A stretch of DNA of 64,000 nt from Leptolyngbya sp. FACHB-261 (GTDB lineage: Bacteria; Cyanobacteriota; Cyanobacteriia; FACHB-261), in contig NZ_JACJPL010000032.1 of the NCBI RefSeq assembly GCF_014696065.1, positions 1 through 64,000 of the forward strand, written 5' to 3'. Every line of letters starts with the position of its first letter. The stretch's first letter is position 1. Under the pieces are notes generated by a model. That model was not told where the DNA came from and ran no database searches. It saw nothing but the letters and a program-made list of their open reading frames with translations. This document shows positions 1 through 64,000 of this stretch, piece after piece. The translations under genes and the position numbers were made by a program.

Positions 1-46
1 GGCTTCTGTTGCACCAGAAGTGCCTCAGAAACCAGTTCGGCCTTGA
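1..46 (+). CDS. Possible 3' end of an upstream gene (partial)
   Basis: The frame beginning at base 2 is open from the window edge to a TGA at 44-46 and reads as a proline/valine-rich tail ending in VPQKPVRP. Such tails are common at protein C-termini, but 14 codons cannot establish a gene. No function can be given. Confidence 0.3.
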   Translation, partial: ASVAPEVPQKPVRP

Positions 47-328
47 AGACCCTTAGGTCCTCTCCGCCTCACTTTTCTTTTCCTTGACGAGGTTCTTGTG
101 TGCTCGTTGGCTTCTAAACTATTCTATTATCCAGGTCCGGAGCGGTTAGTTCGGGAGGTGGGGGTCGCTTGCGCTTGCCTTTCCCGACCGCTTGACCAAT
201 ATAGCTACCTCCACTCCCTTAAGTCAACCCCCAAAACACGAGATTTTCTAAACTGGCTGAAACGCTTGTCAGTAAAGGCTCTGAGGCTCATGGTAGGGTG
301 GTTTTTGATGAGCGAATGGGGAGGAGTC

Positions 329-1222
329 ATGAATTTTCAAGCGATTATCAGCACGCTGCATAGGTTCTGGGCTGAGCAGGGATGTTTGATTGCGCAGCCC
401 TATGACACAGAGAAGGGGGCTGGGACGATGAACCCTCATACATTTCTACGAGCGATTGGACCAGAACCCTGGAGTGTTGCTTACGTAGAGCCCTCACGCA
501 GACCAACGGACGGGCGTTACGGTGAGAATCCAAACCGGTATCAGCACTACTACCAGTACCAGGTTCTGATTAAGCCATCGCCCAACAATATTCAGGAGGT
601 CTACTTAGAGTCTCTGCGGGGCTTAGGGATTAAGCCGGAAGATCACGACATTCGATTTGTTGAGGATAACTGGGAGGCTCCGACTTTAGGAGCCTGGGGG
701 GTGGGCTGGGAAGTCTGGCTAGACGGAATGGAGATCACCCAGTTCACTTATTTTCAACAATGCGGCGGAATTGATTGTCGGCCCGTACCGATCGAAATCA
801 CCTACGGCTTAGAGCGGTTGGCGATGTATTTGCAGGGGGTTAATGACATCAAGGACATCCAGTGGACCGAAGGAGTGACCTACGGAGATGTGCATTTACA
901 GGGTGAGGTCGAAGAATCAACCTACAACTTTAAGACGTCAAATCCTGACATGTTGCTAACGTTGTTTGGTCTATACGAGCAAGAGGCCAGCGCACAGATT
1001 GAGGCAAAGTTAGTGCTGCCAGCGTTTAACTATGTATTGAAGTGCTCTCACACTTTTAATCTGTTGGATGCACGCGGCGTGATTTCAGTAACGGAGAGAG
1101 CCCGTTACATTGGGCGAATCCGGAACTTGGCTCGACGGGTAGCACAACTTTACCTAGCGCAACGACAGGAAATGGGCTTTCCACTTGGCAACGCGAGCCT
1201 GCTCCAGAATGCAGTAGCCTGA
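329..1222 (+). CDS. glyQ: Glycyl-tRNA synthetase, alpha subunit
   Basis: Catalytic alpha subunit of the bacterial alpha2-beta2 class II glycyl-tRNA synthetase, which charges tRNA-Gly with glycine in the cytoplasm. The 297-residue product begins MNFQAIIST and carries the family's conserved blocks: [20 protein letters not shown] near residue 25, the [13 protein letters not shown] block, and the [13 protein letters not shown] block near the end. An in-frame start exists at 98, but ATG 329 is preferred. It follows a strong GGGGAGGAG ribosome site, matches the usual family N-terminus, and the 77 residues upstream look unrelated. The beta subunit (glyS) is not in this window, as is usual in cyanobacteria, where the two genes are unlinked. 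Confidence 0.96.
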
Positions 1223-1342
1223 GCGCACGGGCGCGGGAAATTGACGAAAATTGCTAAGATTCGGTATCTCTGCAAGTAAGCCATAGGTCAAGCCATACTC
1301 ATAGGATTTAGCCTCATTGATTAGGATTAGGACTTAGTTTCT

Positions 1343-1861
1343 ATGCATTATCTGCCTAGCCGTCTGTCAATTTTTGTAGACGGCAATAATATGTTCTATG
1401 CACAGCAAAAAAATGGTTGGTTTTTTGACCCTCGACGGGTACTAGAGCACTTTACTGCACGACCAGGGGTTTCCTTAGTCAATGCCTTTTGGTACACAGG
1501 CCTGAAGGACCCACAAGATCAGCGAGGCTTTAGAGACGCTCTGATTAGTCTGGGCTATACAGTACGCACTAAATTGTTGAAGGAATATTACGACGATAAC
1601 TCAGGGCGCTACTCGCAAAAGGCAAATTTAGATATTGAAATTGTTGTAGATATGTTTAACACAGTCGATCAGTACGATCAAGTGGTGCTGTTTAGTGGAG
1701 ATGGTGATTTTGAACGGGCAGTAGAGTTACTTCGGGGTCGAAAAACACATATTACTGTGGTTTCGACGGAGGGAATGATTGCCCGGGAGCTGCGTAATGC
1801 AACAGATCGATACATTGATCTGAATGATATTCGCAAACATATTGAAAAGGCTGACTACTGA
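1343..1861 (+). CDS. NYN-domain (LabA/DUF88-like) protein, putative RNase
   Basis: 172-residue single-domain NYN protein, a PIN-like fold whose members are metal-dependent ribonucleases or RNA-binding regulators. The acidic motifs expected for metal binding are visible: VDGNN at 12-16, the aspartates of LDIEIVVDMF (about 96-104) and SGDGDF at 118-123. The cyanobacterial relatives include LabA, a circadian output regulator, but similarity at this level does not identify LabA itself. It begins a run of three plus-strand genes: the next gene starts 5 bases after its stop, and the third overlaps the second by 4 bases. That spacing suggests one transcript. Actual nuclease activity is inferred from the family. 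Confidence 0.85.
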   Translation: MHYLPSRLSIFVDGNNMFYAQQKNGWFFDPRRVLEHFTARPGVSLVNAFWYTGLKDPQDQRGFRDALISLGYTVRTKLLKEYYDDNSGRYSQKANLDIEIVVDMFNTVDQYDQVVLFSGDGDFERAVELLRGRKTHITVVSTEGMIARELRNATDRYIDLNDIRKHIEKADY

Positions 1862-1866
1862 CTCCC

Positions 1867-2814
1867 ATGCCCTTTTTCTCATTAGATGAACGGTTAACCG
1901 CTTTGGGCAATCGAGTTCTGGAGCAGACTTGGGAAACCTTTTCGCACCGCGGCTTAGCTCGTAATCAATTGGCTCTGACTTGGTTGGTTTACGATACACC
2001 TGTCTTTGTTAATACTGGAGGGGCGCTCTCAGCTGAGGAGTTTTGGAAGCAGTCTGTGCGCGGCTTCAGCTACCGAGGTGTGGAGCGTCTCTACCCGGCT
2101 AGTGTGGTGAAATTGTTTTACCTCGTCGCGGTGCATGAGTGGTTGCAATCTCAGATGATCGCAACCTCGCCTGAGTTAGATCGGGCTGTGCGTGACATGA
2201 TCGTTGATTCCAGTAACGATGCGACAGGTCTGGTCGTGGATTCACTAACCGGGACGACCAGTGGACCAGAACTACCGGCTGGTCCTTTTGAAACTTGGCA
2301 ATCGCAGCGCAACATTGTGAACCGCTACTACCAATCTTTAGGCTGGGTAGAGTTGGAAAGCATCAACGTCAATCAGAAAACTTGGTGCGATGGACCCTAT
2401 GGGCGTGAGCGCGCCTTTTTGGGGGAAATGCTGGAAAACCGCAACATGTTGACCACTGATGCAACAGCCCGTTTGTTACACAGTATTGTTGGGGGTGTGA
2501 CAGTGAGCGCAGCTCGTTCTCAGGAGATGATGGGCTTATTGCGGCGCAGTCTAGACCCCACAGAACTGGCTGCTCATCCGGAGAACCAAGTTACTGGTTT
2601 TTTAGGAGCGGGGCTACCAGCAACAGCTCGGCTCTGGTCCAAAGCAGGCTTCACCAGCACGGTCCGCCATGACGCCGCTTACATTGAACTTCCTGACCGG
2701 GCACCTTACCTGTTGGTAGTTTTTGCAGAAGGCCGCCATCAAAGCCAAAATGAGGAATTGCTGCCCTTGATCTCGGAGCTGGTCGCTGAGGCAATGAAGG
2801 AAGCTGTAGCGTGA
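1867..2814 (+). CDS. Beta-lactamase-related serine hydrolase
   Basis: 315-residue protein of the penicillin-recognising serine hydrolase fold (class A beta-lactamase-like). The nucleophile motif SxxK is S79-V-V-K82 within YPASVVKLF. The second motif appears as SSND at 115-118 (S-N-D instead of S-D-N). The third motif is KAG at 259-261 instead of KTG. No signal peptide or lipobox is seen, so it is probably cytoplasmic, which argues against a secreted antibiotic-resistance enzyme. Many cyanobacteria carry such proteins with unknown substrates. It lies between a NYN gene (5-base gap) and a 2H phosphoesterase gene (GTGA overlap), so it is probably co-transcribed with both. Confidence 0.8.
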   Translation: MPFFSLDERLTALGNRVLEQTWETFSHRGLARNQLALTWLVYDTPVFVNTGGALSAEEFWKQSVRGFSYRGVERLYPASVVKLFYLVAVHEWLQSQMIATSPELDRAVRDMIVDSSNDATGLVVDSLTGTTSGPELPAGPFETWQSQRNIVNRYYQSLGWVELESINVNQKTWCDGPYGRERAFLGEMLENRNMLTTDATARLLHSIVGGVTVSAARSQEMMGLLRRSLDPTELAAHPENQVTGFLGAGLPATARLWSKAGFTSTVRHDAAYIELPDRAPYLLVVFAEGRHQSQNEELLPLISELVAEAMKEAVA

Positions 2815-3395
2815 CGGCTGAGAAATCAGGCTTATTCTTTATTGCCTTGGTGCCGCCGCAGGAGATTCAAGCACAGGTCGAGACAGTTCGCGATCTTTTT
2901 GTGGAACGCTACGGAAGCGCTCACGCTAAAAAGTCGCCTCCCCACATTACGCTGAAAGCACCGTTTCATTGGCCTAAAGACCTGCCTGAGCCTCGGCCAG
3001 AAGCAGAGCTGCATCAGTTTTTGAGACAGTTTAGCCAAGACCAAGCTCCCTTTGCAGTGGCGCTGGATGGCTTCAGTAGCTTTCCGCCACGGGTGATCTA
3101 TCTACGAGTAGAAAACAGTACGGCCTTGAACCAGATTCAAAAGACTGTGGTTCAAGGCCTAAAGTCTAGCTTCGGTCTGGCTGCGGGAGGGCATGAGAAC
3201 CGATTTGTACCCCATATGACTGTGGCTTTTAAGGATTTGACACCCCGTAACTATCACTTAGCTTGGGCTGAGTTTGCCTCTCAGCCTTTACGCCTAGACT
3301 TCATGGCGACAGACCTAGTGTTGCTAGCCCACAACGGACAGCGGTGGCAAGTGGAGGAGCGTTATCCGTTTTTGCAAACCACTTCTAGGCACTAA
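2811..3395 (+). CDS. 2'-5' RNA ligase / 2H phosphoesterase family protein
   Basis: 194-residue member of the 2H phosphoesterase superfamily (ThpR/LigT-like). The two diagnostic HxT motifs are present as H45-I-T47 in PPHITLKAP and H135-M-T137 in VPHMTVAF. Family members open 2',3'-cyclic phosphates or join or cut 2'-5' RNA linkages. The GTG start overlaps the TGA of the preceding hydrolase gene (GTGA), which implies translational coupling. The 3' end lies 6 bases from the end of the convergent PucC-like gene, so no separate terminator fits between them. The substrate cannot be read from sequence. Confidence 0.85.
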   Translation: MTAEKSGLFFIALVPPQEIQAQVETVRDLFVERYGSAHAKKSPPHITLKAPFHWPKDLPEPRPEAELHQFLRQFSQDQAPFAVALDGFSSFPPRVIYLRVENSTALNQIQKTVVQGLKSSFGLAAGGHENRFVPHMTVAFKDLTPRNYHLAWAEFASQPLRLDFMATDLVLLAHNGQRWQVEERYPFLQTTSRH

Positions 3396-3401
3396 TACCG
3401 C

Positions 3402-4844
3402 TCAGTCGAGTTCCCCAGCCAGAATTTGCGAAACCGCCCCTTTCATATCGGTTCGGAACTCGGTGATATTCACGCGGCTCAACAACCAAACCGCCAAAAT
3501 CATGCCGATGGCCTGGACGGTAAAAACGAGGCCGTAGGCCATTACAGGTGACGTGAACAGTTGGCGACCCAAGTCTAGGATTGCACCACCCGTTACTGTG
3601 GCTAAAGCTCGCGCCATTGCTTGAGCCAGTCCCCAAGCGCCAATAAACGTACCCGCTGTTTCTGCAGCGGTGAGATCTAACATCAGGCTGACAGCACCAG
3701 TAGTAGTGACTCCCGAAGCCAAGCCGAATACAAAGAGAACAGCTTGTAGCAGCTTTTGATTGGCCGTGAAGCCAGATAGAAGTAATAGGCCAAAGCAAGC
3801 TGCAACTAATAAGCAGCCTAGCCGTGCCGTATTTTGCTTACCCAAGCGAGGGGCTAGCAGAAAGCCGGTTGCGCTTAAGCCGATGAGAGTTCCCATCCCC
3901 CAGAAAGCGTTAAGCTTGGTTGTCTCGGCAATCGCCATCGCGAATACTTCGCCACCATAGGGCTCCAAAACAGCATCCTGCATAAACAGGCTGATGGTCA
4001 TTACCAATAGAAAGGTAAAAAAGATTCCAGTTTGACGGCTAGCGGTTAATACTTTTAAGGCTTTGCCTAAAGTAATGCCGTCTTCTCGGTCAACCAAGCT
4101 GGAACGGGAAGTGTAACGCGAATAGCGCCTCTCAATGCCAACCGTTGCAAGCAGGGCCAAGCCGAAAACGATCGCTGGCACAATTGCAAATAGACGATTG
4201 ATTGAGGCTTGTAGAACTGCTAGGGGGGCATCTAAAGCTAACTGCTTGAGTAAACTGCTACCCATAATGGCGCCAACAACGATGCCAACCATGAGCATTG
4301 ACCAAACAACCCCTACTAACTTGGACCGATTTTCTTCATCGGAGACATCAACTAATAGGGCAGCGAACGGGGTCGAGCTGCAACTGAGCGCCAAACCATA
4401 GAGAGCAAAAGCCAGGGCTAATAGAGCCGCCCAACCATAGGTCGCTAGCGTCCAGCCCTGATTTTGTAGACTGTCGCCTAAGCGCCACATGACCTGCACA
4501 GCCAGAAACACGGCTATTGAAAACAGAGCTGCCCCGAGCCAGACGTAGCCGGTTCGATGGTAGCCTCGAATCGGCTTAGCGTCGGACATCTGACCAAACC
4601 AGAGCCGAGCGGGGGAAACAAACTGGTGCATGGCAATTGCACCGGCAGCAATCCAGGCAGTAACTTTAAGTTCCCCAATCAGGACTCGGTTCAATACCCC
4701 CAGAGCAAGCACCGACATGATGCCTAACCCCATCTGAAACAGACCCAGCCGGAACATGGTAAAAACATTTACTTTAGGTAGAGCAGTTGCGACTGGGGCA
4801 TTCAACGCTCCTCCAGTTCCGGAGTCATGATTGCTACTCGTCAT
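3402..4844 (-). CDS. BCD/PucC-family MFS transporter (chlorophyll-associated)
   Basis: 480-residue, strongly hydrophobic protein with about 12 predicted membrane helices. It resembles the PucC/BCD branch of the major facilitator superfamily, whose purple-bacterial members help assemble light-harvesting complexes; cyanobacterial homologues have less certain roles. Family-like stretches include the N-terminal MFRLGLFQMGLGIMSVLALG and the RLWFGQMSDAKPIRGYHRTG loop near residue 85. The N-terminus is soluble and serine/glycine-rich. Its start lies 43 bases from the divergent rsmD start, so the two share a very short promoter region. Assignment to the PucC branch is confident; the function in pigment handling is inferred from the family. 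Confidence 0.85.
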   Translation of the reverse strand: MTSSNHDSGTGGALNAPVATALPKVNVFTMFRLGLFQMGLGIMSVLALGVLNRVLIGELKVTAWIAAGAIAMHQFVSPARLWFGQMSDAKPIRGYHRTGYVWLGAALFSIAVFLAVQVMWRLGDSLQNQGWTLATYGWAALLALAFALYGLALSCSSTPFAALLVDVSDEENRSKLVGVVWSMLMVGIVVGAIMGSSLLKQLALDAPLAVLQASINRLFAIVPAIVFGLALLATVGIERRYSRYTSRSSLVDREDGITLGKALKVLTASRQTGIFFTFLLVMTISLFMQDAVLEPYGGEVFAMAIAETTKLNAFWGMGTLIGLSATGFLLAPRLGKQNTARLGCLLVAACFGLLLLSGFTANQKLLQAVLFVFGLASGVTTTGAVSLMLDLTAAETAGTFIGAWGLAQAMARALATVTGGAILDLGRQLFTSPVMAYGLVFTVQAIGMILAVWLLSRVNITEFRTDMKGAVSQILAGELD

Positions 4845-4887
4845 ATCGGTTTGTGTAATACGTTTTCAACATATACCAGTTAAAGAG

Positions 4888-5439
4888 ATGGCACTGCGAG
4901 TCTACGGAAATCGACGCTTACGTACCCTGGAAGGATTGGCAACACGGCCAACGCCAGGGCGCGTACGGGAGGCCCTATTTAATATTTGGCGGGACAAAAT
5001 TGAGGGTTGTCACTGGCTTGATCTGTGCACTGGCATTGGTAGTTTAGGCGCTGAAGCCCTACTGCGGGGAGCCCAATCGGTAGTAGGGATTGAGCTAGCT
5101 GGAGCTGCTGTCCGAGTGATCGAAGAAAACTGGCAACGCTGTGCCCAGGAGGGCCAAAGTTTTGAAATCATTCGAGGCGACGTGGTCCAGGGAATCCACC
5201 GTTTACGTCAGAAGGAGTTAACCTTTGACTGCATTTACTTTGACCCACCTTATCAGAGTGACCTCTATGAGCCAGTACTCAATAGCATTGCTCCTTTACT
5301 AAAGCCACAGGGGGAATTAGTAGCTGAACACCTACCTAGACGACGCCTACCTGAGATCATCGGAGGACTAAGTCAAGTTGAACAGCGAGTATATGGACAC
5401 ACCAGTCTCAGTTTCTACCAACTGCGCGATGTTGACTAG
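4888..5439 (+). CDS. rsmD: 16S rRNA (guanine-966-N2)-methyltransferase
   Basis: RsmD methylates G966 of 16S rRNA during assembly of the small ribosomal subunit, using S-adenosylmethionine. The 183-residue product starts MALRVYGNRRLR and has the family N-terminus with RPTPGRVREALFN (20-32), the SAM-binding block LDLCTGIGSLGAEAL (44-58) and the catalytic DPPY at 119-122. An earlier in-frame start at 4831 would add 19 residues without family similarity and would overlap the divergent transporter gene, so ATG 4888, behind AAAGAG, is preferred. Confidence 0.93.
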   Translation: MALRVYGNRRLRTLEGLATRPTPGRVREALFNIWRDKIEGCHWLDLCTGIGSLGAEALLRGAQSVVGIELAGAAVRVIEENWQRCAQEGQSFEIIRGDVVQGIHRLRQKELTFDCIYFDPPYQSDLYEPVLNSIAPLLKPQGELVAEHLPRRRLPEIIGGLSQVEQRVYGHTSLSFYQLRDVD

Positions 5440-5692
5440 AAAATTTTGCAGAATTTGCCCGAGCTGAATCAGTTCTAGATCTGGTGCCCCAGCATCTCAA
5501 ACGCCGCTATTGATAGTACTGCTCAGCTTCTGCTTCTTTAAAATATCAACTTCAACCGTGCAATATCAATCGAATATTGACTGGGAAAACTAAATTTTTT
5601 GGACTGGCAAAGGATTGCAAGAGTGTTATTGTGACTCTTACACAGGCAAATTGACATTCTCATCCATTTTTGTTCACTATTTCCTGTAGCTT

Positions 5693-6085
5693 ATGGATCT
5701 TTGGGAGCAGATGAGCCGTCAGCGGGTCCAGCACATCGTTGATAGCTATGAGCTAAGCGGTAAAGAACCGCTTGAGTTTCAACGGCAGCTTGAGACCCTG
5801 TTACAAACTTGGGACATTGCTCGCGTAGAACTAGCATTGTGTGAAGTCCTAGTGCAATCTTGGCTACGTGTGCCACTGCCTAGAGGAACCGCTTTTTTGC
5901 AATTGACGGCTGCCCTCCTACAAGCTTGGGAAACAGGTCTTGCTGAGCCTAGTTTGACACCTATCCAATTTCAGCGCATTACTGGTCTTGAGAGTTCATT
6001 TAAGGCAACAGAATCGGCTTTAGAAGCAGAGCAAGAGCTGCCAGCGATGGTGCGTGAGCGTCCTTCCAAGCCACTGCCATCCTGA
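5693..6085 (+). CDS. Hypothetical protein
   Basis: 130-residue protein of unrecognised family, beginning MDLWEQMSRQRVQHIVDSY. It is predicted mostly helical, with no signal peptide or membrane segment. The middle (LARVELALCEVLV-type stretch, about residues 40-95) is leucine-rich, and the tail is rich in glutamate and proline. The 253-base gap upstream contains TTGACA at about 5651-5656, which could be part of a promoter. A perfect hairpin follows the stop. The gene is plausible because codon use looks normal and no competing frame exists, but no function can be proposed. Confidence 0.6.
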   Translation: MDLWEQMSRQRVQHIVDSYELSGKEPLEFQRQLETLLQTWDIARVELALCEVLVQSWLRVPLPRGTAFLQLTAALLQAWETGLAEPSLTPIQFQRITGLESSFKATESALEAEQELPAMVRERPSKPLPS

Positions 6086-6104
6086 GTCTTTACAAGTCTC
6101 TATA

Positions 6105-6127
6105 ACTTCTGCAAGAACTGCAGAAGT
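6105..6127. terminator. Perfect hairpin between convergent genes
   Basis: ACTTCTGCA (6105-6113) and TGCAGAAGT (6119-6127) form a perfect 9-bp stem around a 5-base loop. It sits between the ends of a plus-strand hypothetical gene and a minus-strand phosphatase gene. It has only a weak T-rich tail (CCATTAATTT), so a bidirectional terminator is likely but not certain. Confidence 0.55.
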
Positions 6128-6143
6128 CCATTAATTTGACAGG

Positions 6144-6623
6144 TCAACTTTTCAGCCGAGTTTGTAGAAACTGGCTGAGTACCATTAGTTGGCGGGCATC
6201 TGGACTGGCAATCGGGCGAGCGTACTGAATTTGCTGCATGGCCTCCGATAGAGAATAAGACTCAAACACGATCAGGTAGGCTGCGCACACTAAGGGTGAG
6301 CGTCCAACCCCAGCCATGCAATGTACATAGGTGTGATGTCCCTCAGTTCGCCACTGGCCTAGGACTTCCATACACTGGCTCAACTGCGTCACCTTAGGCA
6401 CTCCCCCTAGGAGGCCATCTGGGATCGGTACCCGCGTCCAAGTAAATTGGCTTTTGAGCCGAATGGGCAGGCTGCCCTCATGAATCTCGTTCAGGGTCAA
6501 GACGGCCGTAATGCCCTGTACACGCAGGCGTTCCAGATCTTGAGCTTGGGGAAATGGCCCTAGCGCGAGATAGTTTGGAATAACCCAGGCAGGTTCTCTC
6601 CAGTTGTATGGCTGATCTGCCAT
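6144..6623 (-). CDS. Dual-specificity protein phosphatase
   Basis: 159-residue cysteine-based phosphatase. The P-loop HCxxGxxRS is present as H101-C102-M-A-G-V-G-R108-S, and a likely general acid is D69 in VPIPDG. The family removes phosphate from Ser/Thr/Tyr side chains, or in some cases from other phosphorylated molecules. The start is placed at ATG 6623 (MADQPYNWRE). The longer reading to 6728 adds 35 cysteine- and serine-rich residues unlike the family. It ends at a hairpin shared with the convergent upstream gene. No partner kinase is adjacent. Confidence 0.85.
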   Translation of the reverse strand: MADQPYNWREPAWVIPNYLALGPFPQAQDLERLRVQGITAVLTLNEIHEGSLPIRLKSQFTWTRVPIPDGLLGGVPKVTQLSQCMEVLGQWRTEGHHTYVHCMAGVGRSPLVCAAYLIVFESYSLSEAMQQIQYARPIASPDARQLMVLSQFLQTRLKS

Positions 6624-6805
6624 GGACAGGCTAGGGCGAGAGTAAGAGTTCGAGACGTGGCCGGGGGAGTGGAGGCAACTGCAATAGCAGCCGCCCAAAA
6701 GCGAAAACTGGGCAAGAGGGCAGAACACGAGGACCTAGCCCAGTAATACTCTAGTGCCCTTAGCTCACCTCGCCTATCCTTCACACCATGGCACCATCAC
6801 TAATA

Positions 6806-6852
6806 GCAAGGAGGGCGATCAGATGGAACTGCCATCTAACCGCCCTCCTTGC
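6806..6852. terminator. Long hairpin downstream of a lipoprotein gene
   Basis: GCAAGGAGGGCG (6806-6817) pairs with CGCCCTCCTTGC (6841-6852), and an inner AGATGG/CCATCT pair stacks within the loop. This gives a very stable structure just after the minus-strand lipoprotein stop at 6889. There is no clear U-run on either strand, so it may stabilise the 3' end of the transcript instead of, or as well as, ending transcription. Confidence 0.6.
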
Positions 6853-6888
6853 CTGATCAGCTGAAATAGAAGCCTGTTTCAGCGAGGC

Positions 6889-7653
6889 CTAGCTCGCATC
6901 GGGATCTCTTTCAACTGACTTCTTCACTTTGCCTTCCAGCAGATCTTCGAAATTGCGCTCAACGGTGCGGGTGCTCTCGACCGAGCTATCGGGTGGATTT
7001 GTTGCCTTTCCCGCGTTGGCACCAAAGCCACTGTCTCTATCCGTTACTGACCGTGAGGTTTTCTCTACGGCTCCCTTGACTGAATCACCAGCATTTCTAG
7101 CGCGGTTACCTGTGTCGCTGACGGCGCCCTTAATCGTGTTCTGGATTTTGTCGCTGGCTTGCTCAACGCCATTTTTAGCATCTTGGCGCAAAGCTGTGGT
7201 GCGTCGCTGCGTGCTGCCTAGTGACTCGTCTAAAGCGCTGCTTACGTTATTCGTAGCGCTTTTAGTTACGCCTTTGACCTTCTCCCGAGCCGTGCCAACA
7301 GCGTTGTTTGTCCCTTCCTGGACCTTCTGAGCACCCTGTAGGGCTCGCTCAGCGTTGGTCTGAGTCTGGTTGGCACGCTTATTCATCTCTTGAACACCGC
7401 GGTCTAAGTTGCTCTCAGCATTGCGCTCAAAACGCTTGACCTTGGCATCAGCAGTGGGATTATTTGTACGCTCAGCTGCCCGCTCCATTGTAGTTTTGGA
7501 GCGTAGTTCCCCATCATTATTCACTCGTTCGGTAGCATTACTAGAACGCAGGTCGCCGCTGTACGTCCGAGTATCTGGGGTTGAGCAAGCAGTGGTGACG
7601 GCTAAAACCAACCCAAGCAACACAACACCCAATAGGGTTTTAAATCTTTTCAT
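6889..7653 (-). CDS. Lipoprotein with helical, LEA-like repeats
   Basis: 254-residue protein starting MKRFKTLLGVV. The N-terminus is a lipoprotein signal with lipobox V-T-T-A-C at about 19-23, so it should be anchored in a membrane by a lipidated cysteine. The mature part is highly polar, almost free of aromatic residues, and rich in K, N, A, T and R. Repeating segments of the type AxxxVKGxTKSATNNV recall apolipoprotein-like or LEA-type amphipathic helices. No catalytic motif is visible. ATG 7653 is chosen over the in-frame GTG/ATG codons upstream because it gives a normal signal peptide. The function is unknown; an envelope-stabilising or stress role would be a guess. Confidence 0.75.
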   Translation of the reverse strand: MKRFKTLLGVVLLGLVLAVTTACSTPDTRTYSGDLRSSNATERVNNDGELRSKTTMERAAERTNNPTADAKVKRFERNAESNLDRGVQEMNKRANQTQTNAERALQGAQKVQEGTNNAVGTAREKVKGVTKSATNNVSSALDESLGSTQRRTTALRQDAKNGVEQASDKIQNTIKGAVSDTGNRARNAGDSVKGAVEKTSRSVTDRDSGFGANAGKATNPPDSSVESTRTVERNFEDLLEGKVKKSVERDPDAS

Positions 7654-7841
7654 CCTGTACATATCTCCCAAAACAATCACCCTCACCATAGGGATCAGAG
7701 GATCGCCCTAGCCTCTGGCCGCAGAGGGATCCTCTAGGTGAGTCTCTGCTAGCACGATTTCGTTATGGTCGGTACTGTCCTATTCTGGGTGGGTTGGCTG
7801 TTTACTGCGCCTACCCACTTACCCCGGTTCAAAGACGATCT

Positions 7842-8240
7842 ATGAAACGCATGATCTCTCGCCTATTTGCTTTGGTTCTAGTCGCCGTAGTCGGCTTGAT
7901 GGGTTGCACTGCTGATCCAGGAGGCATGACCGGGGACTATCGCCAGGACACTCTTTCTCTAGTGGGTAGTTTGCGCAACGCCGTCGAAACTCCTGAGGAC
8001 AGTCCCAATAAAAAAGAACTTCAGAAGGAAGCGCGGGTTCAGATCAATGCCTTCGCTGCTCGCTACGGTCGCGATTCTGGCAAATCTACGCTGACCTCAT
8101 TTACAACCATGCGCACTGCGCTCAACTCGCTGGCTGGTCACTACAGCACTTACCCCAACCGGCCCGTACCTGAGAAGTTGAAGAAGCGTTTGCTTCAAGA
8201 ACTTCAGCAGGTTGAAGTTTCGTTGGAAAGGGGTCGTTAG
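7842..8240 (+). CDS. psb27: Photosystem II lipoprotein Psb27
   Basis: Psb27 is a lumenal lipoprotein that binds CP43-containing photosystem II assembly and repair intermediates before the manganese cluster forms. The 132-residue precursor has a signal peptide with lipobox L-M-G-C (cysteine 22), followed by the family region DYRQDTLSLVGSLRNAV and the helical core ending RLLQELQQVEVSLERGR. ATG 7842 is preferred over the upstream start at 7794 because it gives a normal lipoprotein signal. The gene ends 7 bases from the convergent cbiB stop. Confidence 0.95.
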   Translation: MKRMISRLFALVLVAVVGLMGCTADPGGMTGDYRQDTLSLVGSLRNAVETPEDSPNKKELQKEARVQINAFAARYGRDSGKSTLTSFTTMRTALNSLAGHYSTYPNRPVPEKLKKRLLQELQQVEVSLERGR

Positions 8241-8247
8241 CCACAGC

Positions 8248-9240
8248 TCAATTCGCTAGAGCTTGTGAGTTGAGGCTGAGTAACAGCACAGCGATCCCCA
8301 CCCAGATCCAGCACATCCATCTTGTTAACCGCAGGGCCTGCTCAACAGCTCCTGCGGTTATGGTTTGTTTGGAATCGCCTAGCAGCGGTTTAACCTTCAG
8401 TACCCCTCGATAGGTATTGGCTCCCCCCAGTTGCACCTCTAAAGCAGCCGCATAGGCGCACTCGCTCCAGCCAGCATTGGGACTAGGGTCAGCAGAGGCA
8501 TCCCGTTGACACAGACGCAGGACTTGAGCCGGACGACCCGAAAGCAAGGCAATACTCAACACGCCTAAACGACAAGGCAGCCAGGTAGCAGCATCCTCTG
8601 TCCGGGCACTACACCAACCGAGATCGGTGTATGGAGCTTCTCGATAACCCACCATTGAGTCCAGCGTGCTGAGGGCTTTGTAAGCCATGGCGACAGGAGG
8701 GGCACCCAGCGGCGTAAAGCTGCCCACAATGGCATAGAACAGAGGGGCTAGCACCCCATCAATTGCATTTTCGCTGACCGTTTCGAGAGTGGCTCTCAGA
8801 ATCTCAAGCTGACTCAAGTTCTCGGTATCGCGACCTACGTAGCGGCTGAGCCGGAGTCGTGCTTGCTCAAGGGAGGGCGCTGCCAAGACCTCATGGGCGG
8901 CATCTCGCAAACTGCGTTCTGCGAAACAAGAGGCCAATAGGATGCTAGCGGTGCCTAAACCGAACCAGGGGTGAATTTGCTGGGCTACAGCAATCAGCAA
9001 CCAAGTTAAGCTGCCACTGCCCAGCACTAGGATCAGCATGAGTACCACGCCTGCTAGCTTTTGGAGAACAGGTGAGGATAGCCGTTTCCAAACTAAATCT
9101 CTGTATTGAGCAATGACCCAACCCATGACACTAACCGGGTGAGGCCAGCTCCAGGGATCTCCCAGCAACCAATCTAGACCCGTTGCTAAAATTAGAATGA
9201 GAGCCGTTTCTGGTACTTTCCCAGGCATTAGAGCTGGCAC
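8248..9240 (-). CDS. cbiB: Adenosylcobinamide-phosphate synthase (CbiB/CobD)
   Basis: Membrane enzyme of cobalamin synthesis that joins the aminopropanol arm to adenosylcobyric acid. The 330-residue protein has several hydrophobic helices and the family blocks LLGDPWSWPHPVSVMGW (about 25-41), ENAIDGVLAPLFYA, GAPPVAMAYKALSTLDSMVGY and the C-terminal half of the fold. A second in-frame ATG 12 bases downstream is also possible. Its start lies 6 bases after the stop of the response-regulator gene on the same strand, so the two may be co-transcribed, although they have no obvious functional link. The other cobalamin gene here, cobS, is 42 kb away. Confidence 0.93.
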   Translation of the reverse strand: MPALMPGKVPETALILILATGLDWLLGDPWSWPHPVSVMGWVIAQYRDLVWKRLSSPVLQKLAGVVLMLILVLGSGSLTWLLIAVAQQIHPWFGLGTASILLASCFAERSLRDAAHEVLAAPSLEQARLRLSRYVGRDTENLSQLEILRATLETVSENAIDGVLAPLFYAIVGSFTPLGAPPVAMAYKALSTLDSMVGYREAPYTDLGWCSARTEDAATWLPCRLGVLSIALLSGRPAQVLRLCQRDASADPSPNAGWSECAYAAALEVQLGGANTYRGVLKVKPLLGDSKQTITAGAVEQALRLTRWMCWIWVGIAVLLLSLNSQALAN

Positions 9241-9246
9241 TAGCGC

Positions 9247-9966
9247 TCAAGACTCGCGTAGAACGTAGCCAACGCCGCGCACGGTTTGAATTAGGCGCTT
9301 CTCTCCTTCTTCTTCAATTTTGAGGCGCAAATAGCGGATATAGACCTCAATCACGTTGGATTCACCCATGAAGTCATAGCCCCAGACATTTTCTAAGATC
9401 TGTTCACGGGTAAGCACTTCGCGTGGGTGTTCCATCAAATAGCGCAGCAACTCAAATTCTTTGGCCGTCAGTTCGATCGATCGTCCACCACGGGAAGCCT
9501 CATGGCTAACCGAATCTAGCAACAGGTCTTGAAAGCGGAGTTGATGCGGGGGTGTAGGGTGATGAGTGCTGCGCAGATAGAGACGAACTAGCTTCAGGAA
9601 TTCGTCACTACGGTAAGGTTTAAGAATATAATCGTCAGCACCGGACTCTAAGCAGGCCACCCGGTCGTCAACCTCATCGCGGCCCATTAGCAGCAGCAAG
9701 GGAATTTGCAAGCCCAGCGCCCGCAGATGACGACACAGCCACAGTCCTGATTCACCTCCAAGGAAGCGATCAACCACCACCAGATCCGGCTGGAGGCGCT
9801 GAGCTTGCTGGAGACCTGCAGGGGCATCATGGGCAATAGTTGCCTCATAACCTGCTTCACACAGATCCAGGCTAAGGTGCTCGGCTAGGGGGACATCTGC
9901 CTCCACAATTAACACCCGTGGAGCCGTCTGGGGGGAAGGGGATTGAGCTGCAACGTCAGTACTCAT
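9247..9966 (-). CDS. OmpR-family response regulator with degenerate receiver (NblR-like)
   Basis: 239-residue regulator with a receiver domain (about 17-135) and an OmpR/PhoB winged-helix DNA-binding domain (about 145-237, with TAKEFELLRYLMEHP and the RGVGYVL end). The phospho-acceptor D66 and the lysine K116 are kept. The acidic pair is E22-A23-D24, so one usual acidic position is alanine, and the conserved Thr/Ser-Ala switch is M94-G95. This resembles the cyanobacterial NblR class, which controls stress acclimation and phycobilisome breakdown and is known to act without phosphorylation. The NblR label is an inference from the pattern of changes; RpaA/RpaB are excluded because they keep the switch residues. 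Confidence 0.82.
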   Translation of the reverse strand: MSTDVAAQSPSPQTAPRVLIVEADVPLAEHLSLDLCEAGYEATIAHDAPAGLQQAQRLQPDLVVVDRFLGGESGLWLCRHLRALGLQIPLLLLMGRDEVDDRVACLESGADDYILKPYRSDEFLKLVRLYLRSTHHPTPPHQLRFQDLLLDSVSHEASRGGRSIELTAKEFELLRYLMEHPREVLTREQILENVWGYDFMGESNVIEVYIRYLRLKIEEEGEKRLIQTVRGVGYVLRES

Positions 9967-10132
9967 GGCGCAACTCCTCGTTTTAAGATGTCCACCTCTT
10001 CAACCTACCTTACTAAAAGTGGACTTGTAGCCTATCGATTTGCAAGAGAATGCTGAGTCTATCAAGATAAACAGCTTGGATTTTAGTAAAAGCCTTATCC
10101 TAAGGAGTTACCAGATATTGCCCCCGGCTTCC

Positions 10133-13100
10133 ATGCTGCTTTTACACGGCACTTGGCTTCTGGAGTCTAACCAGTCTCCAGGCTTTTTCATCTGGGCGGA
10201 GGGTGAAACCTGGCGCGGCAGTGCTCAAGAGGTTCATCCTTTTCAAGCAGCCCATCGCGACCTGCTCCTAGCCCTGTTCACCTTAGCGGATGAATTGGCA
10301 GAGTTGGTGGAATCTCCGCCTGGCCCTGTAAACCACACTCTGATCTTGCCTTCCACTAAGGCAGGCCCTTTACCCTCACCGCAATGGCGAGGGCATATTA
10401 ACCTACGCCCTAATTTAGAAAAGCCTCAGTTACGAGCTTGGCAGGTTACTGGGTTAATGCTGACGCCAGCTCAAATTCTGGAGATGCTGCCTGTTGTGCC
10501 AGATCCAGAAGTACAGACACCTGAGGAATTAGAACAAGAAGGCGTATTATATGGCGTTGACTTACGTTACTGGCGAGAAGTAACGCTGCTTGCGCAACAG
10601 TTGCTCATCCACCAGCAGTACGTGCCTGCCCTCTCAGGTGATCGCCAAATTAGCCGTTCGCGTTGGCTGCCGGTGTTTGAGACGAATTGGTCGCAGGTAG
10701 CTCTGTACCGGCTAGGGGCTTCGATGCCAGGCATTTGTCGCGCCCTCAAAGCCTCGGGTCCACTACGAGAACCCGCTCCCGACTCACCAGCTCTGTTGAG
10801 GCAGGTCTTGGAATTGCTGGTTAACACTGGGGCGCGGCGGGTGCTCAGTCGTACTGGCTGTCCTGAGGGTCTAGACCCCAATAATCCCAACGCCATTAAT
10901 GCCTGGCTCGCCAGCCTGCACACTTATAACGACCAGTTCCGCTGCCCAGCACCGATTGTGGCGCTCTTGCGCGAGTGCATTCAAGGCTGGCTGAAGCCGG
11001 TACTGACTAATTGGGAAGAGAATTTCGCGGTGTCTTTACGTCTGGCACCACCGGAAGACGGGAAGCGTTGGCTGCTGGAATTAGGCGTTCAATCCCGTGA
11101 GGACTCAACGGTGCGGATCAGGGCTGCTGATCTCTGGCGGCCTGACGAGACAACAATCGTGGCAACAGGGGGTCAAGTCAATGCGGTGCGCAACAAACTG
11201 CGCGACGGCTTGGCAATAGCGGCACACATTTTTCCGCCTCTTGCTCGTTTGGTTCGTTCAGCAACGCCGAGTTTGCGCTACCTGAGTACAGAGGAAGCCT
11301 ATAACTTCCTGCGCGATGCTGCTACTGCCCTAGAAGCTCAAGGGCTAGCGGTGCAGGTTCCCAACTGGTGGAAACAAAAATCATCGAAGTTGGGAGTCAG
11401 CCTGGAGGTCCGCCAGACGGAAGGAGCCAGCCAGATGGGGCTCGACCAGGTCTTGCAGTACAACTGGAAATTAGCCTTGGGGGGTCAAAGTCTGACCTTT
11501 GAGGAGTTTCAGGCTTTGGCGGCGCAGAAGGTACCCTTGGTCAACGTACGTGGGCAATGGGTCAATCTGGACCCGAACGAAGTGGAAAAAGCAATTGCCT
11601 TCTGGGAACGCCAGCAAGGCTCCGGTGAAATGCGCGCTGGTGAGTTTCTACGCCGCAGCTTGGCGCAAGACAAGGGCAGTTTGGGTGGCCTCGAAATCCA
11701 AAACTTCGACGCCCAGGGCATGCTGGGAGACTTTCTCAGTCGTCTCAAGTCCGGCGATCAAGTCGAGCTCCTAGGCGCACCTCCAGGCTTAGAAGGGCAG
11801 TTACGCCCCTATCAAGAACGGGGAGTATCCTGGCTGGGCTTCTTGCATAAATGGGGTTTAGGCGCTTGCTTAGCTGACGATATGGGCCTGGGAAAAACTA
11901 TTGAGTACATTTCCCATTTGCTTTGGCTCAAGAAAGAGAACCCCAAAAAGTCACTTAAGGTTCTGCTGATTTGTCCAACCTCTGTAATTAGTAACTGGAG
12001 CCGGGAAGTGCAGAAATTTGCGCCTAGCCTCAGTGTGCTCATTCAGCACGGCTCTAATCGCTTGAAAGGCCAGGAGTTTATCAAGTCAGCTTCAAAGCAT
12101 GATCTAACTCTGACCAGTTATGCCCTTGCCCTGCGTGACCTCAAAGATCTCAAAAAAGTAGAATGGAGCGGGGTTGCACTGGACGAAGCCCAGAATATTA
12201 AGAATCCAGATGCCAAACAAACTAGAGCGATTAAGCAGCTTGCCCAAGGCTCTCGCGTGGCATTAACCGGTACCCCAGTCGAGAACCGCCTGGGCGAACT
12301 GTGGTCAATTATGGATTTTCTAAATCCTGGCTATCTAGGCAATTCGGAGCGCTTTAAGGAGGAGTTTGCCCTACCCATTGAGCGACACCAAAGCGAAGAA
12401 GCTGCGGGTCAATTGCGTGCGTTAGTGCAGCCTTTTATTCTGCGTCGGCTGAAAACAGACCCTACGATTATTCAGGACTTACCCGAAAAACAAGAAAGCA
12501 AGGTCTACTGCAACCTCAGCAAAGAACAGGCCAGTCTGTATCAGGCAGTGGTGCAGGATACGATGAAGAAGCTAGAGGGAGCTGAAGGTATTGCCCGTCG
12601 CGGTATCATCTTGGCAACCTTGACCAAACTCAAACAGGTCTGCAATCACCCCGCTCAGTTTCTCAAGGAAGGCGGTATTCTGGCCGGACGCTCCGGTAAG
12701 TTAAACCGCTTGAGTGAATTGATTGAAGAAATTGTAGATGAAGCTGAGAACGATAAAGTGCTTATCTTCACGCAGTTTGCGGAGATGGGCAAAATGCTGC
12801 AAAAGCATTTGAAGTCGCAATTTCAGCAGGAAGTTCCATTCCTCTATGGCTCCGTTTCTAAGCAGAAGCGAGATGAAATGGTCAACGAATTTCAGCAGGA
12901 AACAGGCGGGCCTCAATTTTTCATTCTCTCGATTAAAGCCGGCGGTGTGGGTTTGAATCTTACTCGGGCCAATCATGTGTTCCACTTCGATCGTTGGTGG
13001 AATCCAGCTGTAGAAAACCAGGCCACTGACCGCGCTTTCCGGATTGGTCAGAAAAAGAATGTGCAGGTTCATAAGTTTGTCTGTGTGGGGACGCTAGAGG

Positions 13101-13240
13101 AGCGGATTGACCAATTGATTGAAAGTAAAAAAGCGCTGGCAGAACAAGTTGTTGGCGCTGATGAAAACTGGCTCACCGAGCTCTCAACCGACCAATTGCG
13201 TGACCTCTTCTCACTCAGCCAAGAGGCGCTGGAGGACTGA
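10133..13240 (+). CDS. SNF2/RapA-family DEAD-box helicase-like ATPase
   Basis: 1035-residue SWI2/SNF2-type ATPase. The N-terminal 500 residues form the bacterial SNF2-associated region. The two RecA-like lobes follow: motif I DDMGLGKT (near residue 582), DEAQ Walker B (near 684), TGTPVENR, then the second lobe with IFTQFAE, GGVGLNLTRANHVFHFDRWWNPAVENQ-type motifs and the DRAFRIGQ arginine motif. Such proteins move along double-stranded DNA to remodel bound proteins. The frame is open from TTG 10040, but ATG 10133 gives the N-terminus MLLLHGTWL typical of cyanobacterial homologues. TTG 10118, spaced 10 bases from AAGGAG, is an alternative. It overlaps the SWIM gene by one base. Confidence 0.92.
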   Translation: MLLLHGTWLLESNQSPGFFIWAEGETWRGSAQEVHPFQAAHRDLLLALFTLADELAELVESPPGPVNHTLILPSTKAGPLPSPQWRGHINLRPNLEKPQLRAWQVTGLMLTPAQILEMLPVVPDPEVQTPEELEQEGVLYGVDLRYWREVTLLAQQLLIHQQYVPALSGDRQISRSRWLPVFETNWSQVALYRLGASMPGICRALKASGPLREPAPDSPALLRQVLELLVNTGARRVLSRTGCPEGLDPNNPNAINAWLASLHTYNDQFRCPAPIVALLRECIQGWLKPVLTNWEENFAVSLRLAPPEDGKRWLLELGVQSREDSTVRIRAADLWRPDETTIVATGGQVNAVRNKLRDGLAIAAHIFPPLARLVRSATPSLRYLSTEEAYNFLRDAATALEAQGLAVQVPNWWKQKSSKLGVSLEVRQTEGASQMGLDQVLQYNWKLALGGQSLTFEEFQALAAQKVPLVNVRGQWVNLDPNEVEKAIAFWERQQGSGEMRAGEFLRRSLAQDKGSLGGLEIQNFDAQGMLGDFLSRLKSGDQVELLGAPPGLEGQLRPYQERGVSWLGFLHKWGLGACLADDMGLGKTIEYISHLLWLKKENPKKSLKVLLICPTSVISNWSREVQKFAPSLSVLIQHGSNRLKGQEFIKSASKHDLTLTSYALALRDLKDLKKVEWSGVALDEAQNIKNPDAKQTRAIKQLAQGSRVALTGTPVENRLGELWSIMDFLNPGYLGNSERFKEEFALPIERHQSEEAAGQLRALVQPFILRRLKTDPTIIQDLPEKQESKVYCNLSKEQASLYQAVVQDTMKKLEGAEGIARRGIILATLTKLKQVCNHPAQFLKEGGILAGRSGKLNRLSELIEEIVDEAENDKVLIFTQFAEMGKMLQKHLKSQFQQEVPFLYGSVSKQKRDEMVNEFQQETGGPQFFILSIKAGGVGLNLTRANHVFHFDRWWNPAVENQATDRAFRIGQKKNVQVHKFVCVGTLEERIDQLIESKKALAEQVVGADENWLTELSTDQLRDLFSLSQEALED

Positions 13241-14004
13241 TGGCAGATACTTCTTTCACGAAACCAGTGGCAAATAATCGACAGGGACGTTTTGCCACTA
13301 GCCTCTGGGGTGAGCGTTTTGAAAGGTTGGTTGAAACTGCTAATGACCAGAATCGTCTGCTGCGAGGTCGCACCTATGCCCGTCAGGGCCGTATTGTCGA
13401 TCTCAAGGTAGAAACAGGTCGCTTTGAGGCGACAGTTCAGGGTTCCTATAGCAAGTACAAGCTTTCCTTCAACTTACCCACTTTGGATGCTGCCATCTGG
13501 GATAAGTTGGCCGGTCTGATTCGAGCTCAGCCAGGCTTGCGGTTACAAGTATTGGCAGGACAGTGGCCGCCCACAATCGTAAATTTGCTGGATCAGGTGC
13601 GGCGCAACTGGTTACCGCTTAGCATTCGCAAACTTTCAATGACCTGTAGTTGCTATGACTACGGCAACCCCTGCAAACACATCGCCGCCGTTTGCTATTT
13701 TCTGGTAGAGCAAATCGACCGAGATCCAACGCTTCTACTGGTGCTTTTAGGAGCTGATCTCAAAGAGCTTCAAGCGTTGGTTCAGTCTCATTCGGGTGCG
13801 GCCGTTGCTGCCCTCGATCTAGCGAATTTCTGGGCAGAGCCAGAGTTCTATGTCTCAGAGGACAATTTCCTACCGCCCAAACAGAATTTCATGCTCTTAC
13901 AAAAGCTGGGTGCTTTTGGATCGGCTCGCGATACTGAATTAGTTCAGAAAACCCTAGAGGTAATCTATCAAAAAGTTACCGAACAGGTGGTTGCTGAAGG
14001 GTAA
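13240..14004 (+). CDS. SWIM zinc-finger protein
   Basis: 254-residue protein with a SWIM motif (CxCx-n-CxH) visible as C-S-C-Y-D-Y-G-N-P-C-K-H at about 141-152. SWIM fingers bind DNA or protein, and bacterial ones commonly sit beside SNF2 ATPases. The start ATG overlaps the helicase stop (TGATG), which predicts coupled translation and a joint role, probably as a DNA- or target-binding partner of the helicase. The rest of the protein has no motif that I recognise. Confidence 0.88.
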   Translation: MADTSFTKPVANNRQGRFATSLWGERFERLVETANDQNRLLRGRTYARQGRIVDLKVETGRFEATVQGSYSKYKLSFNLPTLDAAIWDKLAGLIRAQPGLRLQVLAGQWPPTIVNLLDQVRRNWLPLSIRKLSMTCSCYDYGNPCKHIAAVCYFLVEQIDRDPTLLLVLLGADLKELQALVQSHSGAAVAALDLANFWAEPEFYVSEDNFLPPKQNFMLLQKLGAFGSARDTELVQKTLEVIYQKVTEQVVAEG

Positions 14005-14035
14005 GTTAAAGCAGCTTGTCTCAAGTCAATTACTT

Positions 14036-14800
14036 TTAGCTTCGCTGCGCGATGACTCGTAACCTACGGTAGTCTGCAAACCAGGTTTCATCCCGATACA
14101 AAACTGGACGCAGTTGATTCTCAATCACCTGGAGAATTGAAGGCTGTTGCTCTTCAGGAATACCTTGAAAAAAGCGGCTAGCAAACATTTTGAGCCAGTT
14201 TTGGATACCTGCCTTATGATCCTTGAGCGGCGTTGGCCGATCAAATAAGCTAGCGTAGCTTACCTCAAAACCCTGCTTCTCTAGCAATGTTGTATATTCG
14301 CCGATACTGGGGAAATACCAAGGATTTAATGTGGCATTCTCGACATAGCCTGTAGCGGTTAAGACGTCAGTTAGCGCAGTTGTAATCGCTTTCACGTTGC
14401 CCAAACCGCCGAACTCTGCAACAAAACGCCCACCCGGTTTGAGTGCTTGCCAAATGCAGCGGATTACTTTTTCGGGTTCTTGAATCCAGTGCAACACAGC
14501 ATTGGAAAAGACAGCATCGAAGGGCTCAGCCAGACTGAAGTCTGTAGCATCTGCAACCGCAAACTTGAGTTGAGGATAATTAGCTTGGGCCTTCTCAACC
14601 ATTGTAGGTGCGTGATCAATGCCAACAACCTTAGCTCCCAAAGCAGCAATCTCAGCAGTTAGCTGACCTGTGCCACAGCCAAGGTCGAGAATGTGCTCGC
14701 CCAATTGCGGTGCTAACAGCTCAATTAAATTACCGCCATACTGCCAAACGAAAGCATGATCGCTTTCATACAAGCTGGCATTCCATTGTTGTTCTGACAT
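14036..14800 (-). CDS. Class I SAM-dependent methyltransferase
   Basis: 254-residue methyltransferase with the SAM-binding motif I LDLGCGTGQL (38-47), an acidic end to strand 2 (VVGIDHAPTMV) and motif II FDAVFSNAVLHWI. It looks like the trans-aconitate/ubiquinone-type small-molecule methyltransferases; the exact substrate is not readable. It converges on the SWIM gene with a 31-base gap and has its own upstream region containing AT-rich repeats. Confidence 0.85.
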   Translation of the reverse strand: MSEQQWNASLYESDHAFVWQYGGNLIELLAPQLGEHILDLGCGTGQLTAEIAALGAKVVGIDHAPTMVEKAQANYPQLKFAVADATDFSLAEPFDAVFSNAVLHWIQEPEKVIRCIWQALKPGGRFVAEFGGLGNVKAITTALTDVLTATGYVENATLNPWYFPSIGEYTTLLEKQGFEVSYASLFDRPTPLKDHKAGIQNWLKMFASRFFQGIPEEQQPSILQVIENQLRPVLYRDETWFADYRRLRVIAQRS

Positions 14801-14896
14801 AGTTTCGGAGAATTAATCAAATATTGGCTGGCTTATCTCAACGCTTGACTTCAGGCTTGACTTAAGGCCCTACATTTAGAAATTCTAGGAAGAGAG

Positions 14897-14932
14897 CTTA
14901 GAAGTATTAGAGATCTTAGAAATATTAGAAAG
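14897..14932. repeat. Imperfect 18-base tandem repeat
   Basis: Two 18-base units, CTTAGAAGTATTAGAGAT (14897-14914) and CTTAGAAATATTAGAAAG (14915-14932), lie in the 139-base gap between livF and the methyltransferase gene. Further TTAGAA words lie just upstream. They could be promoter-proximal protein sites for the methyltransferase gene or a simple slippage product. Confidence 0.55.
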
Positions 14933-14939
14933 TAGAAGG

Positions 14940-15653
14940 CTATGGATGTGGACTGTGGCCTAGATAGGCTTTTACTATCTCTGGATCCTGCCGCAACTCT
15001 AGCGCGGAACCGGACCGCACAATTTGCCCATTGACCAGCACGTAAGCCACGTCAGCAACGGCAAGCGCCTTGTGCGCATTTTGCTCAACCAGTAGCAGCG
15101 TGGTGCCCTTCGCTTTCAGATCAGCAATGATTTCGAAAACTGCTCGCACGATCAGCGGCGCCAGCCCCAGTGAAGGCTCATCCAGCATCAATAAACGAGG
15201 ACGCGCCATCAGAGCACGCCCAATCGCCAGCATTTGCTGCTCGCCTCCAGACGATAAACCTGCTCGCTGTTGACGGCGTTCTGCTAAGCGGGGAAAGCGT
15301 TCGTAGATACTGGCCAAATCCTGCTGTACAGCGCGATCTCGTCGCCGGTAAGCGCCTAACAGCAGGTTTTCCTCAATGGTTAGTGGGGCCAGAATTTGAC
15401 GGCCTTCCGGGACCTGAACAACCCCTAATGCAGTGACCCGGTCAGCTCGCCAACCAGAAATCTCACGGCCATCGAAGCGAACACTGCCCGATCGAGGCTG
15501 CAGCAAGCCGCTAATCGTGTTGAGGGTGGTAGATTTGCCTGCGCCATTGGCTCCAATCAGCGCCACCACGCTCCCTTCATCAAGCTGCAAATTGATACCT
15601 CGTAGGGCAGCAATCGCTCCGTAAGACGTGTGGAGGTTGGTAAGTGTCAGCAT
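14940..15653 (-). CDS. livF: Branched-chain/neutral amino-acid ABC transporter ATP-binding protein
   Basis: 237-residue LivF-type ATPase of an ABC importer for branched-chain or neutral amino acids (the cyanobacterial Nat-type systems belong here). Walker A is GANGAGKST (34-42), the signature is LSSGGEQQ, and Walker B is LLMLDEPSLGLAP. LivF proteins work as a pair with LivG and two permeases. It is the last gene of a minus-strand run headed by a small ORF and a ParA gene, 8 bases after the preceding stop. The likely partners livG and livM are about 6 kb away on the same strand. UrtE of the urea transporter is a close alternative. Confidence 0.88.
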   Translation of the reverse strand: MLTLTNLHTSYGAIAALRGINLQLDEGSVVALIGANGAGKSTTLNTISGLLQPRSGSVRFDGREISGWRADRVTALGVVQVPEGRQILAPLTIEENLLLGAYRRRDRAVQQDLASIYERFPRLAERRQQRAGLSSGGEQQMLAIGRALMARPRLLMLDEPSLGLAPLIVRAVFEIIADLKAKGTTLLLVEQNAHKALAVADVAYVLVNGQIVRSGSALELRQDPEIVKAYLGHSPHP

Positions 15654-15661
15654 CCCGCGGC

Positions 15662-16096
15662 TCAGTCTAACCAGGTCAGGGTTGCTCTCTCAACCTTGGC
15701 TGAGTTAGCCGCAGTTTCTTGTTTGGTCGTCTGCCGTTCCTCGCGTTGCAATGCCAGTTGGTTGACTGCTTGCAGCGCTTCTGGATGTTGAACTAGATAG
15801 AGGTAAGCGGCCTCTAGCCAAGCGGCCTCTGTTGTGCCAGTTGCTTGCCAGAGTTGCCGCAGCGCTAGATTGACAGCGGCTCCATCCCAATCCAACAGAG
15901 AGGCACCTAGCTCAGGCAAACTAGCAGCACTTTGTGGCAGCGCTGGAGGAAGTTCAGGCGTCTCTGCTTTGGGTGCTGTCAGGGGGGCTGCTAAGGGTTC
16001 ACTGCCTCCTGCGCTTGGGCGGGACCGAGCACTGGGGCGCTTGCGTTGCATCAACCTTTCTAAGGCATCGTCAGGCATTAAGGCATCGTCAGACAT
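15662..16096 (-). CDS. Hypothetical protein in ParA operon
   Basis: 144-residue unrecognised protein between parA-like and livF genes, with 19 bases to the former and 8 to the latter. The first 60 residues are disordered and rich in A, P, S and R. The rest (about 65-120) looks helical, with LALRQLWQATGTTEAAW and EAAYLYLVQHPEAL. The start region is duplicated: MSDDAL is followed by MPDDAL, with ATG codons 18 bases apart, encoded by a 14-base direct repeat. Its position suggests a ParA partner or adaptor, but no ParB-like motif is present. Confidence 0.65.
   Translation of the reverse strand: MSDDALMPDDALERLMQRKRPSARSRPSAGGSEPLAAPLTAPKAETPELPPALPQSAASLPELGASLLDWDGAAVNLALRQLWQATGTTEAAWLEAAYLYLVQHPEALQAVNQLALQREERQTTKQETAANSAKVERATLTWLD
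16061..16092. repeat. 14-base direct repeat duplicating a start codon region
   Basis: TAAGGCATCGTCAG occurs at 16061-16074 and again at 16079-16092, an 18-base period. On the minus strand each copy encodes the DDAL part of MxDDAL, so the hypothetical gene has two candidate starts, at 16096 and 16078. Confidence 0.8.
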
Positions 16097-16115
16097 ATGG
16101 ATCGCAGGTTCAGGT

Positions 16116-16871
16116 TTAAGTCAGGAGCGTCAGAATCTTTCTGAATGGAGTCTCAAGGTCCGCAGCTCCTAGCTCGGATAGCAATTGACCTTGTCGGATC
16201 GCTTGCTTATAGCGTTCGCTCTCCAAAATTGAGGGCAGAACTTGAGTATCCCCAACAATTTGTCGCATCGCCTCAATCGCTTCGCGACTGTCTCGGGCTT
16301 GATTCAGCCCAATCCACTTGTCTCTAAAGGGAATGACACCCAACACTGTGCCCATGAAAGCATTAACGTCACGCAGTTCTTCAATTAGCTCTAGGGACCG
16401 CAAGAGAGAGTTGACCCCTTTAGTTGATGCTTCAGCAGGCACTAGGAGCAAGTTAGAGGCTCCTACGACCGTCATACAAATCTGCGAGCGTTGGGGTGGT
16501 GAATCGATAATGCAATAGTCAAAAGCAGCTGCGATCGGCTCCAATCGTCGCTTTAGGACTACAGCTCCCATGCCACTCGTTGACAGGTGCTCTTGAGCTT
16601 TGTTCAAGCCATCGTCAGCCGGAATGAGAGATAGCCGTTCATAGCGAGATGGATAAATGCTGTCTTGGGCGGCGACCTGACGAGTCAGTACCTCAAACAG
16701 GGTAGGGGAATTCGCTGTAGCTTCGTGCCCCAAATAAAAGGTCAGATTCGCCTGCGGATCGGCGTCAATCATCAGCACTCTGGATTGCTGAGCTAGCAGC
16801 CGCCCCAAGAGCAGAGCCGTCGTGGTTTTTCCCTGGCCTCCTGATAGAGAGATGCAGGCAAGTGTTTGCAC
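16116..16871 (-). CDS. ParA/MinD-family ATPase
   Basis: 251-residue P-loop ATPase of the ParA family, whose members position DNA or protein cargo by cycling on the nucleoid or membrane. The P-loop is S10-G-G-Q-G-K-T-T. The canonical deviant Walker A has lysine at the first position (KGGxxKT), but here it is serine. Switch and Walker B regions are IDADPQANLT and FDYCIIDSPP. The start is GTG at 16871. It is flanked by a 53-aa ORF upstream (113-base gap) and an unknown gene downstream. Classical ParB and parS are not seen, so a role other than chromosome partition is likely. Calling it ParA family is safe; the cargo is unknown. Confidence 0.88.
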   Translation of the reverse strand: MQTLACISLSGGQGKTTTALLLGRLLAQQSRVLMIDADPQANLTFYLGHEATANSPTLFEVLTRQVAAQDSIYPSRYERLSLIPADDGLNKAQEHLSTSGMGAVVLKRRLEPIAAAFDYCIIDSPPQRSQICMTVVGASNLLLVPAEASTKGVNSLLRSLELIEELRDVNAFMGTVLGVIPFRDKWIGLNQARDSREAIEAMRQIVGDTQVLPSILESERYKQAIRQGQLLSELGAADLETPFRKILTLLT

Positions 16872-16984
16872 AGTGATCTGGTCTCTGACTCAATTTGGTT
16901 CAGAGTGTACCTCTGTCCTGGATCGCTTGGTGCGATATGCCCTCAGATCTGGCGCGTTTTCTTATCAGGGCCATGTCAGGTTTA

Positions 16985-17146
16985 CTACCACTCGACTGGC
17001 AGACTGTTGATTCCCCAGCTCGTCAGGGTAGTCGCCAAACTGGCTAGAGACTCCAGCGCATGTCGGGTTCCCCGCTCGGTGAGCCGAGTCTGCCAGATTA
17101 AGCGGCAGATTTCTTCGAGCTCGCTGACAGTGACAGGGGTAGACAT
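16985..17146 (-). CDS. Small hypothetical protein upstream of parA-like gene
   Basis: 53-residue ORF starting MSTPVTVSELEEICRLIW. The sequence looks like one or two amphipathic helices. A TATTAT -10-like hexamer (17182-17177 on the minus strand) lies about 35 bases upstream of ATG 17146, and a perfect palindrome sits just beyond it. The ribosome site is weak. Its place at the head of the ParA operon suggests a regulator or adaptor. Support is position and plausible composition only. Confidence 0.5.
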   Translation of the reverse strand: MSTPVTVSELEEICRLIWQTRLTERGTRHALESLASLATTLTSWGINSLPVEW

Positions 17147-17679
17147 AGCCGCAGGTCCCAGTGGGTTACAGCACAGATAATACATCTGTGCGTGGTGGGT
17201 GAGGGGTATGACCCCTCACTAATTTGTCTGGATTTTCTGACATTTCACAAAGACTCGCCTTGGACTGGGTTCTATGGGTTCCTGGACCGCTGAGAATTTC
17301 TTTCAGCCCAGCAGCCGGTTTTGCAGAACCGAGACTATCTGTTTGTAAACAAAAGTTAAGGGCGACTGTATAGAACCTGCGTTAAAGCCAGAGATAACCT
17401 GCCTGACGATAGATGCTCAAGCTTGAGTAGACAGCAAAAGATAGGATGGCCAAATCTGCCTGTTAGCTTATTGGTTCTCACTTCTGTTTTTTGTTGTCTT
17501 ATGCACAATCCGCTTCGCTGGTTAAAGACTATAACTAGTGGTAAGCGAAGAGGAGTAAGCTACTACCTTTTGCATTGTGTTCTTAATAACAATGGCTACT
17601 TAACTTGTGTTAAGCCAAGCGTGTATCTACGGTCACTTAAGGAGCAAGCCTACGAAGTGCAGTGTGGAGCTGCTGCATC
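17147..17679. other. 533-base region without a convincing gene
   Basis: It holds the ParA-operon promoter and palindrome near 17177-17219 and a weak hairpin (CGGTT/AACCG, 17316-17331). It also holds the leader of the plus-strand histidine kinase. A frame open at 17423-17683 has cysteine-rich, unnatural composition and overlaps the kinase start, so I do not accept it as a gene. Confidence 0.6.
17177..17219 (-). promoter_or_regulatory. Promoter with perfect palindrome (candidate operator) of the ParA operon
   Basis: GTGAGGGGT (17199-17207) and ACCCCTCAC (17211-17219) form a perfect 9-bp inverted repeat with a 3-base centre. On the minus strand it ends 16 bases before the TATTAT hexamer at 17182-17177, so it covers the expected -35 position, where no TTGACA-like sequence is present. 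That is a typical place for a repressor or activator site. A transcribed hairpin is possible but lacks a U-run. Confidence 0.55.
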
Positions 17680-19905
17680 ATGACTCTACGCCAGAAAACA
17701 CTTCTACTGCTTGCGATAACGCTGACCGGTTTGCTTGGAGCTCTCTCCGTTACTACCTCATCTGCGCTCTTAGATAGCTTTGGTGCGATAGAAGCCCAGT
17801 CTATTCGTCGGGATGTAGAGCGAGCCCAAGATGCCTTAGCTTATGAATTAGCTGACTTAAATAAAGTTGCGACTGATTGGTCTATCTGGGACGACACTTA
17901 CAGCTTCATCCGAACTCGTAGTGACCGATATATCCAACTCAATCTTAAGAATTCAACTTTGGCTAATCTTAAGCTGAATTTTATGCTGTTTCTCGATTCA
18001 AGAGGACAGGTAGTCTTTAGCAAAGCCTTTGGTTTAGAACAGCGAGAAGATTTTATTAACCAAGAGTTTCAGCAGAGCCTCGCTGCCGCGAATATCCATC
18101 TACAAAATCCCGAGCAGCAGCTTTCGGGCATTATGCTTTTACCGGATGGACCCGCTCTAGTCGCTGCGCAACCGATCTTGACCAGTGAGGGAAACGGTCC
18201 AAGCCGAGGCACGTTAATTTTAGGCCGCAATCTCGATCCCCAAAAGATCCAGCAACTGGCCCAATTGACCCATCTTTCGCTTAACCTGCGCCGAATTGTT
18301 GATGCCAACTTACCCTTCGACTTTCAAACCGCACAGGCAACTTTATTTGAGCAGACGGAAATTCCGGTGCAAGTTTTGGCACAAGACTCAGTTGCCGGTT
18401 ATGCTCTGCTTCGAGACATTTATGGAAAACCTGCGTTGCTCTTACGCGTAGAGAGCCCAAGAGACATTTATCAGCAGGGAGCAACCAGCCTCCGCTATTT
18501 CTTCTTGGCACTACTCTTAACCGGTTTTGGATTAGGGAGCGTGGCTCTGTTGCTCTTGGATCAACTGGTGTTGGCTCGCCTAGCTCAACTAAATACTGGC
18601 ATTAGTAGAGTCCGGATGAGCGGCGACTTAAACCTACGGATCCGAATACCTGGACGGGATGAACTGGCAAGATTAGCTCATACAATCAACGGCATGCTGG
18701 AGGGCCTAGCCTGCGCTGAACAAGATTTACGCGACAGCGAAAGAGAATACCGCTGCCTGGTTGAAAGCCTTAAAGAGGTGATTTTTCAAACGGATACAAC
18801 CGGTCTCTGGCGATTTCTCAATCCTTCCTGGGAGGCAATGACAGGATTTTCGGTTCAAGAGAGTTTAGGCAGACCTATCCTCAACTTTATTCATCCCGAT
18901 GATCGTCAGCACCATTTGGAAGAATTTTTAGCTTTAATTAAGCGAAGAAAAGAGTCTACCTGCTACGAAGTTCGTTATGTCACTAAAGAAGGGGTTCAGC
19001 GTTGGCTAGAAATTCAGACATACTCCAGACTCGATTTTGCTAATAACCTGATAGGCACCTCCGGCACCTTGAATGATATTACCGAGCGCAAGCAAGTTGA
19101 GGCCGAACGCTTGAGGGCTGAAGTTGCTGAGTTAGCTAGGTGCAGCTTAGAGCAAGAAATCACGGAGCGAAAGCGGATTGAACACCTACTGTTTGCAGCC
19201 AATCAAGTCAAATCGCAATTTCTAGCGACCATGTCGCATGAGTTACGAACTCCCATGAATGCGGTACTGGGTTTTGCTCAATTGCTATTGCGCAACCAGC
19301 TATCGCCATATCAAATCGATATGGTAGGGCGCATCTTTCGCAATGGCAAACAATTGCTATCGCTCATCGAAGAGATCCTTGATTTCTCCAAGCTCGAAGC
19401 GGGTAGCCTTGAGTTGGAGCTACAGGAGTTTGATTTAGAGCAACTAGTGTTAGCGACTTGCGAAGAGATGCGTGTGTCGGCTCAACAGAAGTCTCTATAT
19501 TTGCAAGTTTATTTTAAATTGGACAACGCCAAGATTGTGAATGATTATGCTCGCTTGCGGCAAGTTTTAATCAATCTGCTAGCCAATGCCATTAAGTTTA
19601 CAGAAGTGGGCGGGGTAGAGCTAGAAGTTTGTGAGCCAACTCCAGAGCGAGTAACTCTGACGGTTAGAGACACAGGCATTGGCATCGCATCAGCAGACCT
19701 CGAATCTATTTTTGACGAGTTTCACCGGGTGAATCAAGTTTGGACCCACCTTTCTGATGGCACAGGCTTGGGTCTGGCAATCGTCAAGCATTTGGTTCAG
19801 AAGATGCAGGGTACGGTCACGGTTGAAAGTGAACTAGCGCAGGGCAGTATCTTTCAAGTTGAGATTCCACGTCGAGTCAGTGTTAGATCCTACTTGCTGG
19901 CTTAG
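17680..19905 (+). CDS. CHASE4-PAS sensor histidine kinase
   Basis: 741-residue membrane sensor kinase. An N-terminal helix (about 8-30) leads into an extracellular CHASE4 domain recognisable by DWSIWDDTYSFI near 66-77. A second helix (about 273-295) precedes a HAMP segment and a PAS domain (about 350-470, ending GTLNDITERKQ). The HisKA motif with the phospho-accepting histidine is SHELRTPMNAVLG near residue 520. The HATPase region has INLLANAIKF, DTGIGI and GTGLGLAIVKHL. No receiver domain is attached and no response regulator is adjacent, so its partner is elsewhere. The ligand of the CHASE4 domain is unknown. The 3' end overlaps the convergent hydrolase gene by 4 bases. Confidence 0.93.
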   Translation: MTLRQKTLLLLAITLTGLLGALSVTTSSALLDSFGAIEAQSIRRDVERAQDALAYELADLNKVATDWSIWDDTYSFIRTRSDRYIQLNLKNSTLANLKLNFMLFLDSRGQVVFSKAFGLEQREDFINQEFQQSLAAANIHLQNPEQQLSGIMLLPDGPALVAAQPILTSEGNGPSRGTLILGRNLDPQKIQQLAQLTHLSLNLRRIVDANLPFDFQTAQATLFEQTEIPVQVLAQDSVAGYALLRDIYGKPALLLRVESPRDIYQQGATSLRYFFLALLLTGFGLGSVALLLLDQLVLARLAQLNTGISRVRMSGDLNLRIRIPGRDELARLAHTINGMLEGLACAEQDLRDSEREYRCLVESLKEVIFQTDTTGLWRFLNPSWEAMTGFSVQESLGRPILNFIHPDDRQHHLEEFLALIKRRKESTCYEVRYVTKEGVQRWLEIQTYSRLDFANNLIGTSGTLNDITERKQVEAERLRAEVAELARCSLEQEITERKRIEHLLFAANQVKSQFLATMSHELRTPMNAVLGFAQLLLRNQLSPYQIDMVGRIFRNGKQLLSLIEEILDFSKLEAGSLELELQEFDLEQLVLATCEEMRVSAQQKSLYLQVYFKLDNAKIVNDYARLRQVLINLLANAIKFTEVGGVELEVCEPTPERVTLTVRDTGIGIASADLESIFDEFHRVNQVWTHLSDGTGLGLAIVKHLVQKMQGTVTVESELAQGSIFQVEIPRRVSVRSYLLA

Positions 19906-20714
19906 ACCACTGAGAGATTTTGATTACTAGAGTTCTCTATTTTGGCGAGGAATTTGAGCACAATAGGTGTAAATTTCTCTGCTAAAGCTAAACTGAGTTC
20001 GTGATAGGCACCTGCAACCACAGCTAGCTCAACCTCTGGAATATTTTGGTAAAACTGTTGCCCAGACTTAAGCGGCGTGGTGAGATCGTTTTCACCCCAA
20101 ACCAGCAAAGTCGGTGCTGTAATTTTGCCTAACAGTGGTCTTAAGTCGGTTTCTAAAGCCAGCCACAGAGCATAGGCTACATTAGGAGCCCTAAAGAGCA
20201 GATTTTGAAAGAAAGCTTGTGGGACATCAACAAAGTATTGGACTTTGGGTCCGGTCGTCAAAATCTGCGCCGGCATCTCAACTAGAATTCTCCACAGCAA
20301 AGTTTGAATAAAGGAATCGGTAGGAACACCGGTACTGTCAGTCAATACCAAACTGCTGATCCTAGAAGGCTCAGAAACCGCTAAAGTAACAGCAATGCCA
20401 CCGCCTAGGGAGTGACCAATAACATGGCTTCTCTCAAGCCCTAATTGGTTCAGAAAGCGAGTGAACAGGCGCGCATAATCTGCATAGGTCAAGTCAGCAT
20501 GGGTTGAGCCAGAATCACCAAATCCTGGTAAATCAGGCGCGATCACCCGATAAGATTGCGATAAGCTCTCTAAGGTTTCTCGATAAGGCTCCGCAGTAAC
20601 TCCCCAACCATGCAGAAATAAGATCGGATCTGCCTCTCGCGGCGACCCTCCGTCCCAGTAGAAGATTTCGCATCCTTCTACATGAACCTGTTTTCGAAGT
20701 AATCGTTTTTCCAC
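19902..20714 (-). CDS. Alpha/beta-fold hydrolase
   Basis: 270-residue alpha/beta hydrolase. The oxyanion block is FLHGWGVTAEPY, the nucleophile elbow is G100-H-S102-L-G104, the acid is in WGENDLTTP and the catalytic histidine is in AYHELS. It has a helical cap region around residues 130-200. It begins with GTG 20714 behind AAGGATGA. The substrate is unknown; the shape fits small lipophilic esters or lactones. It is convergent with the histidine kinase and has a 4-base overlap at the 3' ends. Confidence 0.88.
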   Translation of the reverse strand: MEKRLLRKQVHVEGCEIFYWDGGSPREADPILFLHGWGVTAEPYRETLESLSQSYRVIAPDLPGFGDSGSTHADLTYADYARLFTRFLNQLGLERSHVIGHSLGGGIAVTLAVSEPSRISSLVLTDSTGVPTDSFIQTLLWRILVEMPAQILTTGPKVQYFVDVPQAFFQNLLFRAPNVAYALWLALETDLRPLLGKITAPTLLVWGENDLTTPLKSGQQFYQNIPEVELAVVAGAYHELSLALAEKFTPIVLKFLAKIENSSNQNLSVV

Positions 20715-21042
20715 AAGGTCATCCTTTTAAGAGCAAGAAGCAGCTTCAGTTTCCTGTTAGCTATCTAACAATTCCTTGCAATACTTCTTAATGTATCAAC
20801 GATCAACTATTAACAAAGCTGGCCTCTCTCAGACTCTATCTACAGAAAGAGAAGGCAGTTTGCCTAAGCGATAACCCACTTAAGTCTTAAATTTTATATC
20901 TCTATTTAGAGGGGGTTAGAGGGGTATTTGAGTTGTCAGCAATCAATACGAAGGGGTCCGTTCAGAACTACCTCTGTGAGATCCAATACGTCGCCGACCG
21001 TCAAAATCCTCTAAGTTTCAAAGTGGTTATTTGCCCACGGCT
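20715..21042. other. 328-base intergenic region
   Basis: Contains the divergent upstream regions of the hydrolase (minus) and the frameshifted membrane gene (plus). The sequence is AT-rich, with TTAAATTTTATAT at about 20888-20900 that could serve as a -10 region. I see no RNA gene or strong hairpin. Confidence 0.45.
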
Positions 21043-21511
21043 ATGGCACAGAACACCTCCACGATTCGGTTTCTCTTCGCATTTGCTGCTGGCTTTCTGG
21101 CGGTTCTCCTGTTTCATCAGCCTCTATTGGGCCTGCTCCACGCGATTGCCCTCAGCCCCCGTGCTCCCTACCCCATACAGCCAACAGCCCCATTTGGCGT
21201 GCCGCAGATCTGGTCTCTGGCATTTTGGGGAGGCATTTGGGGTATTGTCTTTGCCGCCCTTGCGCCTCGATTTGCTCAGGGCAACCGCTACTGGCTAGCT
21301 GCCCTAATCTTTGGAGCATATTGCGCCAACCCTGGTCGCTTGGTTTGTCGTAGCACCGCTCAAGGGTCAGCCAATTGCGGGCGGGGGTCAGCCCGCAGCA
21401 CTCCTGACAGGCTTGCTAATCAACGGGGTTTGGGGCATGGGAACAGCCCTGTTGCTGCGAGGGCTAGCGAAGCTTCGTGGCAACCGTCGCAACAACACTT
21501 CATTCACTTAA
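21043..21511 (+). pseudogene. Small membrane protein gene with a single-base frameshift
   Basis: The first frame from ATG 21043 encodes a hydrophobic protein with two clear helices (IRFLFAFAAGFLAVLLF and IWSLAFWGGIWGIVFAAL) and then ends in nonsense composition after LIFGA at base 21318. The next frame carries the natural continuation, IAPTLVAWFVVAPLKGQPIAGG and TGLLINGVWGMGTALLLRGLAKL, up to the stop at 21509-21511. Removing one T at 21319 would rejoin the two halves into about 155 residues with three to four helices. It is therefore a recent pseudogene, a sequencing error or, less likely, a programmed shift. The end overlaps the last bases of the convergent livG gene. Confidence 0.8.
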
Positions 21512-22291
21512 GCCGTTTTCATCGCCTAGATAAGCAGTTACAACTGCTGGATCGGCGCGCACCACATCTGGAGGACCGTCAGCAATAACCTGCCCAAAGT
21601 TGAGGACCACCACCTGATCACTAATTCGCATGATCAGGTCCATATCGTGTTCGATGACCAAGAGGGTCAGCCCCGAAGCCCGCAACTTTTGCAAAAAGTG
21701 AGCCAACTGAGCCGTTTCTGCTGCGTTCATGCCAGCTGCTGGTTCATCGAGCAGCAGCAGACGCGGCTCTAGCGCCAAGGCCCGAGCAATTTCTACCCGG
21801 CGCTGCTCGCCATAGGCCAGTGCGCCAGCTTCGCTATCTGCCAGGTCTGCCATGCCTAGTTGCTCTAGCAAAGCCTGGGCTTGCGCTCGTGACTGACGCT
21901 CAATCTGAGATCTTCCCGGCAACAGCCAGCTCAGTCCCTCGCGCTGGTGCAGATGCCGCCCCAGAACTACATTCTCCAAAACGCTGAGTTCTTCAAATAG
22001 GCGAATATTTTGGAAGGTCCGTCCGACCCCCAAGGCAGCAACCTGATGGGGAGCACAGTGATTCAGGCTTTGACCGGCTAGAGCTACCGCGCCGCTGCTG
22101 GCTGCCAGTTGGCCGCCGATGATATTCAGCAGCGTGGTTTTACCCGCACCGTTAGGGCCAATTAGACCCGCAATCTGCCCTACCCCAACTTCAAACGAAA
22201 CCTCGTTAAGTGCCAGTAGCCCCCCAAACCGTCGCGTGATCTGCTTGACGGAGAGCAGGTTAACTGAGCCTATCGCACTCAAGCCACTCAT
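21500..22291 (-). CDS. livG: Branched-chain/neutral amino-acid ABC transporter ATP-binding protein
   Basis: 263-residue LivG-type ATPase that pairs with LivF to energise amino-acid import. Walker A is GPNGAGKTT (about 42-50), followed by the typical ALEPRLLLLDEPAAGMN Walker B block. The signature region is degenerate, reading ALAYGEQRRVEIARAL as LivG proteins do. Its start overlaps the livM stop by 4 bases, so the two are co-transcribed. Its 3' end overlaps the frameshifted membrane gene by 12 bases. Confidence 0.9.
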   Translation of the reverse strand: MSGLSAIGSVNLLSVKQITRRFGGLLALNEVSFEVGVGQIAGLIGPNGAGKTTLLNIIGGQLAASSGAVALAGQSLNHCAPHQVAALGVGRTFQNIRLFEELSVLENVVLGRHLHQREGLSWLLPGRSQIERQSRAQAQALLEQLGMADLADSEAGALAYGEQRRVEIARALALEPRLLLLDEPAAGMNAAETAQLAHFLQKLRASGLTLLVIEHDMDLIMRISDQVVVLNFGQVIADGPPDVVRADPAVVTAYLGDENGLSE

Positions 22292-23217
22292 GGATGCTGT
22301 TCCCTCTTTTTAGGCAAGCGCCAAAGCTGCTGCCAGAAGCGCGGATCAGCTAGTCCCCGGGGCAAGTAAATAATCGCCAGCATCAAGATCAAACCGTTGA
22401 CAACATCTCGCTGCTCCTTGAGAAAGCGCAGCAGCTCAGGCAAGCTGGTCAGCAAGCCTGCGCCAACTAACGGCCCTGCCCAGTGGGTTGTCCCTCCTAA
22501 CACGGCCCAAGCCAGGATATTCACCGCTTGCGAGAAACTGTAGTTAGCCGGCTCGATCACGCGCACCACCGGTACGCTCAAGGCACCGGCCCCTGCAGCA
22601 ATCGCCGCTCCTAGGACAAAGGCCAGTAATTTATACCGTACAACTGCAATACCAAGGGCAGCGGCAGCAGCTTCATCTTGACGGATTGAAGCCAAAATCC
22701 GTCCCAATTGTGAGCGCTGCAAGCGCATGAAAAAATAGAGCAATACGCATAGATAAGCCAGCAATTCCCAAGTCGTTTTGGGCAATCCCAGCCAGACCGG
22801 GTCAAGCTGAAACGGTAGCGTAATTCCCTCAGCCCCATTGAACAGAACAACCGGTTCAGAACCAGGTTGAGAAGGCTTCACCAAATTGATCAGCTTATCG
22901 CCGTTCAACAGCAACAGGCGCACAATCTCGCCAAACCCCAGCGTGGCGATTGCCAGATACACCCCCTGCAAGCGCAGAACCGGCAACCCTAGCAACAGAG
23001 CTACCAGGACTGCAATGCTAATCGAGAGACCGAAGGCTGCTCCCAAAGGAAGCGTTGTACCAGTCAACAACAGCACGGTGACGTAGGCACCAATCGCCAT
23101 AAACCCTGCATTTGCCAGGGAGAGCAAGCCCGTGAACAGGGTTAGATAGATGCTCAAAGCCAGCATCATGTTGATCAAGATGGCATCGAAGACTGGGACC
23201 GTTAGCCAGCTCAACAT
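22288..23217 (-). CDS. livM: Branched-chain/neutral amino-acid ABC transporter permease
   Basis: 309-residue integral membrane permease with about nine hydrophobic helices. Family blocks include LSLANAGFMAIGAYV (about 33-47), QGVYLAIATLGFGEIVRLLL and the cytoplasmic coupling loop with GRILASIRQDEAAAAALGI. LivM pairs with LivH to form the channel. Neither LivH nor a substrate-binding protein is in the window, so the transporter is scattered. It is the first gene of the livM-livG pair. Confidence 0.9.
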   Translation of the reverse strand: MLSWLTVPVFDAILINMMLALSIYLTLFTGLLSLANAGFMAIGAYVTVLLLTGTTLPLGAAFGLSISIAVLVALLLGLPVLRLQGVYLAIATLGFGEIVRLLLLNGDKLINLVKPSQPGSEPVVLFNGAEGITLPFQLDPVWLGLPKTTWELLAYLCVLLYFFMRLQRSQLGRILASIRQDEAAAAALGIAVVRYKLLAFVLGAAIAAGAGALSVPVVRVIEPANYSFSQAVNILAWAVLGGTTHWAGPLVGAGLLTSLPELLRFLKEQRDVVNGLILMLAIIYLPRGLADPRFWQQLWRLPKKREQHP

Positions 23218-23384
23218 AGCGGATGCGCAACAACTGGTGAAACACAGAACAAAGCTTACAGGTCAACGGTTCTCTCTACGCTCGGAGACTGTATCGACCA
23301 AGGATTAAATTTGCTTGCCGACCTTGGTCTCTGTGCGACAATGGCGAGCACGGATCAGCCCCAGCAGGCCATTGTGGCAGACCT

Positions 23385-26111
23385 ATGGAAATTTTGTCGG
23401 TTAGCCTCAAAAATTTTAAGTCCCATACTGAGCGACAGTTCAAATTTGAACCGGGCATCAATGCGATCAGTGGCGAAAATGGGGCAGGCAAAACCAGCAT
23501 TTTAGAAGCAATTGCCTGGGTTCTCTTCGACCATACTCCCTACAAAATCGAGGAGATGGTCCGTAATGGCGCCAATAGTGGTCAGGCAATTGTCACCTTT
23601 ATTTCCAAGCGCGATGGCCGCACTTATGAAGTCCACCGTTGCACGAGTCAGGGCTACAAGATTCTCGACCCCCAACTCAAAGTTCGGTTAGAGCATGAGC
23701 GCAAAGTTGATGTGCTCAGATGGCTGAATGAACATTTAGCGGTACCGGCGGGTACGAAGCTGGATGAACTGTTCGCCAATACGATCGGTGTGCCTCAAGG
23801 AACACTTACAGCCGACTTTCTCAAAACTGCTGAGCCCCGCAAAAAAGTTTTTGATTCAATTCTCAAAGTCGAAGAATACAAAGAGGTTTATACCAAGCTC
23901 AAACCACTCGAAGATTACGCCAAAGCTCAGGTTGAAGAAGTAGAGCGGCAAATCCAGGGGCAAGAGGAGCAGTTGGCCCAATGGGAACCCTTGCAAACGG
24001 AACAGCAAGCCAGCCTGGCCGAATTGACCAAACTTCAGACGGAGCTAGCTCAAGCTCTGCAAGCCCTTGAGCGCCTGCAAGCGGAAAAAGCCACTTTAGA
24101 GGCTACCGAGCAAACCCTACAAGCCCTGCGCGAACAGGCTCAAGCCCTCAAAGGCCAACAAACGGCTCAAGACCAACTCTGCATGCGTTTACGGCAGGAT
24201 GTGCAGACAGCAACTCAAGCCGCTCAAGTTTGTGAACAAAATCAGCCTAGTTATCAAGCTTATCTAGCAGCAGAAAAGGTCCTCCAACAGCTAGAACAGG
24301 CCCGCAACCAGCGCCAAACCTTACTGGAGCAACGCAATCAGCAGCAGGCTCACATCACGAACCAGCAACGCACCCTCGACCGTTTACAGGCTCAACTCGA
24401 ACAACTAGCGAAATACGCCCGTGAACGGCAAGATCTGTTGCCGGCAGTGCAGCAACAGGTCGGGTTAGAAACGGCCCAGCAACAATTGAGCGAACAACTG
24501 CGCCACTGTCAGACGTTGCGCCTAGAGCTGCAAGCCCAAGCCAAACGAACTTCCCAGTTAGCAACACGGCGGCAAGAGATCGAAACTCGCAGGCAAAAAC
24601 TCGAAGCGTTGCGCGCCAGCGTTGAAAAGATTCCGGTGCTAGAGCAACACCAGCAGCGTCTGCAACAGAAGCTCAGCCGTGTAGAAGCGGCTAAAGAGTT
24701 TGAGGCTGATTTGCGTCAAATCGCAGACACAGGCTGGGAGAAAATTCAGACCCAACAGCCTCAGTGGCAACAGGCTTGCCAGCGTCTGGCACATTCCGAT
24801 TGCAGCCCAATTCTGCCAGTATTTGAGGCAGCCACAAGTTTGAGTGCAGAAGTGCTCAACGAGCTAGAAGGCATTTTGGATGACCTGGCAACCCAAACAA
24901 CGCCTGGGGTTCTCCAGCAACAACTGAATGACTTAGCAAGCCAACTGAAACAGGCTCGCACGGCTCAAGCCCAATGGCTTGGCATGGAAAGCCTAGAAGC
25001 AGAGCTTGAGCAGTTGGACACGGAGCAACAGGAATTACAGCACACAATCGAGACACTCAAGGCCAAACTGGCCGTCGAGCCCGAGCTTCAGCAACAGGCA
25101 ACCGCTTTGGCAACCCAACTGCGCGATTTGCAGGACCCGCGTAGTCGCGTGCAACTCTTAAATCAAGAACTCCAACAACAGGCCAGCCGGGAACAAGAGA
25201 TCGCAGCCCTTCAACTAAAACTTCAACCGCTCCACAATCAACTCGCGCAACTTGATACCCAACTGGCAACCTTTGGCGATTTAGAAGCTCAAGTCTTGAC
25301 CCACCAGCAGATTCGAGACCAGTCCCGGGCCGGTTACCAAACGGTGCTTGAGCAACAGACCTGGGCACGTAGCTTACCTTCTAAACAACAGGAACTGCAA
25401 GCTGCAAGTCAACTCTTGGCCCAGGTGCAGCAGGAATACGACCAGATCGTCGAGCAGGGTAAGGCTTTGCGGGCAACTCACAATCCTGAGCGTCTGCAAG
25501 AGGTCAAAGCCGCTTACGATACCGCCAACGAGCAACAGATCCGTCTGTCAGAGAAGATTCCCAGGCAGCAGCAACGGTTAGCTGAGCTGGAAGCTAGCTT
25601 AGCCATGCTCCAAAGCCTGCGCCTTGAGCGCGATCAGGCTGTACTGCGCTTGAAAGAGCGCAAGCGTCTCAGCCGGTTCATTGCTTTTGTGCGCAAGGTC
25701 TACCGTGCGGCGGGACCTCGCATCACCGAGCGCTATCTCCAAGCCATCTCTCACGAAGCCGATCGGTTGTTCCGAGATTTGCTCAACCGCCAAGATGTCG
25801 CCCTGCAATGGACCCGTGACTATGACGTTGTGGTTCAGGAAGGGGCTCACAGCCGCCGTTTTATCAATCTTTCCGGTGGTGAGCAAATGTGTGCAGCCCT
25901 AGCTGTACGCTTAGCCCTGCTCAAGGTTCTAGCAGATATTGATGTGGCGTTCTTTGACGAGCCCACCACTAACATGGACACCCAACGCCGCGAACGGTTA
26001 GCAGAGGCGATTATGGGGATTCGCAACTTTCGTCAGCTATTTGTGATTAGCCATGACGACACTTTTGAAAAGGTTACCGAGAACGTGATTTTAGTGGAAC
26101 GGGAGCGTTAA
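23385..26111 (+). CDS. sbcC: SbcC/Rad50-like SMC-family ATPase
   Basis: 908-residue coiled-coil ATPase. The N-terminal half-site has the P-loop GENGAGKTSILEAIAW (about 29-44). Two very long glutamine-rich coiled-coil stretches (about 175-435 and 505-770) follow. The C-terminal half-site has the signature NLSGGEQMCAALAVRLAL and Walker B VAFFDEPTTNMD. SbcC with SbcD forms a nuclease that opens hairpins and processes double-strand breaks. The zinc-hook CxxC expected at the coil tip is not found: cysteines there are spaced as QACQRLAHSDCSP. No sbcD gene is adjacent. A Rad50-like role is the best guess, but a stand-alone SMC-like ATPase is possible. Confidence 0.82.
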   Translation: MEILSVSLKNFKSHTERQFKFEPGINAISGENGAGKTSILEAIAWVLFDHTPYKIEEMVRNGANSGQAIVTFISKRDGRTYEVHRCTSQGYKILDPQLKVRLEHERKVDVLRWLNEHLAVPAGTKLDELFANTIGVPQGTLTADFLKTAEPRKKVFDSILKVEEYKEVYTKLKPLEDYAKAQVEEVERQIQGQEEQLAQWEPLQTEQQASLAELTKLQTELAQALQALERLQAEKATLEATEQTLQALREQAQALKGQQTAQDQLCMRLRQDVQTATQAAQVCEQNQPSYQAYLAAEKVLQQLEQARNQRQTLLEQRNQQQAHITNQQRTLDRLQAQLEQLAKYARERQDLLPAVQQQVGLETAQQQLSEQLRHCQTLRLELQAQAKRTSQLATRRQEIETRRQKLEALRASVEKIPVLEQHQQRLQQKLSRVEAAKEFEADLRQIADTGWEKIQTQQPQWQQACQRLAHSDCSPILPVFEAATSLSAEVLNELEGILDDLATQTTPGVLQQQLNDLASQLKQARTAQAQWLGMESLEAELEQLDTEQQELQHTIETLKAKLAVEPELQQQATALATQLRDLQDPRSRVQLLNQELQQQASREQEIAALQLKLQPLHNQLAQLDTQLATFGDLEAQVLTHQQIRDQSRAGYQTVLEQQTWARSLPSKQQELQAASQLLAQVQQEYDQIVEQGKALRATHNPERLQEVKAAYDTANEQQIRLSEKIPRQQQRLAELEASLAMLQSLRLERDQAVLRLKERKRLSRFIAFVRKVYRAAGPRITERYLQAISHEADRLFRDLLNRQDVALQWTRDYDVVVQEGAHSRRFINLSGGEQMCAALAVRLALLKVLADIDVAFFDEPTTNMDTQRRERLAEAIMGIRNFRQLFVISHDDTFEKVTENVILVERER

Positions 26112-26345
26112 AACGCTGATTTTGCCCAAGTTCTGCTCGCAATTTTATTTTTAAGTTTTAGTTACAAATTTAAGCCATTTACAGTACCAAAGCTTTACGG
26201 TCCGTTCGCTGTGACTATGAATAACTCAATACAGCCGTAGAATAGTTTAGCTGGCTGGGGTTTAGCTGGCTCAACTTGGTGCATCTCAGCTGACCTGGAT
26301 CGGAAGCGCGACTTGGAATAGATAACCTCATCAGCAAGGGCCATC

Positions 26346-28448
26346 ATGCTAGGCAAGATACTGGACGGGCGCTATGAAGTTGTCCGAGTCCTGGGTATGG
26401 GAGGATTCAGCCAGACTTATATCGCTCGCGACATGCGTCGCCCTGGGCAGCCAACCTGTGTGGTCAAGCACCTTAAACCTGTTCTGGGTAATCCTAGCCA
26501 GCTGCAGGCCGCCAAACGGCGATTCATCAGTGAGGCTGAAACTTTAGAAAAACTAGGTTATCACAACCAGATTCCTCGGCTCCTAGCTCATTTTGAGCAA
26601 GATCAAGAATTTTATTTGGTTCAAGAGTTCATTGAGGGCCATCCGCTCGGTGCTGAGTTACGAGCTGGTGAGCGCTGGAGTGAACGGCAAGTTGTACAGC
26701 TTCTACACGAGATTTTGAGCATTCTAGAGTTTGTACATAGCTATAAGGTCATCCATCGGGACATCAAACCAAGCAATATTATTAGACGCCAGCAAGATAA
26801 ACACTTAGTTCTAATTGATTTTGGCGCAGTCAAGCAGTTAAGGGCTCAACCTCTCACAGGGCAAGAATTACCGAGCGCCACGATTGCCATTGGTACCTTA
26901 GGCTACATGCCGACTGAGCAAGGACAGGGCAAGCCACGTCCCAGTAGTGACCTCTATGCTTTAGGTGTCATTGCAATTCAAGCACTAACCGGTTTGGCCC
27001 CCAGCCAATTTCAAGAAGATGCCGAAACAGGAGAGCTTGTCTGGGAGCCGCACGCCCAGGTAAGCCCAGAGCTAGCTCATATTCTTAGTCGGATGGTGCG
27101 ATACCATTTCAAAGAGCGTTATCCGTCAGCAACTGCAACCTTACAAGCCCTTCAACCTCTTATTAAGCTGCTGGGAGCAGAGCTGCTCTTGCCTAGCCTC
27201 GCTTTTCCTTCAAGACAACTAGAGACTTTAGCTGAACTCGCGCCTACCGGACAAGATGAACTGCGGAAACCGGTTACAGTCACTCAGGCCAAGCACTCAG
27301 CTCCGACGCAGACTACAATCCCAGTTGCTCCAGCACAGGCAATACAAGCATCTCAGGTCTATCCCCGTCATAAGCGGCTAGCTCTATTTCTGGGTTTAGG
27401 AACCGGTATTGCTACGGCTATTGGTATTAGCATTTACTATGCCGTGCAGCTTAAGCCTGAAATCAATGCCCAAGAGAATGCCATTAGCTCTCCAACCTCC
27501 ACGGCTTCTCTCACAGCCCTCAAACCAAGCCAACAATTTTTGGGGCATAATGATGCGGTTTGGTCAGTGTTGATCACACCGGATGGCCAGAGCTTAATCA
27601 GCGGGGGCGAAGACCGTCAAATCAAGCTGTGGAACTTAAGTACTGGCCAGTTATTGCGCACCCTTAGCGGCCATACTAGCGCTATCAAATCTTTAGCACT
27701 CAGTCCCGATGGACAGACTTTAGTCAGTGGCAGTTATAAGAATATCAATCTCTGGGATTTAAAGACGGGTCAGCAATTAGCTAGCTTAGCAGAACACACT
27801 GACACTGTCTGGGCACTTGCGATTAGTTCTGACGGAAAAACTCTTGCTAGTGGTAGCGCAGATAGAAGTATTAAACTCTGGGATTTGCCCAGTGGCAAAT
27901 TACGACGTAGCTGGTTCGGACACGCAGACTGGATTTTTGCCCTTGCTATCAGCCCCGATGGTAATACTTTAGCCAGTGGCAGTCGAGATAATACGATTAA
28001 GCTTTGGGACTTGCGTACAGGCCAGGCTCGACGGACCTTGTCGGGGCATTTAGGAACAATCCGCTGCTTAGCTATTAGTCCAAACGGGCAAGTTTTAGCC
28101 AGTAGCAGTTGGGATAAAACGATCAGGGTTTGGGACCTCAACACAGGGAAACCACTAAACACTTTGGCAGGTCACACTGGCCAAGTGGTCACAATTGCCA
28201 TTAGTCCAGACGGCAAAACCTTAGCTAGCGGCAGTATTGACAACACGATTAAGCTTTGGGATTTGTCTACGGGAAAACTACTTCATACTCTCTCTGGCCA
28301 TACTAATTGGGTGTTATCTGTCGCCTTTAGTCCTGATGGCAAACTACTCGCTAGTAGCAGTAAGGATAAAACCGTCCAGCTTTGGCCTCTGAATCAAGTT
28401 AATCTTAACTCGCCAGATACTGGAGAAAATGAGCCTAGGACTAACTAG
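26346..28448 (+). CDS. Membrane Ser/Thr protein kinase with WD40 propeller
   Basis: 700-residue receptor-like kinase. A Hanks-type kinase domain fills about 1-275, with the glycine loop LGMGGFSQTY, the catalytic loop IHRDIKPSN and LIDFGAVK (DFG). A single membrane helix (about 345-367) follows. Seven WD40 repeats, each of the form GHxxxVxxLAxSPDGxxLASGSxDxTIKLWDL, cover about 398-690 and should close one beta-propeller. The topology puts the propeller on the far side of the membrane. Such kinase-WD40 fusions are frequent in cyanobacteria and usually have unknown ligands. It has a separate upstream region of 234 bases and no close operon partner. Confidence 0.93.
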   Translation: MLGKILDGRYEVVRVLGMGGFSQTYIARDMRRPGQPTCVVKHLKPVLGNPSQLQAAKRRFISEAETLEKLGYHNQIPRLLAHFEQDQEFYLVQEFIEGHPLGAELRAGERWSERQVVQLLHEILSILEFVHSYKVIHRDIKPSNIIRRQQDKHLVLIDFGAVKQLRAQPLTGQELPSATIAIGTLGYMPTEQGQGKPRPSSDLYALGVIAIQALTGLAPSQFQEDAETGELVWEPHAQVSPELAHILSRMVRYHFKERYPSATATLQALQPLIKLLGAELLLPSLAFPSRQLETLAELAPTGQDELRKPVTVTQAKHSAPTQTTIPVAPAQAIQASQVYPRHKRLALFLGLGTGIATAIGISIYYAVQLKPEINAQENAISSPTSTASLTALKPSQQFLGHNDAVWSVLITPDGQSLISGGEDRQIKLWNLSTGQLLRTLSGHTSAIKSLALSPDGQTLVSGSYKNINLWDLKTGQQLASLAEHTDTVWALAISSDGKTLASGSADRSIKLWDLPSGKLRRSWFGHADWIFALAISPDGNTLASGSRDNTIKLWDLRTGQARRTLSGHLGTIRCLAISPNGQVLASSSWDKTIRVWDLNTGKPLNTLAGHTGQVVTIAISPDGKTLASGSIDNTIKLWDLSTGKLLHTLSGHTNWVLSVAFSPDGKLLASSSKDKTVQLWPLNQVNLNSPDTGENEPRTN

Positions 28449-28668
28449 AGCAAAAACTAGCTAACCAAGATTCAGATTCACTTAGTATAAGTTTGCCAAA
28501 TTTAGCGGTACTGTCAAAGTAGGGCTTTCTTTATATAGCCATCTCTGTCTTTTGGCTGAAAGCTGCACTCGATAGGGCCAAGCATAGACAATGCCTTACT
28601 CTTGGTAGAGTCTTTCAATATAGCCAACACGGTACATTAACCTCGCTAAGGCATAGGAGAGAGTACCC

Positions 28669-28965
28669 GTGAGCGATATACCAAAACCAAAAGATGTCCA
28701 GCCCGGTAAAGGTGCTGCTGGTGATCAGTGGGCTGTGCAAATGGCCCAGACAACTGCAGTCAATCCAGTCGACGAGCGCATCCCTTCAGGCGTGGACGTC
28801 GAGCACAACGAAGAACAGGTTGAAGCAGCAGTCGAGAGCGAAGAAGATAGTGGTATCAAAACCACAGATGGCTACGTGATTGACGAGTCTGGCCGTTTGG
28901 ACAACTACGCAGTTGAGCCACAGATGTATGTTGAAGAGCCTGGTGACCTAGGCGACGAGCACTAA
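28669..28965 (+). CDS. Small acidic hypothetical protein
   Basis: 98-residue, very acidic protein starting with GTG behind AGGAGAG. It has no hydrophobic segment. The middle is glutamate/valine-rich (VEHNEEQVEAAVESEED), and the end reads IKTTDGYVIDESGRLDNYAVEPQMYVEEPGDLGDEH in overlapping short motifs. The composition suggests a soluble, partly disordered protein. It is followed by a strong bidirectional terminator. I do not recognise a named family. Confidence 0.65.
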   Translation: MSDIPKPKDVQPGKGAAGDQWAVQMAQTTAVNPVDERIPSGVDVEHNEEQVEAAVESEEDSGIKTTDGYVIDESGRLDNYAVEPQMYVEEPGDLGDEH

Positions 28966-29030
28966 ACCTGGATAACAAACTCGTTTAGACCCATCCATTC
29001 AATCAAAAGAAACAACACAACAGATACAAG

Positions 29031-29065
29031 AAAGAGCGCCGACTAAGATTAGGTCGGCGCTCTTT
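29031..29065. terminator. Bidirectional rho-independent terminator
   Basis: AAAGAGCGCCGAC (29031-29043) pairs perfectly with GTCGGCGCTCTTT (29053-29065), a 13-bp stem with a 9-base loop. A-runs on one side and T-runs on the other give U-tails in both directions. It separates the plus-strand acidic protein gene from convergent clpC. Confidence 0.92.
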
Positions 29066-29115
29066 TCAAGCTTTATTTTAAGCGAGGCTGCTTAGCAGCC
29101 TCGCCAAACTTTGCT

Positions 29116-31611
29116 TTAGGTGGAGGGCAATAGCTGGCGTTGGTCATCTGAACCCGCGATAGCCGGAGCTTCGCCAGGGGTGCAGACTACCTTGCCTTCC
29201 TCATCTACATCCACTAGGACACTAGCTCCTTCGCGGACACGACCAGAAAGGATCTCCTCCGCCAAGCTGTCCTCTAGCAGGCGCATGATGGCGCGCCGTA
29301 AAGGACGAGCACCATAGCTGGGGTTGTAGCCCTCTTCAACCAAGCGATCCTTAAAGCGCTCAGTTACAGCCAGGTTAATGTTCTGCTCTTTGAGGCGATT
29401 GACGACTTCCTTCAACAGGATATCGGCAATTTCCTTGACTTCGATCTTGCTGAGCTGGCGGAAGACAATGATCTCATCCAAGCGGTTTAGGAACTCAGGA
29501 CGGAAGTACTGCTTGAGTTCTTCGTTCACTAGAGACCGGATCCGTGTGTACTGAGAGTCTTCTTGGCTTTCAGCGAAGTCGAAGCCGAGACCGCCGCCGC
29601 CCTTCTCGATCACCTTCGAACCAATGTTCGAGGTCATGATCAGCAACGTGTTCTTGAAGTCAACCGTGCGACCCTTGGCGTCGGTCAGACGACCGTCTTC
29701 CAAGATCTGCAAGAGCATGTTGAAGACGTCAGGGTGCGCTTTTTCAATTTCGTCAAACAGCACTACTGTGTAGGGCCGACGACGCACGGCCTCAGTTAGC
29801 TGGCCGCCCTCGTTATAACCGACATAGCCAGGAGGCGAACCAATTAACTTAGAAACCGTGTGCCGCTCCATGAACTCCGACATATCCAGTCGGATCATGG
29901 CATCCTCAGAACCGAAGAAGTAGGCAGCCAATGACTTCGCCAACTCGGTCTTACCTACACCCGTAGGACCAGAGAAGATAAAGCTAGCGATTGGGCGGTT
30001 GGGGTTCTTGAGACCGACTCTAGCCCGACGAATGGCGCGAGAAATTGCTTTCACCGCTTCGTCTTGACCAACTAAGCGTTGATGCAGCGTGTCTTCCATG
30101 TGCATCAGCTTCTCGGACTCGGATTCAGTCAGCTTGCTGACAGGAACACCAGTCCAGGAGGAGACAATGTGAGCGATGTCTTCTTCAGACACCACTGGCA
30201 TCTCACCATCACCGTTAGTGCTGACCTCAGTCTTCTTAGCCTGAGCAATGGCGCGGATCTCAGCCTTGATCTCCATTTCCCGATCGCGCAGTTCGCCTGC
30301 CCGGTCGAAGTCCTGAGAGCGAACGGCATCGTCCTTGTCTTTGAGAACCTGGCGCAGCTCTTTATCCAATTCCTTGGCAGCCGGAGGCAGCTGAGAATTG
30401 ATTAGACGAACCCGCGAACCTGCTTCATCAACCAGGTCAATCGCCTTATCTGGCAAGAAGCGATCCGAGATGTAGCGATCCGAGAGTTTGGCCGCAGCGA
30501 AAAGGGCCTCATCAGAGATCTTCAGCTTGTGGTGCTGCTCGTAGCGATCGCGCAGACCAAAAAGGATCTCAATAGTCTCATCAACCGTGGGTTCACCAAC
30601 CATCACTGGCTGGAAGCGCCGCTCTAGAGCAGCATCCCGTTCAATGTGCTTGCGGTACTCATCCAGGGTGGTGGCCCCAATGCACTGCAATTCACCCCGA
30701 GCCAGAGCTGGCTTGAGGATGTTAGCAGCATCAATAGCACCTTCGGCAGCACCAGCCCCAATCAGAGTGTGCACCTCGTCAATCACCAGGATCACGTTCG
30801 CGGCTGAACGGATCTCATCCATGATCTTCTTGAGGCGCTCTTCAAATTCACCGCGATACTTCGTACCTGCAACTAGCAAGCCGATGTCAAGGGTGACTAC
30901 ACGCTTCTCTTGGAGAATGTCGGGGACATCACCATTAGCGATGCGTTGAGCTAAACCTTCAGCGATTGCTGTCTTACCAACGCCCGGTTCGCCGATCAAT
31001 ACCGGGTTGTTCTTGGTACGACGGCCAAGGATTTGAATGACCCGTTCGATTTCTCTCTGACGGCCCACAACGGGATCGAGCTTGCCCTCACCAGCCATCT
31101 GGGTAAGGTTAGAACCAAACTCATCCAGGGTCGGCGTCTTGGTACGTCCCTGCGAGCCACCCGAGGTGACTTCTGCAGTTTCACCCAACATCCGAATCAC
31201 CTGAGTGCGAACCTTAGAAAGATCAACACCTAGGTTTTCCAATACTCGAGCAGCAACGCCCTCACCTTCACGAATGAGGCCTAGAAGCAAGTGCTCGGTG
31301 CCAATGTAGTTGTGACCTAATTGACGCGCTTCTTCGAGAGAAAGCTCTAGAACACGCTTGGCACGGGGGGTGAACGGGATCTCTACGGCAACAAAGCCTG
31401 AGCCCCGACCAATGATTTTTTCGACTTCAATCCTGGCGTCTTTCAGATTGACGCCCATGGATTTCAGCACTTTGGCGGCGACGCCGGTCCCTTCTCCAAT
31501 AAGCCCTAGTAAAATTTGCTCGGTGCCAACGAAGTTGTGACCCAGGCGACGTGCTTCCTCCTGGGCCAGCATGATCACCTTGATGGCTTTCTCGGTAAAG
31601 CGTTCAAACAT
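29116..31611 (-). CDS. clpC: ATP-dependent Clp protease ATPase subunit ClpC
   Basis: 831-residue Hsp100 unfoldase that feeds proteins to the ClpP/ClpR peptidase. It has two N-terminal Clp repeats (about 1-150), a first AAA+ module with [13 protein letters not shown], a UVR-type middle region ([19 protein letters not shown]) and a second AAA+ module with [13 protein letters not shown]. The length and UVR segment separate ClpC from ClpB and ClpA. The gene is monocistronic by spacing, ends at a strong terminator and has a 168-base upstream region. Confidence 0.97.
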
Positions 31612-31779
31612 GGCGCGTTAACACTCACCTGCTGCGTGCTGGTAATGGCAATCCTAACACAGGGTTACAGTTCGCTATCGCAGCCTAAAGCGACTGTCTT
31701 GCCCTGTAGGGATCAACGCCGATTGCGCAGGGGCTAACGTCTGCCCGAAGATGGATTTGCAACTAATGCAATTAAAGTA

Positions 31780-32349
31780 CTAATCAGACCGAAGAATTGT
31801 GACCAAGCCAGGCTCAGCTTGCAAAGTCCAACCTTGAACTTTCAAGTTGATTTCACATCGCCGCCATTGACCATTGAGCGAGTCAACAAATTCTGGTTGA
31901 TTTAGTCCCGAACGCCAGAGTACCAGACCGTCCTCCCCCGTGTCAGGATAATATCCTCGTCGTCGCCCCACTTCCTTAAAACCGTACTGGCCATAGAGAT
32001 TCAGGGCAGGCGTGTTAGAAACGCGGACTTCTAAGGTTGCCCACGCTAAACCTAAGCCTCTAGCCTGATTGAGTAAGCTCCACAGCAGCAGCGAACCCAG
32101 ACCGCGTCGTCGCTGGTCTGGATGAACAGCCAATAGAGTAATGTGAGCTTCTTCGACAATGCTCCACAGGCAACCCATCGCCACAAGGTTTGCCTGTGCA
32201 AAAACACCTAGTAAAATGCTGCGGTCGCTGGCCAATTCTCTTTGGTAAGCCGCTGGGGCCCAAAACCCCCCTAGGCAAACTTGGTCCAAGGCAATAATTT
32301 GAGGCAGGCAGGCCTCAGTCAGGGGCGTAAGCGTCAGAGTAGAAAGCAC
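31780..32349 (-). CDS. rimI: Ribosomal protein S18-alanine N-acetyltransferase (RimI-like)
   Basis: 189-residue GNAT acetyltransferase. The acetyl-CoA loop is visible as VHPDQRRRGLGSLLL (about 76-90), followed by LEVRVSNTPALNLYGQYGFKEVGRRRGYY, a RimI-type pattern. RimI acetylates the N-terminus of ribosomal protein S18 and is often annotated with the tsa genes; tsaE is 10 kb away here. The C-terminus is about 40 residues longer than typical RimI. It is divergent from lysA with a 176-base gap. Confidence 0.85.
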   Translation of the reverse strand: MLSTLTLTPLTEACLPQIIALDQVCLGGFWAPAAYQRELASDRSILLGVFAQANLVAMGCLWSIVEEAHITLLAVHPDQRRRGLGSLLLWSLLNQARGLGLAWATLEVRVSNTPALNLYGQYGFKEVGRRRGYYPDTGEDGLVLWRSGLNQPEFVDSLNGQWRRCEINLKVQGWTLQAEPGLVTILRSD

Positions 32350-32525
32350 CGAAGCAGTTTTAGAAAGCAGCTAGTGTGAAGTTGAGATGAGACGGTGCTT
32401 ACACAACACCGGGTGCCGGTCCATTCTGGTAAGGCACAGTTGTACTCTAATGCTAGAGTAGTTAGCTTTGTTGCCGCTCCCCCACTCTTTCAGCACAACC
32501 CACCGCCGGAGAATTCGAGAAGATT

Positions 32526-33887
32526 ATGGTGCTGCCGACTGCTAGTCAAGTCACTGCCGAAGCCATTTCCCCTAACCAGCAACTTCTGCCTCTGACTGCC
32601 CATATCAACGACAGCAACCACTTAGAGGTAGGGGGATGCGACGTGGTTGACCTGGTAGAGCAGTTTGGCTCACCGCTCTACATTCTTGATGAAACAACCC
32701 TACGCACTGCCGCTGCCCAATATCGAGATAGCTTCCGCACCTACTATCCAGGACCATCTCAAGTCATTTACGCTTCCAAAGCCTGGAGTTGCTTGGCGGT
32801 TTGCGCGCTGGTTAACAGTGAGGGTTTGGGCATTGATGTAGTTTCAGCAGGGGAACTTTATACTGCGCTGGAGGCAGGCGTCAGCCCGGAGGTCATCTAC
32901 TTCCACGGCAACAACAAATCTCAAAGCGAACTGGAGTACGCGCTGCAGGTCGGTTGTGTTGTGGTCGTCGACAACCAATTGGAGTTGGAAACGCTAGCAG
33001 CCCTCGCTCAAGGCCAGGAGCAAAGACCGCGGGTGATGATCCGAGTAACTCCAGGCATCGAGTGTCACACTCACGAGTACATTCGCACCGGCCACTTAGA
33101 TAGCAAGTTTGGCTTTGATCCCAACCAACTTTTGAGTGTCTTTGAGTATCTGAGCCAAGCTCCTCAACTCCAGTTTTTGGGTCTGCATGCCCACATTGGT
33201 TCGCAAATCTTTGAACTGGAACCACATCAAGACTTAGGCCGTGTGTTGACTGAGTGGTTAGCGAAAGCAGCCAGCTATGGCTTAGAAGTCAGCGAGCTGA
33301 ATATCGGCGGTGGTTTGGGGATTCGTTATGTTGAGTCCGATGACCCCCCTAGCATTGCTCAGTGGGTACAGATAGTAAGCGCTGGTGTTGTCGCTGGCTG
33401 CGAAGCAGCAGGTGTTGCCTTACCCAAGTTGCTGAGCGAACCAGGCCGTTCGCTGGTAGGCCCTGCCTGTATTACGGCTTATCGCGTTGGGAGTCGTAAA
33501 ACAGTCCCCGGTATTCGCACCTACATTGCTGTAGATGGGGGTATGTCTGATAACCCTCGCCCAATTACTTATCAATCTCGATATCAAGCTCTGCTAGCTA
33601 ACCGTATGCGTGGGACTGCATCGACTACGGTTACAATCGCGGGCAAGCATTGCGAGTCAGGTGATATTCTGATCCGGGACATTGAGCTGAGCGACCCACA
33701 AAGCGGCGACGTCCTCGTCGTGCCGGGGACTGGAGCCTACAATTACAGCATGGCTTCTAACTACAATCGCGTTCCTCGTCCAGCAGCAGTCTTAGTGAAT
33801 GCTGGTGAGGCTAGTCTGATTTTGAGGCGAGAAACTCAAGCAGACCTACTGCGTCAGGATGTCTTACCAGAACGGTTGCGCGGTTGA
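32526..33887 (+). CDS. lysA: Diaminopimelate decarboxylase
   Basis: LysA converts meso-diaminopimelate to lysine, the last step of lysine synthesis. The 453-residue protein has the PLP-binding lysine in VIYASKAWS (K85), the HIGSQIF glycine/histidine block, the cofactor-phosphate motif NIGGGLGI and the late CESGD and YNYSMASNYN motifs. It is the first of three plus-strand genes leading to cdaA and uppS, with an 87-base gap to cdaA. Confidence 0.95.
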   Translation: MVLPTASQVTAEAISPNQQLLPLTAHINDSNHLEVGGCDVVDLVEQFGSPLYILDETTLRTAAAQYRDSFRTYYPGPSQVIYASKAWSCLAVCALVNSEGLGIDVVSAGELYTALEAGVSPEVIYFHGNNKSQSELEYALQVGCVVVVDNQLELETLAALAQGQEQRPRVMIRVTPGIECHTHEYIRTGHLDSKFGFDPNQLLSVFEYLSQAPQLQFLGLHAHIGSQIFELEPHQDLGRVLTEWLAKAASYGLEVSELNIGGGLGIRYVESDDPPSIAQWVQIVSAGVVAGCEAAGVALPKLLSEPGRSLVGPACITAYRVGSRKTVPGIRTYIAVDGGMSDNPRPITYQSRYQALLANRMRGTASTTVTIAGKHCESGDILIRDIELSDPQSGDVLVVPGTGAYNYSMASNYNRVPRPAAVLVNAGEASLILRRETQADLLRQDVLPERLRG

Positions 33888-33974
33888 TCGTCGCCAGTGG
33901 CAATTTGGCTTAACCAGACTTTACAGAATCTGTAAACGGTTCAGACTGATTCGAGCAGACTCAATTGAAAGCAG

Positions 33975-34907
33975 GTGTGGGAGCGTTGGCTGGCTAGCAT
34001 CAACATTGACTGGGCAGCGTCCCTGCGCAGCGTCATTGATGTTGGAGCTGTTCTAGCTCTAACTTACGTGGTGCTGTTGGTGATTGGTGAACGGCGCACC
34101 CTCTGGATGGTGCGGGGATTTATTCTGCTCATGTTGGCCTCTGCGCTGACGGCACCAAATCCTCCCTGGCTCGGCTTACCCTTGCTCCATTTCATGCTGG
34201 ACAAGCTTCTAATTGGTGCAGCTGTGGCTATGGCTGTCAGCCTCCAGTCAGAGCTACGCCGCTTCCTAGAACTGCTCGGGCAAGGGGAATTTACAAAGCT
34301 GTTTCAGCCCAATCGTGGTCTCTCATTAACCTCCAACAGTGTTGTTGATGAGATTGTTGATGCGGTCAAAGAACTTTCACAGAACCGAATTGGAGCATTG
34401 ATTATTCTGGAGACTGGCTATCCGATTGATGAGCGGGATTTCTCAGTGCCAGGGGTGCGCATCAATGCCGACCTGTCTAAGGAACTGTTGCAAAGCATTT
34501 TTCAGACCACAACTCTGCTGCATGATGGGGCTGTGTTGCTGCGAGATTCTCGAATTGTGGCAGCAGGCGTAATTCTGCCTATCTCTGAACGCACAGCCTC
34601 ACGGCAATTGGGAACCCGCCACCGGGCGGCTATGGGTATTACCGAGCGAGTGGAAAACTGTATATGCATCGTGGTCTCAGAGGAGACAGGTTCGATTTCC
34701 CTAGCAGAGATGGGATCGCTGAACCGACCTTTAACCAGCGCCAAGTTGAAAGAACTACTGGAAAAGCATTTTGTCCGCAGCACGGAGCGAGAGGCAGTCA
34801 CTACTGGACTGCGCGGTTTGAAGCGCGAGATCTGGAGCTTGGGTAAACTAATTGCTCGTTCGCTCAAGTCCCGTTTGTCAGCGTCTGAGGAGGCCCGGAA
34901 GAAATGA
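33975..34907 (+). CDS. cdaA: Diadenylate cyclase CdaA
   Basis: Makes the second messenger cyclic-di-AMP from two ATP. The 310-residue protein has three N-terminal membrane helices (about 22-38, 47-60 and 76-92) and a DisA_N catalytic domain with DGA at 184-186 and RHR at 215-217. The start is GTG 33975 (MWERWLAS). A 70-residue basic C-terminal tail is longer than in Firmicutes CdaA. It overlaps uppS by 4 bases (ATGA). The usual regulator gene cdaR is absent. Cyclic-di-AMP is linked to osmotic and wall control, which fits a neighbour that supplies the wall lipid carrier. Confidence 0.94.
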
Positions 34908-35680
34908 TAGGAAAAGAGGTCAGGGTGGAGTCAACTCGGCTGCGCGACCGGCCCACAGACCTGGACCCTCTGCGCTTACCTGCCCATGTGGCAGTGATCA
35001 TGGATGGTAACGGCCGATGGGCCAAAGGCCGGGGCCAGCCCCGAATCTTTGGTCACCGTCGGGGTGTGGATATCCTCAAGGATCTGCTGCGCTGCTGTAA
35101 GGATTGGGGTATTGGCACGCTCACTGCTTACGCCTTCTCCACTGAGAACTGGGGGCGTCCTATTGAAGAAGTTGACTTTCTAATGCTGTTGTTCGAGCGC
35201 GTTCTGCGACGAGAACTGCGTGAGATGATGCTGGAAGGGGTCAAAATCTCTTTTGTTGGCGATTTGCAGGCTTTGCCCCGTTCACTCCAGAGTGAAATCG
35301 AGCAGGCTATGACTCAAACCAAGGACAACACGGCGGTTGAGTTTGTAGTGGCAACGAACTACGGCGGCCGTCAAGAAATCCTACAAGCTTGTCGTCAGCT
35401 AGCCGCTCAAGCCCAGCGAGGCGAGTTGGATCCCGCTCAGATCAATGATGCCCTGTTTGAGAAGCACCTCTATACTGCTGGCACCCAAGACCCGGACTTA
35501 CTGATTCGCACCAGCGGTGAGATGCGACTTTCAAACTTTTTATTGTGGCAGATGGCCTACACGGAGTTGTATGTCACCGACACGCTGTGGCCAGACTTTG
35601 ACCGTGCTGAATTTCATCAGGCGCTGCTAGCCTACCAAGCCCGCGAGCGTCGCTTTGGCCGTGTCGAGACTAAGAAGTAG
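34904..35680 (+). CDS. uppS: Undecaprenyl (isoprenyl) diphosphate synthase
   Basis: cis-Prenyltransferase that extends farnesyl diphosphate to the C55 carrier used for peptidoglycan and polysaccharide synthesis. The 258-residue protein has the [17 protein letters not shown] active-site block (D34), the FSTENWGRP motif and the conserved [21 protein letters not shown]-terminal motifs. It overlaps cdaA by 4 bases and ends 70 bases before the likely antiporter start. Confidence 0.96.
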
Positions 35681-35750
35681 GCTTTAGGGGGGATATCAGA
35701 CGCCCGACTTGTTTTTAGGCTTCTCTTGGCCCCATGCCGGAGAATGCCAA

Positions 35751-37877
35751 GTGCACGTTGAGCCTGTTGTAACATTTGCAGTCCTGCTAGCCGTCATTCT
35801 AGTAGTTCCGCCACTAGTAGAAAAGCTGCGCCTGCCGGGATTAGTTGGGCTCATTGCAGCTGGAGTGCTGTTGGGCCCTCAAGGCATCGGAGTTCTTCAG
35901 GATAAAGACCCTGCCCTCGACCTGCTCTCAACTGTGGGGCTGGTCTATCTAATGTTTGTGGCAGGGCTGGAAGTTGAGATGGAACAGTTCCGGCGGATCA
36001 AGCACCGCTCGGCTCTGTTTGGTCTGTTCACTTTTACTGTTCCTCTGATTATGGGAACAGTTGTTGGAAGGCTGTTTGGCTTCGACTGGGTAGCCTCCAT
36101 TCTGATTGGCTCTCTATTTGCCTCCCACACGCTGCTCGCCTATCCCATTGTCAGCCGCTTGGGTGTGGTCAATAACGAGGCCGTCATGGTCACGATTGGG
36201 GGCACCATTTTTACTGATATTGGCGCCCTGCTAGTTCTGGCCATTTGCGTCGGCGTCCATAAGGGTGACTTTACAGCTGCGTCCCTGGTCCAGCTCTTAG
36301 TGCTTTTGGCACTCTATACTGCTCTGCTGTTATTTGGACTGAACTGGGGTGGCAAACAGTTCTTCCGCCGAACAGGCAACGATGAGGGCAACCAATTCCT
36401 ATTCGTGTTAGTCGCAGTCTTTCTAGCAGCAGTAGGGGCTGAATTAATCGGGGTTGAAAAAATTGTTGGAGCTTTTTTAGCTGGTCTGGCAGTCAATGAA
36501 GTAGTTGGGGAGGGGCCAGTCAAAGAGAAGGTCATTTTCATGGGAACTGTGCTGTTCATTCCCATCTTCTTTATTGACTTGGGCCTGCTGGTTAACATTC
36601 CTGCGTTTGTGCAAAGCCTTGGGGCGCTGGCTCTAACCATAACGGTTGTAGTTGGCCTGATCAGCAGCAAGTTTTTAGCAGCACTCCTAACTCAGTGGGT
36701 CTACAAGTACAGCCGAGCCGAAATGCTGACGATGTGGTCCTTGTCCTTGCCTCAGGTGGCAGCTACCTTGGCGGCTACCCTCGTGGGAGTCCGAGTGGGA
36801 CTGCTCAATGACGCCGTGCTCAACAGCGTGATCGTACTGATGCTGGTCACCTCAACCTTAGGTCCTCTGATCACACGTCAGGCCGGTGCACAACTGGTCT
36901 TGCCAGAGGATGAACTCAGCTCAGAATCAACCCCCTTTCGCTCTACTGCTGATGTTCAGGCCGGACAACCGCTGACTGTTCTAGTACCAATTTCCAACCC
37001 TCAGACCGAGCACTCTTTACTGGAATTGGCGGCCCTCCTGGCAAAGCACGAGGATGGCCGCCTGATCGCACTCTCGATCGCAGTCCCTCGTGACTATTTG
37101 GATTCTCAAAGTGTGACTCTAGACCTTCAGAGCAGTCAGAATTTGTTGGATAAAGCAGAGGCGTTAGGAAGCGAGTTAGGGATTCACACCGAGCCGTTGC
37201 TGCGCATTGATGATTCGGTCTCCCAGGGGATCTGTCGTGCTAGCCGCGAACAAAAGGCTCACCTAATCTTGATGGGTTGGGCAAGCCGCCAGGGACTACG
37301 GGCGCGTCTGTTCGGCGGCGTCATCGACAATGTAATGTGGTTGGCCCATTGCCCCGTCGCTGTTACCCGGTTGCAACAACCGCCTAGAGAGTTGAAACGG
37401 ATCTTAGTACCTGTGGATACTTTGACTGCGGAGTCAGCTAGAGCGATTCACTTTGCCAAGGTATTAGCTAATAGCAATAGTGGTCAAGTTGTTCTGCAGC
37501 ATGTCTGTCCTGCCAGTACCCCACCTGCGATCCGAGAGAAGCTGCAAAAGCGCTTCCTAAACCTGGCGCTAGCTCAATCTCCCCAGGCAGAAGTTACAGT
37601 TGAGATTACTGCCAGCAACAACTTAGTCGGCGCTATTCTCAAGGCCTCTCGCCAAGCGGATTTAGTTGTGCTGCGCTCCGTTCGTCGAAGGGTCCGGGTA
37701 GGAGAAGTGGCAATTGCCGACCTGCCAGCGAAGCTCGCTCGGCAGATTACTTGCTCTTTGGTGATGCTGGGTGAACCCCACCACCTGCATCTAGAGGAGA
37801 CAAGAGCGGCTGTGCCCGTAGATGAGCAACCAATGCCCATAGGCCCAGACGGTAGCTCTCGGCGCCGAAGCCGCTGA
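35751..37877 (+). CDS. Cation/proton antiporter with universal-stress-protein domains
   Basis: 708-residue protein. About 390 residues form a CPA2-type Na+(K+)/H+ exchanger with 11-13 membrane helices, including [20 protein letters not shown] and [17 protein letters not shown]. The C-terminal half has two universal-stress-protein-like domains ([18 protein letters not shown] near 420; [17 protein letters not shown] near 550). The translated frame is open from TTG 35709; GTG 35751 behind GGAGA gives a normal N-terminus. It probably moves sodium or potassium across the cytoplasmic or thylakoid membrane. The 3' end overlaps aroQ on the other strand by 131 bases. Confidence 0.9.
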
Positions 37878-38247
37878 TCTGTCCAACAGCTACAGGCGCG
37901 ATGTAGGAGTGATGGCGGAAAGCCTCCCGACGGTAAACATTACTGAGATGGACTTCTACCGTCGGCAGAGCAACCGCAGCAATCGCGTCGCGCAGAGCCA
38001 CACTAGTGTGGGTATAGGCAGCAGGATTAATTAGAATTCCTTGACACTGACCCAAAGCAGTGTGAATAGCATCAACCAGGGTTCCCTCTGAATTCGACTG
38101 AAAACACTGAAGCCTAACCCCTAAGCTCTTGGCCTCTGCTTCTAGCAGAGCGTCAATTTGCGCCAGGGTCAGGCTTCCATAGTGCTCAGGCTCACGCTTA
38201 CCCAACAGGTTGAGGTTGGGACCGTGCAAAACCAGGATCTGTAACAA
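37747..38247 (-). CDS. aroQ: Type II 3-dehydroquinate dehydratase
   Basis: AroQ dehydrates 3-dehydroquinate in the shikimate pathway. The 166-residue protein has [16 protein letters not shown] (8-23), [15 protein letters not shown] and [18 protein letters not shown], including the catalytic Tyr and His. It is about 15 residues longer than usual because its 3' end runs into the antiporter gene on the other strand (131-base overlap). A 44-residue ORF sits 5 bases upstream on the same strand and may be co-transcribed. Confidence 0.95.
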
Positions 38248-38252
38248 GGACG

Positions 38253-38387
38253 TTAGCGACGATCGCGATTACGCACTGGCACGGGAATCGGCTCCGCTTC
38301 AGGTTGCCCAGTGGGCCCCAGCAAGATCTCAATCAGGCGCTCAACCCACTCGCGAATCTTTTCCAGTACCTTTTCAACCTGCTCCAT
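38253..38387 (-). CDS. Small conserved-looking protein upstream of aroQ
   Basis: 44-residue ORF starting [18 protein letters not shown] and ending [11 protein letters not shown]. It consists of one amphipathic helix, then a proline-rich segment and a basic tail. Such a pattern is typical of short cyanobacterial proteins that automatic callers miss. A GGAG sits about 11-14 bases before the ATG. Its stop lies 5 bases before the aroQ start, so the two should share a transcript. The function is unknown. Confidence 0.6.
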
Positions 38388-38490
38388 CTCAACCAAAGGC
38401 TCCTTCTCTAACGTTTAACCCTTGCTTCAAACGTGTTACAGAAATTTTTAGCGGATATTTATCGGTAAACCTGAGATCCACTTCCCTAGC

Positions 38491-39774
38491 TTAACCTGGA
38501 TCCGGATTTGCGCGAACATTTAATAATTTTCTTCTCAGAAGGTCGAGGGCAGAGCAGGCACCAACCTGGCGAATCCAGCTTCGTTCTCGACTGCTACCGA
38601 ATTGATACTCCTGCGTTTGAACACTGCCATCCGGCGCTGCAAGACCTATATATACCAAGCCAACTGGTTTAGCTGGAGTGCCGCCGCCAGGTCCAGCAAT
38701 CCCTGTGATCCCCAACCCCCAATCTGAACCTGTACAAGCGCGCGCCCCTTGGGCCATTTGAGCAGCAACAGGGGCGCTTACAGCACCGTGAGATTCTAAA
38801 TCTGCCGAGCTTACGTTCAGCAATTCAGCCTTGATCTGGTTGTCATAGGAGATCACGCCACCTCTAAAGTAAGCTGAACTTCCAGGAACATCGGTGAGCA
38901 TTTGCCCTAGCAGCCCTCCCGTACAAGATTCAGCTACCCCCAAAGTTTGGCCTAGATTTGATAGCTGATTGCCAACTACCGAAGCCAGGGAATCGTCATC
39001 AACTCCATAGCAATAGTCTCCGGTACGGGCACGGATCTGCTGCTCTATCGGTTCCAACAGTTGCTGAGCAACGATTTGATCCGGCGCACGGGCACTGAGA
39101 CGTAAGCGGGCCTCGCCGAGATTGGCATAGGGAGCAACACTAGGATTTGCAGATTTCAGTAAGTCCTCTAGCCGTTCTGCTAAGGCAGACTCACCAATGC
39201 CCCAAAAGCGTAGTACACGGGAGTAAATAATTTCCTGGCCCCAGCCTTGAGTACGCAGGTAGGCAATCGCTGTCTCCTGCCACATGGCATATAGCTCAGA
39301 GGGGACCCCTGGAAACGTCAAAATGGTTAACCCTGTGCGTGGCTGCCAGATCATACCTGGAGCATTACCAACTGGATTGGGCAAAATCTCGGCCCCAACT
39401 GGCAATAAGGCTTGCTTGCGATTGCTGGGAGAAGGCACGATCCCCCGCAATTGAAACTTTTGGTTAATGTCTTCCCAAACCTCAAGTCGCTCGGCCAACG
39501 GAGCTTCGAAAAAATCCGATAGGGTTTCAGTCGTCAGATCATCAGGGGTAGGCCCCAAACCGCCAGTGGTAATAATCAGCTGCGAACGTTCACAAGCAAT
39601 GGCTAAGGCTTTTTTGAGGCGAATGGGATTGTCACCCACCACAGTTTGGTAGTAGTGGGGAATGCCTAAGTTCGCTAATTGTTGCGCTAGGTACTGCGCA
39701 TTGGTATTGACAATCTCACCCAGCAGTAACTCAGTACCAATACACAAGATCTCTGCGCTTAGGCTCATCAACAC
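38491..39774 (-). CDS. cinA: CinA-like protein (competence/damage-inducible; NMN amidase)
   Basis: 427-residue two-domain protein. The N-terminal MoaB/CinA-type domain has TELLLGEIVNTNAQYLA and TTGGLGPTPDDLTTE (nucleotide pyrophosphatase type). The C-terminal PncC-like domain has VAESCTGGLLGQMLTDVPGSS and ITGIAGPGG (NMN deamidase). CinA recycles pyridine nucleotides in many bacteria and is linked to natural competence in some. It follows a WecA/MraY-like gene on the same strand with an 18-base gap. Confidence 0.95.
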   Translation of the reverse strand: MLMSLSAEILCIGTELLLGEIVNTNAQYLAQQLANLGIPHYYQTVVGDNPIRLKKALAIACERSQLIITTGGLGPTPDDLTTETLSDFFEAPLAERLEVWEDINQKFQLRGIVPSPSNRKQALLPVGAEILPNPVGNAPGMIWQPRTGLTILTFPGVPSELYAMWQETAIAYLRTQGWGQEIIYSRVLRFWGIGESALAERLEDLLKSANPSVAPYANLGEARLRLSARAPDQIVAQQLLEPIEQQIRARTGDYCYGVDDDSLASVVGNQLSNLGQTLGVAESCTGGLLGQMLTDVPGSSAYFRGGVISYDNQIKAELLNVSSADLESHGAVSAPVAAQMAQGARACTGSDWGLGITGIAGPGGGTPAKPVGLVYIGLAAPDGSVQTQEYQFGSSRERSWIRQVGACSALDLLRRKLLNVRANPDPG

Positions 39775-39792
39775 CTCTAAATTGGCAGCAGC

Positions 39793-40836
39793 TTAAGGAG
39801 AATGGGCCTTCTTCCAGGCCTCCCAGGCAATGTATCCCAGCAAAAGCGTTGCAACCGCAGCATAGGTGCCTCCAGCCGGAAAGTACGAGATTGCTAGCGC
39901 TAAGCTACCTACCCAGAGGGTCAGAGCGTAGATCAGCAGCACAATCAGGCGGTGGGAGAGACCTGCTTGGAGCAAGCGGTGGTGCAAATGGCGGTTATCA
40001 GCTTTAAAGGGCGACTTGCCCCGCCGTAGCCGATCCACTATGACCGTAGCCACATCCAGGATGGGGACCGCCAGGATCAAGTAGGGCAGCAGCACAGCAA
40101 CTGTAGTCACCGCTTTAACTAGACCAATTACACCGACACCAGCCAAGGTAAAGCCGAGGTAGTAAGCACCACCATCCCCCATAAAAATCTTGGCTGGGCT
40201 GAAGTTGTAGCGCAAGAAACCAAGACAGCCGCCTGCCAATGCAGCGGCAATCAGTGCAGCTCCTGGCTGATCCATGAACAGGCTAACTACCAACATTACT
40301 ACCGCGGCAATGCCTGATACACCTGCGGCTAGGCCATCCAGACCATCGATCATATTGATGGCATTGGTTATGCCCACTAGCCAAAGCACCGTGACCGGTA
40401 GACTTAGCCAGCCAATCTGCACGAGTCCCATAAAGGGAACTGTTAAAAAGTCAATTCGCACGCCAACAGCCCAAGCCATAGCTGCCACCCCGCACTCCAG
40501 CACTAGACGGGTGAACGCAGACAGGCTTATCAGATCGTCAGCCAGGCCAATTAGGAAGAATAATAGCCCCCCAATCGTGACCCCCCAGATTTCATATTCG
40601 TTGGGCTGGGACATTACGCCAAAGCCCCCCAGCACCCAAACTAATAACAGAGCTGCTAAACAGCTTAGGAAGATAGAAACACCTCCTAAGCGGACCATTG
40701 GGCGCTGGTGCAGTTTGCGAGGGTCCCCTGGCAGATCTACGATGCCATAGTGTCGGGCAACGGCATTGACAATTGGTGTGGTCAGAACCACAACCGCCAT
40801 AGCCGTCATGAATGCAACCAGGTGAAAGGGGGGCAT
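39793..40836 (-). CDS. Glycosyltransferase family 4 (WecA/TagO-like) phosphosugar transferase
   Basis: 347-residue membrane protein with about 10-11 helices. Typical MraY/WecA motifs are visible: VDLPGDPRKLHQRPMVRLGG (33-52), IDGLDGLAAG (about 164-173), KIFMGDGGAYYLGF and the loop NRHLHHRLLQ. It moves a phosphosugar, probably GlcNAc-1-phosphate, to undecaprenyl phosphate and starts envelope polysaccharide synthesis. It is likely not MraY, because the DNRHLHHR loop fits the WecA side. It lies between cinA and glyA on the same strand. Confidence 0.9.
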   Translation of the reverse strand: MPPFHLVAFMTAMAVVVLTTPIVNAVARHYGIVDLPGDPRKLHQRPMVRLGGVSIFLSCLAALLLVWVLGGFGVMSQPNEYEIWGVTIGGLLFFLIGLADDLISLSAFTRLVLECGVAAMAWAVGVRIDFLTVPFMGLVQIGWLSLPVTVLWLVGITNAINMIDGLDGLAAGVSGIAAVVMLVVSLFMDQPGAALIAAALAGGCLGFLRYNFSPAKIFMGDGGAYYLGFTLAGVGVIGLVKAVTTVAVLLPYLILAVPILDVATVIVDRLRRGKSPFKADNRHLHHRLLQAGLSHRLIVLLIYALTLWVGSLALAISYFPAGGTYAAVATLLLGYIAWEAWKKAHSP

Positions 40837-40882
40837 TGGGCTAATACAGCGTTCGCCAAGGAGTGATAAAGGACAACAGCAC

Positions 40883-42178
40883 CTAGACGGAGACTGGCAT
40901 CGAAACCTTCAGGTGCGGGTAGAGCGGGAAGCGGTCACACAGACTAGCAACCCGACGTCGGCATTGAAGGGCCACAGCCTCGTCACTGGGGCTAAGCAAC
41001 CGATCCGCGATGATGTCAGCAATCTCAGTAAACTCTGTTTCGCCCAGACCCCGCGTCGTCATTGCTGGGGATCCTAGGCGTAATCCACTAGTCACAAACG
41101 GAGATTCAGGGTCAAAGGGTACTGTGTTTTTGTTAGCAGTGATATTGACACCACTGACTAACTGGTCAGCCTGCTTACCCGTCAGACCAATAGAGCGCAG
41201 GTCAAGCAGAATCAAATGGTTGTCTGTGCCGTTAGAAACCAACTTGATGCCTCGTGTCTGGAACTGCACTGCCATCGCCCGAGCATTGGCAATGACTTGA
41301 CCAGAGTAGGTTTTGAACTCAGGCTTAAGGGCTTCACCAAAGGCTACAGCTTTACCGGCAATCACATGTTCCAGAGGTCCCCCCTGGCTACCCGGAAAAA
41401 CAGCTTTATCCAACTTTTTGCCCAGTTCAGCATCGCGGGTCAGGATCAAGCCGCCTCGGGGTCCCCGCAGAGTTTTATGGGTTGTAGTTGTTACAACATC
41501 ACAGTAGGGCAGGGGGCTTGGATGGTGCCCACTGGCAACTAAACCTGCAATGTGAGCAACATCAGCTAACAAGTAAGCGCCAACTTCATCAGCGATGGCT
41601 CGGAATTGCTCGAAAGGAATGACGCGAGGATAGGCTGAGTAACCACAAATGATTAACTTGGGCTTGTGCTCTAACGCTAAGGACCGGATCTGGTCAAAGT
41701 CCAGCACTTCAGTCTCAGGATTAACCCCATACTGAATAACTTTGAACCACTTACCTGAAACATTGACAGACGAGCCGTGCGTTAGATGGCCACCGTGGGA
41801 CAAATCCATGCCCAGGATGGTATCCCCCGGTGTCAATAGACTCAGGAAAACTGCAAAGTTAGCTTGAGCACCCGAGTGGGGCTGGACATTGGCATGGGCT
41901 GCTCCAAAAAGCTGTTTTGCCCGCTCGATTGCCAGTTGCTCAACCCCATCAACAAATTCGCAGCCACCGTAGTAGCGTTTACCCGGTAGACCCTCAGCGT
42001 ACTTGTTCGTCAGTACCGAGCCCTGAGCTGCCATAACGGCTGGAGAGGTAAAGTTTTCGCTAGCAATCAGCTCTAGATGATCACGCTGTCTTTGCAGCTC
42101 TTGGGTGATCAATTCTGCGATTGCCGGATCTGTATCTGCGATGCGTTCCAGGTCTGTTTTACTCACGTCTGTATCCAA
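40883..42178 (-). CDS. glyA: Serine hydroxymethyltransferase
   Basis: PLP enzyme interconverting serine and glycine with tetrahydrofolate, feeding one-carbon metabolism. The 431-residue protein has LIASENFTS, the [10 protein letters not shown] block, the PLP-lysine motif [14 protein letters not shown] (about 228-241) and the late [15 protein letters not shown] motif. A 46-base gap separates it from the WecA-like gene. The folate-enzyme gene at 44.3 kb lies nearby, on the same strand. Confidence 0.97.
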
Positions 42179-42311
42179 AGCACTTGCAGGTTTTACGGAT
42201 CAATTCTGACCAGACCTAGATCTTAATCAACAGCGCCACTCACAACCCGAGGTTGGCTCAGGCTTCTATAACCTGTTGAATCCTACAACGATTGCTTGAC
42301 TCATGACAGAG

Positions 42312-42824
42312 TTACAGGACTTCCGATGCAAAACCAGAGCAGAATTCAGGTAATTCGGTTTGTAGAGTGTCGAGAATTGTTTGCAATGTTGGAGTCTTAG
42401 TGCTTACTAGCACTCGACGCTGTGTCTCATCCACTTCCAACCAACGAAAATCAAGCGTTGCTGGGGGAGGAGCCACTAATCGCTCAGCCCACTCAACCGC
42501 AACGATACCGGGTTCGACTTGCTGAGCCTCCCAGTAGTCCTCTAGATGCAAGTCCTCCACCTCTCTAGGCTCTAAACGATACAAATCCATATGGTACAAA
42601 GGCAGGCGCCCATCCAAATACTCTTCAATCAAGGTGAAAGTAGGACTTAGCACAAGTTCTGGGATTGCTAAGCCTTGACCAATACCTTGTACCAATGTCG
42701 TTTTGCCACCGCCCAAGCCACTATTCAGCAGTAGCACGCTGCCTGCCTCAAGCGTGCGACCCAAGAACTGCCCCAAAGTCAAGGTTGCCTCAGCAGAAGG
42801 TAGGCTCAATTCCAGAGTCACCAT
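42312..42824 (-). CDS. tsaE: tRNA threonylcarbamoyladenosine biosynthesis protein TsaE
   Basis: ATPase partner of TsaB/TsaD in making t6A37 in tRNAs that read ANN codons. The 170-residue protein has Walker A LGGGKTTLVQGIGQ (near 35) and the SPTFTLIEEY and HMDLYRLE motifs, followed by VAVEWAERL. ATG 42824 (MVTLELSLPS) is chosen because the longer reading to 42947 adds a cysteine-rich segment that overlaps the previous gene. Its start lies 20 bases after the stop of the YvcK-like gene upstream. Confidence 0.92.
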   Translation of the reverse strand: MVTLELSLPSAEATLTLGQFLGRTLEAGSVLLLNSGLGGGKTTLVQGIGQGLAIPELVLSPTFTLIEEYLDGRLPLYHMDLYRLEPREVEDLHLEDYWEAQQVEPGIVAVEWAERLVAPPPATLDFRWLEVDETQRRVLVSTKTPTLQTILDTLQTELPEFCSGFASEVL

Positions 42825-42843
42825 TGGCCCCACAATTTTGGCC

Positions 42844-44229
42844 TCATAGTTGCAGAGGCGGTTTGCCAGATGACATCTGAGCCTCTTGCACCGAATGCGT
42901 TGAGTGAAAAGAGATACGGACCCGACTGTACCAGCGCAGCAAAACATTAGCCAGTCGCTCTGGATCGTGGCGGATTAAGCCTGATTCACTTTCCTCCATG
43001 ATGTTGGCTAGTAAAATCCGACAGCCTAGGCGAGCTAATTTTTCTCGATCTAGGATGACAGGATGGGCACCTATTTCTCGATAGTTGCGAATAGTTTGCT
43101 CAGAAGGAGGTGTCTTCTGAACCAAAACGGCATCAAATAAGCGGGCTCCTGCCGCCCGATCGATTGCGCGGACGTGATCGGAAACGGTATATCCCTGAGT
43201 TTCGCCCGGCTGGCTCATGATGTTACAGACGTAGATACGAGGAACACGGCGCTCACGCAAAGTCTCCACCATGCCACTCACCAGAAGATTGGGAATCACA
43301 CTGGTATACAAGCTGCCTGGCCCCAGAATAATGTAGTCTGCGTCTTTTAAAGCAGCGATAGCCCGAGGCAGAGCTGGAGGATGTTCTGGAACGCAGCCAA
43401 TCCGTAGGATTGAGCCCCCAGCCTCAGTAATATTTGACTCGCCTTCGATGCGACGCCCGTCTGCAAGTTCGGCCCACAACGAGACATTGGTCAAGGTAGC
43501 AGGAAGTACTCGCCCCCGCACCGCCAAAACCCGCGAGCTAGCAGCAATGGCCTGCTCCAAATCACCGGTGATATCGCTTAACGCTGTCAGAAACAGGTTG
43601 CCGAAGCTGTGACCGATCAACCCATCCCCAGCTTTGAAGCGGTACTGGAACAGCTCGGTAATCAGCTTTTCCTCATCAGCCAGGGCTGCCAGGCAGTTAC
43701 GGATGTCCCCAGGCGGCAGAACACCGATTTCTCGGCGCAGGCGCCCGGATGATCCACCATCGTCAGCAACTGTCACGATTGCTGTGATATTGGCACTGTA
43801 GCTTTTAAGACCACGTAGGAGAGCAGAGAGGCCAGTCCCACCACCAATTGCGACGATTTTAGGCCCACGATTTAGACGTTGGTGGTTGCGAAGCAAATCA
43901 ACCAGTTCTGCATCGCCTTCGGGCATTAGCACTTGAGTCAGGGTCCCTAAGGTCCGTTTCTGCCCCCACCAGATCAACCCAACTCCTAGCAAAATCGCGA
44001 TCGGACCACTAACGGTATTCGGAAATACCTGCACCAGGGTCTCGACGACATTGCTCAGAAAGCGCGTGACATAAAAAATCGGCGTCAGGCGAAATAGAAT
44101 TGCCAAGCCTATGCTCGTCAGTAAAACCCCAACAGCGCTTAGTGCTAACCACCGTTTAACCGACAATCCCGGCGATAGCCACAGGTACCAACGGCCTTTA
44201 GTGGCAACCGTAGAGCGAAATCGAACCAT
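42844..44229 (-). CDS. yvcK: YvcK/CofD-like UDP-sugar-binding protein with membrane anchor
   Basis: 461-residue protein. The N-terminus has two likely membrane helices (about 26-48 and 74-92), unlike cytoplasmic YvcK. The rest is the CofD-like Rossmann domain with [43 protein letters not shown] and [16 protein letters not shown]. YvcK binds UDP-GlcNAc and affects carbon flow and cell shape in other bacteria. The membrane-anchored form is common in cyanobacteria; the function there is inferred. Confidence 0.9.
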
Positions 44230-44261
44230 TCTCAGCGCTCACTTCCAGGCAGCAACAGGCA

Positions 44262-44843
44262 TTACACCGCAAACACACCAACATCTGTACAGATCGTTTG
44301 AAGAGGACGATCCCAAACAGCAATGGGCAGAGTATCCACCCAAGCCTCGTGAAAAACAATACCAGCCGTCAACAATCCTGTCAGGTCTAGTTGCATTAAT
44401 AAGCGATCATAAAAGCCGCCCCCGTAACCTAGGCGATAACCTCTGTGGTCGCAAGCTAAAGCTGGAATTAACAATAAATCCGCCTCTCTCAGATCTAAGG
44501 AGGGCCAGCTTGAAGTCGGCTCCCAAATTCCGTACTGTCCTCTCTCGAAAAGGGCTCCAGGAAGGAGCTGATGCCAGCTTAGACTCTTGCCAACACAACG
44601 GGGAAAAGCCCAAGTCTTTTCAGTAGATTGTTGCCACAGACTACTCAGGTCAGGCTCGCGCCGGAAGCTAGTGTACGCCAGCACAGTTCGAGCGTTTTGA
44701 AAGCAAGGCCAGGCCCGTAACCGCTCACACACAGAGGCTGTTCTTGCGTCCCAAATTTCTGCACTTAGCGCTAGCCGCGCCGTCAGAAACTGACGGCGCA
44801 GGCTAGCTTTGTTAGTAATAACGCTAGATGGTGGCTGAGCCAA
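44262..44843 (-). CDS. 5-formyltetrahydrofolate cyclo-ligase family protein
   Basis: 193-residue enzyme of the MTHFS family, which uses ATP to convert 5-formyl-THF to 5,10-methenyl-THF. Visible blocks are KASLRRQFLTARLALS at the N-terminus and LLIPALACDHRGYRLGYGGGFYDRLL near 130-155 (the folate/ATP site). It follows the fucose synthase gene by 15 bases on the same strand, and the next gene downstream lies 32 bases away. Confidence 0.9.
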   Translation of the reverse strand: MAQPPSSVITNKASLRRQFLTARLALSAEIWDARTASVCERLRAWPCFQNARTVLAYTSFRREPDLSSLWQQSTEKTWAFPRCVGKSLSWHQLLPGALFERGQYGIWEPTSSWPSLDLREADLLLIPALACDHRGYRLGYGGGFYDRLLMQLDLTGLLTAGIVFHEAWVDTLPIAVWDRPLQTICTDVGVFAV

Positions 44844-44858
44844 AGTAAAGTAGAGTGC

Positions 44859-45809
44859 TCAGGCAACAGGTACAGGCTGATGGTGCTCCTGGTACCAGTG
44901 AATTGTCTTGCGCAATCCCTCAGTGAGCCCTACTTGAGCCTGAAAGCCAAAGAGCTTTTGGGCGCGTTGAGTATCAAGGCAACGACGGGGCTGACCATTA
45001 GGTTGGTCAGTTTCCCACAGAATCTCGCCCTGAAACTCCATCAATTCACTAATTTGTTGAACCAGCTCACGAATAGGTACCTCTGAGCCTGTCCCTAAGT
45101 TAACGGGCTCGGAGCCGTCGTAATGCTGAGCCCCCATAACAATGCCCCGAGCAGCATCGTCGACATAGAGAAATTCCCGCGTGGGGCTACCATCTCCCCA
45201 AACCGGTAGAACCTGCTCTTTGCGCTCCTTGGCTTCATAGACCTTGCGAACCAACGCCGGAATAACGTGGGAACTACGAGGGTCGAAGTTATCACCAGGA
45301 CCATACAGGTTAACCGGTAATAGATAGATGCCATTAAAGCCATACTGGTCCCGGTAGGCCTGCAGCTGAACCAGCAAAGCTTTCTTGGCAACTCCGTAAG
45401 GGGCATTGGTTTCCTCTGGGTAGCCATTCCAGAGGTCATCTTCCTTAAAGGGAACCGGTGTGAACTTGGGATAAGCGCAGATCGTCCCTACACAAACGAA
45501 CTTCTCAACGTCTGCTAAGTACGCCTCGTGAATCAGCTGAGTGCCCATCATCAGGTTGTCGTAGAACAACTCAGCAGGCTTCTCGCGGTTAAGGCCAATA
45601 CCACCAACATGCGCAGCTAGATGAACGATCAAGTCCTGGCCTGCCGCCGCTCTACGACAAGCATCCCGTTCGCGTAAATCAACGTCCCGCGAGCGAGGAA
45701 CTGTGATTTTGTCGGGGTTAGCACCAGCTGCGATCAGCTGTGCAACAACTTGTCGGCCTAGAAAGCCAGAGCCACCGGTTACCAGGATCCGCTTGTCTTG
45801 GAGGTTCAT
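44859..45809 (-). CDS. fcl: GDP-L-fucose synthase
   Basis: Short-chain-type epimerase/reductase that turns GDP-4-keto-6-deoxy-mannose into GDP-L-fucose. The 316-residue protein has the NADP motif [10 protein letters not shown] (11-20) and the catalytic Y-G-V-A-K (about 138-142), plus [15 protein letters not shown] typical of the family. It lies 36 bases downstream of gmd, the enzyme that makes its substrate. Confidence 0.95.
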
Positions 45810-45845
45810 TGCAAGGTACTTAATTTAGCCAGGGAAGAAAGAACT

Positions 45846-46919
45846 TCAGGAGACGAAACTGGTCATATTTGCACGGATCATGGCATGGTCGAGCGGGCCA
45901 CCATTGCCATTCTGACAGGGCTGACCTATGGCTTCCAAATCCGCATCAACCATCAGCTCTACCAACTGTTTAAAGGTGACTGAAGGCTCCCAGTTTAGCT
46001 TTGTCTTAGCCTTGGTTGGATCTCCCAACAGTAGTTCCACCTCTGCGGGACGGAAGTAACGAGGGTCAATCTCGACGTAATCCTGCCAGTTTAAATTCAC
46101 TCGAGTGAAGGCAATGTCAAGAAACTCACGAATCGAGTGAGTTTCTCCCGTGGCAACCACGTAGTCCTCGGGTTCTGACTGTTGAAGCATTAGCCACATT
46201 GCTCGGACATAATCCTTGGCATAGCCCCAATCCCGTCTGGCATCCAGATTTCCCAGATAAAGCTTTTTCTGCTTACCGGCAACAATGCGGGCCACAGCCC
46301 GTGTAACTTTTCGCGTTACGAAAGTTTCACCACGGCGGGGCGATTCGTGATTGAACAGGATGCCGTTGCAAGCGAACAAATTGTAGGATTCGCGGTAGTT
46401 GATGGTTTGCCAGTGAGCGTAGACCTTTGCACAAGCGTAGGGGCTTCTGGGGTAGAAGGGAGTGTTTTCCTTCTGAGGTACTTCTTGTACTAAACCGAAC
46501 ATCTCCGAGGAGCCAGCTTGATAGAAGCGCACTTCCTCACCGGTTCGCTGCTGGTAATCCCGAAGCGCCTCTAGGAGACGCAAAGTACCCATGCCTACAC
46601 TATCAACGGTGTATTCAGGCGAGTCGAAACTGACCCGAACGTGGGATTGAGCGCCAAGGTTGTAAATCTCTTGAGGGCAAACCTCCTCTAGGATTCGTCG
46701 CAACGTTGTACCATCGGTCAGGTCACCATAGTGGAGAAACAGCCGAGCATCAGAGCTGTGAGGGTCTTCGTAGATGTGATCAATCCGATCAGTATTGAAG
46801 GTGGAGGTGCGGCGCATAATGCCGTGGATCTCGTACCCCTTCTCTAACAAGAACTCCGATAGGTAAGACCCGTCCTGACCAGTAATGCCGGTTAGTAACG
46901 CTCGTTTTCTCTGTGTCAT
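45846..46919 (-). CDS. gmd: GDP-mannose 4,6-dehydratase
   Basis: Makes GDP-4-keto-6-deoxy-mannose, the first committed step to GDP-fucose. The 357-residue protein has [16 protein letters not shown] (9-24), the TST catalytic region near [22 protein letters not shown] (catalytic Tyr/Lys) and the [15 protein letters not shown] motif. It is the promoter-proximal gene of a two-gene fucose operon with fcl. The mannose-activating enzyme (manC) is not in the window. Confidence 0.97.
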
Positions 46920-47129
46920 CCGTCTGTTTCCTAACCTCGATACAATAACTGAACGCCCACCAGGTCCAGAGCCTACGCGGGCAGTTAAACCTTTGCAGGC
47001 TTCGACTACCCACCCTAACCCATGAAAATTGTTGAGAGTATGTAGCCCCTATGTGCTCTCATGAAGACTCTGTCGAGAATTCTGTTTCAAAAATAGGTAC
47101 ACACAAAGGCTACCCGTACCCGGATACAC

Positions 47130-47831
47130 TCAGTAAGCGCCGTTGTCCTTAGGGAACAAAACGACGCGGAGTGTCCGTAGGATCAGCCACAGGTCGAGCA
47201 GGAAGTTATGGCTCCGCACATAGAGCAGATCCATCTGGATCCGCCGGTCATATGGGATATCATTACGCCCTGACACTTGCCACAGCCCGGTTATGCCTGG
47301 TCGAATAGTCAGGACCTTGTCGATGCTAGTACCGTAGCGAGGCAGTTCAGCCTCCACCAAAGGTCGAGGACCCACTACGCTCATATGGCCCATTAGCACG
47401 TTCCAGAACTGGGGGAACTCATCCAGACTGGTAATGCGTAGTAGCCGACCGATCCAGGTGATCCGAGGATCATGCTTGAGCTTGAAATTCTCTTCAAACT
47501 CATAACGAAGATGCGGAGAGGACAGCATCAGGTCCATTAGCATCTCGTCTGCATTGTTGACCATCGTTCTAAACTTCAGGCAGCCAAAGGGCATTCGGTC
47601 ACGGCCAATCCGCTTCTGGACGTAGAAAACTGGACCCGGTGAACTCAAAGCAATGAGCAGGGCCAACGTCAGGTAAACAGGCGAGAACACAACTAGCACC
47701 ATTGCACTGAACAGGATATCGAAGAGACGCTTCGCAAAGTCCTTGTCCAGGGCACTCAGCGCGGTCGTAACCAGCTTACCGGAGATAAATGGACTCTCGG
47801 CGGTCATTTTGTTTGTCGACTCACACCACAC
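47130..47831 (-). CDS. Initiating undecaprenyl-phosphate sugar transferase (exopolysaccharide)
   Basis: 233-residue polyprenyl-phosphate hexose-1-phosphate transferase (WcaJ/EpsE/PssY type). One hydrophobic anchor (FDILFSAMVLVVFSPVYLT, about 37-55) precedes the cytoplasmic catalytic core with GPVFYVQKRIGRD, CLKFRTMV, LDEFPQFWNVLMGHMSVVGPRP and PGITGLWQVSGR. It loads the first sugar of an exopolysaccharide on the lipid carrier. It is a small form without the large N-terminal domain. The frame opens with GTG 47831; ATG 47807 (MTAESPF) is also possible. Confidence 0.92.
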   Translation of the reverse strand: MWCESTNKMTAESPFISGKLVTTALSALDKDFAKRLFDILFSAMVLVVFSPVYLTLALLIALSSPGPVFYVQKRIGRDRMPFGCLKFRTMVNNADEMLMDLMLSSPHLRYEFEENFKLKHDPRITWIGRLLRITSLDEFPQFWNVLMGHMSVVGPRPLVEAELPRYGTSIDKVLTIRPGITGLWQVSGRNDIPYDRRIQMDLLYVRSHNFLLDLWLILRTLRVVLFPKDNGAY

Positions 47832-47890
47832 ACGCCATGATCATAAGCCCACTGATGAGGGAATGGGTGAAAGTGCTCCCTACCCTCGTC

Positions 47891-49036
47891 TTAAGGCAGA
47901 AAAAATTCTTGGGTTTTAGCCGCCACGAACGATTGATATCGCTGAATGAAACGCTCTCGCGCAAACTTCTGAGCGTGCTGGTAGATAAAGGTAGGGTTCA
48001 GTTGCTCTGCATGTTGCTCAAACTCCTCAACGGCAGCGATCAAATCTGTCTCGCATTGACGATCAAACAGCAGGCCAGTTCCACTGCCTAAGTGCTGTCG
48101 GAAGTCACGGACTGTTTCTCGAGCCCCGCCTTTGCCGTAAGCAATCACTGGAGTACCGCAGCCTTGAGCCTCTACCAAGGCAATTCCAAAGTCCTCCTGG
48201 GCTGCATAAATGAAGGCCTTAGCTCCTCTTAAGTAATCCGCTACAACTGCGTCTGATTGAAAGCCCAACACTTGCACATTAGCTCTAGCGAGTTTACGTA
48301 TTTGAGCTAACTCTGGCCCCTCACCAATGATTACGAGAGGACGACCCAATTGATTGAAGGCACGCACAATCAGCGAAATTTGTTTGTAGCCAACTAGTCT
48401 AGAAACGGTGACATAGTATTCACCTTTTTGCTCTTGGAGCTTGAAGCGATCAAGATCAACCGGAGGGTAGATTACAACAGCCTCGCGACGGTAACTGCGC
48501 CAAATCCGTCGAGCTGTATTCTGTGAGTTAGCAATGAAGTAGTCTACTCGATTAGCGGAGATAACATCCCACTGCCGCAGGCGATGCAAAAGATATCGAG
48601 TTAGAGCTCCTCGTATACCTCGGCTGAGCTTGCTCTGGCGTAGGTAGTCAAAGGTGAGATCCCAGATGTAGCGCATCGGCGAGTGACAGTAACAGATATG
48701 CAGTTGGTCAGCCCTAGTCAACACCCCTTTAGCAACAGCATGGGAAGAGGACAAAATAACGTCGTACTCACGCAGATCAAGCTGCTCAATTGCCAAAGGA
48801 AGCAGGGGTAGATACTTCTGCACGCCTCGCCTTGCGCCAGGTAAGTGCTGCAAAAAAGTAGGGGTAACCTTGCGCTTATAGAAAAAGCTTTCAGGCTGTT
48901 GCGATTCGAAGTCAATTAATGAGAATACATCTGCGTTGTAGCAACGCAGAATTGCTTGGACGACCAACTCAGAACCGCCTGTAGCCTCAGGAGTTAGCCA
49001 CTCATGAACCAGCGCGTACTTCACATCCCACACCAT
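47891..49036 (-). CDS. Glycosyltransferase family 1/4
   Basis: 381-residue GT-B type glycosyltransferase. The start is ATG 49036 (MVWDVKYALVHEWL), because the longer reading from 49120 passes through a hairpin and reads as noncoding. Visible blocks include VHEWLTPEATGG near the N-terminus, VTVSRLVGYKQISLIVRAF (the GT-B linker) and the late AQEDFGIALVEAQGCGTPVIAYGKGG block with the E-x7-E pattern. It sits with the sugar transferase and fucose genes, so it most likely builds an exopolysaccharide. Confidence 0.9.
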   Translation of the reverse strand: MVWDVKYALVHEWLTPEATGGSELVVQAILRCYNADVFSLIDFESQQPESFFYKRKVTPTFLQHLPGARRGVQKYLPLLPLAIEQLDLREYDVILSSSHAVAKGVLTRADQLHICYCHSPMRYIWDLTFDYLRQSKLSRGIRGALTRYLLHRLRQWDVISANRVDYFIANSQNTARRIWRSYRREAVVIYPPVDLDRFKLQEQKGEYYVTVSRLVGYKQISLIVRAFNQLGRPLVIIGEGPELAQIRKLARANVQVLGFQSDAVVADYLRGAKAFIYAAQEDFGIALVEAQGCGTPVIAYGKGGARETVRDFRQHLGSGTGLLFDRQCETDLIAAVEEFEQHAEQLNPTFIYQHAQKFARERFIQRYQSFVAAKTQEFFLP

Positions 49037-49050
49037 TTCAGCTTGCCAGA

Positions 49051-49071
49051 CCAGGCTGTAAAACAGCCTGG
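49051..49071 (-). other. Second hairpin between psbK and the glycosyltransferase
   Basis: CCAGGCTGT (49051-49059) pairs with ACAGCCTGG (49063-49071) around a 3-base loop, 14 bases before the glycosyltransferase start. It could be part of the psbK termination region or a hairpin in the leader of the downstream gene. Confidence 0.55.
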
Positions 49072-49079
49072 AAAACCTA

Positions 49080-49106
49080 AAAGCTGGGCTCCTGATGGAC
49101 CCAGCT
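49080..49106 (-). terminator. psbK terminator
   Basis: On the minus strand AAGCTGGG and CCCAGCTT form an 8-bp stem with an 11-base loop, followed by TTAGGTTTTCC. It starts 53 bases after the psbK stop and fits a rho-independent terminator. Confidence 0.72.
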
Positions 49107-49158
49107 TCTGTGCAAAACACTCAGACAGACCCACTGGGAGCCTGAGGATGATCAACTT

Positions 49159-49296
49159 TTATTTGAAGCCCACAGCAGCCTGCCACACAAAGGCTAGCAG
49201 GAAGAAGAACACCGGAATTAGTGGTAGTACATCCACTAGGGGATCAAAAATTGAGTAAGCTTCCGGCAGCTTTGCCAATAGCAACATTATTTCCAT
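49159..49296 (-). CDS. psbK: Photosystem II protein PsbK
   Basis: 45-residue single-helix subunit of photosystem II, near CP43, processed at its N-terminus. The start [14 protein letters not shown] and the core [33 protein letters not shown]-type signature (read here in short pieces: [16 protein letters not shown], then [15 protein letters not shown]) identify it. An AAGGTGGG ribosome site precedes ATG 49296. It lies just downstream of tgt, a neighbourhood seen in many cyanobacteria. A terminator hairpin follows the stop. Confidence 0.96.
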
Positions 49297-49344
49297 CGAT
49301 TAACCCACCTTGCCAACACGCACATTTCAGAATTGTCAGGGATC

Positions 49345-50451
49345 TTAACATGAGTCACCCTGCAAAAAATCTTCTAAGAACCGGCCAGCAAAAATGCTTG
49401 CTCGCATCCTTGTTGTGAAGCGCACCAACTCCGTGATGTTGTGGATCGAGAGAAGCGTAAAGCCTAAGAGTTCACGCGATCGCAAAAGATGTGATAGGTA
49501 GGCTCGACTAAAGCGAGTACAGGTCATGCAGGGACAAGTTGAATCTAAAGCAGTGAAATCTTCGCGAAACTTAGCATTTTTTAAGTTCCAGCGTTCTCCC
49601 TGGACCAATGCGCTACCATGACGAGCTAAGCGAGTTGGGATAACGCAGTCAAACAAATCAACACCAGCAGCTACAGCCTGAACCATTTCCCGGTACGTTC
49701 CTACTCCCATCAGGTAACGGGGTTTGTGCTCCGGTAGCAAGGGAGTGACGGCACGCACAATCGGTTCAATCAACTCTGGAGGTTCCCCTACACTAACCCC
49801 ACCAATAGCGTAACCGGGCAAGTCGAAGGTCACTAATTCTTGAGCTGAAAGCGACCGCAAATCTGAGTAGACTCCCCCCTGCACAATCCCGAATAGGGCT
49901 TGATCAGAGCGTTTGTGGGCTTTAGCACAACGTTCCAGCCAGCGGGTGGTGCGTTTAACCGCTTGGGCCACTTCTTCTCGAGTTGCAGGATAGGAAGGGC
50001 ACTCATCAAAGGCCATGATGACGTCCGCAGCTAGAGCGTTCTGAATTTCGATGGAACGTTCTGGGGTCAGCTCAATCGTCTGACCATCACGAGGCGAACG
50101 AAACGTAACCCCCTGGTCTGAGATGACACGCATCTCACTCAAGCTAAAGACCTGAAACCCCCCAGAGTCAGTTAGGATCGGCCCCTGCCAATCCATGAAA
50201 CGGTGCAGCCCTCCAGCCGCAGCGACGATTTCTTCGCCAGGCTGAAGATGCAGGTGATAGGTATTGGCCAGGATCATCTGAGCTGCTGTTGCCCGTACCT
50301 GGTCTGGGGTTAGAGTCTTGACATTGGCGAGCGTACCTACCGGCATAAACCGGGGTGTTTCTACCGGACCGTGAGGGGTCGTAAAACAGGCCGCACGGGC
50401 GTGAGTTCGATCACATTGAGCCTGGATTTGAAAAGAAAAGGAAGAAGTCAA
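49345..50451 (-). CDS. tgt: tRNA-guanine transglycosylase
   Basis: Exchanges guanine-34 of tRNAs for preQ1 (queuosine pathway). The 368-residue protein has the substrate-recognition region with [25 protein letters not shown] (nucleophile aspartate in DSGG), FDECPSY, the GIVQGG block and the zinc site CPCMTC...H. psbK follows 48 bases downstream, and an unknown gene lies 12 bases upstream; these are probably one operon. Confidence 0.97.
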
Positions 50452-50463
50452 TCTATCAGACGC

Positions 50464-50925
50464 TCAGAATGAGAAGTGCTCCTCATCGTCTATCTGAACA
50501 TCCCAGCCAGCTGAGAGTACTTCAGCAACTACAGCTTCCAGAGTCGCCGAGTTGATAGTACGACTGCCTTGATCCTGAAGAGGATTGGAGAGAGGGATCA
50601 ACCGTAAACATCGTTGATCTTGGATCAGATCAAAAAAGGTACAAGCCTCACTGGAGTGAGGATTTTGGCCCAGACTCAGCTCAAGGTAGTCAAAGCTGTA
50701 GACATTCAGGTAGAGGGCGTGATTAGCAACAATAGTTGAAAGCTGAGGGTCAGCGTAAACCTCCAGGACATACCCTTCACCCTCACTTAGAACCTGGCCA
50801 TCCTGGTGATGACAGTAACGGACGCGACCCAAATCGACTAGCAGACGCTGCATGTCCTGCTTCTTGACCACGATGCCGGTGTCAACAATACAGGGAGCAG
50901 GATAGAAAGGTTGCTCTTGGCTCAT
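50464..50925 (-). CDS. Hypothetical protein upstream of tgt
   Basis: 153-residue soluble protein starting MSQEQPFYPAPCIVDTG. No catalytic motif is obvious. A mixture of beta strands is likely (VLEVYADPQLSTIVANHALYL), with a conserved-looking acidic end (GWDVQIDDEEHF). It sits 12 bases upstream of tgt on the same strand, which suggests co-transcription. A compact structured-RNA candidate lies 183-253 bases upstream of its start. Confidence 0.7.
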   Translation of the reverse strand: MSQEQPFYPAPCIVDTGIVVKKQDMQRLLVDLGRVRYCHHQDGQVLSEGEGYVLEVYADPQLSTIVANHALYLNVYSFDYLELSLGQNPHSSEACTFFDLIQDQRCLRLIPLSNPLQDQGSRTINSATLEAVVAEVLSAGWDVQIDDEEHFSF

Positions 50926-51107
50926 AGTGTCATCGATGGATCCTCCGAACTGGGCTCCGTGAGCAACAGTGGGGACTCAGAAATGAGAACCTGGGGTGTC
51001 GCATGATTCTAGCTTATGGATCTTCTTAATCCCTGGCGAGATCTACGGAAACCACCAGGATACTGTCTAGGCTTTAGTATCTGCAACAGCCTCCAGTAAA
51101 CAGGACT

Positions 51108-51178
51108 ACACGTAGGCGTTCACCCTGTCCGGTTACTTTTGGCGAAGCTCCCCAGGAGGGACAGGATAACCTACACGG
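51108..51178 (-). ncRNA. Candidate structured RNA element
   Basis: The minus-strand RNA can form an outer stem of 8 pairs (51109-51116 with 51170-51177, containing two G-U pairs that would be mismatches on the plus strand) and an inner perfect 7-bp stem (CCTGTCC 51124-51130 with GGACAGG 51159-51165). A small CUCC/GGAG hairpin lies inside. It begins 11 bases after the stop of the upstream hypothetical gene. The wobble pairs favour the minus strand. I see no U-run terminator and no match to a riboswitch consensus I can name. It could be a 3' end structure, a leader element or an RNA gene. Confidence 0.35.
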
Positions 51179-51187
51179 TAGCACAGC

Positions 51188-51778
51188 TTAAGTCATGGTG
51201 CCGCCGGAAGGGTCAGATTCCACCTCATGCCAAATCTTCTCTAGCTGGCGCTGCCAGACTGCCATAACCTGTTCTCGGGAGTCAGAAGATTGCGTCAATT
51301 CCCCCATCAATCCCTCTTGATAAAAACGGTCTAGAGTCTGAAGGGTTGTTTCTAGCGACTGGCCTTGACGCTTTGCTGCTTGAACGATTTGGCGAATTCG
51401 CTTTTCAACAAACTGGTTAAAACTCTGGGACAACCCCTGCTGATGCAGAGTCAACAGCCTTGCTACAGCGTTTGAGAAATCCTCGATAGTCAGATCATGC
51501 AAGCTGTGCTGAAACACTCCCCACAGGACTTCTTGGTGTAAGGCGTAGCGAGCCTCTTGGGTAACGTCAAAGTTAGCCTCTAACAACTGCTCTAGAAAAG
51601 GGCGGGCTTCTTGAGCTGACGCAATGGGTACGAGCGCTCTGAGCCAAGAGTGATCATCAGAGAGCAACACAAGCAGCCTGAAGCTATGAGTCTCAATTTG
51701 CCAGGAGTTGGCAGCTAGCTCCTGAGCAGCTGAACCAAACAGCTCGGTCAGGGTAGTTCTAAGGTCCTCAGAGTTCAT
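51188..51778 (-). CDS. Hypothetical protein
   Basis: 196-residue protein starting MNSEDLRTTLTELFG. ATG 51778 is preferred to the frame's earlier start at 51832, which would almost meet cobS on the other strand. It is alpha-helical in appearance, with a central region HSLHDLTIEDFSNAVARLLTLHQQGL and a C-terminal helix. No motif identifies it. It diverges from cobS with 55 bases between the two starts. Confidence 0.7.
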   Translation of the reverse strand: MNSEDLRTTLTELFGSAAQELAANSWQIETHSFRLLVLLSDDHSWLRALVPIASAQEARPFLEQLLEANFDVTQEARYALHQEVLWGVFQHSLHDLTIEDFSNAVARLLTLHQQGLSQSFNQFVEKRIRQIVQAAKRQGQSLETTLQTLDRFYQEGLMGELTQSSDSREQVMAVWQRQLEKIWHEVESDPSGGTMT

Positions 51779-51833
51779 AGGTTTTTTGAGTATGATCTCA
51801 CGGTTCCAGCTGCTGAAACAAAGCTGAGTCACT

Positions 51834-52613
51834 ATGCGGAAACTCTTAGCAGCCCTAGTGTTCTATACAGTGCTGCCCCTCACCCATCCAACTCTGTGGT
51901 GTGGGCGAACACCTGACTTGAACTTTGAAGGAATCGTGCATTTAGCGCCTCTGGTGGGCCTGCTACTAGGAACCCTACTGGGAGCCCTGAACGAGGGGTT
52001 CAGGCTGCTCGAAGTGCCAGATCTATTGCGTGGGACGCTCGTCGTTGTGATTTGGTTATGGCTGACAGGTGGGCTGCATTTAGATGGAGCGATGGATACA
52101 GCAGACGGTCTAGCTGTAATGGAACCAGAGCGACGCTTGCAGGTGATGGCTGATAGTGTGACTGGTGCCTATGGCGTGATGGTCGCCGGTGCAATTCTGC
52201 TACTCAAGGTTTCAGCGCTGACGAGTTTGAGCCAGATTGGTTGGTTTGCTCTTGTCAGTGCTGCAGCTTGGGGCCGATGGGGACAACTGGTTGCGGCAGC
52301 ATCTTATCCTTACCTCAGAACAACTGGGAAAGGCAAAATTCATCACAGGAGTCCGAAAACAACCCGGACAGCAGTCATTTCAGCAGTCGGTCTGGGTGGG
52401 TTAAGCATCCTACTGAGTTGGGCTGACCCAATATGGGGGCTAGTGACAATTTTGGCGGGTAGCAGTTTGGCCCTGTTGAGCGGCTTTTACTTCTATCGCG
52501 CCCTGGGTGGACATACAGGCGATACCTATGGTGCCGTGGTGGAATGGACAGAAGCCCTGCTGCTATGCGTTTTAGTTCTGACTAATCCACTGTTTGGGAC
52601 GACAGTTCAATAA
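51834..52613 (+). CDS. cobS: Adenosylcobinamide-GDP ribazoletransferase (cobalamin synthase)
   Basis: Final-assembly enzyme of cobalamin, joining the nucleotide loop in the membrane. The 259-residue protein has about six helices and the family motifs LPLTHPTLWCGRTP near the start, GALNEGFRLL, the conserved acidic LDGAMDTADGLAVM (about 80-93) and GHTGDTYGAVVEWTEALLL at the end. cbiB of the same pathway is at 8.2-9.2 kb. No cobalamin riboswitch could be recognised upstream. Confidence 0.95.
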   Translation: MRKLLAALVFYTVLPLTHPTLWCGRTPDLNFEGIVHLAPLVGLLLGTLLGALNEGFRLLEVPDLLRGTLVVVIWLWLTGGLHLDGAMDTADGLAVMEPERRLQVMADSVTGAYGVMVAGAILLLKVSALTSLSQIGWFALVSAAAWGRWGQLVAAASYPYLRTTGKGKIHHRSPKTTRTAVISAVGLGGLSILLSWADPIWGLVTILAGSSLALLSGFYFYRALGGHTGDTYGAVVEWTEALLLCVLVLTNPLFGTTVQ

Positions 52614-52663
52614 TTTTTAGCTGTTGAGCGTAAATTCAGGCAGATTATGGAGAAGCAAAGGTG

Positions 52664-52690
52664 TTGTACCTACTTGCTTGTACCTACTTG
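52664..52690. repeat. 13-base tandem repeat upstream of exported-protein gene
   Basis: TTGTACCTACTTG occurs at 52664-52676 and 52678-52690, separated by a single C. The second copy ends at the ribosome site (GGAGG) of the next gene. It may be a recent duplication or a regulatory site in the leader. Confidence 0.85.
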
Positions 52691-52698
52691 GAGGCGAT

Positions 52699-53466
52699 AT
52701 GAGGAGTTTTGTTTTGTGTTCTACCCGTCGACTGCTATATGTCACGGCCTGTGCCATGTGTATCCCCCTAATAGCCCTTGCGATTTCAGCCCAAAAGGTT
52801 GGAGCAGAGCCCACGCCAATTCAAAATTCTCAAGTCCCTGACCTGGATGCGACTTACCAGCCTATTCAAGTTCCGCAAGCACAGGCCAATTTCTACACTC
52901 GCACCTACACGCCCACAGACTTCGGAGCTAATCCAGATCAGCGAGTACAGCGGATGAGTCTAGCTATAACCCCAGACCTGCGAGCTGGTGTATTCAACGA
53001 CCTCGGCTTTCGGTTAGCTTCAGTTTTTCGGGTCAATGGGGTAGAAACGCCTCTCTACCGGACCCAGGGTCGCTGTCAACCGTACATCCGTTATGGCACT
53101 ACAAACCAGGTTCAATATCAGTGCGTCGGCAGCTTTGATCCAGTGAGGCGGCCAGATATTACCCATTTCACCCTAACTACAGGGGCTCAAAATGGCCAAC
53201 CGGGTCTTTTCCTGAAAGCAGAACGCGTACTCTTATTTACGCCTGCTCCCTCCATTGCTGATCCTTTGAGCCCAACCTACGGCTTTGGACGCATGAGTGA
53301 TCCGGATTGGACACCAACCAGCTACGTCTACTTTCTGCCATTTGCAACTACAGGGCCTCTCTCGGCTTTAGATGAGCGTGCTGCCGCTGCGCCTGTCACC
53401 ACATCATTTCAGCCCAGTGCATTTCAGCCGTCTGCATCGTCTCGTCCGGTTCGCTCCCTCTGGTAG
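52699..53466 (+). CDS. Exported hypothetical protein
   Basis: 255-residue protein starting MRSFVLCSTRR behind GGAGG. A hydrophobic segment CAMCIPLIALAISA and the following cleavage-like site indicate a signal peptide, so it should be exported. The mature part looks beta-rich (TDFGANPDQRVQRMSLAITPDL and later strands) and ends with a short proline/serine-rich repeat QPSAFQPSA. An earlier in-frame start at 52624 adds an unconvincing 25 residues. The function is unknown. The glutaminase frame begins at or before its stop codon. Confidence 0.75.
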   Translation: MRSFVLCSTRRLLYVTACAMCIPLIALAISAQKVGAEPTPIQNSQVPDLDATYQPIQVPQAQANFYTRTYTPTDFGANPDQRVQRMSLAITPDLRAGVFNDLGFRLASVFRVNGVETPLYRTQGRCQPYIRYGTTNQVQYQCVGSFDPVRRPDITHFTLTTGAQNGQPGLFLKAERVLLFTPAPSIADPLSPTYGFGRMSDPDWTPTSYVYFLPFATTGPLSALDERAAAAPVTTSFQPSAFQPSASSRPVRSLW

Positions 53467-54386
53467 GGCCAAACGGCCTTGCAGCTCTCACCCAGACCCA
53501 GTTAGATCACTGGGTCGATCAAGCGCGAGCTTACATCCAACCGCCACATCAGCTACCAAACCACATTCCTTTGCTAGCTCAAGCTAATCCGGCTTGGCTA
53601 GCAATTCAGGTTCAGACGTTGCAGGGTGAGAGCTTCAAAGCAGGCAAGGTCGACCCAGCCTTCGCCTTGATGAGTGTAGTCAAGCCATTGGTGCTGTTGT
53701 TCCTGCTGGAATATTTGGGAGCGGACACCGTTTTTCAGCATGTAGGCATGGACCCATCGGACCGAGCCTTCAATTGTTTAACTCAATTGGAGCTTGACCT
53801 AGGTTGGCCTCGCAATCCCCTAATCAACAGTGGCGCCATTGTCTTGGCCTCGCTGCTGCCTGGGCAAGATGCTCAATCTCGCTGTGCGGCTCTGTGTCAC
53901 TGGCTGTGTCAACAGTCAGGCCAGCAACTGTTCTTGAATGAGACGTTACTAGCCTCTGTTCGTCTAGCAGGGGGACATGCCAACAGAGCCTTAGCCAGGA
54001 CTTTGGTACAGCATGGAAAGCTAGGCGAACCAGAGCTGGCACTAAACACCTACAACCATCTCTGCTGTCTATCGGGAACTGTAGCTAACCTGGCAGGCAT
54101 TGGCCTGCTACTGGCTAAACCTGGTCACTCACCCCGTGTAGAGCACCGCCGTATTGTTAATGCCCTAATGTCAACCTGTGGGCTGTATGAAGCCTCAGGA
54201 CGGTTTGCGGCCCGCGTGGGTTTACCAACGAAGTCCGGCGTTAGCGGTGCTCTTTTATCAGTAGTGCCAAGTCAAGGGGCTATTGCCTGCTACAGTCCCG
54301 CGTTAGATCTGAATGGCAATTCCTTAGCTGGATGCTATCTACTGGAGCAAATGGCTCAAGCCTTGAACCTGAGCCTTTTCAGTTAA
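53460..54386 (+). CDS. glsA: Glutaminase (start codon unresolved)
   Basis: Hydrolyses glutamine to glutamate and ammonia; glutaminase family, serine-dependent. The catalytic serine-lysine appears as S-V-V-K in LMSVVKPLVL. Other family blocks are GMDPSDRAFNCLTQLELD, PRNPLINSGAIV, LNTYNHLCCLSGTVANLA and VGLPTKSGVSGALLSVVP. The coding pattern continues upstream of the first TTG (53571) through PNGLAALTQTQLDHWVDQA, which is typical of the family N-terminus. No ATG, GTG or TTG is in frame there; the only near-cognate codon is CTG 53460, which overlaps the stop of the exported-protein gene. I give 53460 as the likely real start. Confidence 0.8.
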   Translation: MVGPNGLAALTQTQLDHWVDQARAYIQPPHQLPNHIPLLAQANPAWLAIQVQTLQGESFKAGKVDPAFALMSVVKPLVLLFLLEYLGADTVFQHVGMDPSDRAFNCLTQLELDLGWPRNPLINSGAIVLASLLPGQDAQSRCAALCHWLCQQSGQQLFLNETLLASVRLAGGHANRALARTLVQHGKLGEPELALNTYNHLCCLSGTVANLAGIGLLLAKPGHSPRVEHRRIVNALMSTCGLYEASGRFAARVGLPTKSGVSGALLSVVPSQGAIACYSPALDLNGNSLAGCYLLEQMAQALNLSLFS

Positions 54387-54404
54387 GGCTAACTTAAAGC
54401 AGTG

Positions 54405-55469
54405 TCACTTACGCTCTGGATGAGCCGCTTCTGGCGGTGGCCCCATTTCGTTAATTGCTGCAATCATCTGATAGAGACGGCCCTGGTCCCGTTGATTGAA
54501 GTACAACAATAGCCGAGGCAAGTCCAAAGTCTCATCTTTGCCTTCCTCAGGCAAAGCCCGACTCTTGATGATTTGCCCCTTGACCAGAATGTCACTGAAT
54601 AGAGCATTGAGTTGCTCAACTTCAAGATCGGAGAGTTCAAAGTTGAGCCTGAGCACTAGTTTCGGACCGACATAACGGCAGGAGTGATAAACCCGGTAGA
54701 AGCTGGCAATCGCCTCACAAGCGACATCAACCCGGTCTGTAAGCGTATACAAGCTGCGATCATCCGGACTAATTAATCCGCGTTTCAGCAGGTGCTTCTG
54801 AATGTACGCATCCCATTCCAACCAGTAGTCTCCCCCTGGCTTGTCAACCAGAACCAGTGGTAGGGGCTGCGATTTGCCAGTTTGGCAAAGGGTTAGGCAT
54901 TCAAACGCTTCATCATGGGTGCCAAAACCACCGGGAAACAGAGCGAGGGCGTCACTCTCTTTGAGAAAGAACAATTTGCGAGTAAAGAAGTATTTAAAGT
55001 CGATCAGCTTAGGGTCGCCTTGAATGTACGGGTTAGCTCCCTGCTCAAACGGCAAGCGGATATTGAGGCCGAAAGAGCGCTCAGTCCCCGCTCCTTCATT
55101 AGCACCCTGCATGATGCCCCCGCCAGCTCCCGTTATCACCATGAAGCCTTGCGCTGTTACACAACGGGCAAAGTCTGCTGCAAGTTGGTACTCTGGGCTA
55201 TCCGGTTGAATTCTAGCGGAGCCAAAAATACTAATCTTGCGGGTATGGCGATAGGGATAAAAGACTTGGAAGCCTCCAGCCATATCTTGCAGAGCAGCAC
55301 TAAGGATCTTCCAATCGAGACGGTCAATTTCACCGTTGGCTAGGTGCAGGGTCGAGGCTAGCACCTGTTGAATCAGCGCACCATTCTTAAGATCAGGCAA
55401 CTGGTCCAACAAATGATTAAGCTGGTTGCGCAGAGCGGATGAGGGGTCATTGGAAGGCAATGAAGTCAT
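54405..55469 (-). CDS. LOG/TIGR00730-family Rossmann-fold protein
   Basis: 354-residue relative of the LOG (Lonely Guy) family, some of which release free cytokinin bases or cleave nucleotide monophosphates. The diagnostic nucleotide site appears as GAGGGIMQGANEGA (near 110-125) and PGGFGTHDEAFE (near 180-191). It is longer than the 180-250 residues of plain LOG proteins, with about 75 extra N-terminal residues and a C-terminal extension. ATG 55469 (MTSLPSND) is preferred to TTG 55484. The substrate is unknown. Confidence 0.88.
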   Translation of the reverse strand: MTSLPSNDPSSALRNQLNHLLDQLPDLKNGALIQQVLASTLHLANGEIDRLDWKILSAALQDMAGGFQVFYPYRHTRKISIFGSARIQPDSPEYQLAADFARCVTAQGFMVITGAGGGIMQGANEGAGTERSFGLNIRLPFEQGANPYIQGDPKLIDFKYFFTRKLFFLKESDALALFPGGFGTHDEAFECLTLCQTGKSQPLPLVLVDKPGGDYWLEWDAYIQKHLLKRGLISPDDRSLYTLTDRVDVACEAIASFYRVYHSCRYVGPKLVLRLNFELSDLEVEQLNALFSDILVKGQIIKSRALPEEGKDETLDLPRLLLYFNQRDQGRLYQMIAAINEMGPPPEAAHPERK

Positions 55470-55559
55470 GGGGGAAGGCACCAATGGGCCACTATTCTAC
55501 TGGCTTGCAGCCCTCCGCTACCTGCTCAGGCTGTTACTCCTCAAGTTAAACGAACAAAC

Positions 55560-55589
55560 AAACGCCCTAGCCCAATGGCTAGAGCGTTT
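55560..55589 (-). terminator. trxA terminator
   Basis: On the minus strand AAACGC-U-CUAGCC and GGCUAG-G-GCGUUU form a 13-bp stem (one U-G pair) with a 4-base loop, followed by GUUUGUUCG. It starts 25 bases after the trxA stop. Confidence 0.85.
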
Positions 55590-55614
55590 GGAAATGTCAA
55601 TAGGTCAGCCTGGA

Positions 55615-55938
55615 TTACAGATGCTTCTCAAGGGTGTTGGCCAAAGTGGTTTTAGGCACCGCACCAACTACCATGTCCACTTTCTGCCCAGCTTTAAAGA
55701 CCATTAATGTTGGAATACTACGAATCCCATACTGGCTAGCGATACCGGGGTTCTCATCGGTATTTACTTTAACGACTTTGACCTTGCCGTCGTACTGCTG
55801 AGCGATTTCATCAACCACTGGAGCTACCATGCGGCAGGGACCGCACCAAGGAGCCCAAAAGTCCACCAGAACCGGAACATCGCTTTCCAGAACTTCTTGC
55901 TTAAAGCTGGTGTCCGTGACGGAAACGGCTGATGACAT
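55615..55938 (-). CDS. trxA: Thioredoxin
   Basis: 107-residue thioredoxin with the active site W-C-G-P-C at 31-35 and the conserved cis-proline region [12 protein letters not shown]. It reduces disulfides in photosynthetic carbon metabolism and other targets. It lies downstream of the Yfr1 RNA and guaB3 on the same strand; this trxA-Yfr1-guaB arrangement is known from several cyanobacteria. A clear terminator follows it. Confidence 0.97.
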
Positions 55939-56037
55939 GCCTGCAAAAATCCTTTAAATCAGGGCTATCTGTATTGAATTTATCATAGGTGCTTTTTGGT
56001 AAGTCTGAACGAAAACAATTTCAGTCAGATTTTCAGC

Positions 56038-56111
56038 CCAAAAGGAACCGCCCGAACCGAAGTCCAGGCGGAGTGTGGTGTGAGGAGTGAACGGAAACAT
56101 GCGTCTCCGCT
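56038..56111 (-). ncRNA. yfr1: Yfr1 small regulatory RNA
   Basis: Between guaB3 and trxA on the minus strand lies a match to the Yfr1 core ACTCCTCACAC (56078-56088). It is preceded by a short hairpin (GCGGAGA/TTTCCGT) and followed by a 10-bp stem with a UUCG loop (56048-56071) and a U-rich tail, the classic Yfr1 terminator. A TACAAT hexamer at 56123-56118 puts the transcription start near 56111. Yfr1 base-pairs with mRNAs of outer-membrane proteins in other cyanobacteria. The exact ends are inferred from the hexamer and the tail. Confidence 0.93.
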
Positions 56112-56213
56112 CACTTTATTGTAAGCGAGTCTCCCCAATTTTGCAGAGGATACAACTGGTGTAAGCCTCTAGACAGATAAATTGTAGCTGTTAGAGACCC
56201 TGTAAACTTTTGT

Positions 56214-57377
56214 TCAGCGTCCCATGCCAAGCTGCTGTGCCTTTTGGTAGACCTTACCCTCGGTTAGCAGGGAGGGTGCGATTACAACTTCAACTTGTTG
56301 CATCTGTCGAAGATTTTTAGCTCCTAGGGTTCCCATACTTGTTTGAAGGGCGCCTAGCAAGTTGTGAGTACCATCATCAAGACCAGCGGGTCCTTTTAGG
56401 ATTTGCTCTAGGCTCCCAGTTGTGCCAACTCGGATTCGGGTACCCCGTGGAAGCAACGGACTTGGGGTTGCCATACCCCAGTGATAGCCTCTGCCTGGTG
56501 CTTCTGCTGCTCGCGCAAAGGGGGACCCGATCATGACACCATCTGCACCGCAGGCAATACATTTACAAATATCACCACCAGTAATCAAGCCACCATCAGC
56601 AATAATCGGCACATAGCGTCCGCTCTCCTGGGCATAATCATCCCGAGCCGCAGCGCAGTCGGAAATTGCTGTAGCTTGTGGGACTCCCACTCCCAACACG
56701 CCTCGGGAAGTACAAGCAGCGCCCGGTCCGATGCCTACCAGAACTCCAGCGGCCCCTGCTTTTAGAAGGTCTAAGGTCACATCGTAGGTTACACAATTAC
56801 CTAGGATGACCGGAATAGGCATTTCTCGACAAAAGGTAACTAGGTCCAGAGGAGTGACACCTCCAGGAGCTAGGTGAGCAGTTGAAACAACCGTCGCCTG
56901 TACAAAGAATAAATCTGCTCCTGCCTCTGCTACAACCTGCCCGTACTTAGCAGCTCCTGCAGGCGTGGCACTGGCAGCTGCGATGCCTCCCTGCGCTTTG
57001 ATTTCTTGAATGCGCTGTTTGATCAGGTCCGGCTGAATCGGTGCAGCATACAGCTCTTGCATGAGCTGAACAAACTCACCAGGACCAACGCTAGCTATTC
57101 GCTCCAAAATGGGCGTTGGATCTTCATAGCGGGTCTGAATGCCCTCCAAGTTGATCACTCCCAAAGCTCCAAGTTGGGACAGAAGAACTGCCATTTTTAC
57201 GTCGACAACTCCGTCCATGGCACTAGCAATGATTGGAATCTGTCGCTCAATATTTCCTAAAGTCCAACGAGTATCTACCAGTGCAGGATCAAGGGTGCTA
57301 CGCCCAGGAACCAGTGCGATTTCATCAATGCCGTAAGCTCTGCGAGCTGTTTTAGCCCGTCCCAATTGAATATCCAC
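56214..57377 (-). CDS. guaB3: IMP dehydrogenase-related protein (GuaB3)
   Basis: 387-residue TIM-barrel protein of the GuaB3 type found in cyanobacteria and actinobacteria. It starts MDIQLGRAKTARRAYG and has the SAMDGVVD block, ADLFFVQATVVST, GPGAACTSRGVLGVG with the reactive cysteine, and the ADGGLITGGDICKCIACGADGVMIG phosphate-binding region in short pieces. CBS domains are absent. Canonical IMPDH makes XMP for GTP synthesis; GuaB3 may do the same or reduce GMP. The Yfr1 RNA and trxA follow it. Confidence 0.92.
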   Translation of the reverse strand: MDIQLGRAKTARRAYGIDEIALVPGRSTLDPALVDTRWTLGNIERQIPIIASAMDGVVDVKMAVLLSQLGALGVINLEGIQTRYEDPTPILERIASVGPGEFVQLMQELYAAPIQPDLIKQRIQEIKAQGGIAAASATPAGAAKYGQVVAEAGADLFFVQATVVSTAHLAPGGVTPLDLVTFCREMPIPVILGNCVTYDVTLDLLKAGAAGVLVGIGPGAACTSRGVLGVGVPQATAISDCAAARDDYAQESGRYVPIIADGGLITGGDICKCIACGADGVMIGSPFARAAEAPGRGYHWGMATPSPLLPRGTRIRVGTTGSLEQILKGPAGLDDGTHNLLGALQTSMGTLGAKNLRQMQQVEVVIAPSLLTEGKVYQKAQQLGMGR

Positions 57378-57475
57378 GCGCTCTGCCCCAAAAAGTGTAT
57401 TGGCTAGCCTATCGAAATTTAGATTGGGGCTGCAATCCGTCTCGGCTCTCTTAAGCCTGCGCTGCAGCCGTAGCT

Positions 57476-58534
57476 TTACTCCTCTGCATCAGAATCTAGT
57501 TCTCCGACATCTTGATAAATAGCTTCAAGGGCTTGACGCTGTGTGCGTCGCGACGGCCTTCGATAACGTTTGGCCTCTAGCCGAGGCTCATCCTGGGTAG
57601 CGCCTAAAGCGCGAAATTTAGTCTTTAAAGCAGCATCAGGGTCTGTGACTTGAGCCATTTTTGCCTGCCAGACCAAAACTTCCTCTAAAAAGCTTTGATA
57701 GTGGGGGTAACGCTCCCAGTCTCCTCGGACAACACAGCCTGGCTCTTCCTGATGTATACAGTCAGTGAATTGACACCTAGCTTCCCTTTGTCGAGCCCGA
57801 ATCTCGGGGAAGCAGGCTGCCAGCTTCCTAGCAGTCATAGTTAGAGCTGGCTGGTTAAACCCAGGTGTATCTGCCAGTAGGCCCCCTTCCGGTAACTCAA
57901 ACAGCTCCACATGGCGGGTGGTATGCCGCCCTCGTCCTAAATATTCTGATAGAGCACCAACTCTTAGCTCTCGATCAGGGATCAGGATGTTAATTAGGCT
58001 AGACTTACCAACCCCAGAAGGACCAGCGAGAACGCTCGTGTTGTCTCTTAAGGCGGTTCCAAGCTCTCTTAAGCCTGTCTGGGCTTGAACACTAACCAAC
58101 ACCGGGCTGTAACCCCAGTCGTTTAGATGTGATCGCCAGTGTTGTTGATCAACCTCACTGACTAGATCTGCTTTGTTCAGACATAACAGCACCCTCAATC
58201 CACTGACCTCAGCCGTAACCAGAAAGCGACTCAGCTGAATCGGATCTAGGGGTGGGCTTGCCAGAGCGAACACCAATAACACTTGGTCAGCATTGGCAAT
58301 AGGCGGACGATCAAGTTCACTACGTCGCGCCAATACCTCTGCAATTGCACCCCGCTGTCCTTGCCAGTCGGGTTCAACTACTACAACCCGATCACCCACC
58401 AGCACTCGCGTCCCAATCTTTTTCAACCGTGTACGACGCGTACACAGCAAATCAGTTCCTTGATCAAGGTGGACTTGGTAATAGTTAGCCTGGGCAGCCA
58501 GAACCGTTCCTTGCCAGGCATCGCCCTGAGTCAT
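57476..58534 (-). CDS. rsgA: Ribosome small-subunit-dependent GTPase RsgA
   Basis: Circularly permuted GTPase that helps the 30S subunit mature. The 352-residue protein has an N-terminal OB fold, then G4 NKADLVSE, G1 GPSGVGKSSLIN (about 171-182), G3 DTPGFNQ and a zinc site with the pattern C-x5-C-x-H-x5-C. The basic C-terminal tail is 50 residues longer than in E. coli. It overlaps the tusA-like gene by 4 bases (ATGA), and a 98-base gap leads to guaB3. Confidence 0.95.
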   Translation of the reverse strand: MTQGDAWQGTVLAAQANYYQVHLDQGTDLLCTRRTRLKKIGTRVLVGDRVVVVEPDWQGQRGAIAEVLARRSELDRPPIANADQVLLVFALASPPLDPIQLSRFLVTAEVSGLRVLLCLNKADLVSEVDQQHWRSHLNDWGYSPVLVSVQAQTGLRELGTALRDNTSVLAGPSGVGKSSLINILIPDRELRVGALSEYLGRGRHTTRHVELFELPEGGLLADTPGFNQPALTMTARKLAACFPEIRARQREARCQFTDCIHQEEPGCVVRGDWERYPHYQSFLEEVLVWQAKMAQVTDPDAALKTKFRALGATQDEPRLEAKRYRRPSRRTQRQALEAIYQDVGELDSDAEE

Positions 58535-58785
58535 GGGGCGGCAACAGAACTGCCTCGACAGACTTGCAGAATAAAGAAGCTGCCTTGGTCTTGAACGGTG
58601 ATAATCTCGTGCCCTTCTTGACTGAGACTCCCAGGCACTTGCTCAAGCGGCTCCCCCGCATCAAGCCAAATCTCTAACATTTGGCCTGCTTGCATGCGGT
58701 CTAGCTGCAGCTTTGCTCTGACAAAATTGATTGGGCAGGGAGTTCCCCGCAGGTCCAGCTTCTCAACCTGAGTTGTATCTGGCAT
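58531..58785 (-). CDS. tusA: TusA-family sulfurtransferase
   Basis: 84-residue TusA-like protein with the characteristic C-P pair at 17-18 in LDLRGTPCPINFVRAK. TusA proteins carry persulfide sulfur, for example towards tRNA thiolation. It lies 2 bases after the dnaJ stop and overlaps rsgA, so it is co-transcribed with the chaperone genes. The link to DnaK/DnaJ is positional only. Confidence 0.88.
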   Translation of the reverse strand: MPDTTQVEKLDLRGTPCPINFVRAKLQLDRMQAGQMLEIWLDAGEPLEQVPGSLSQEGHEIITVQDQGSFFILQVCRGSSVAAP

Positions 58786-58787
58786 GA

Positions 58788-59930
58788 TTAGTTACGGAAA
58801 AATCCGCCTAGAAAGCCATCAACATTGCTGCCCTTGGCTCGATCACCCTTTAACCGAGCTAGCTTCTCCAGCAATTCTCGCTCCTCAGCATTGAGCCGAG
58901 TTGGGATTTCTACCTGAATAGTCAAGCGGTGATCACCACGACTAACTGGATTACCCAAGCGAGGCACGCCACGGTTTTCGAGGGTCAATACCGTGCCAGG
59001 TTGCGTCCCTGCTGGGATTAGGATTTCTTCCTTACCATCCACAGTATCAATACGCACACGCGCTCCTAAAATCGCATTCAGGTAGCTGATCTTGACTTCG
59101 GAGACAATATCAATGCCATCCCGCTGAAACTCAGAGTCAGCCTGTACAAACAGATAAACGTACAGGTCACCTGGCGGTCCCCCTCGCTCACCCGCATCCC
59201 CTTCTCCTGAAACGCGGAGCCGGGTGCCGCTATCAACGCCTGCAGGAATCGTGATTTTGAGTTTTTTTGTGATTTGAGTCTGACCCGAGCCACCACAGGT
59301 ATCACACTTGTCCTCAATTACCTGTCCAGAACCATTACAGGTAGGGCAAACTGAAACCTGAGTAAAACTACCAAACGGCGTCCGAGTAGCTCGCCGCACT
59401 TGCCCAGATCCTGTACAGGTTGTACAGGTACGAGGACGAGTTCCAGATTTAGCACCCGAGCCACTACAAGTTGTACAGGTTTCTAAATGGCTAATGCGAA
59501 TCTGCTTTTCACCACCGAAGACTGCCTCGCGGAAATCTAGCTTCAAATCAAAGCGGAGATCATCTCCTCGCGCAGGACCACTACGCCGCCTTGCTGTACT
59601 TGCCCCAGTTGGTCCACCACCAGAAAAGCCACTGAAGAAGCTTTCGAAGATATCAGCAAAGCCGCCGATATCACTAAAATCTTGAAAGCCGCCAGCCCCT
59701 GCTGCCGCACCACCCAGGCCAGCCTCGCCAAAGCGATCATAGCGGCTACGGGTCTCTGGTTCCGAGAGAACTTCGTAAGCGCGATTGATCTCTTTGAAGC
59801 GTTCTTCTGCTCCAGACTCCTTGTTGACGTCAGGATGATATTTGCGAGCTAGACGACGATAGGCTCGTTTGATCTCTTCTTTGTCAGCGTCTCGCGCGAC
59901 GCCCAGGATCTCATAGTAATCACGGGCCAT
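58788..59930 (-). CDS. dnaJ: Chaperone protein DnaJ
   Basis: 380-residue type I DnaJ. The J domain has HPD (about 31-33). A glycine-rich linker follows, then four CxxCxGxG zinc motifs ([32 protein letters not shown]) and the peptide-binding C-terminal domains. It stimulates the DnaK ATPase and delivers substrates. It is followed at 2 bases by the tusA-like gene, and dnaK lies 72 bases upstream. Confidence 0.97.
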
Positions 59931-60002
59931 AGAGCAGTGGCAGATTGGGGCTAGGTTGACGGTGAACTTCTCGGCTCTTCTCTAGTTTACGCCGCGCCTT
60001 CT

Positions 60003-61943
60003 CTAGTCTACGGCTTCGTAATCAGCAGTCAAAGTGTCTTCGTCATCGTAGTCGCTGCTGTAATCCCCTTCTCCAGGTGCAGTACCAGGGCCTCCGTTAG
60101 TGGCGGGACCACCGTTACCTAAACCACTTGAGCTAGAACGCTGATATACTTCTGCGCCAATTGCAAACAGCGCTTGCTGCAGAGCATCCAGCTTGCCCTT
60201 AACTTCTTCAAGGCTGGAACTCCGGTTGTTCAAAGCTACCTTCAGATCTGCCGCCTTTTGATCAGCCTCATATTTACGAGCGTCCGTGATCAGATCTCCG
60301 TTCTCCCGAATTGTAGATTCATAGCTGTAGAACAGAGCATCCGCCTGATTTTTTAGCTCAACTAGTTGCTTGCGTTTACGGTCATCATCGGCAAAGGCTT
60401 CGGCCTCTCGCCGCATCCGTTCTACCTCATCAGGTGAGAGACCACCGGTGTTACTAATGCGGATACGCTGCTCTCGACCTGTACCTTTATCTTGGGCAGA
60501 AACGTTGAGAATCCCGTTGGCATCAATATCAAAAGACACTTCAATCTGAGGAACACCTCGGGGTGCTGGAGGAATCCCAGAAAGCTGGAACTTGCCCAAG
60601 GTTTTGTTGTCTTGGGCCATCGTCCGTTCGCCCTGTAGGACGTGGATCTCTACAACGCTCTGGCCGTCAGTTGCTGTTGAGAAGATCTGTGACTTGCTAG
60701 TTGGGATCGTGGTGTTGCGATCAATAATTCGGGTAAAGACCTCGCCTAGAGTTTCGATCCCCAGCGATAAGGGAGTGACATCTAGCAGCAGTAAATCTTT
60801 GACCTCGCCACCCAAAACCCCAGCCTGAATGGCCGCACCAAGGGCAACGGCTTCATCAGGGTTCACTGATTTATCTGGAGCCCTACCCCCAAAGAACTTG
60901 CGAATTGCATCCTGAACTCCTGGCATTCGAGTCGAACCACCTACTAAGATGATTCGATTGATATCATCAGGTTGCAATTCAGCATCTTTAAGAGCTTGAG
61001 CCGTAGGCTCCAAAGTGCCCTCAATCAGATGGTTCACCAACTCCTCAAACTTGGCGCGGGTTAACTCCGTCTCCAGATGCTTTGGCCCAGAATCATCCGC
61101 TGTAATGAAGGGCAAATTAATCGAGGTTGCCAGGGTGCTAGAAAGTTCGATCTTGGCCTTCTCTGCCGCCTCTTTTAGGCGTTGAATAGCCATTTTGTCT
61201 TGACTAAGATCGATGCCGTTACCTTGCTGAAAGTTCTCAATCATCCAGCGTACTAAGCAGTCATCGAAATCATCGCCCCCCAAGTGGTTATTACCTGAAG
61301 TAGCTTTGACCTCGAAAACTCCTTCGCCTAGCTCCAAAATTGACACATCAAAGGTTCCACCCCCCAAGTCGAAGACTAGTACCTTCTGGTCAATCTTCTG
61401 CTTATCCAATCCGTAGGACAGAGCTGCAGCTGTAGGCTCATTGATGATGCGCAGCACCTCGAGTCCTGCAATTGTGCCGGCATCTTTAGTGGCTTGACGC
61501 TGTGCATCGCTAAAGTAAGCGGGAACCGTAATTACAGCTTGAGTAACAGGCTCACCTAGATAGCTCTCCGCATCCTGCTTGAGCTTTTGCAGAATCATGG
61601 CAGAGATCTCCTGAGGCGTGTATTCACGGCTGCGGATCTCTACATTGACAGTCTCATCGCGACCTCGCACTGCCTTGTAAGGGACTCGAGCCCGCTCCAC
61701 TTCCGTATCCTGCCACCGTCGCCCAATGAAGCGCTTGATGCTGAATACAGTATTCTCTGCATTAGTTACAGCCTGTCGCTTAGCAAGCTGACCTATCAAC
61801 CGGTCGCCGCTGCGAGTGAAGCCAACCATGCTTGGAGTCGTTCGTCCACCTTCCGAGTTGGAAATGACGACAGGCTGACCGCCTTCAAGCACTGCTACAC
61901 AGCTGTTTGTGGTTCCTAGGTCGATCCCGATGACTTTACCCAT
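60003..61943 (-). CDS. dnaK: Chaperone protein DnaK
   Basis: 646-residue Hsp70. The ATPase domain has [18 protein letters not shown] (5-22) and [17 protein letters not shown], followed by the substrate-binding domain with [12 protein letters not shown]. The C-terminal lid ends with a glycine-rich linker and an acidic tail. The tail is not the usual EEVD-like form and could mark a paralogue (cyanobacteria have DnaK1-3). It sits in a grpE-dnaK-dnaJ order; no CIRCE element is recognised upstream. Confidence 0.97.
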
Positions 61944-62108
61944 ATCCAGCGACCGGTGAGCGCCTCAAGTGAGCGACGTTTTGGTTCAGTCAGTCCTCAA
62001 TGGCTTTCACCCTCTACACTCGTCCATCTACAACCTGTAGAGTAGGGACAAATTTAGGGGCTACTCGTGCAATAGCCTAGAGGAATTACTGAGTGGAGCG
62101 AGTTCAGC

Positions 62109-62888
62109 TTACCCTTCCGCAGCGCTTTCGCCTTCACCCGAGGTTATCACGGGCTCTGGAGGAGCAGCAACTTTGACCAAGGCATGGCGAAGCACCCGCT
62201 CTCCTAATAGGTATCCCCGTTGGAACTCGTCAATCACTACATCTTCTGGATATTGATCGGTTGCCTCTCGCATGACGGCTTCGTGCAGGTTAGGGTCGAA
62301 GACTTCACCAACAGGGCGCATTGGGGCAACACCAATGCGCTTGAGGCAATCAACTAGCTGTTTATATACGCTTTGGTAGCTAGTGTGGATGGTCTTCTCG
62401 CCATCTGTTTTGGGCTTAATTTGAGAACGAGCACGGTCAAAATTATCAACAACAGGTAGGAGCTCTAGGATGGTATCGCCCTTGATCTTTTGCTCCTGTT
62501 CTTCTTTCTCTCGTTGAGTGCGCTTACGAAAGTTCTCGAAATCAGCAGCTAAGCGGGTCCGCTGCTCTGTTGCATCCTTGAGTTGAGCTTGCAGCGTCTC
62601 AATCTGCTGACTAAGTTCGGTAATCAGCGCTGCCGCCTCTGCTGCGCCTTGCCCATCTGCTTCACTGTCTTCTGGGAGGTCTTCTAACAACGTCCCTAGC
62701 CCCTCGATAGGGTCATCAGCCGCATTATCAGGAATAGACTCTACCCCCACTGTTTGCTCGGTTGGCGAATCAGCTGGCTTGACATCAGTGTCTGGGCTAC
62801 CTGGTTCAAATTCACTCATGGCCTCACTTCCGTGCTCTCTGGCCCCATGTTGGCTCGATTGTGGGAACTGATCCTCTTCCTCAATCAT
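62109..62888 (-). CDS. grpE: Nucleotide exchange factor GrpE
   Basis: 259-residue nucleotide exchange factor of DnaK. The N-terminal 90 residues are acidic and disordered; the long helix (about 85-135) and beta wing with VFDPNLHEAVMREATD follow. The N-terminal extension is longer than in E. coli. It heads the grpE-dnaK-dnaJ-tusA-rsgA run, 165 bases upstream of dnaK, and diverges from pilB. Confidence 0.95.
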   Translation of the reverse strand: MIEEEDQFPQSSQHGAREHGSEAMSEFEPGSPDTDVKPADSPTEQTVGVESIPDNAADDPIEGLGTLLEDLPEDSEADGQGAAEAAALITELSQQIETLQAQLKDATEQRTRLAADFENFRKRTQREKEEQEQKIKGDTILELLPVVDNFDRARSQIKPKTDGEKTIHTSYQSVYKQLVDCLKRIGVAPMRPVGEVFDPNLHEAVMREATDQYPEDVVIDEFQRGYLLGERVLRHALVKVAAPPEPVITSGEGESAAEG

Positions 62889-63137
62889 CGTAAGTTCGCA
62901 GATCTAAATTCTGATAGTTTCTGGAAAGCTCTGCTTTAGTCCACACTCCCCGCAGTTTAGGGGCGTTTTCAACCTTCAGTGGGTTAAGTCAGGTTAACAC
63001 ACCCCCTGGTCTGGGGCACATGACAAAGCCAGCTGAGCATGAAGGTTATCATCTTCTCCAGAACCTTCACAGGTTCAGTAGGTGCATCAGAGTCACGTTG
63101 ATTGGGAATAATTGGGACAAACTCTCTTGCGCTGGCC

Positions 63138-64000
63138 ATGACGAATCCTTCATCCAAGCCCCGCACCGCTCTAATTGTCCAGCAGAGCTTCTCGCCCTTC
63201 GGCAATAAGCTGGTTCAATCTGGTTACATCGACAATGATCGGATGCGCCAGGCTCTCATGGAAAGCCGCAGGAGCAAACGCCCTCTGCTGGATGTACTTG
63301 AAAGCATTACAGGCCAGCAGTTGCCTCCAGATCTACTGCGGCAATACAAGCGTCAGCAGCTCTTCGAGCTCAAGATCCTCTACGGCGTTGATTCTCTTGA
63401 TCCGGAAATTGATCAAGCTAAAATGTCCGGCAGCCAGGTCAGCGCGCTCATTAGCACGCCGGACAATCCTCAAGGGTTAATCCCCATCGATTTCTGTCGT
63501 TTACACCAGCTTGTGCCGCTCTCTAGGACGGAGAGCAATGCGTTGGTAGCGATGGTAGATCCAGATAACCTCGGTGCCCTTGATGAGTTAAATCGTCTAC
63601 TGCGAACCCAGAGCTTGACTCTGCAACGCATGGTGGTCACGGTTGAAGATTTCCAGCAGATTTTTGACCGTTACTTAGACGAGCAAGCTCAGAAGCAGAA
63701 GCAAATCGAAGTTAAAACCGATGACTTAGACTTCGATACGCTGGAAGAAGGGTCTGATGGCTCACTTGATGAACCTGAATCGTTAGAGGCTGCGCTTAAC
63801 GATGCTGAAGCTGCCCCGATCATCGCTTTGGTTAACAAAATTTTGGCTAAAGCCCTAAGCGAGGACGTCTCAGACATTCACATTGAGCCACAGGAAGAAT
63901 CACTACGCATCCGCTACCGCAAAGATGGGGTGCTCCGTGAGGCCTTTGATGCTCTGCCTAAGAAGATTATTCCAGCGGTTACCTCTCGCTTCAAAATCAT
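63138..64000 (+). CDS. pilB: Type IV pilus assembly ATPase PilB (5' part)
   Basis: Secretion-type ATPase that extends type IV pili for twitching motility and DNA uptake. The open frame runs from ATG 63138 to the window edge, about 287 codons. Residues read LVQSGYIDNDRMRQALME, a MshEN-like N-terminal domain, then PIDFCRLHQLVPLSR, MVDPDNLGALDELN and the start of the ATPase core with ALSEDVSDIHIEPQEESLRIRYRKDGVL. It diverges from grpE with 249 bases between the starts; pil genes beside grpE/dnaJ are common in cyanobacteria. The Walker A lies beyond the window. Confidence 0.93.
   Translation, partial: MTNPSSKPRTALIVQQSFSPFGNKLVQSGYIDNDRMRQALMESRRSKRPLLDVLESITGQQLPPDLLRQYKRQQLFELKILYGVDSLDPEIDQAKMSGSQVSALISTPDNPQGLIPIDFCRLHQLVPLSRTESNALVAMVDPDNLGALDELNRLLRTQSLTLQRMVVTVEDFQQIFDRYLDEQAQKQKQIEVKTDDLDFDTLEEGSDGSLDEPESLEAALNDAEAAPIIALVNKILAKALSEDVSDIHIEPQEESLRIRYRKDGVLREAFDALPKKIIPAVTSRFKI

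Follow-up and report, generated by a model that had tools for sequence, protein, structure and literature searches.

A gene of the glutaminase family in Leptolyngbya sp. FACHB-261 has an intact body and lacks an ATG, GTG, or TTG where its relatives begin. Our best reading, to which we give a probability of about 0.5, is that it would be initiated from a rare CTG at position 53460, weakly and probably in coupling with the gene immediately upstream. Positions refer to the window, that is, the whole stretch of 64,000 nucleotides that was analyzed, which lies within contig C32 (108,296 bases) of a 6.95-Mb genome in 36 contigs. The features of the locus are listed in Table 1.

Table 1. Features around the putative CTG start (window coordinates; SD, Shine-Dalgarno)
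Feature	Position	Strand	Basis or remark
cobS	51834-52613	+	TIGR00317, 152.6 bits versus a cut-off of 110
GGAGG, SD-like site of the upstream gene	52690-52694	+	Within TACTTGGAGGCGATATG, whose end is ATG 52699
Upstream gene, start ATG 52699, stop TAG 53464-53466	52699-53466	+	In-frame codon score +28.7
CTG, proposed start codon of the glutaminase-like gene	53460-53462	+	Sole near-cognate codon within the family start zone
CTGGTAG, 7-nt overlap of the proposed start with the upstream stop	53460-53466	+	Sequence
Glutaminase-like gene, 308 codons from CTG plus stop	53460-54386	+	PF04960 and TIGR03814 profile scores
Possible hairpin GUAGGGCC-AAAC-GGCCUUGC, directly 3' of the CTG	53463-53482	+	Folding; region z-score 0.22
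Conserved N-terminal part, 5' of the first standard start codon	53463-53570	+	N-terminal/rest identity ratio 0.893
TTG, first in-frame standard start, query residue 37, inside the fold, without SD-like site	53571-53573	+	
Convergent ORF 3' of the glutaminase frame	54405-55484	-	ORF list

The family start zone

Beyond a TGA at 53373-53375, the reading frame of the glutaminase stays open from 53376 through a stop codon whose last base is 54386, and, as an earlier note on this DNA had claimed, it contains no ATG, GTG, or TTG before TTG 53571. Two further claims of that note hold on inspection: the codons for the N-terminus typical of the family (LAALTQTQLDHWVDQARAY...HIPLLAQ) lie 5' of this TTG, where both relatives and solved structures align, and CTG 53460, within CTGGTAG, overlaps the TAG (53464-53466) of the ORF at 52699-53466. 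The CTG had also been described as the one near-cognate codon, and this needs amendment. Six others are in frame (ATC 53403, ATT 53406, ATT 53421, ATC 53436, ATC 53535, and ATT 53565), although none of these six falls within the zone in which relatives start, as the CTG does.

Relatives were searched for first in 59 and then in 388 genomes of the same class, of which 36 and 258, respectively, gave a match (own genome included), as well as in a set of named contigs, which contributed 16 loci, cyanobacterial by their records. The 130 loci that we compared are a subset of all matches, comprising 70 from the searches (own locus included) and 60 further loci from the match list of the 388 genomes; one pair among them shows no difference in its first 300 nt. 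With residue 1 of the query set at position 53463, each of the 129 other loci offers an in-frame ATG, GTG, or TTG no later than query residue 12, and the gene studied here offers none. For 115 of these 129 loci, a standard start falls within residues -3 to +5. Nine codons would hold such a triplet by chance in 33% of cases, as estimated from shifted frames of the own genome, so this nine-codon zone can be taken as the start of the family. The comparison with glsA of relatives, proposed in the earlier note, finds that most homologues do have a normal start at this position; it leaves the observation standing and shows the oddity to be peculiar to this lineage.

Among 114 distinct loci, the lone start in the zone is ATG in 43, TTG in 33, and GTG in 18, and the remaining 20 have more than one. 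An SD-like motif precedes the zone start in 10 of 43 loci with ATG, five of 33 with TTG, seven of 18 with GTG, and 10 of 20 with multiple starts. Given how frequent TTG is and how seldom an SD-like site accompanies it, weak initiation is usual in the family. TTG is a very common start in cyanobacterial glutaminase genes, mostly without an SD-like motif.

CTG 53460 occupies query position 0, inside the zone. The chance of finding a CTG in such a zone is 0.168 (17%), so its position alone is modest evidence.

No ATG, GTG, or TTG occurs in any of the frames between 53420 and 53478, and a single indel therefore cannot place a standard start in the zone. This bears on two explanations that invoke error. 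The first, a frameshift error, was among the options of the earlier note and is disfavored: in addition to the lack of standard triplets, the similarity to LxALTQxQLD is found in frame 0, starting at about 53478, and frame 0 upstream scores as non-coding. The second is that the assembly carries a wrong base, at 53460 or right beside it, which masks a normal start. Changing just the first base of the CTG would create a standard start precisely where the family begins, but single indels offer no such route, and both neighbors, cobS and the upstream ORF, have clean reading frames. An assembly of such contiguity seldom contains base errors, and we regard this explanation as improbable.

Identity and integrity of the gene

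The product scores 289.6 bits against PF04960 (cut-off 27) and 260.3 bits against TIGR03814, slightly above the cut-off of 255.4; its highest identity to cyanobacterial glutaminase relatives is 65%. Alignments to four solved bacterial glutaminases (2pby, 3agf, 1mki, and 1u60) begin at query residues 10-13 and end at residue 306, and those to many relatives begin at residues 1-9. Because the structures align from residues 10-13, most of the stretch 5' of TTG 53571 (residue 37) is part of the fold. Translation from this TTG, giving a shortened protein of 271 residues, would have the merit of using the first in-frame standard start. However, it would remove 36 residues, most of them aligned to the four structures, from a codon with no SD-like site, whereas an earlier start is available in each of the 129 other loci. 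We consider it very improbable.

The catalytic Ser-x-x-Lys of glutaminases is present: S71 and K74, within LMSVVKP, match LQSISK of 2pby in the alignment. The conserved Glu of the SE...N stretch, which presumably has a role in substrate binding, is missing, the codons at 53955-53963 reading SVR versus SER in canonical members. Most cyanobacterial members of this subfamily have SVR, and the second glutaminase of the genome has SER. By alignment, the loss of the Glu is subfamily-wide. We accordingly call the product glutaminase-like, as judged from its sequence, and make no claim of activity; with the conserved Glu missing, the true substrate of the SVR subfamily may deserve a test.

Coding potential was scored by codon pairs, with 541 long ORFs of the own genome as the training set. 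From 53376 to 53459, frame 0 scores -11.5, a non-coding value that is no longer seen after the CTG, and the frame of ATG 53372 scores -19.6; together these values place the real beginning near 53460-53490. The score is almost flat over the N-terminal part (34.3 at the CTG, 33.0 at TTG 53571, with a peak of 35.8 at 53484). A scan for start-less genes with the same kind of signal, itself weak, flagged 11 of 796 open frames in 1.14 Mb of the own genome. The glutaminase gene is not among the 11, several of which have a normal ATG just inside.

Constraint was counted in 26 close sequences, at positions invariant in the others. Across residues 37-300, 61 of 63 such positions are kept and two are changed (the other sequences have zero to four changes at 61-65 positions). 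The body of the gene is intact, constrained, and not decaying. Within residues 6-36, two of seven invariant positions are changed, versus zero or one of five to six in the 25 close relatives, a hint that the N-terminal part may be under relaxed constraint. One of these changes replaces the Tyr of the YIP motif with His (53562-53564); Arg or His also occurs there in Nostoc and several loci. The ratio of identity in residues 6-36 to that in residues 37-300 is within the range of 18 close relatives (0.67-0.95).

These counts are relevant to what we consider the main competing explanation, that the start was recently lost by a real mutation and that the gene is a silent or near-silent young pseudogene, its CTG being a TTG after one transition. 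The genome carries a second, canonical glutaminase (C31:700278-701129, - strand) with an ATG 5' of the homology, so loss of the gene would be tolerable. The altered N-terminal positions and the lack of both an SD-like site and a standard start point the same way. On the other hand, the frame runs to its normal end without a stop or frameshift, the invariant positions of the body are largely retained, and the N-terminal/rest identity ratio is ordinary. Overall, we judge a recent loss to be rather unlikely. In a tree of 63 rows (seven of the 70 loci were left out), the gene sits alone on a branch of 0.63, outside its best-matching family (f16), with weak support (80/83). This placement identifies no ancestral start codon, and a long lone branch, having no sister to show its age, is also compatible with start loss. 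CTG and TTG are one transition apart, and, given the relatives with TTG, a one-base change from TTG to CTG is plausible, if not proven.

The upstream gene and the proposed coupling

The upstream gene has GGAGG four bases ahead of its ATG, and its N-terminus, judged by eye, resembles a signal peptide. It runs in the same direction as the glutaminase gene and overlaps it. It is also lineage-specific: a Pfam profile search gave no match, none was found among 193 other genomes of the same class, and the gene was not found near 69 other glutaminase loci, whose flanks were covered for up to 1.5-5 kb, or less where a contig ended. Between 52500 and 54500, an Rfam search returned no match and a promoter scan found zero sites, versus 1.6 expected by chance, a zero that carries no weight.

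Initiation at the CTG would proceed as follows. After reaching the TAG of the upstream gene, which is itself well initiated, ribosomes would stay on the message and use initiator tRNA to begin again, with low efficiency, at the overlapping CTG. The CTG would in this way be the present start codon of an intact cyanobacterial glutaminase-family gene, and the outcome would be a low level of full-length glutaminase-like protein. We infer each of these elements, the use of the CTG, the translational coupling, and the low yield, and restart of terminating ribosomes is the most economical mechanism. Non-standard initiation with coupling fares best of the three options in the earlier note, the others being a frameshift error and a lost start; the interpretation given there is partly supported.

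No SD-like motif lies ahead of CTG 53460 or of TTG 53571; for comparison, 164 of 541 long ORFs of the genome have one at their first possible start. A relaxed initiator tRNA, such as the M1 change described in PMC11497404, was considered as an aid to CUG initiation and rejected, as the anticodon-stem stretch of the initiator tRNA has zero mismatches to the ordinary pattern and no special adaptation to CUG is thus seen. A bolder reading, which we consider less likely than not, is that a CUG without an SD site, too weak for free initiation, would be usable only by termination-reinitiation from this lineage-specific upstream gene.

The overlap of the frames also raises the idea that a programmed -1 frameshift might occur where the upstream ORF ends and fuse the upstream protein to the glutaminase, and a hairpin is possible just past the overlap. 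However, no X XXY YYZ slippery site was found by eye in CGCTCCCTCTGGTAG, the region folds no better than shuffled sequence, and, with the upstream gene missing from the 193 other genomes, the fusion would be without a known relative. Within the 1.14 Mb of the own genome that was scanned, the core of the hairpin is present a single time. We consider a programmed frameshift hardly credible.

Precedents and meaning

A CTG start is unusual for a bacterial gene, yet it has precedent, and the gene described here is a candidate. As quoted in PMC11497404, CUG makes up about 0.024% of annotated bacterial starts and its output is 0.86% of that of AUG; in an E. coli reporter study, CTG was among the codons at 31-74% of ATG (PMC6925171). 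The closest parallel is the RepFIB rep gene of F-like plasmids, for which a CTG start was proven by N-terminal analysis and a CTG-to-CTC mutation, and whose annotated start is often wrongly placed at a GTG further downstream (PMC11983097). As may be the case here, it has a bacterial CTG start overlooked in favor of a downstream standard codon, and low expression. In contrast, its CTG has a good GGAGG-type site, whereas the putative CTG studied here has no SD site and overlaps an upstream stop. The Caulobacter dnaA CUG, which forms complexes in vitro and is not used in vivo (PMC8443254), calls for caution in reading the CTG as a start.

Termination-reinitiation is known for co-directional genes whose stop and start overlap, as they do here (ATGA, TGATG; PMC6728339, PMC12548453). 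The usual overlap is 1 or 4 nt and involves ATG, whereas here it would be 7 nt and involve CTG, if that is the start. In cyanobacterial overlapping pairs, an SD site precedes the second gene in only about 40% of cases (PMC6728339), so that its absence at the CTG is not decisive. Another putative CTG start, that of pop in E. coli O157:H7, was likewise argued from sequence, together with ribosome data, but pop is an antisense overlapping gene with an SD site and lies outside established enzyme families (PMC7103648). Cyanobacterial glutaminase genes themselves share the protein family and the place of the start zone with this gene and differ in that all 129 others have TTG, GTG, or ATG starts. 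Searches of the available literature on CTG start codons in cyanobacteria and bacterial genomes, and on cyanobacterial glsA, showed no report of such a start in this gene; judged by title and abstract, the papers retrieved for cyanobacteria and CTG start codons do not deal with a cyanobacterial CTG start.

Gene finders usually accept only ATG, GTG, and TTG, so a gene of this kind would be annotated at least 36 residues short or as a pseudogene. If the CTG is used without an SD site, the locus would be a simple natural test of coupling that rescues a very weak start codon; if it is unused, this would be an ordinary start loss in a gene with a paralogue.
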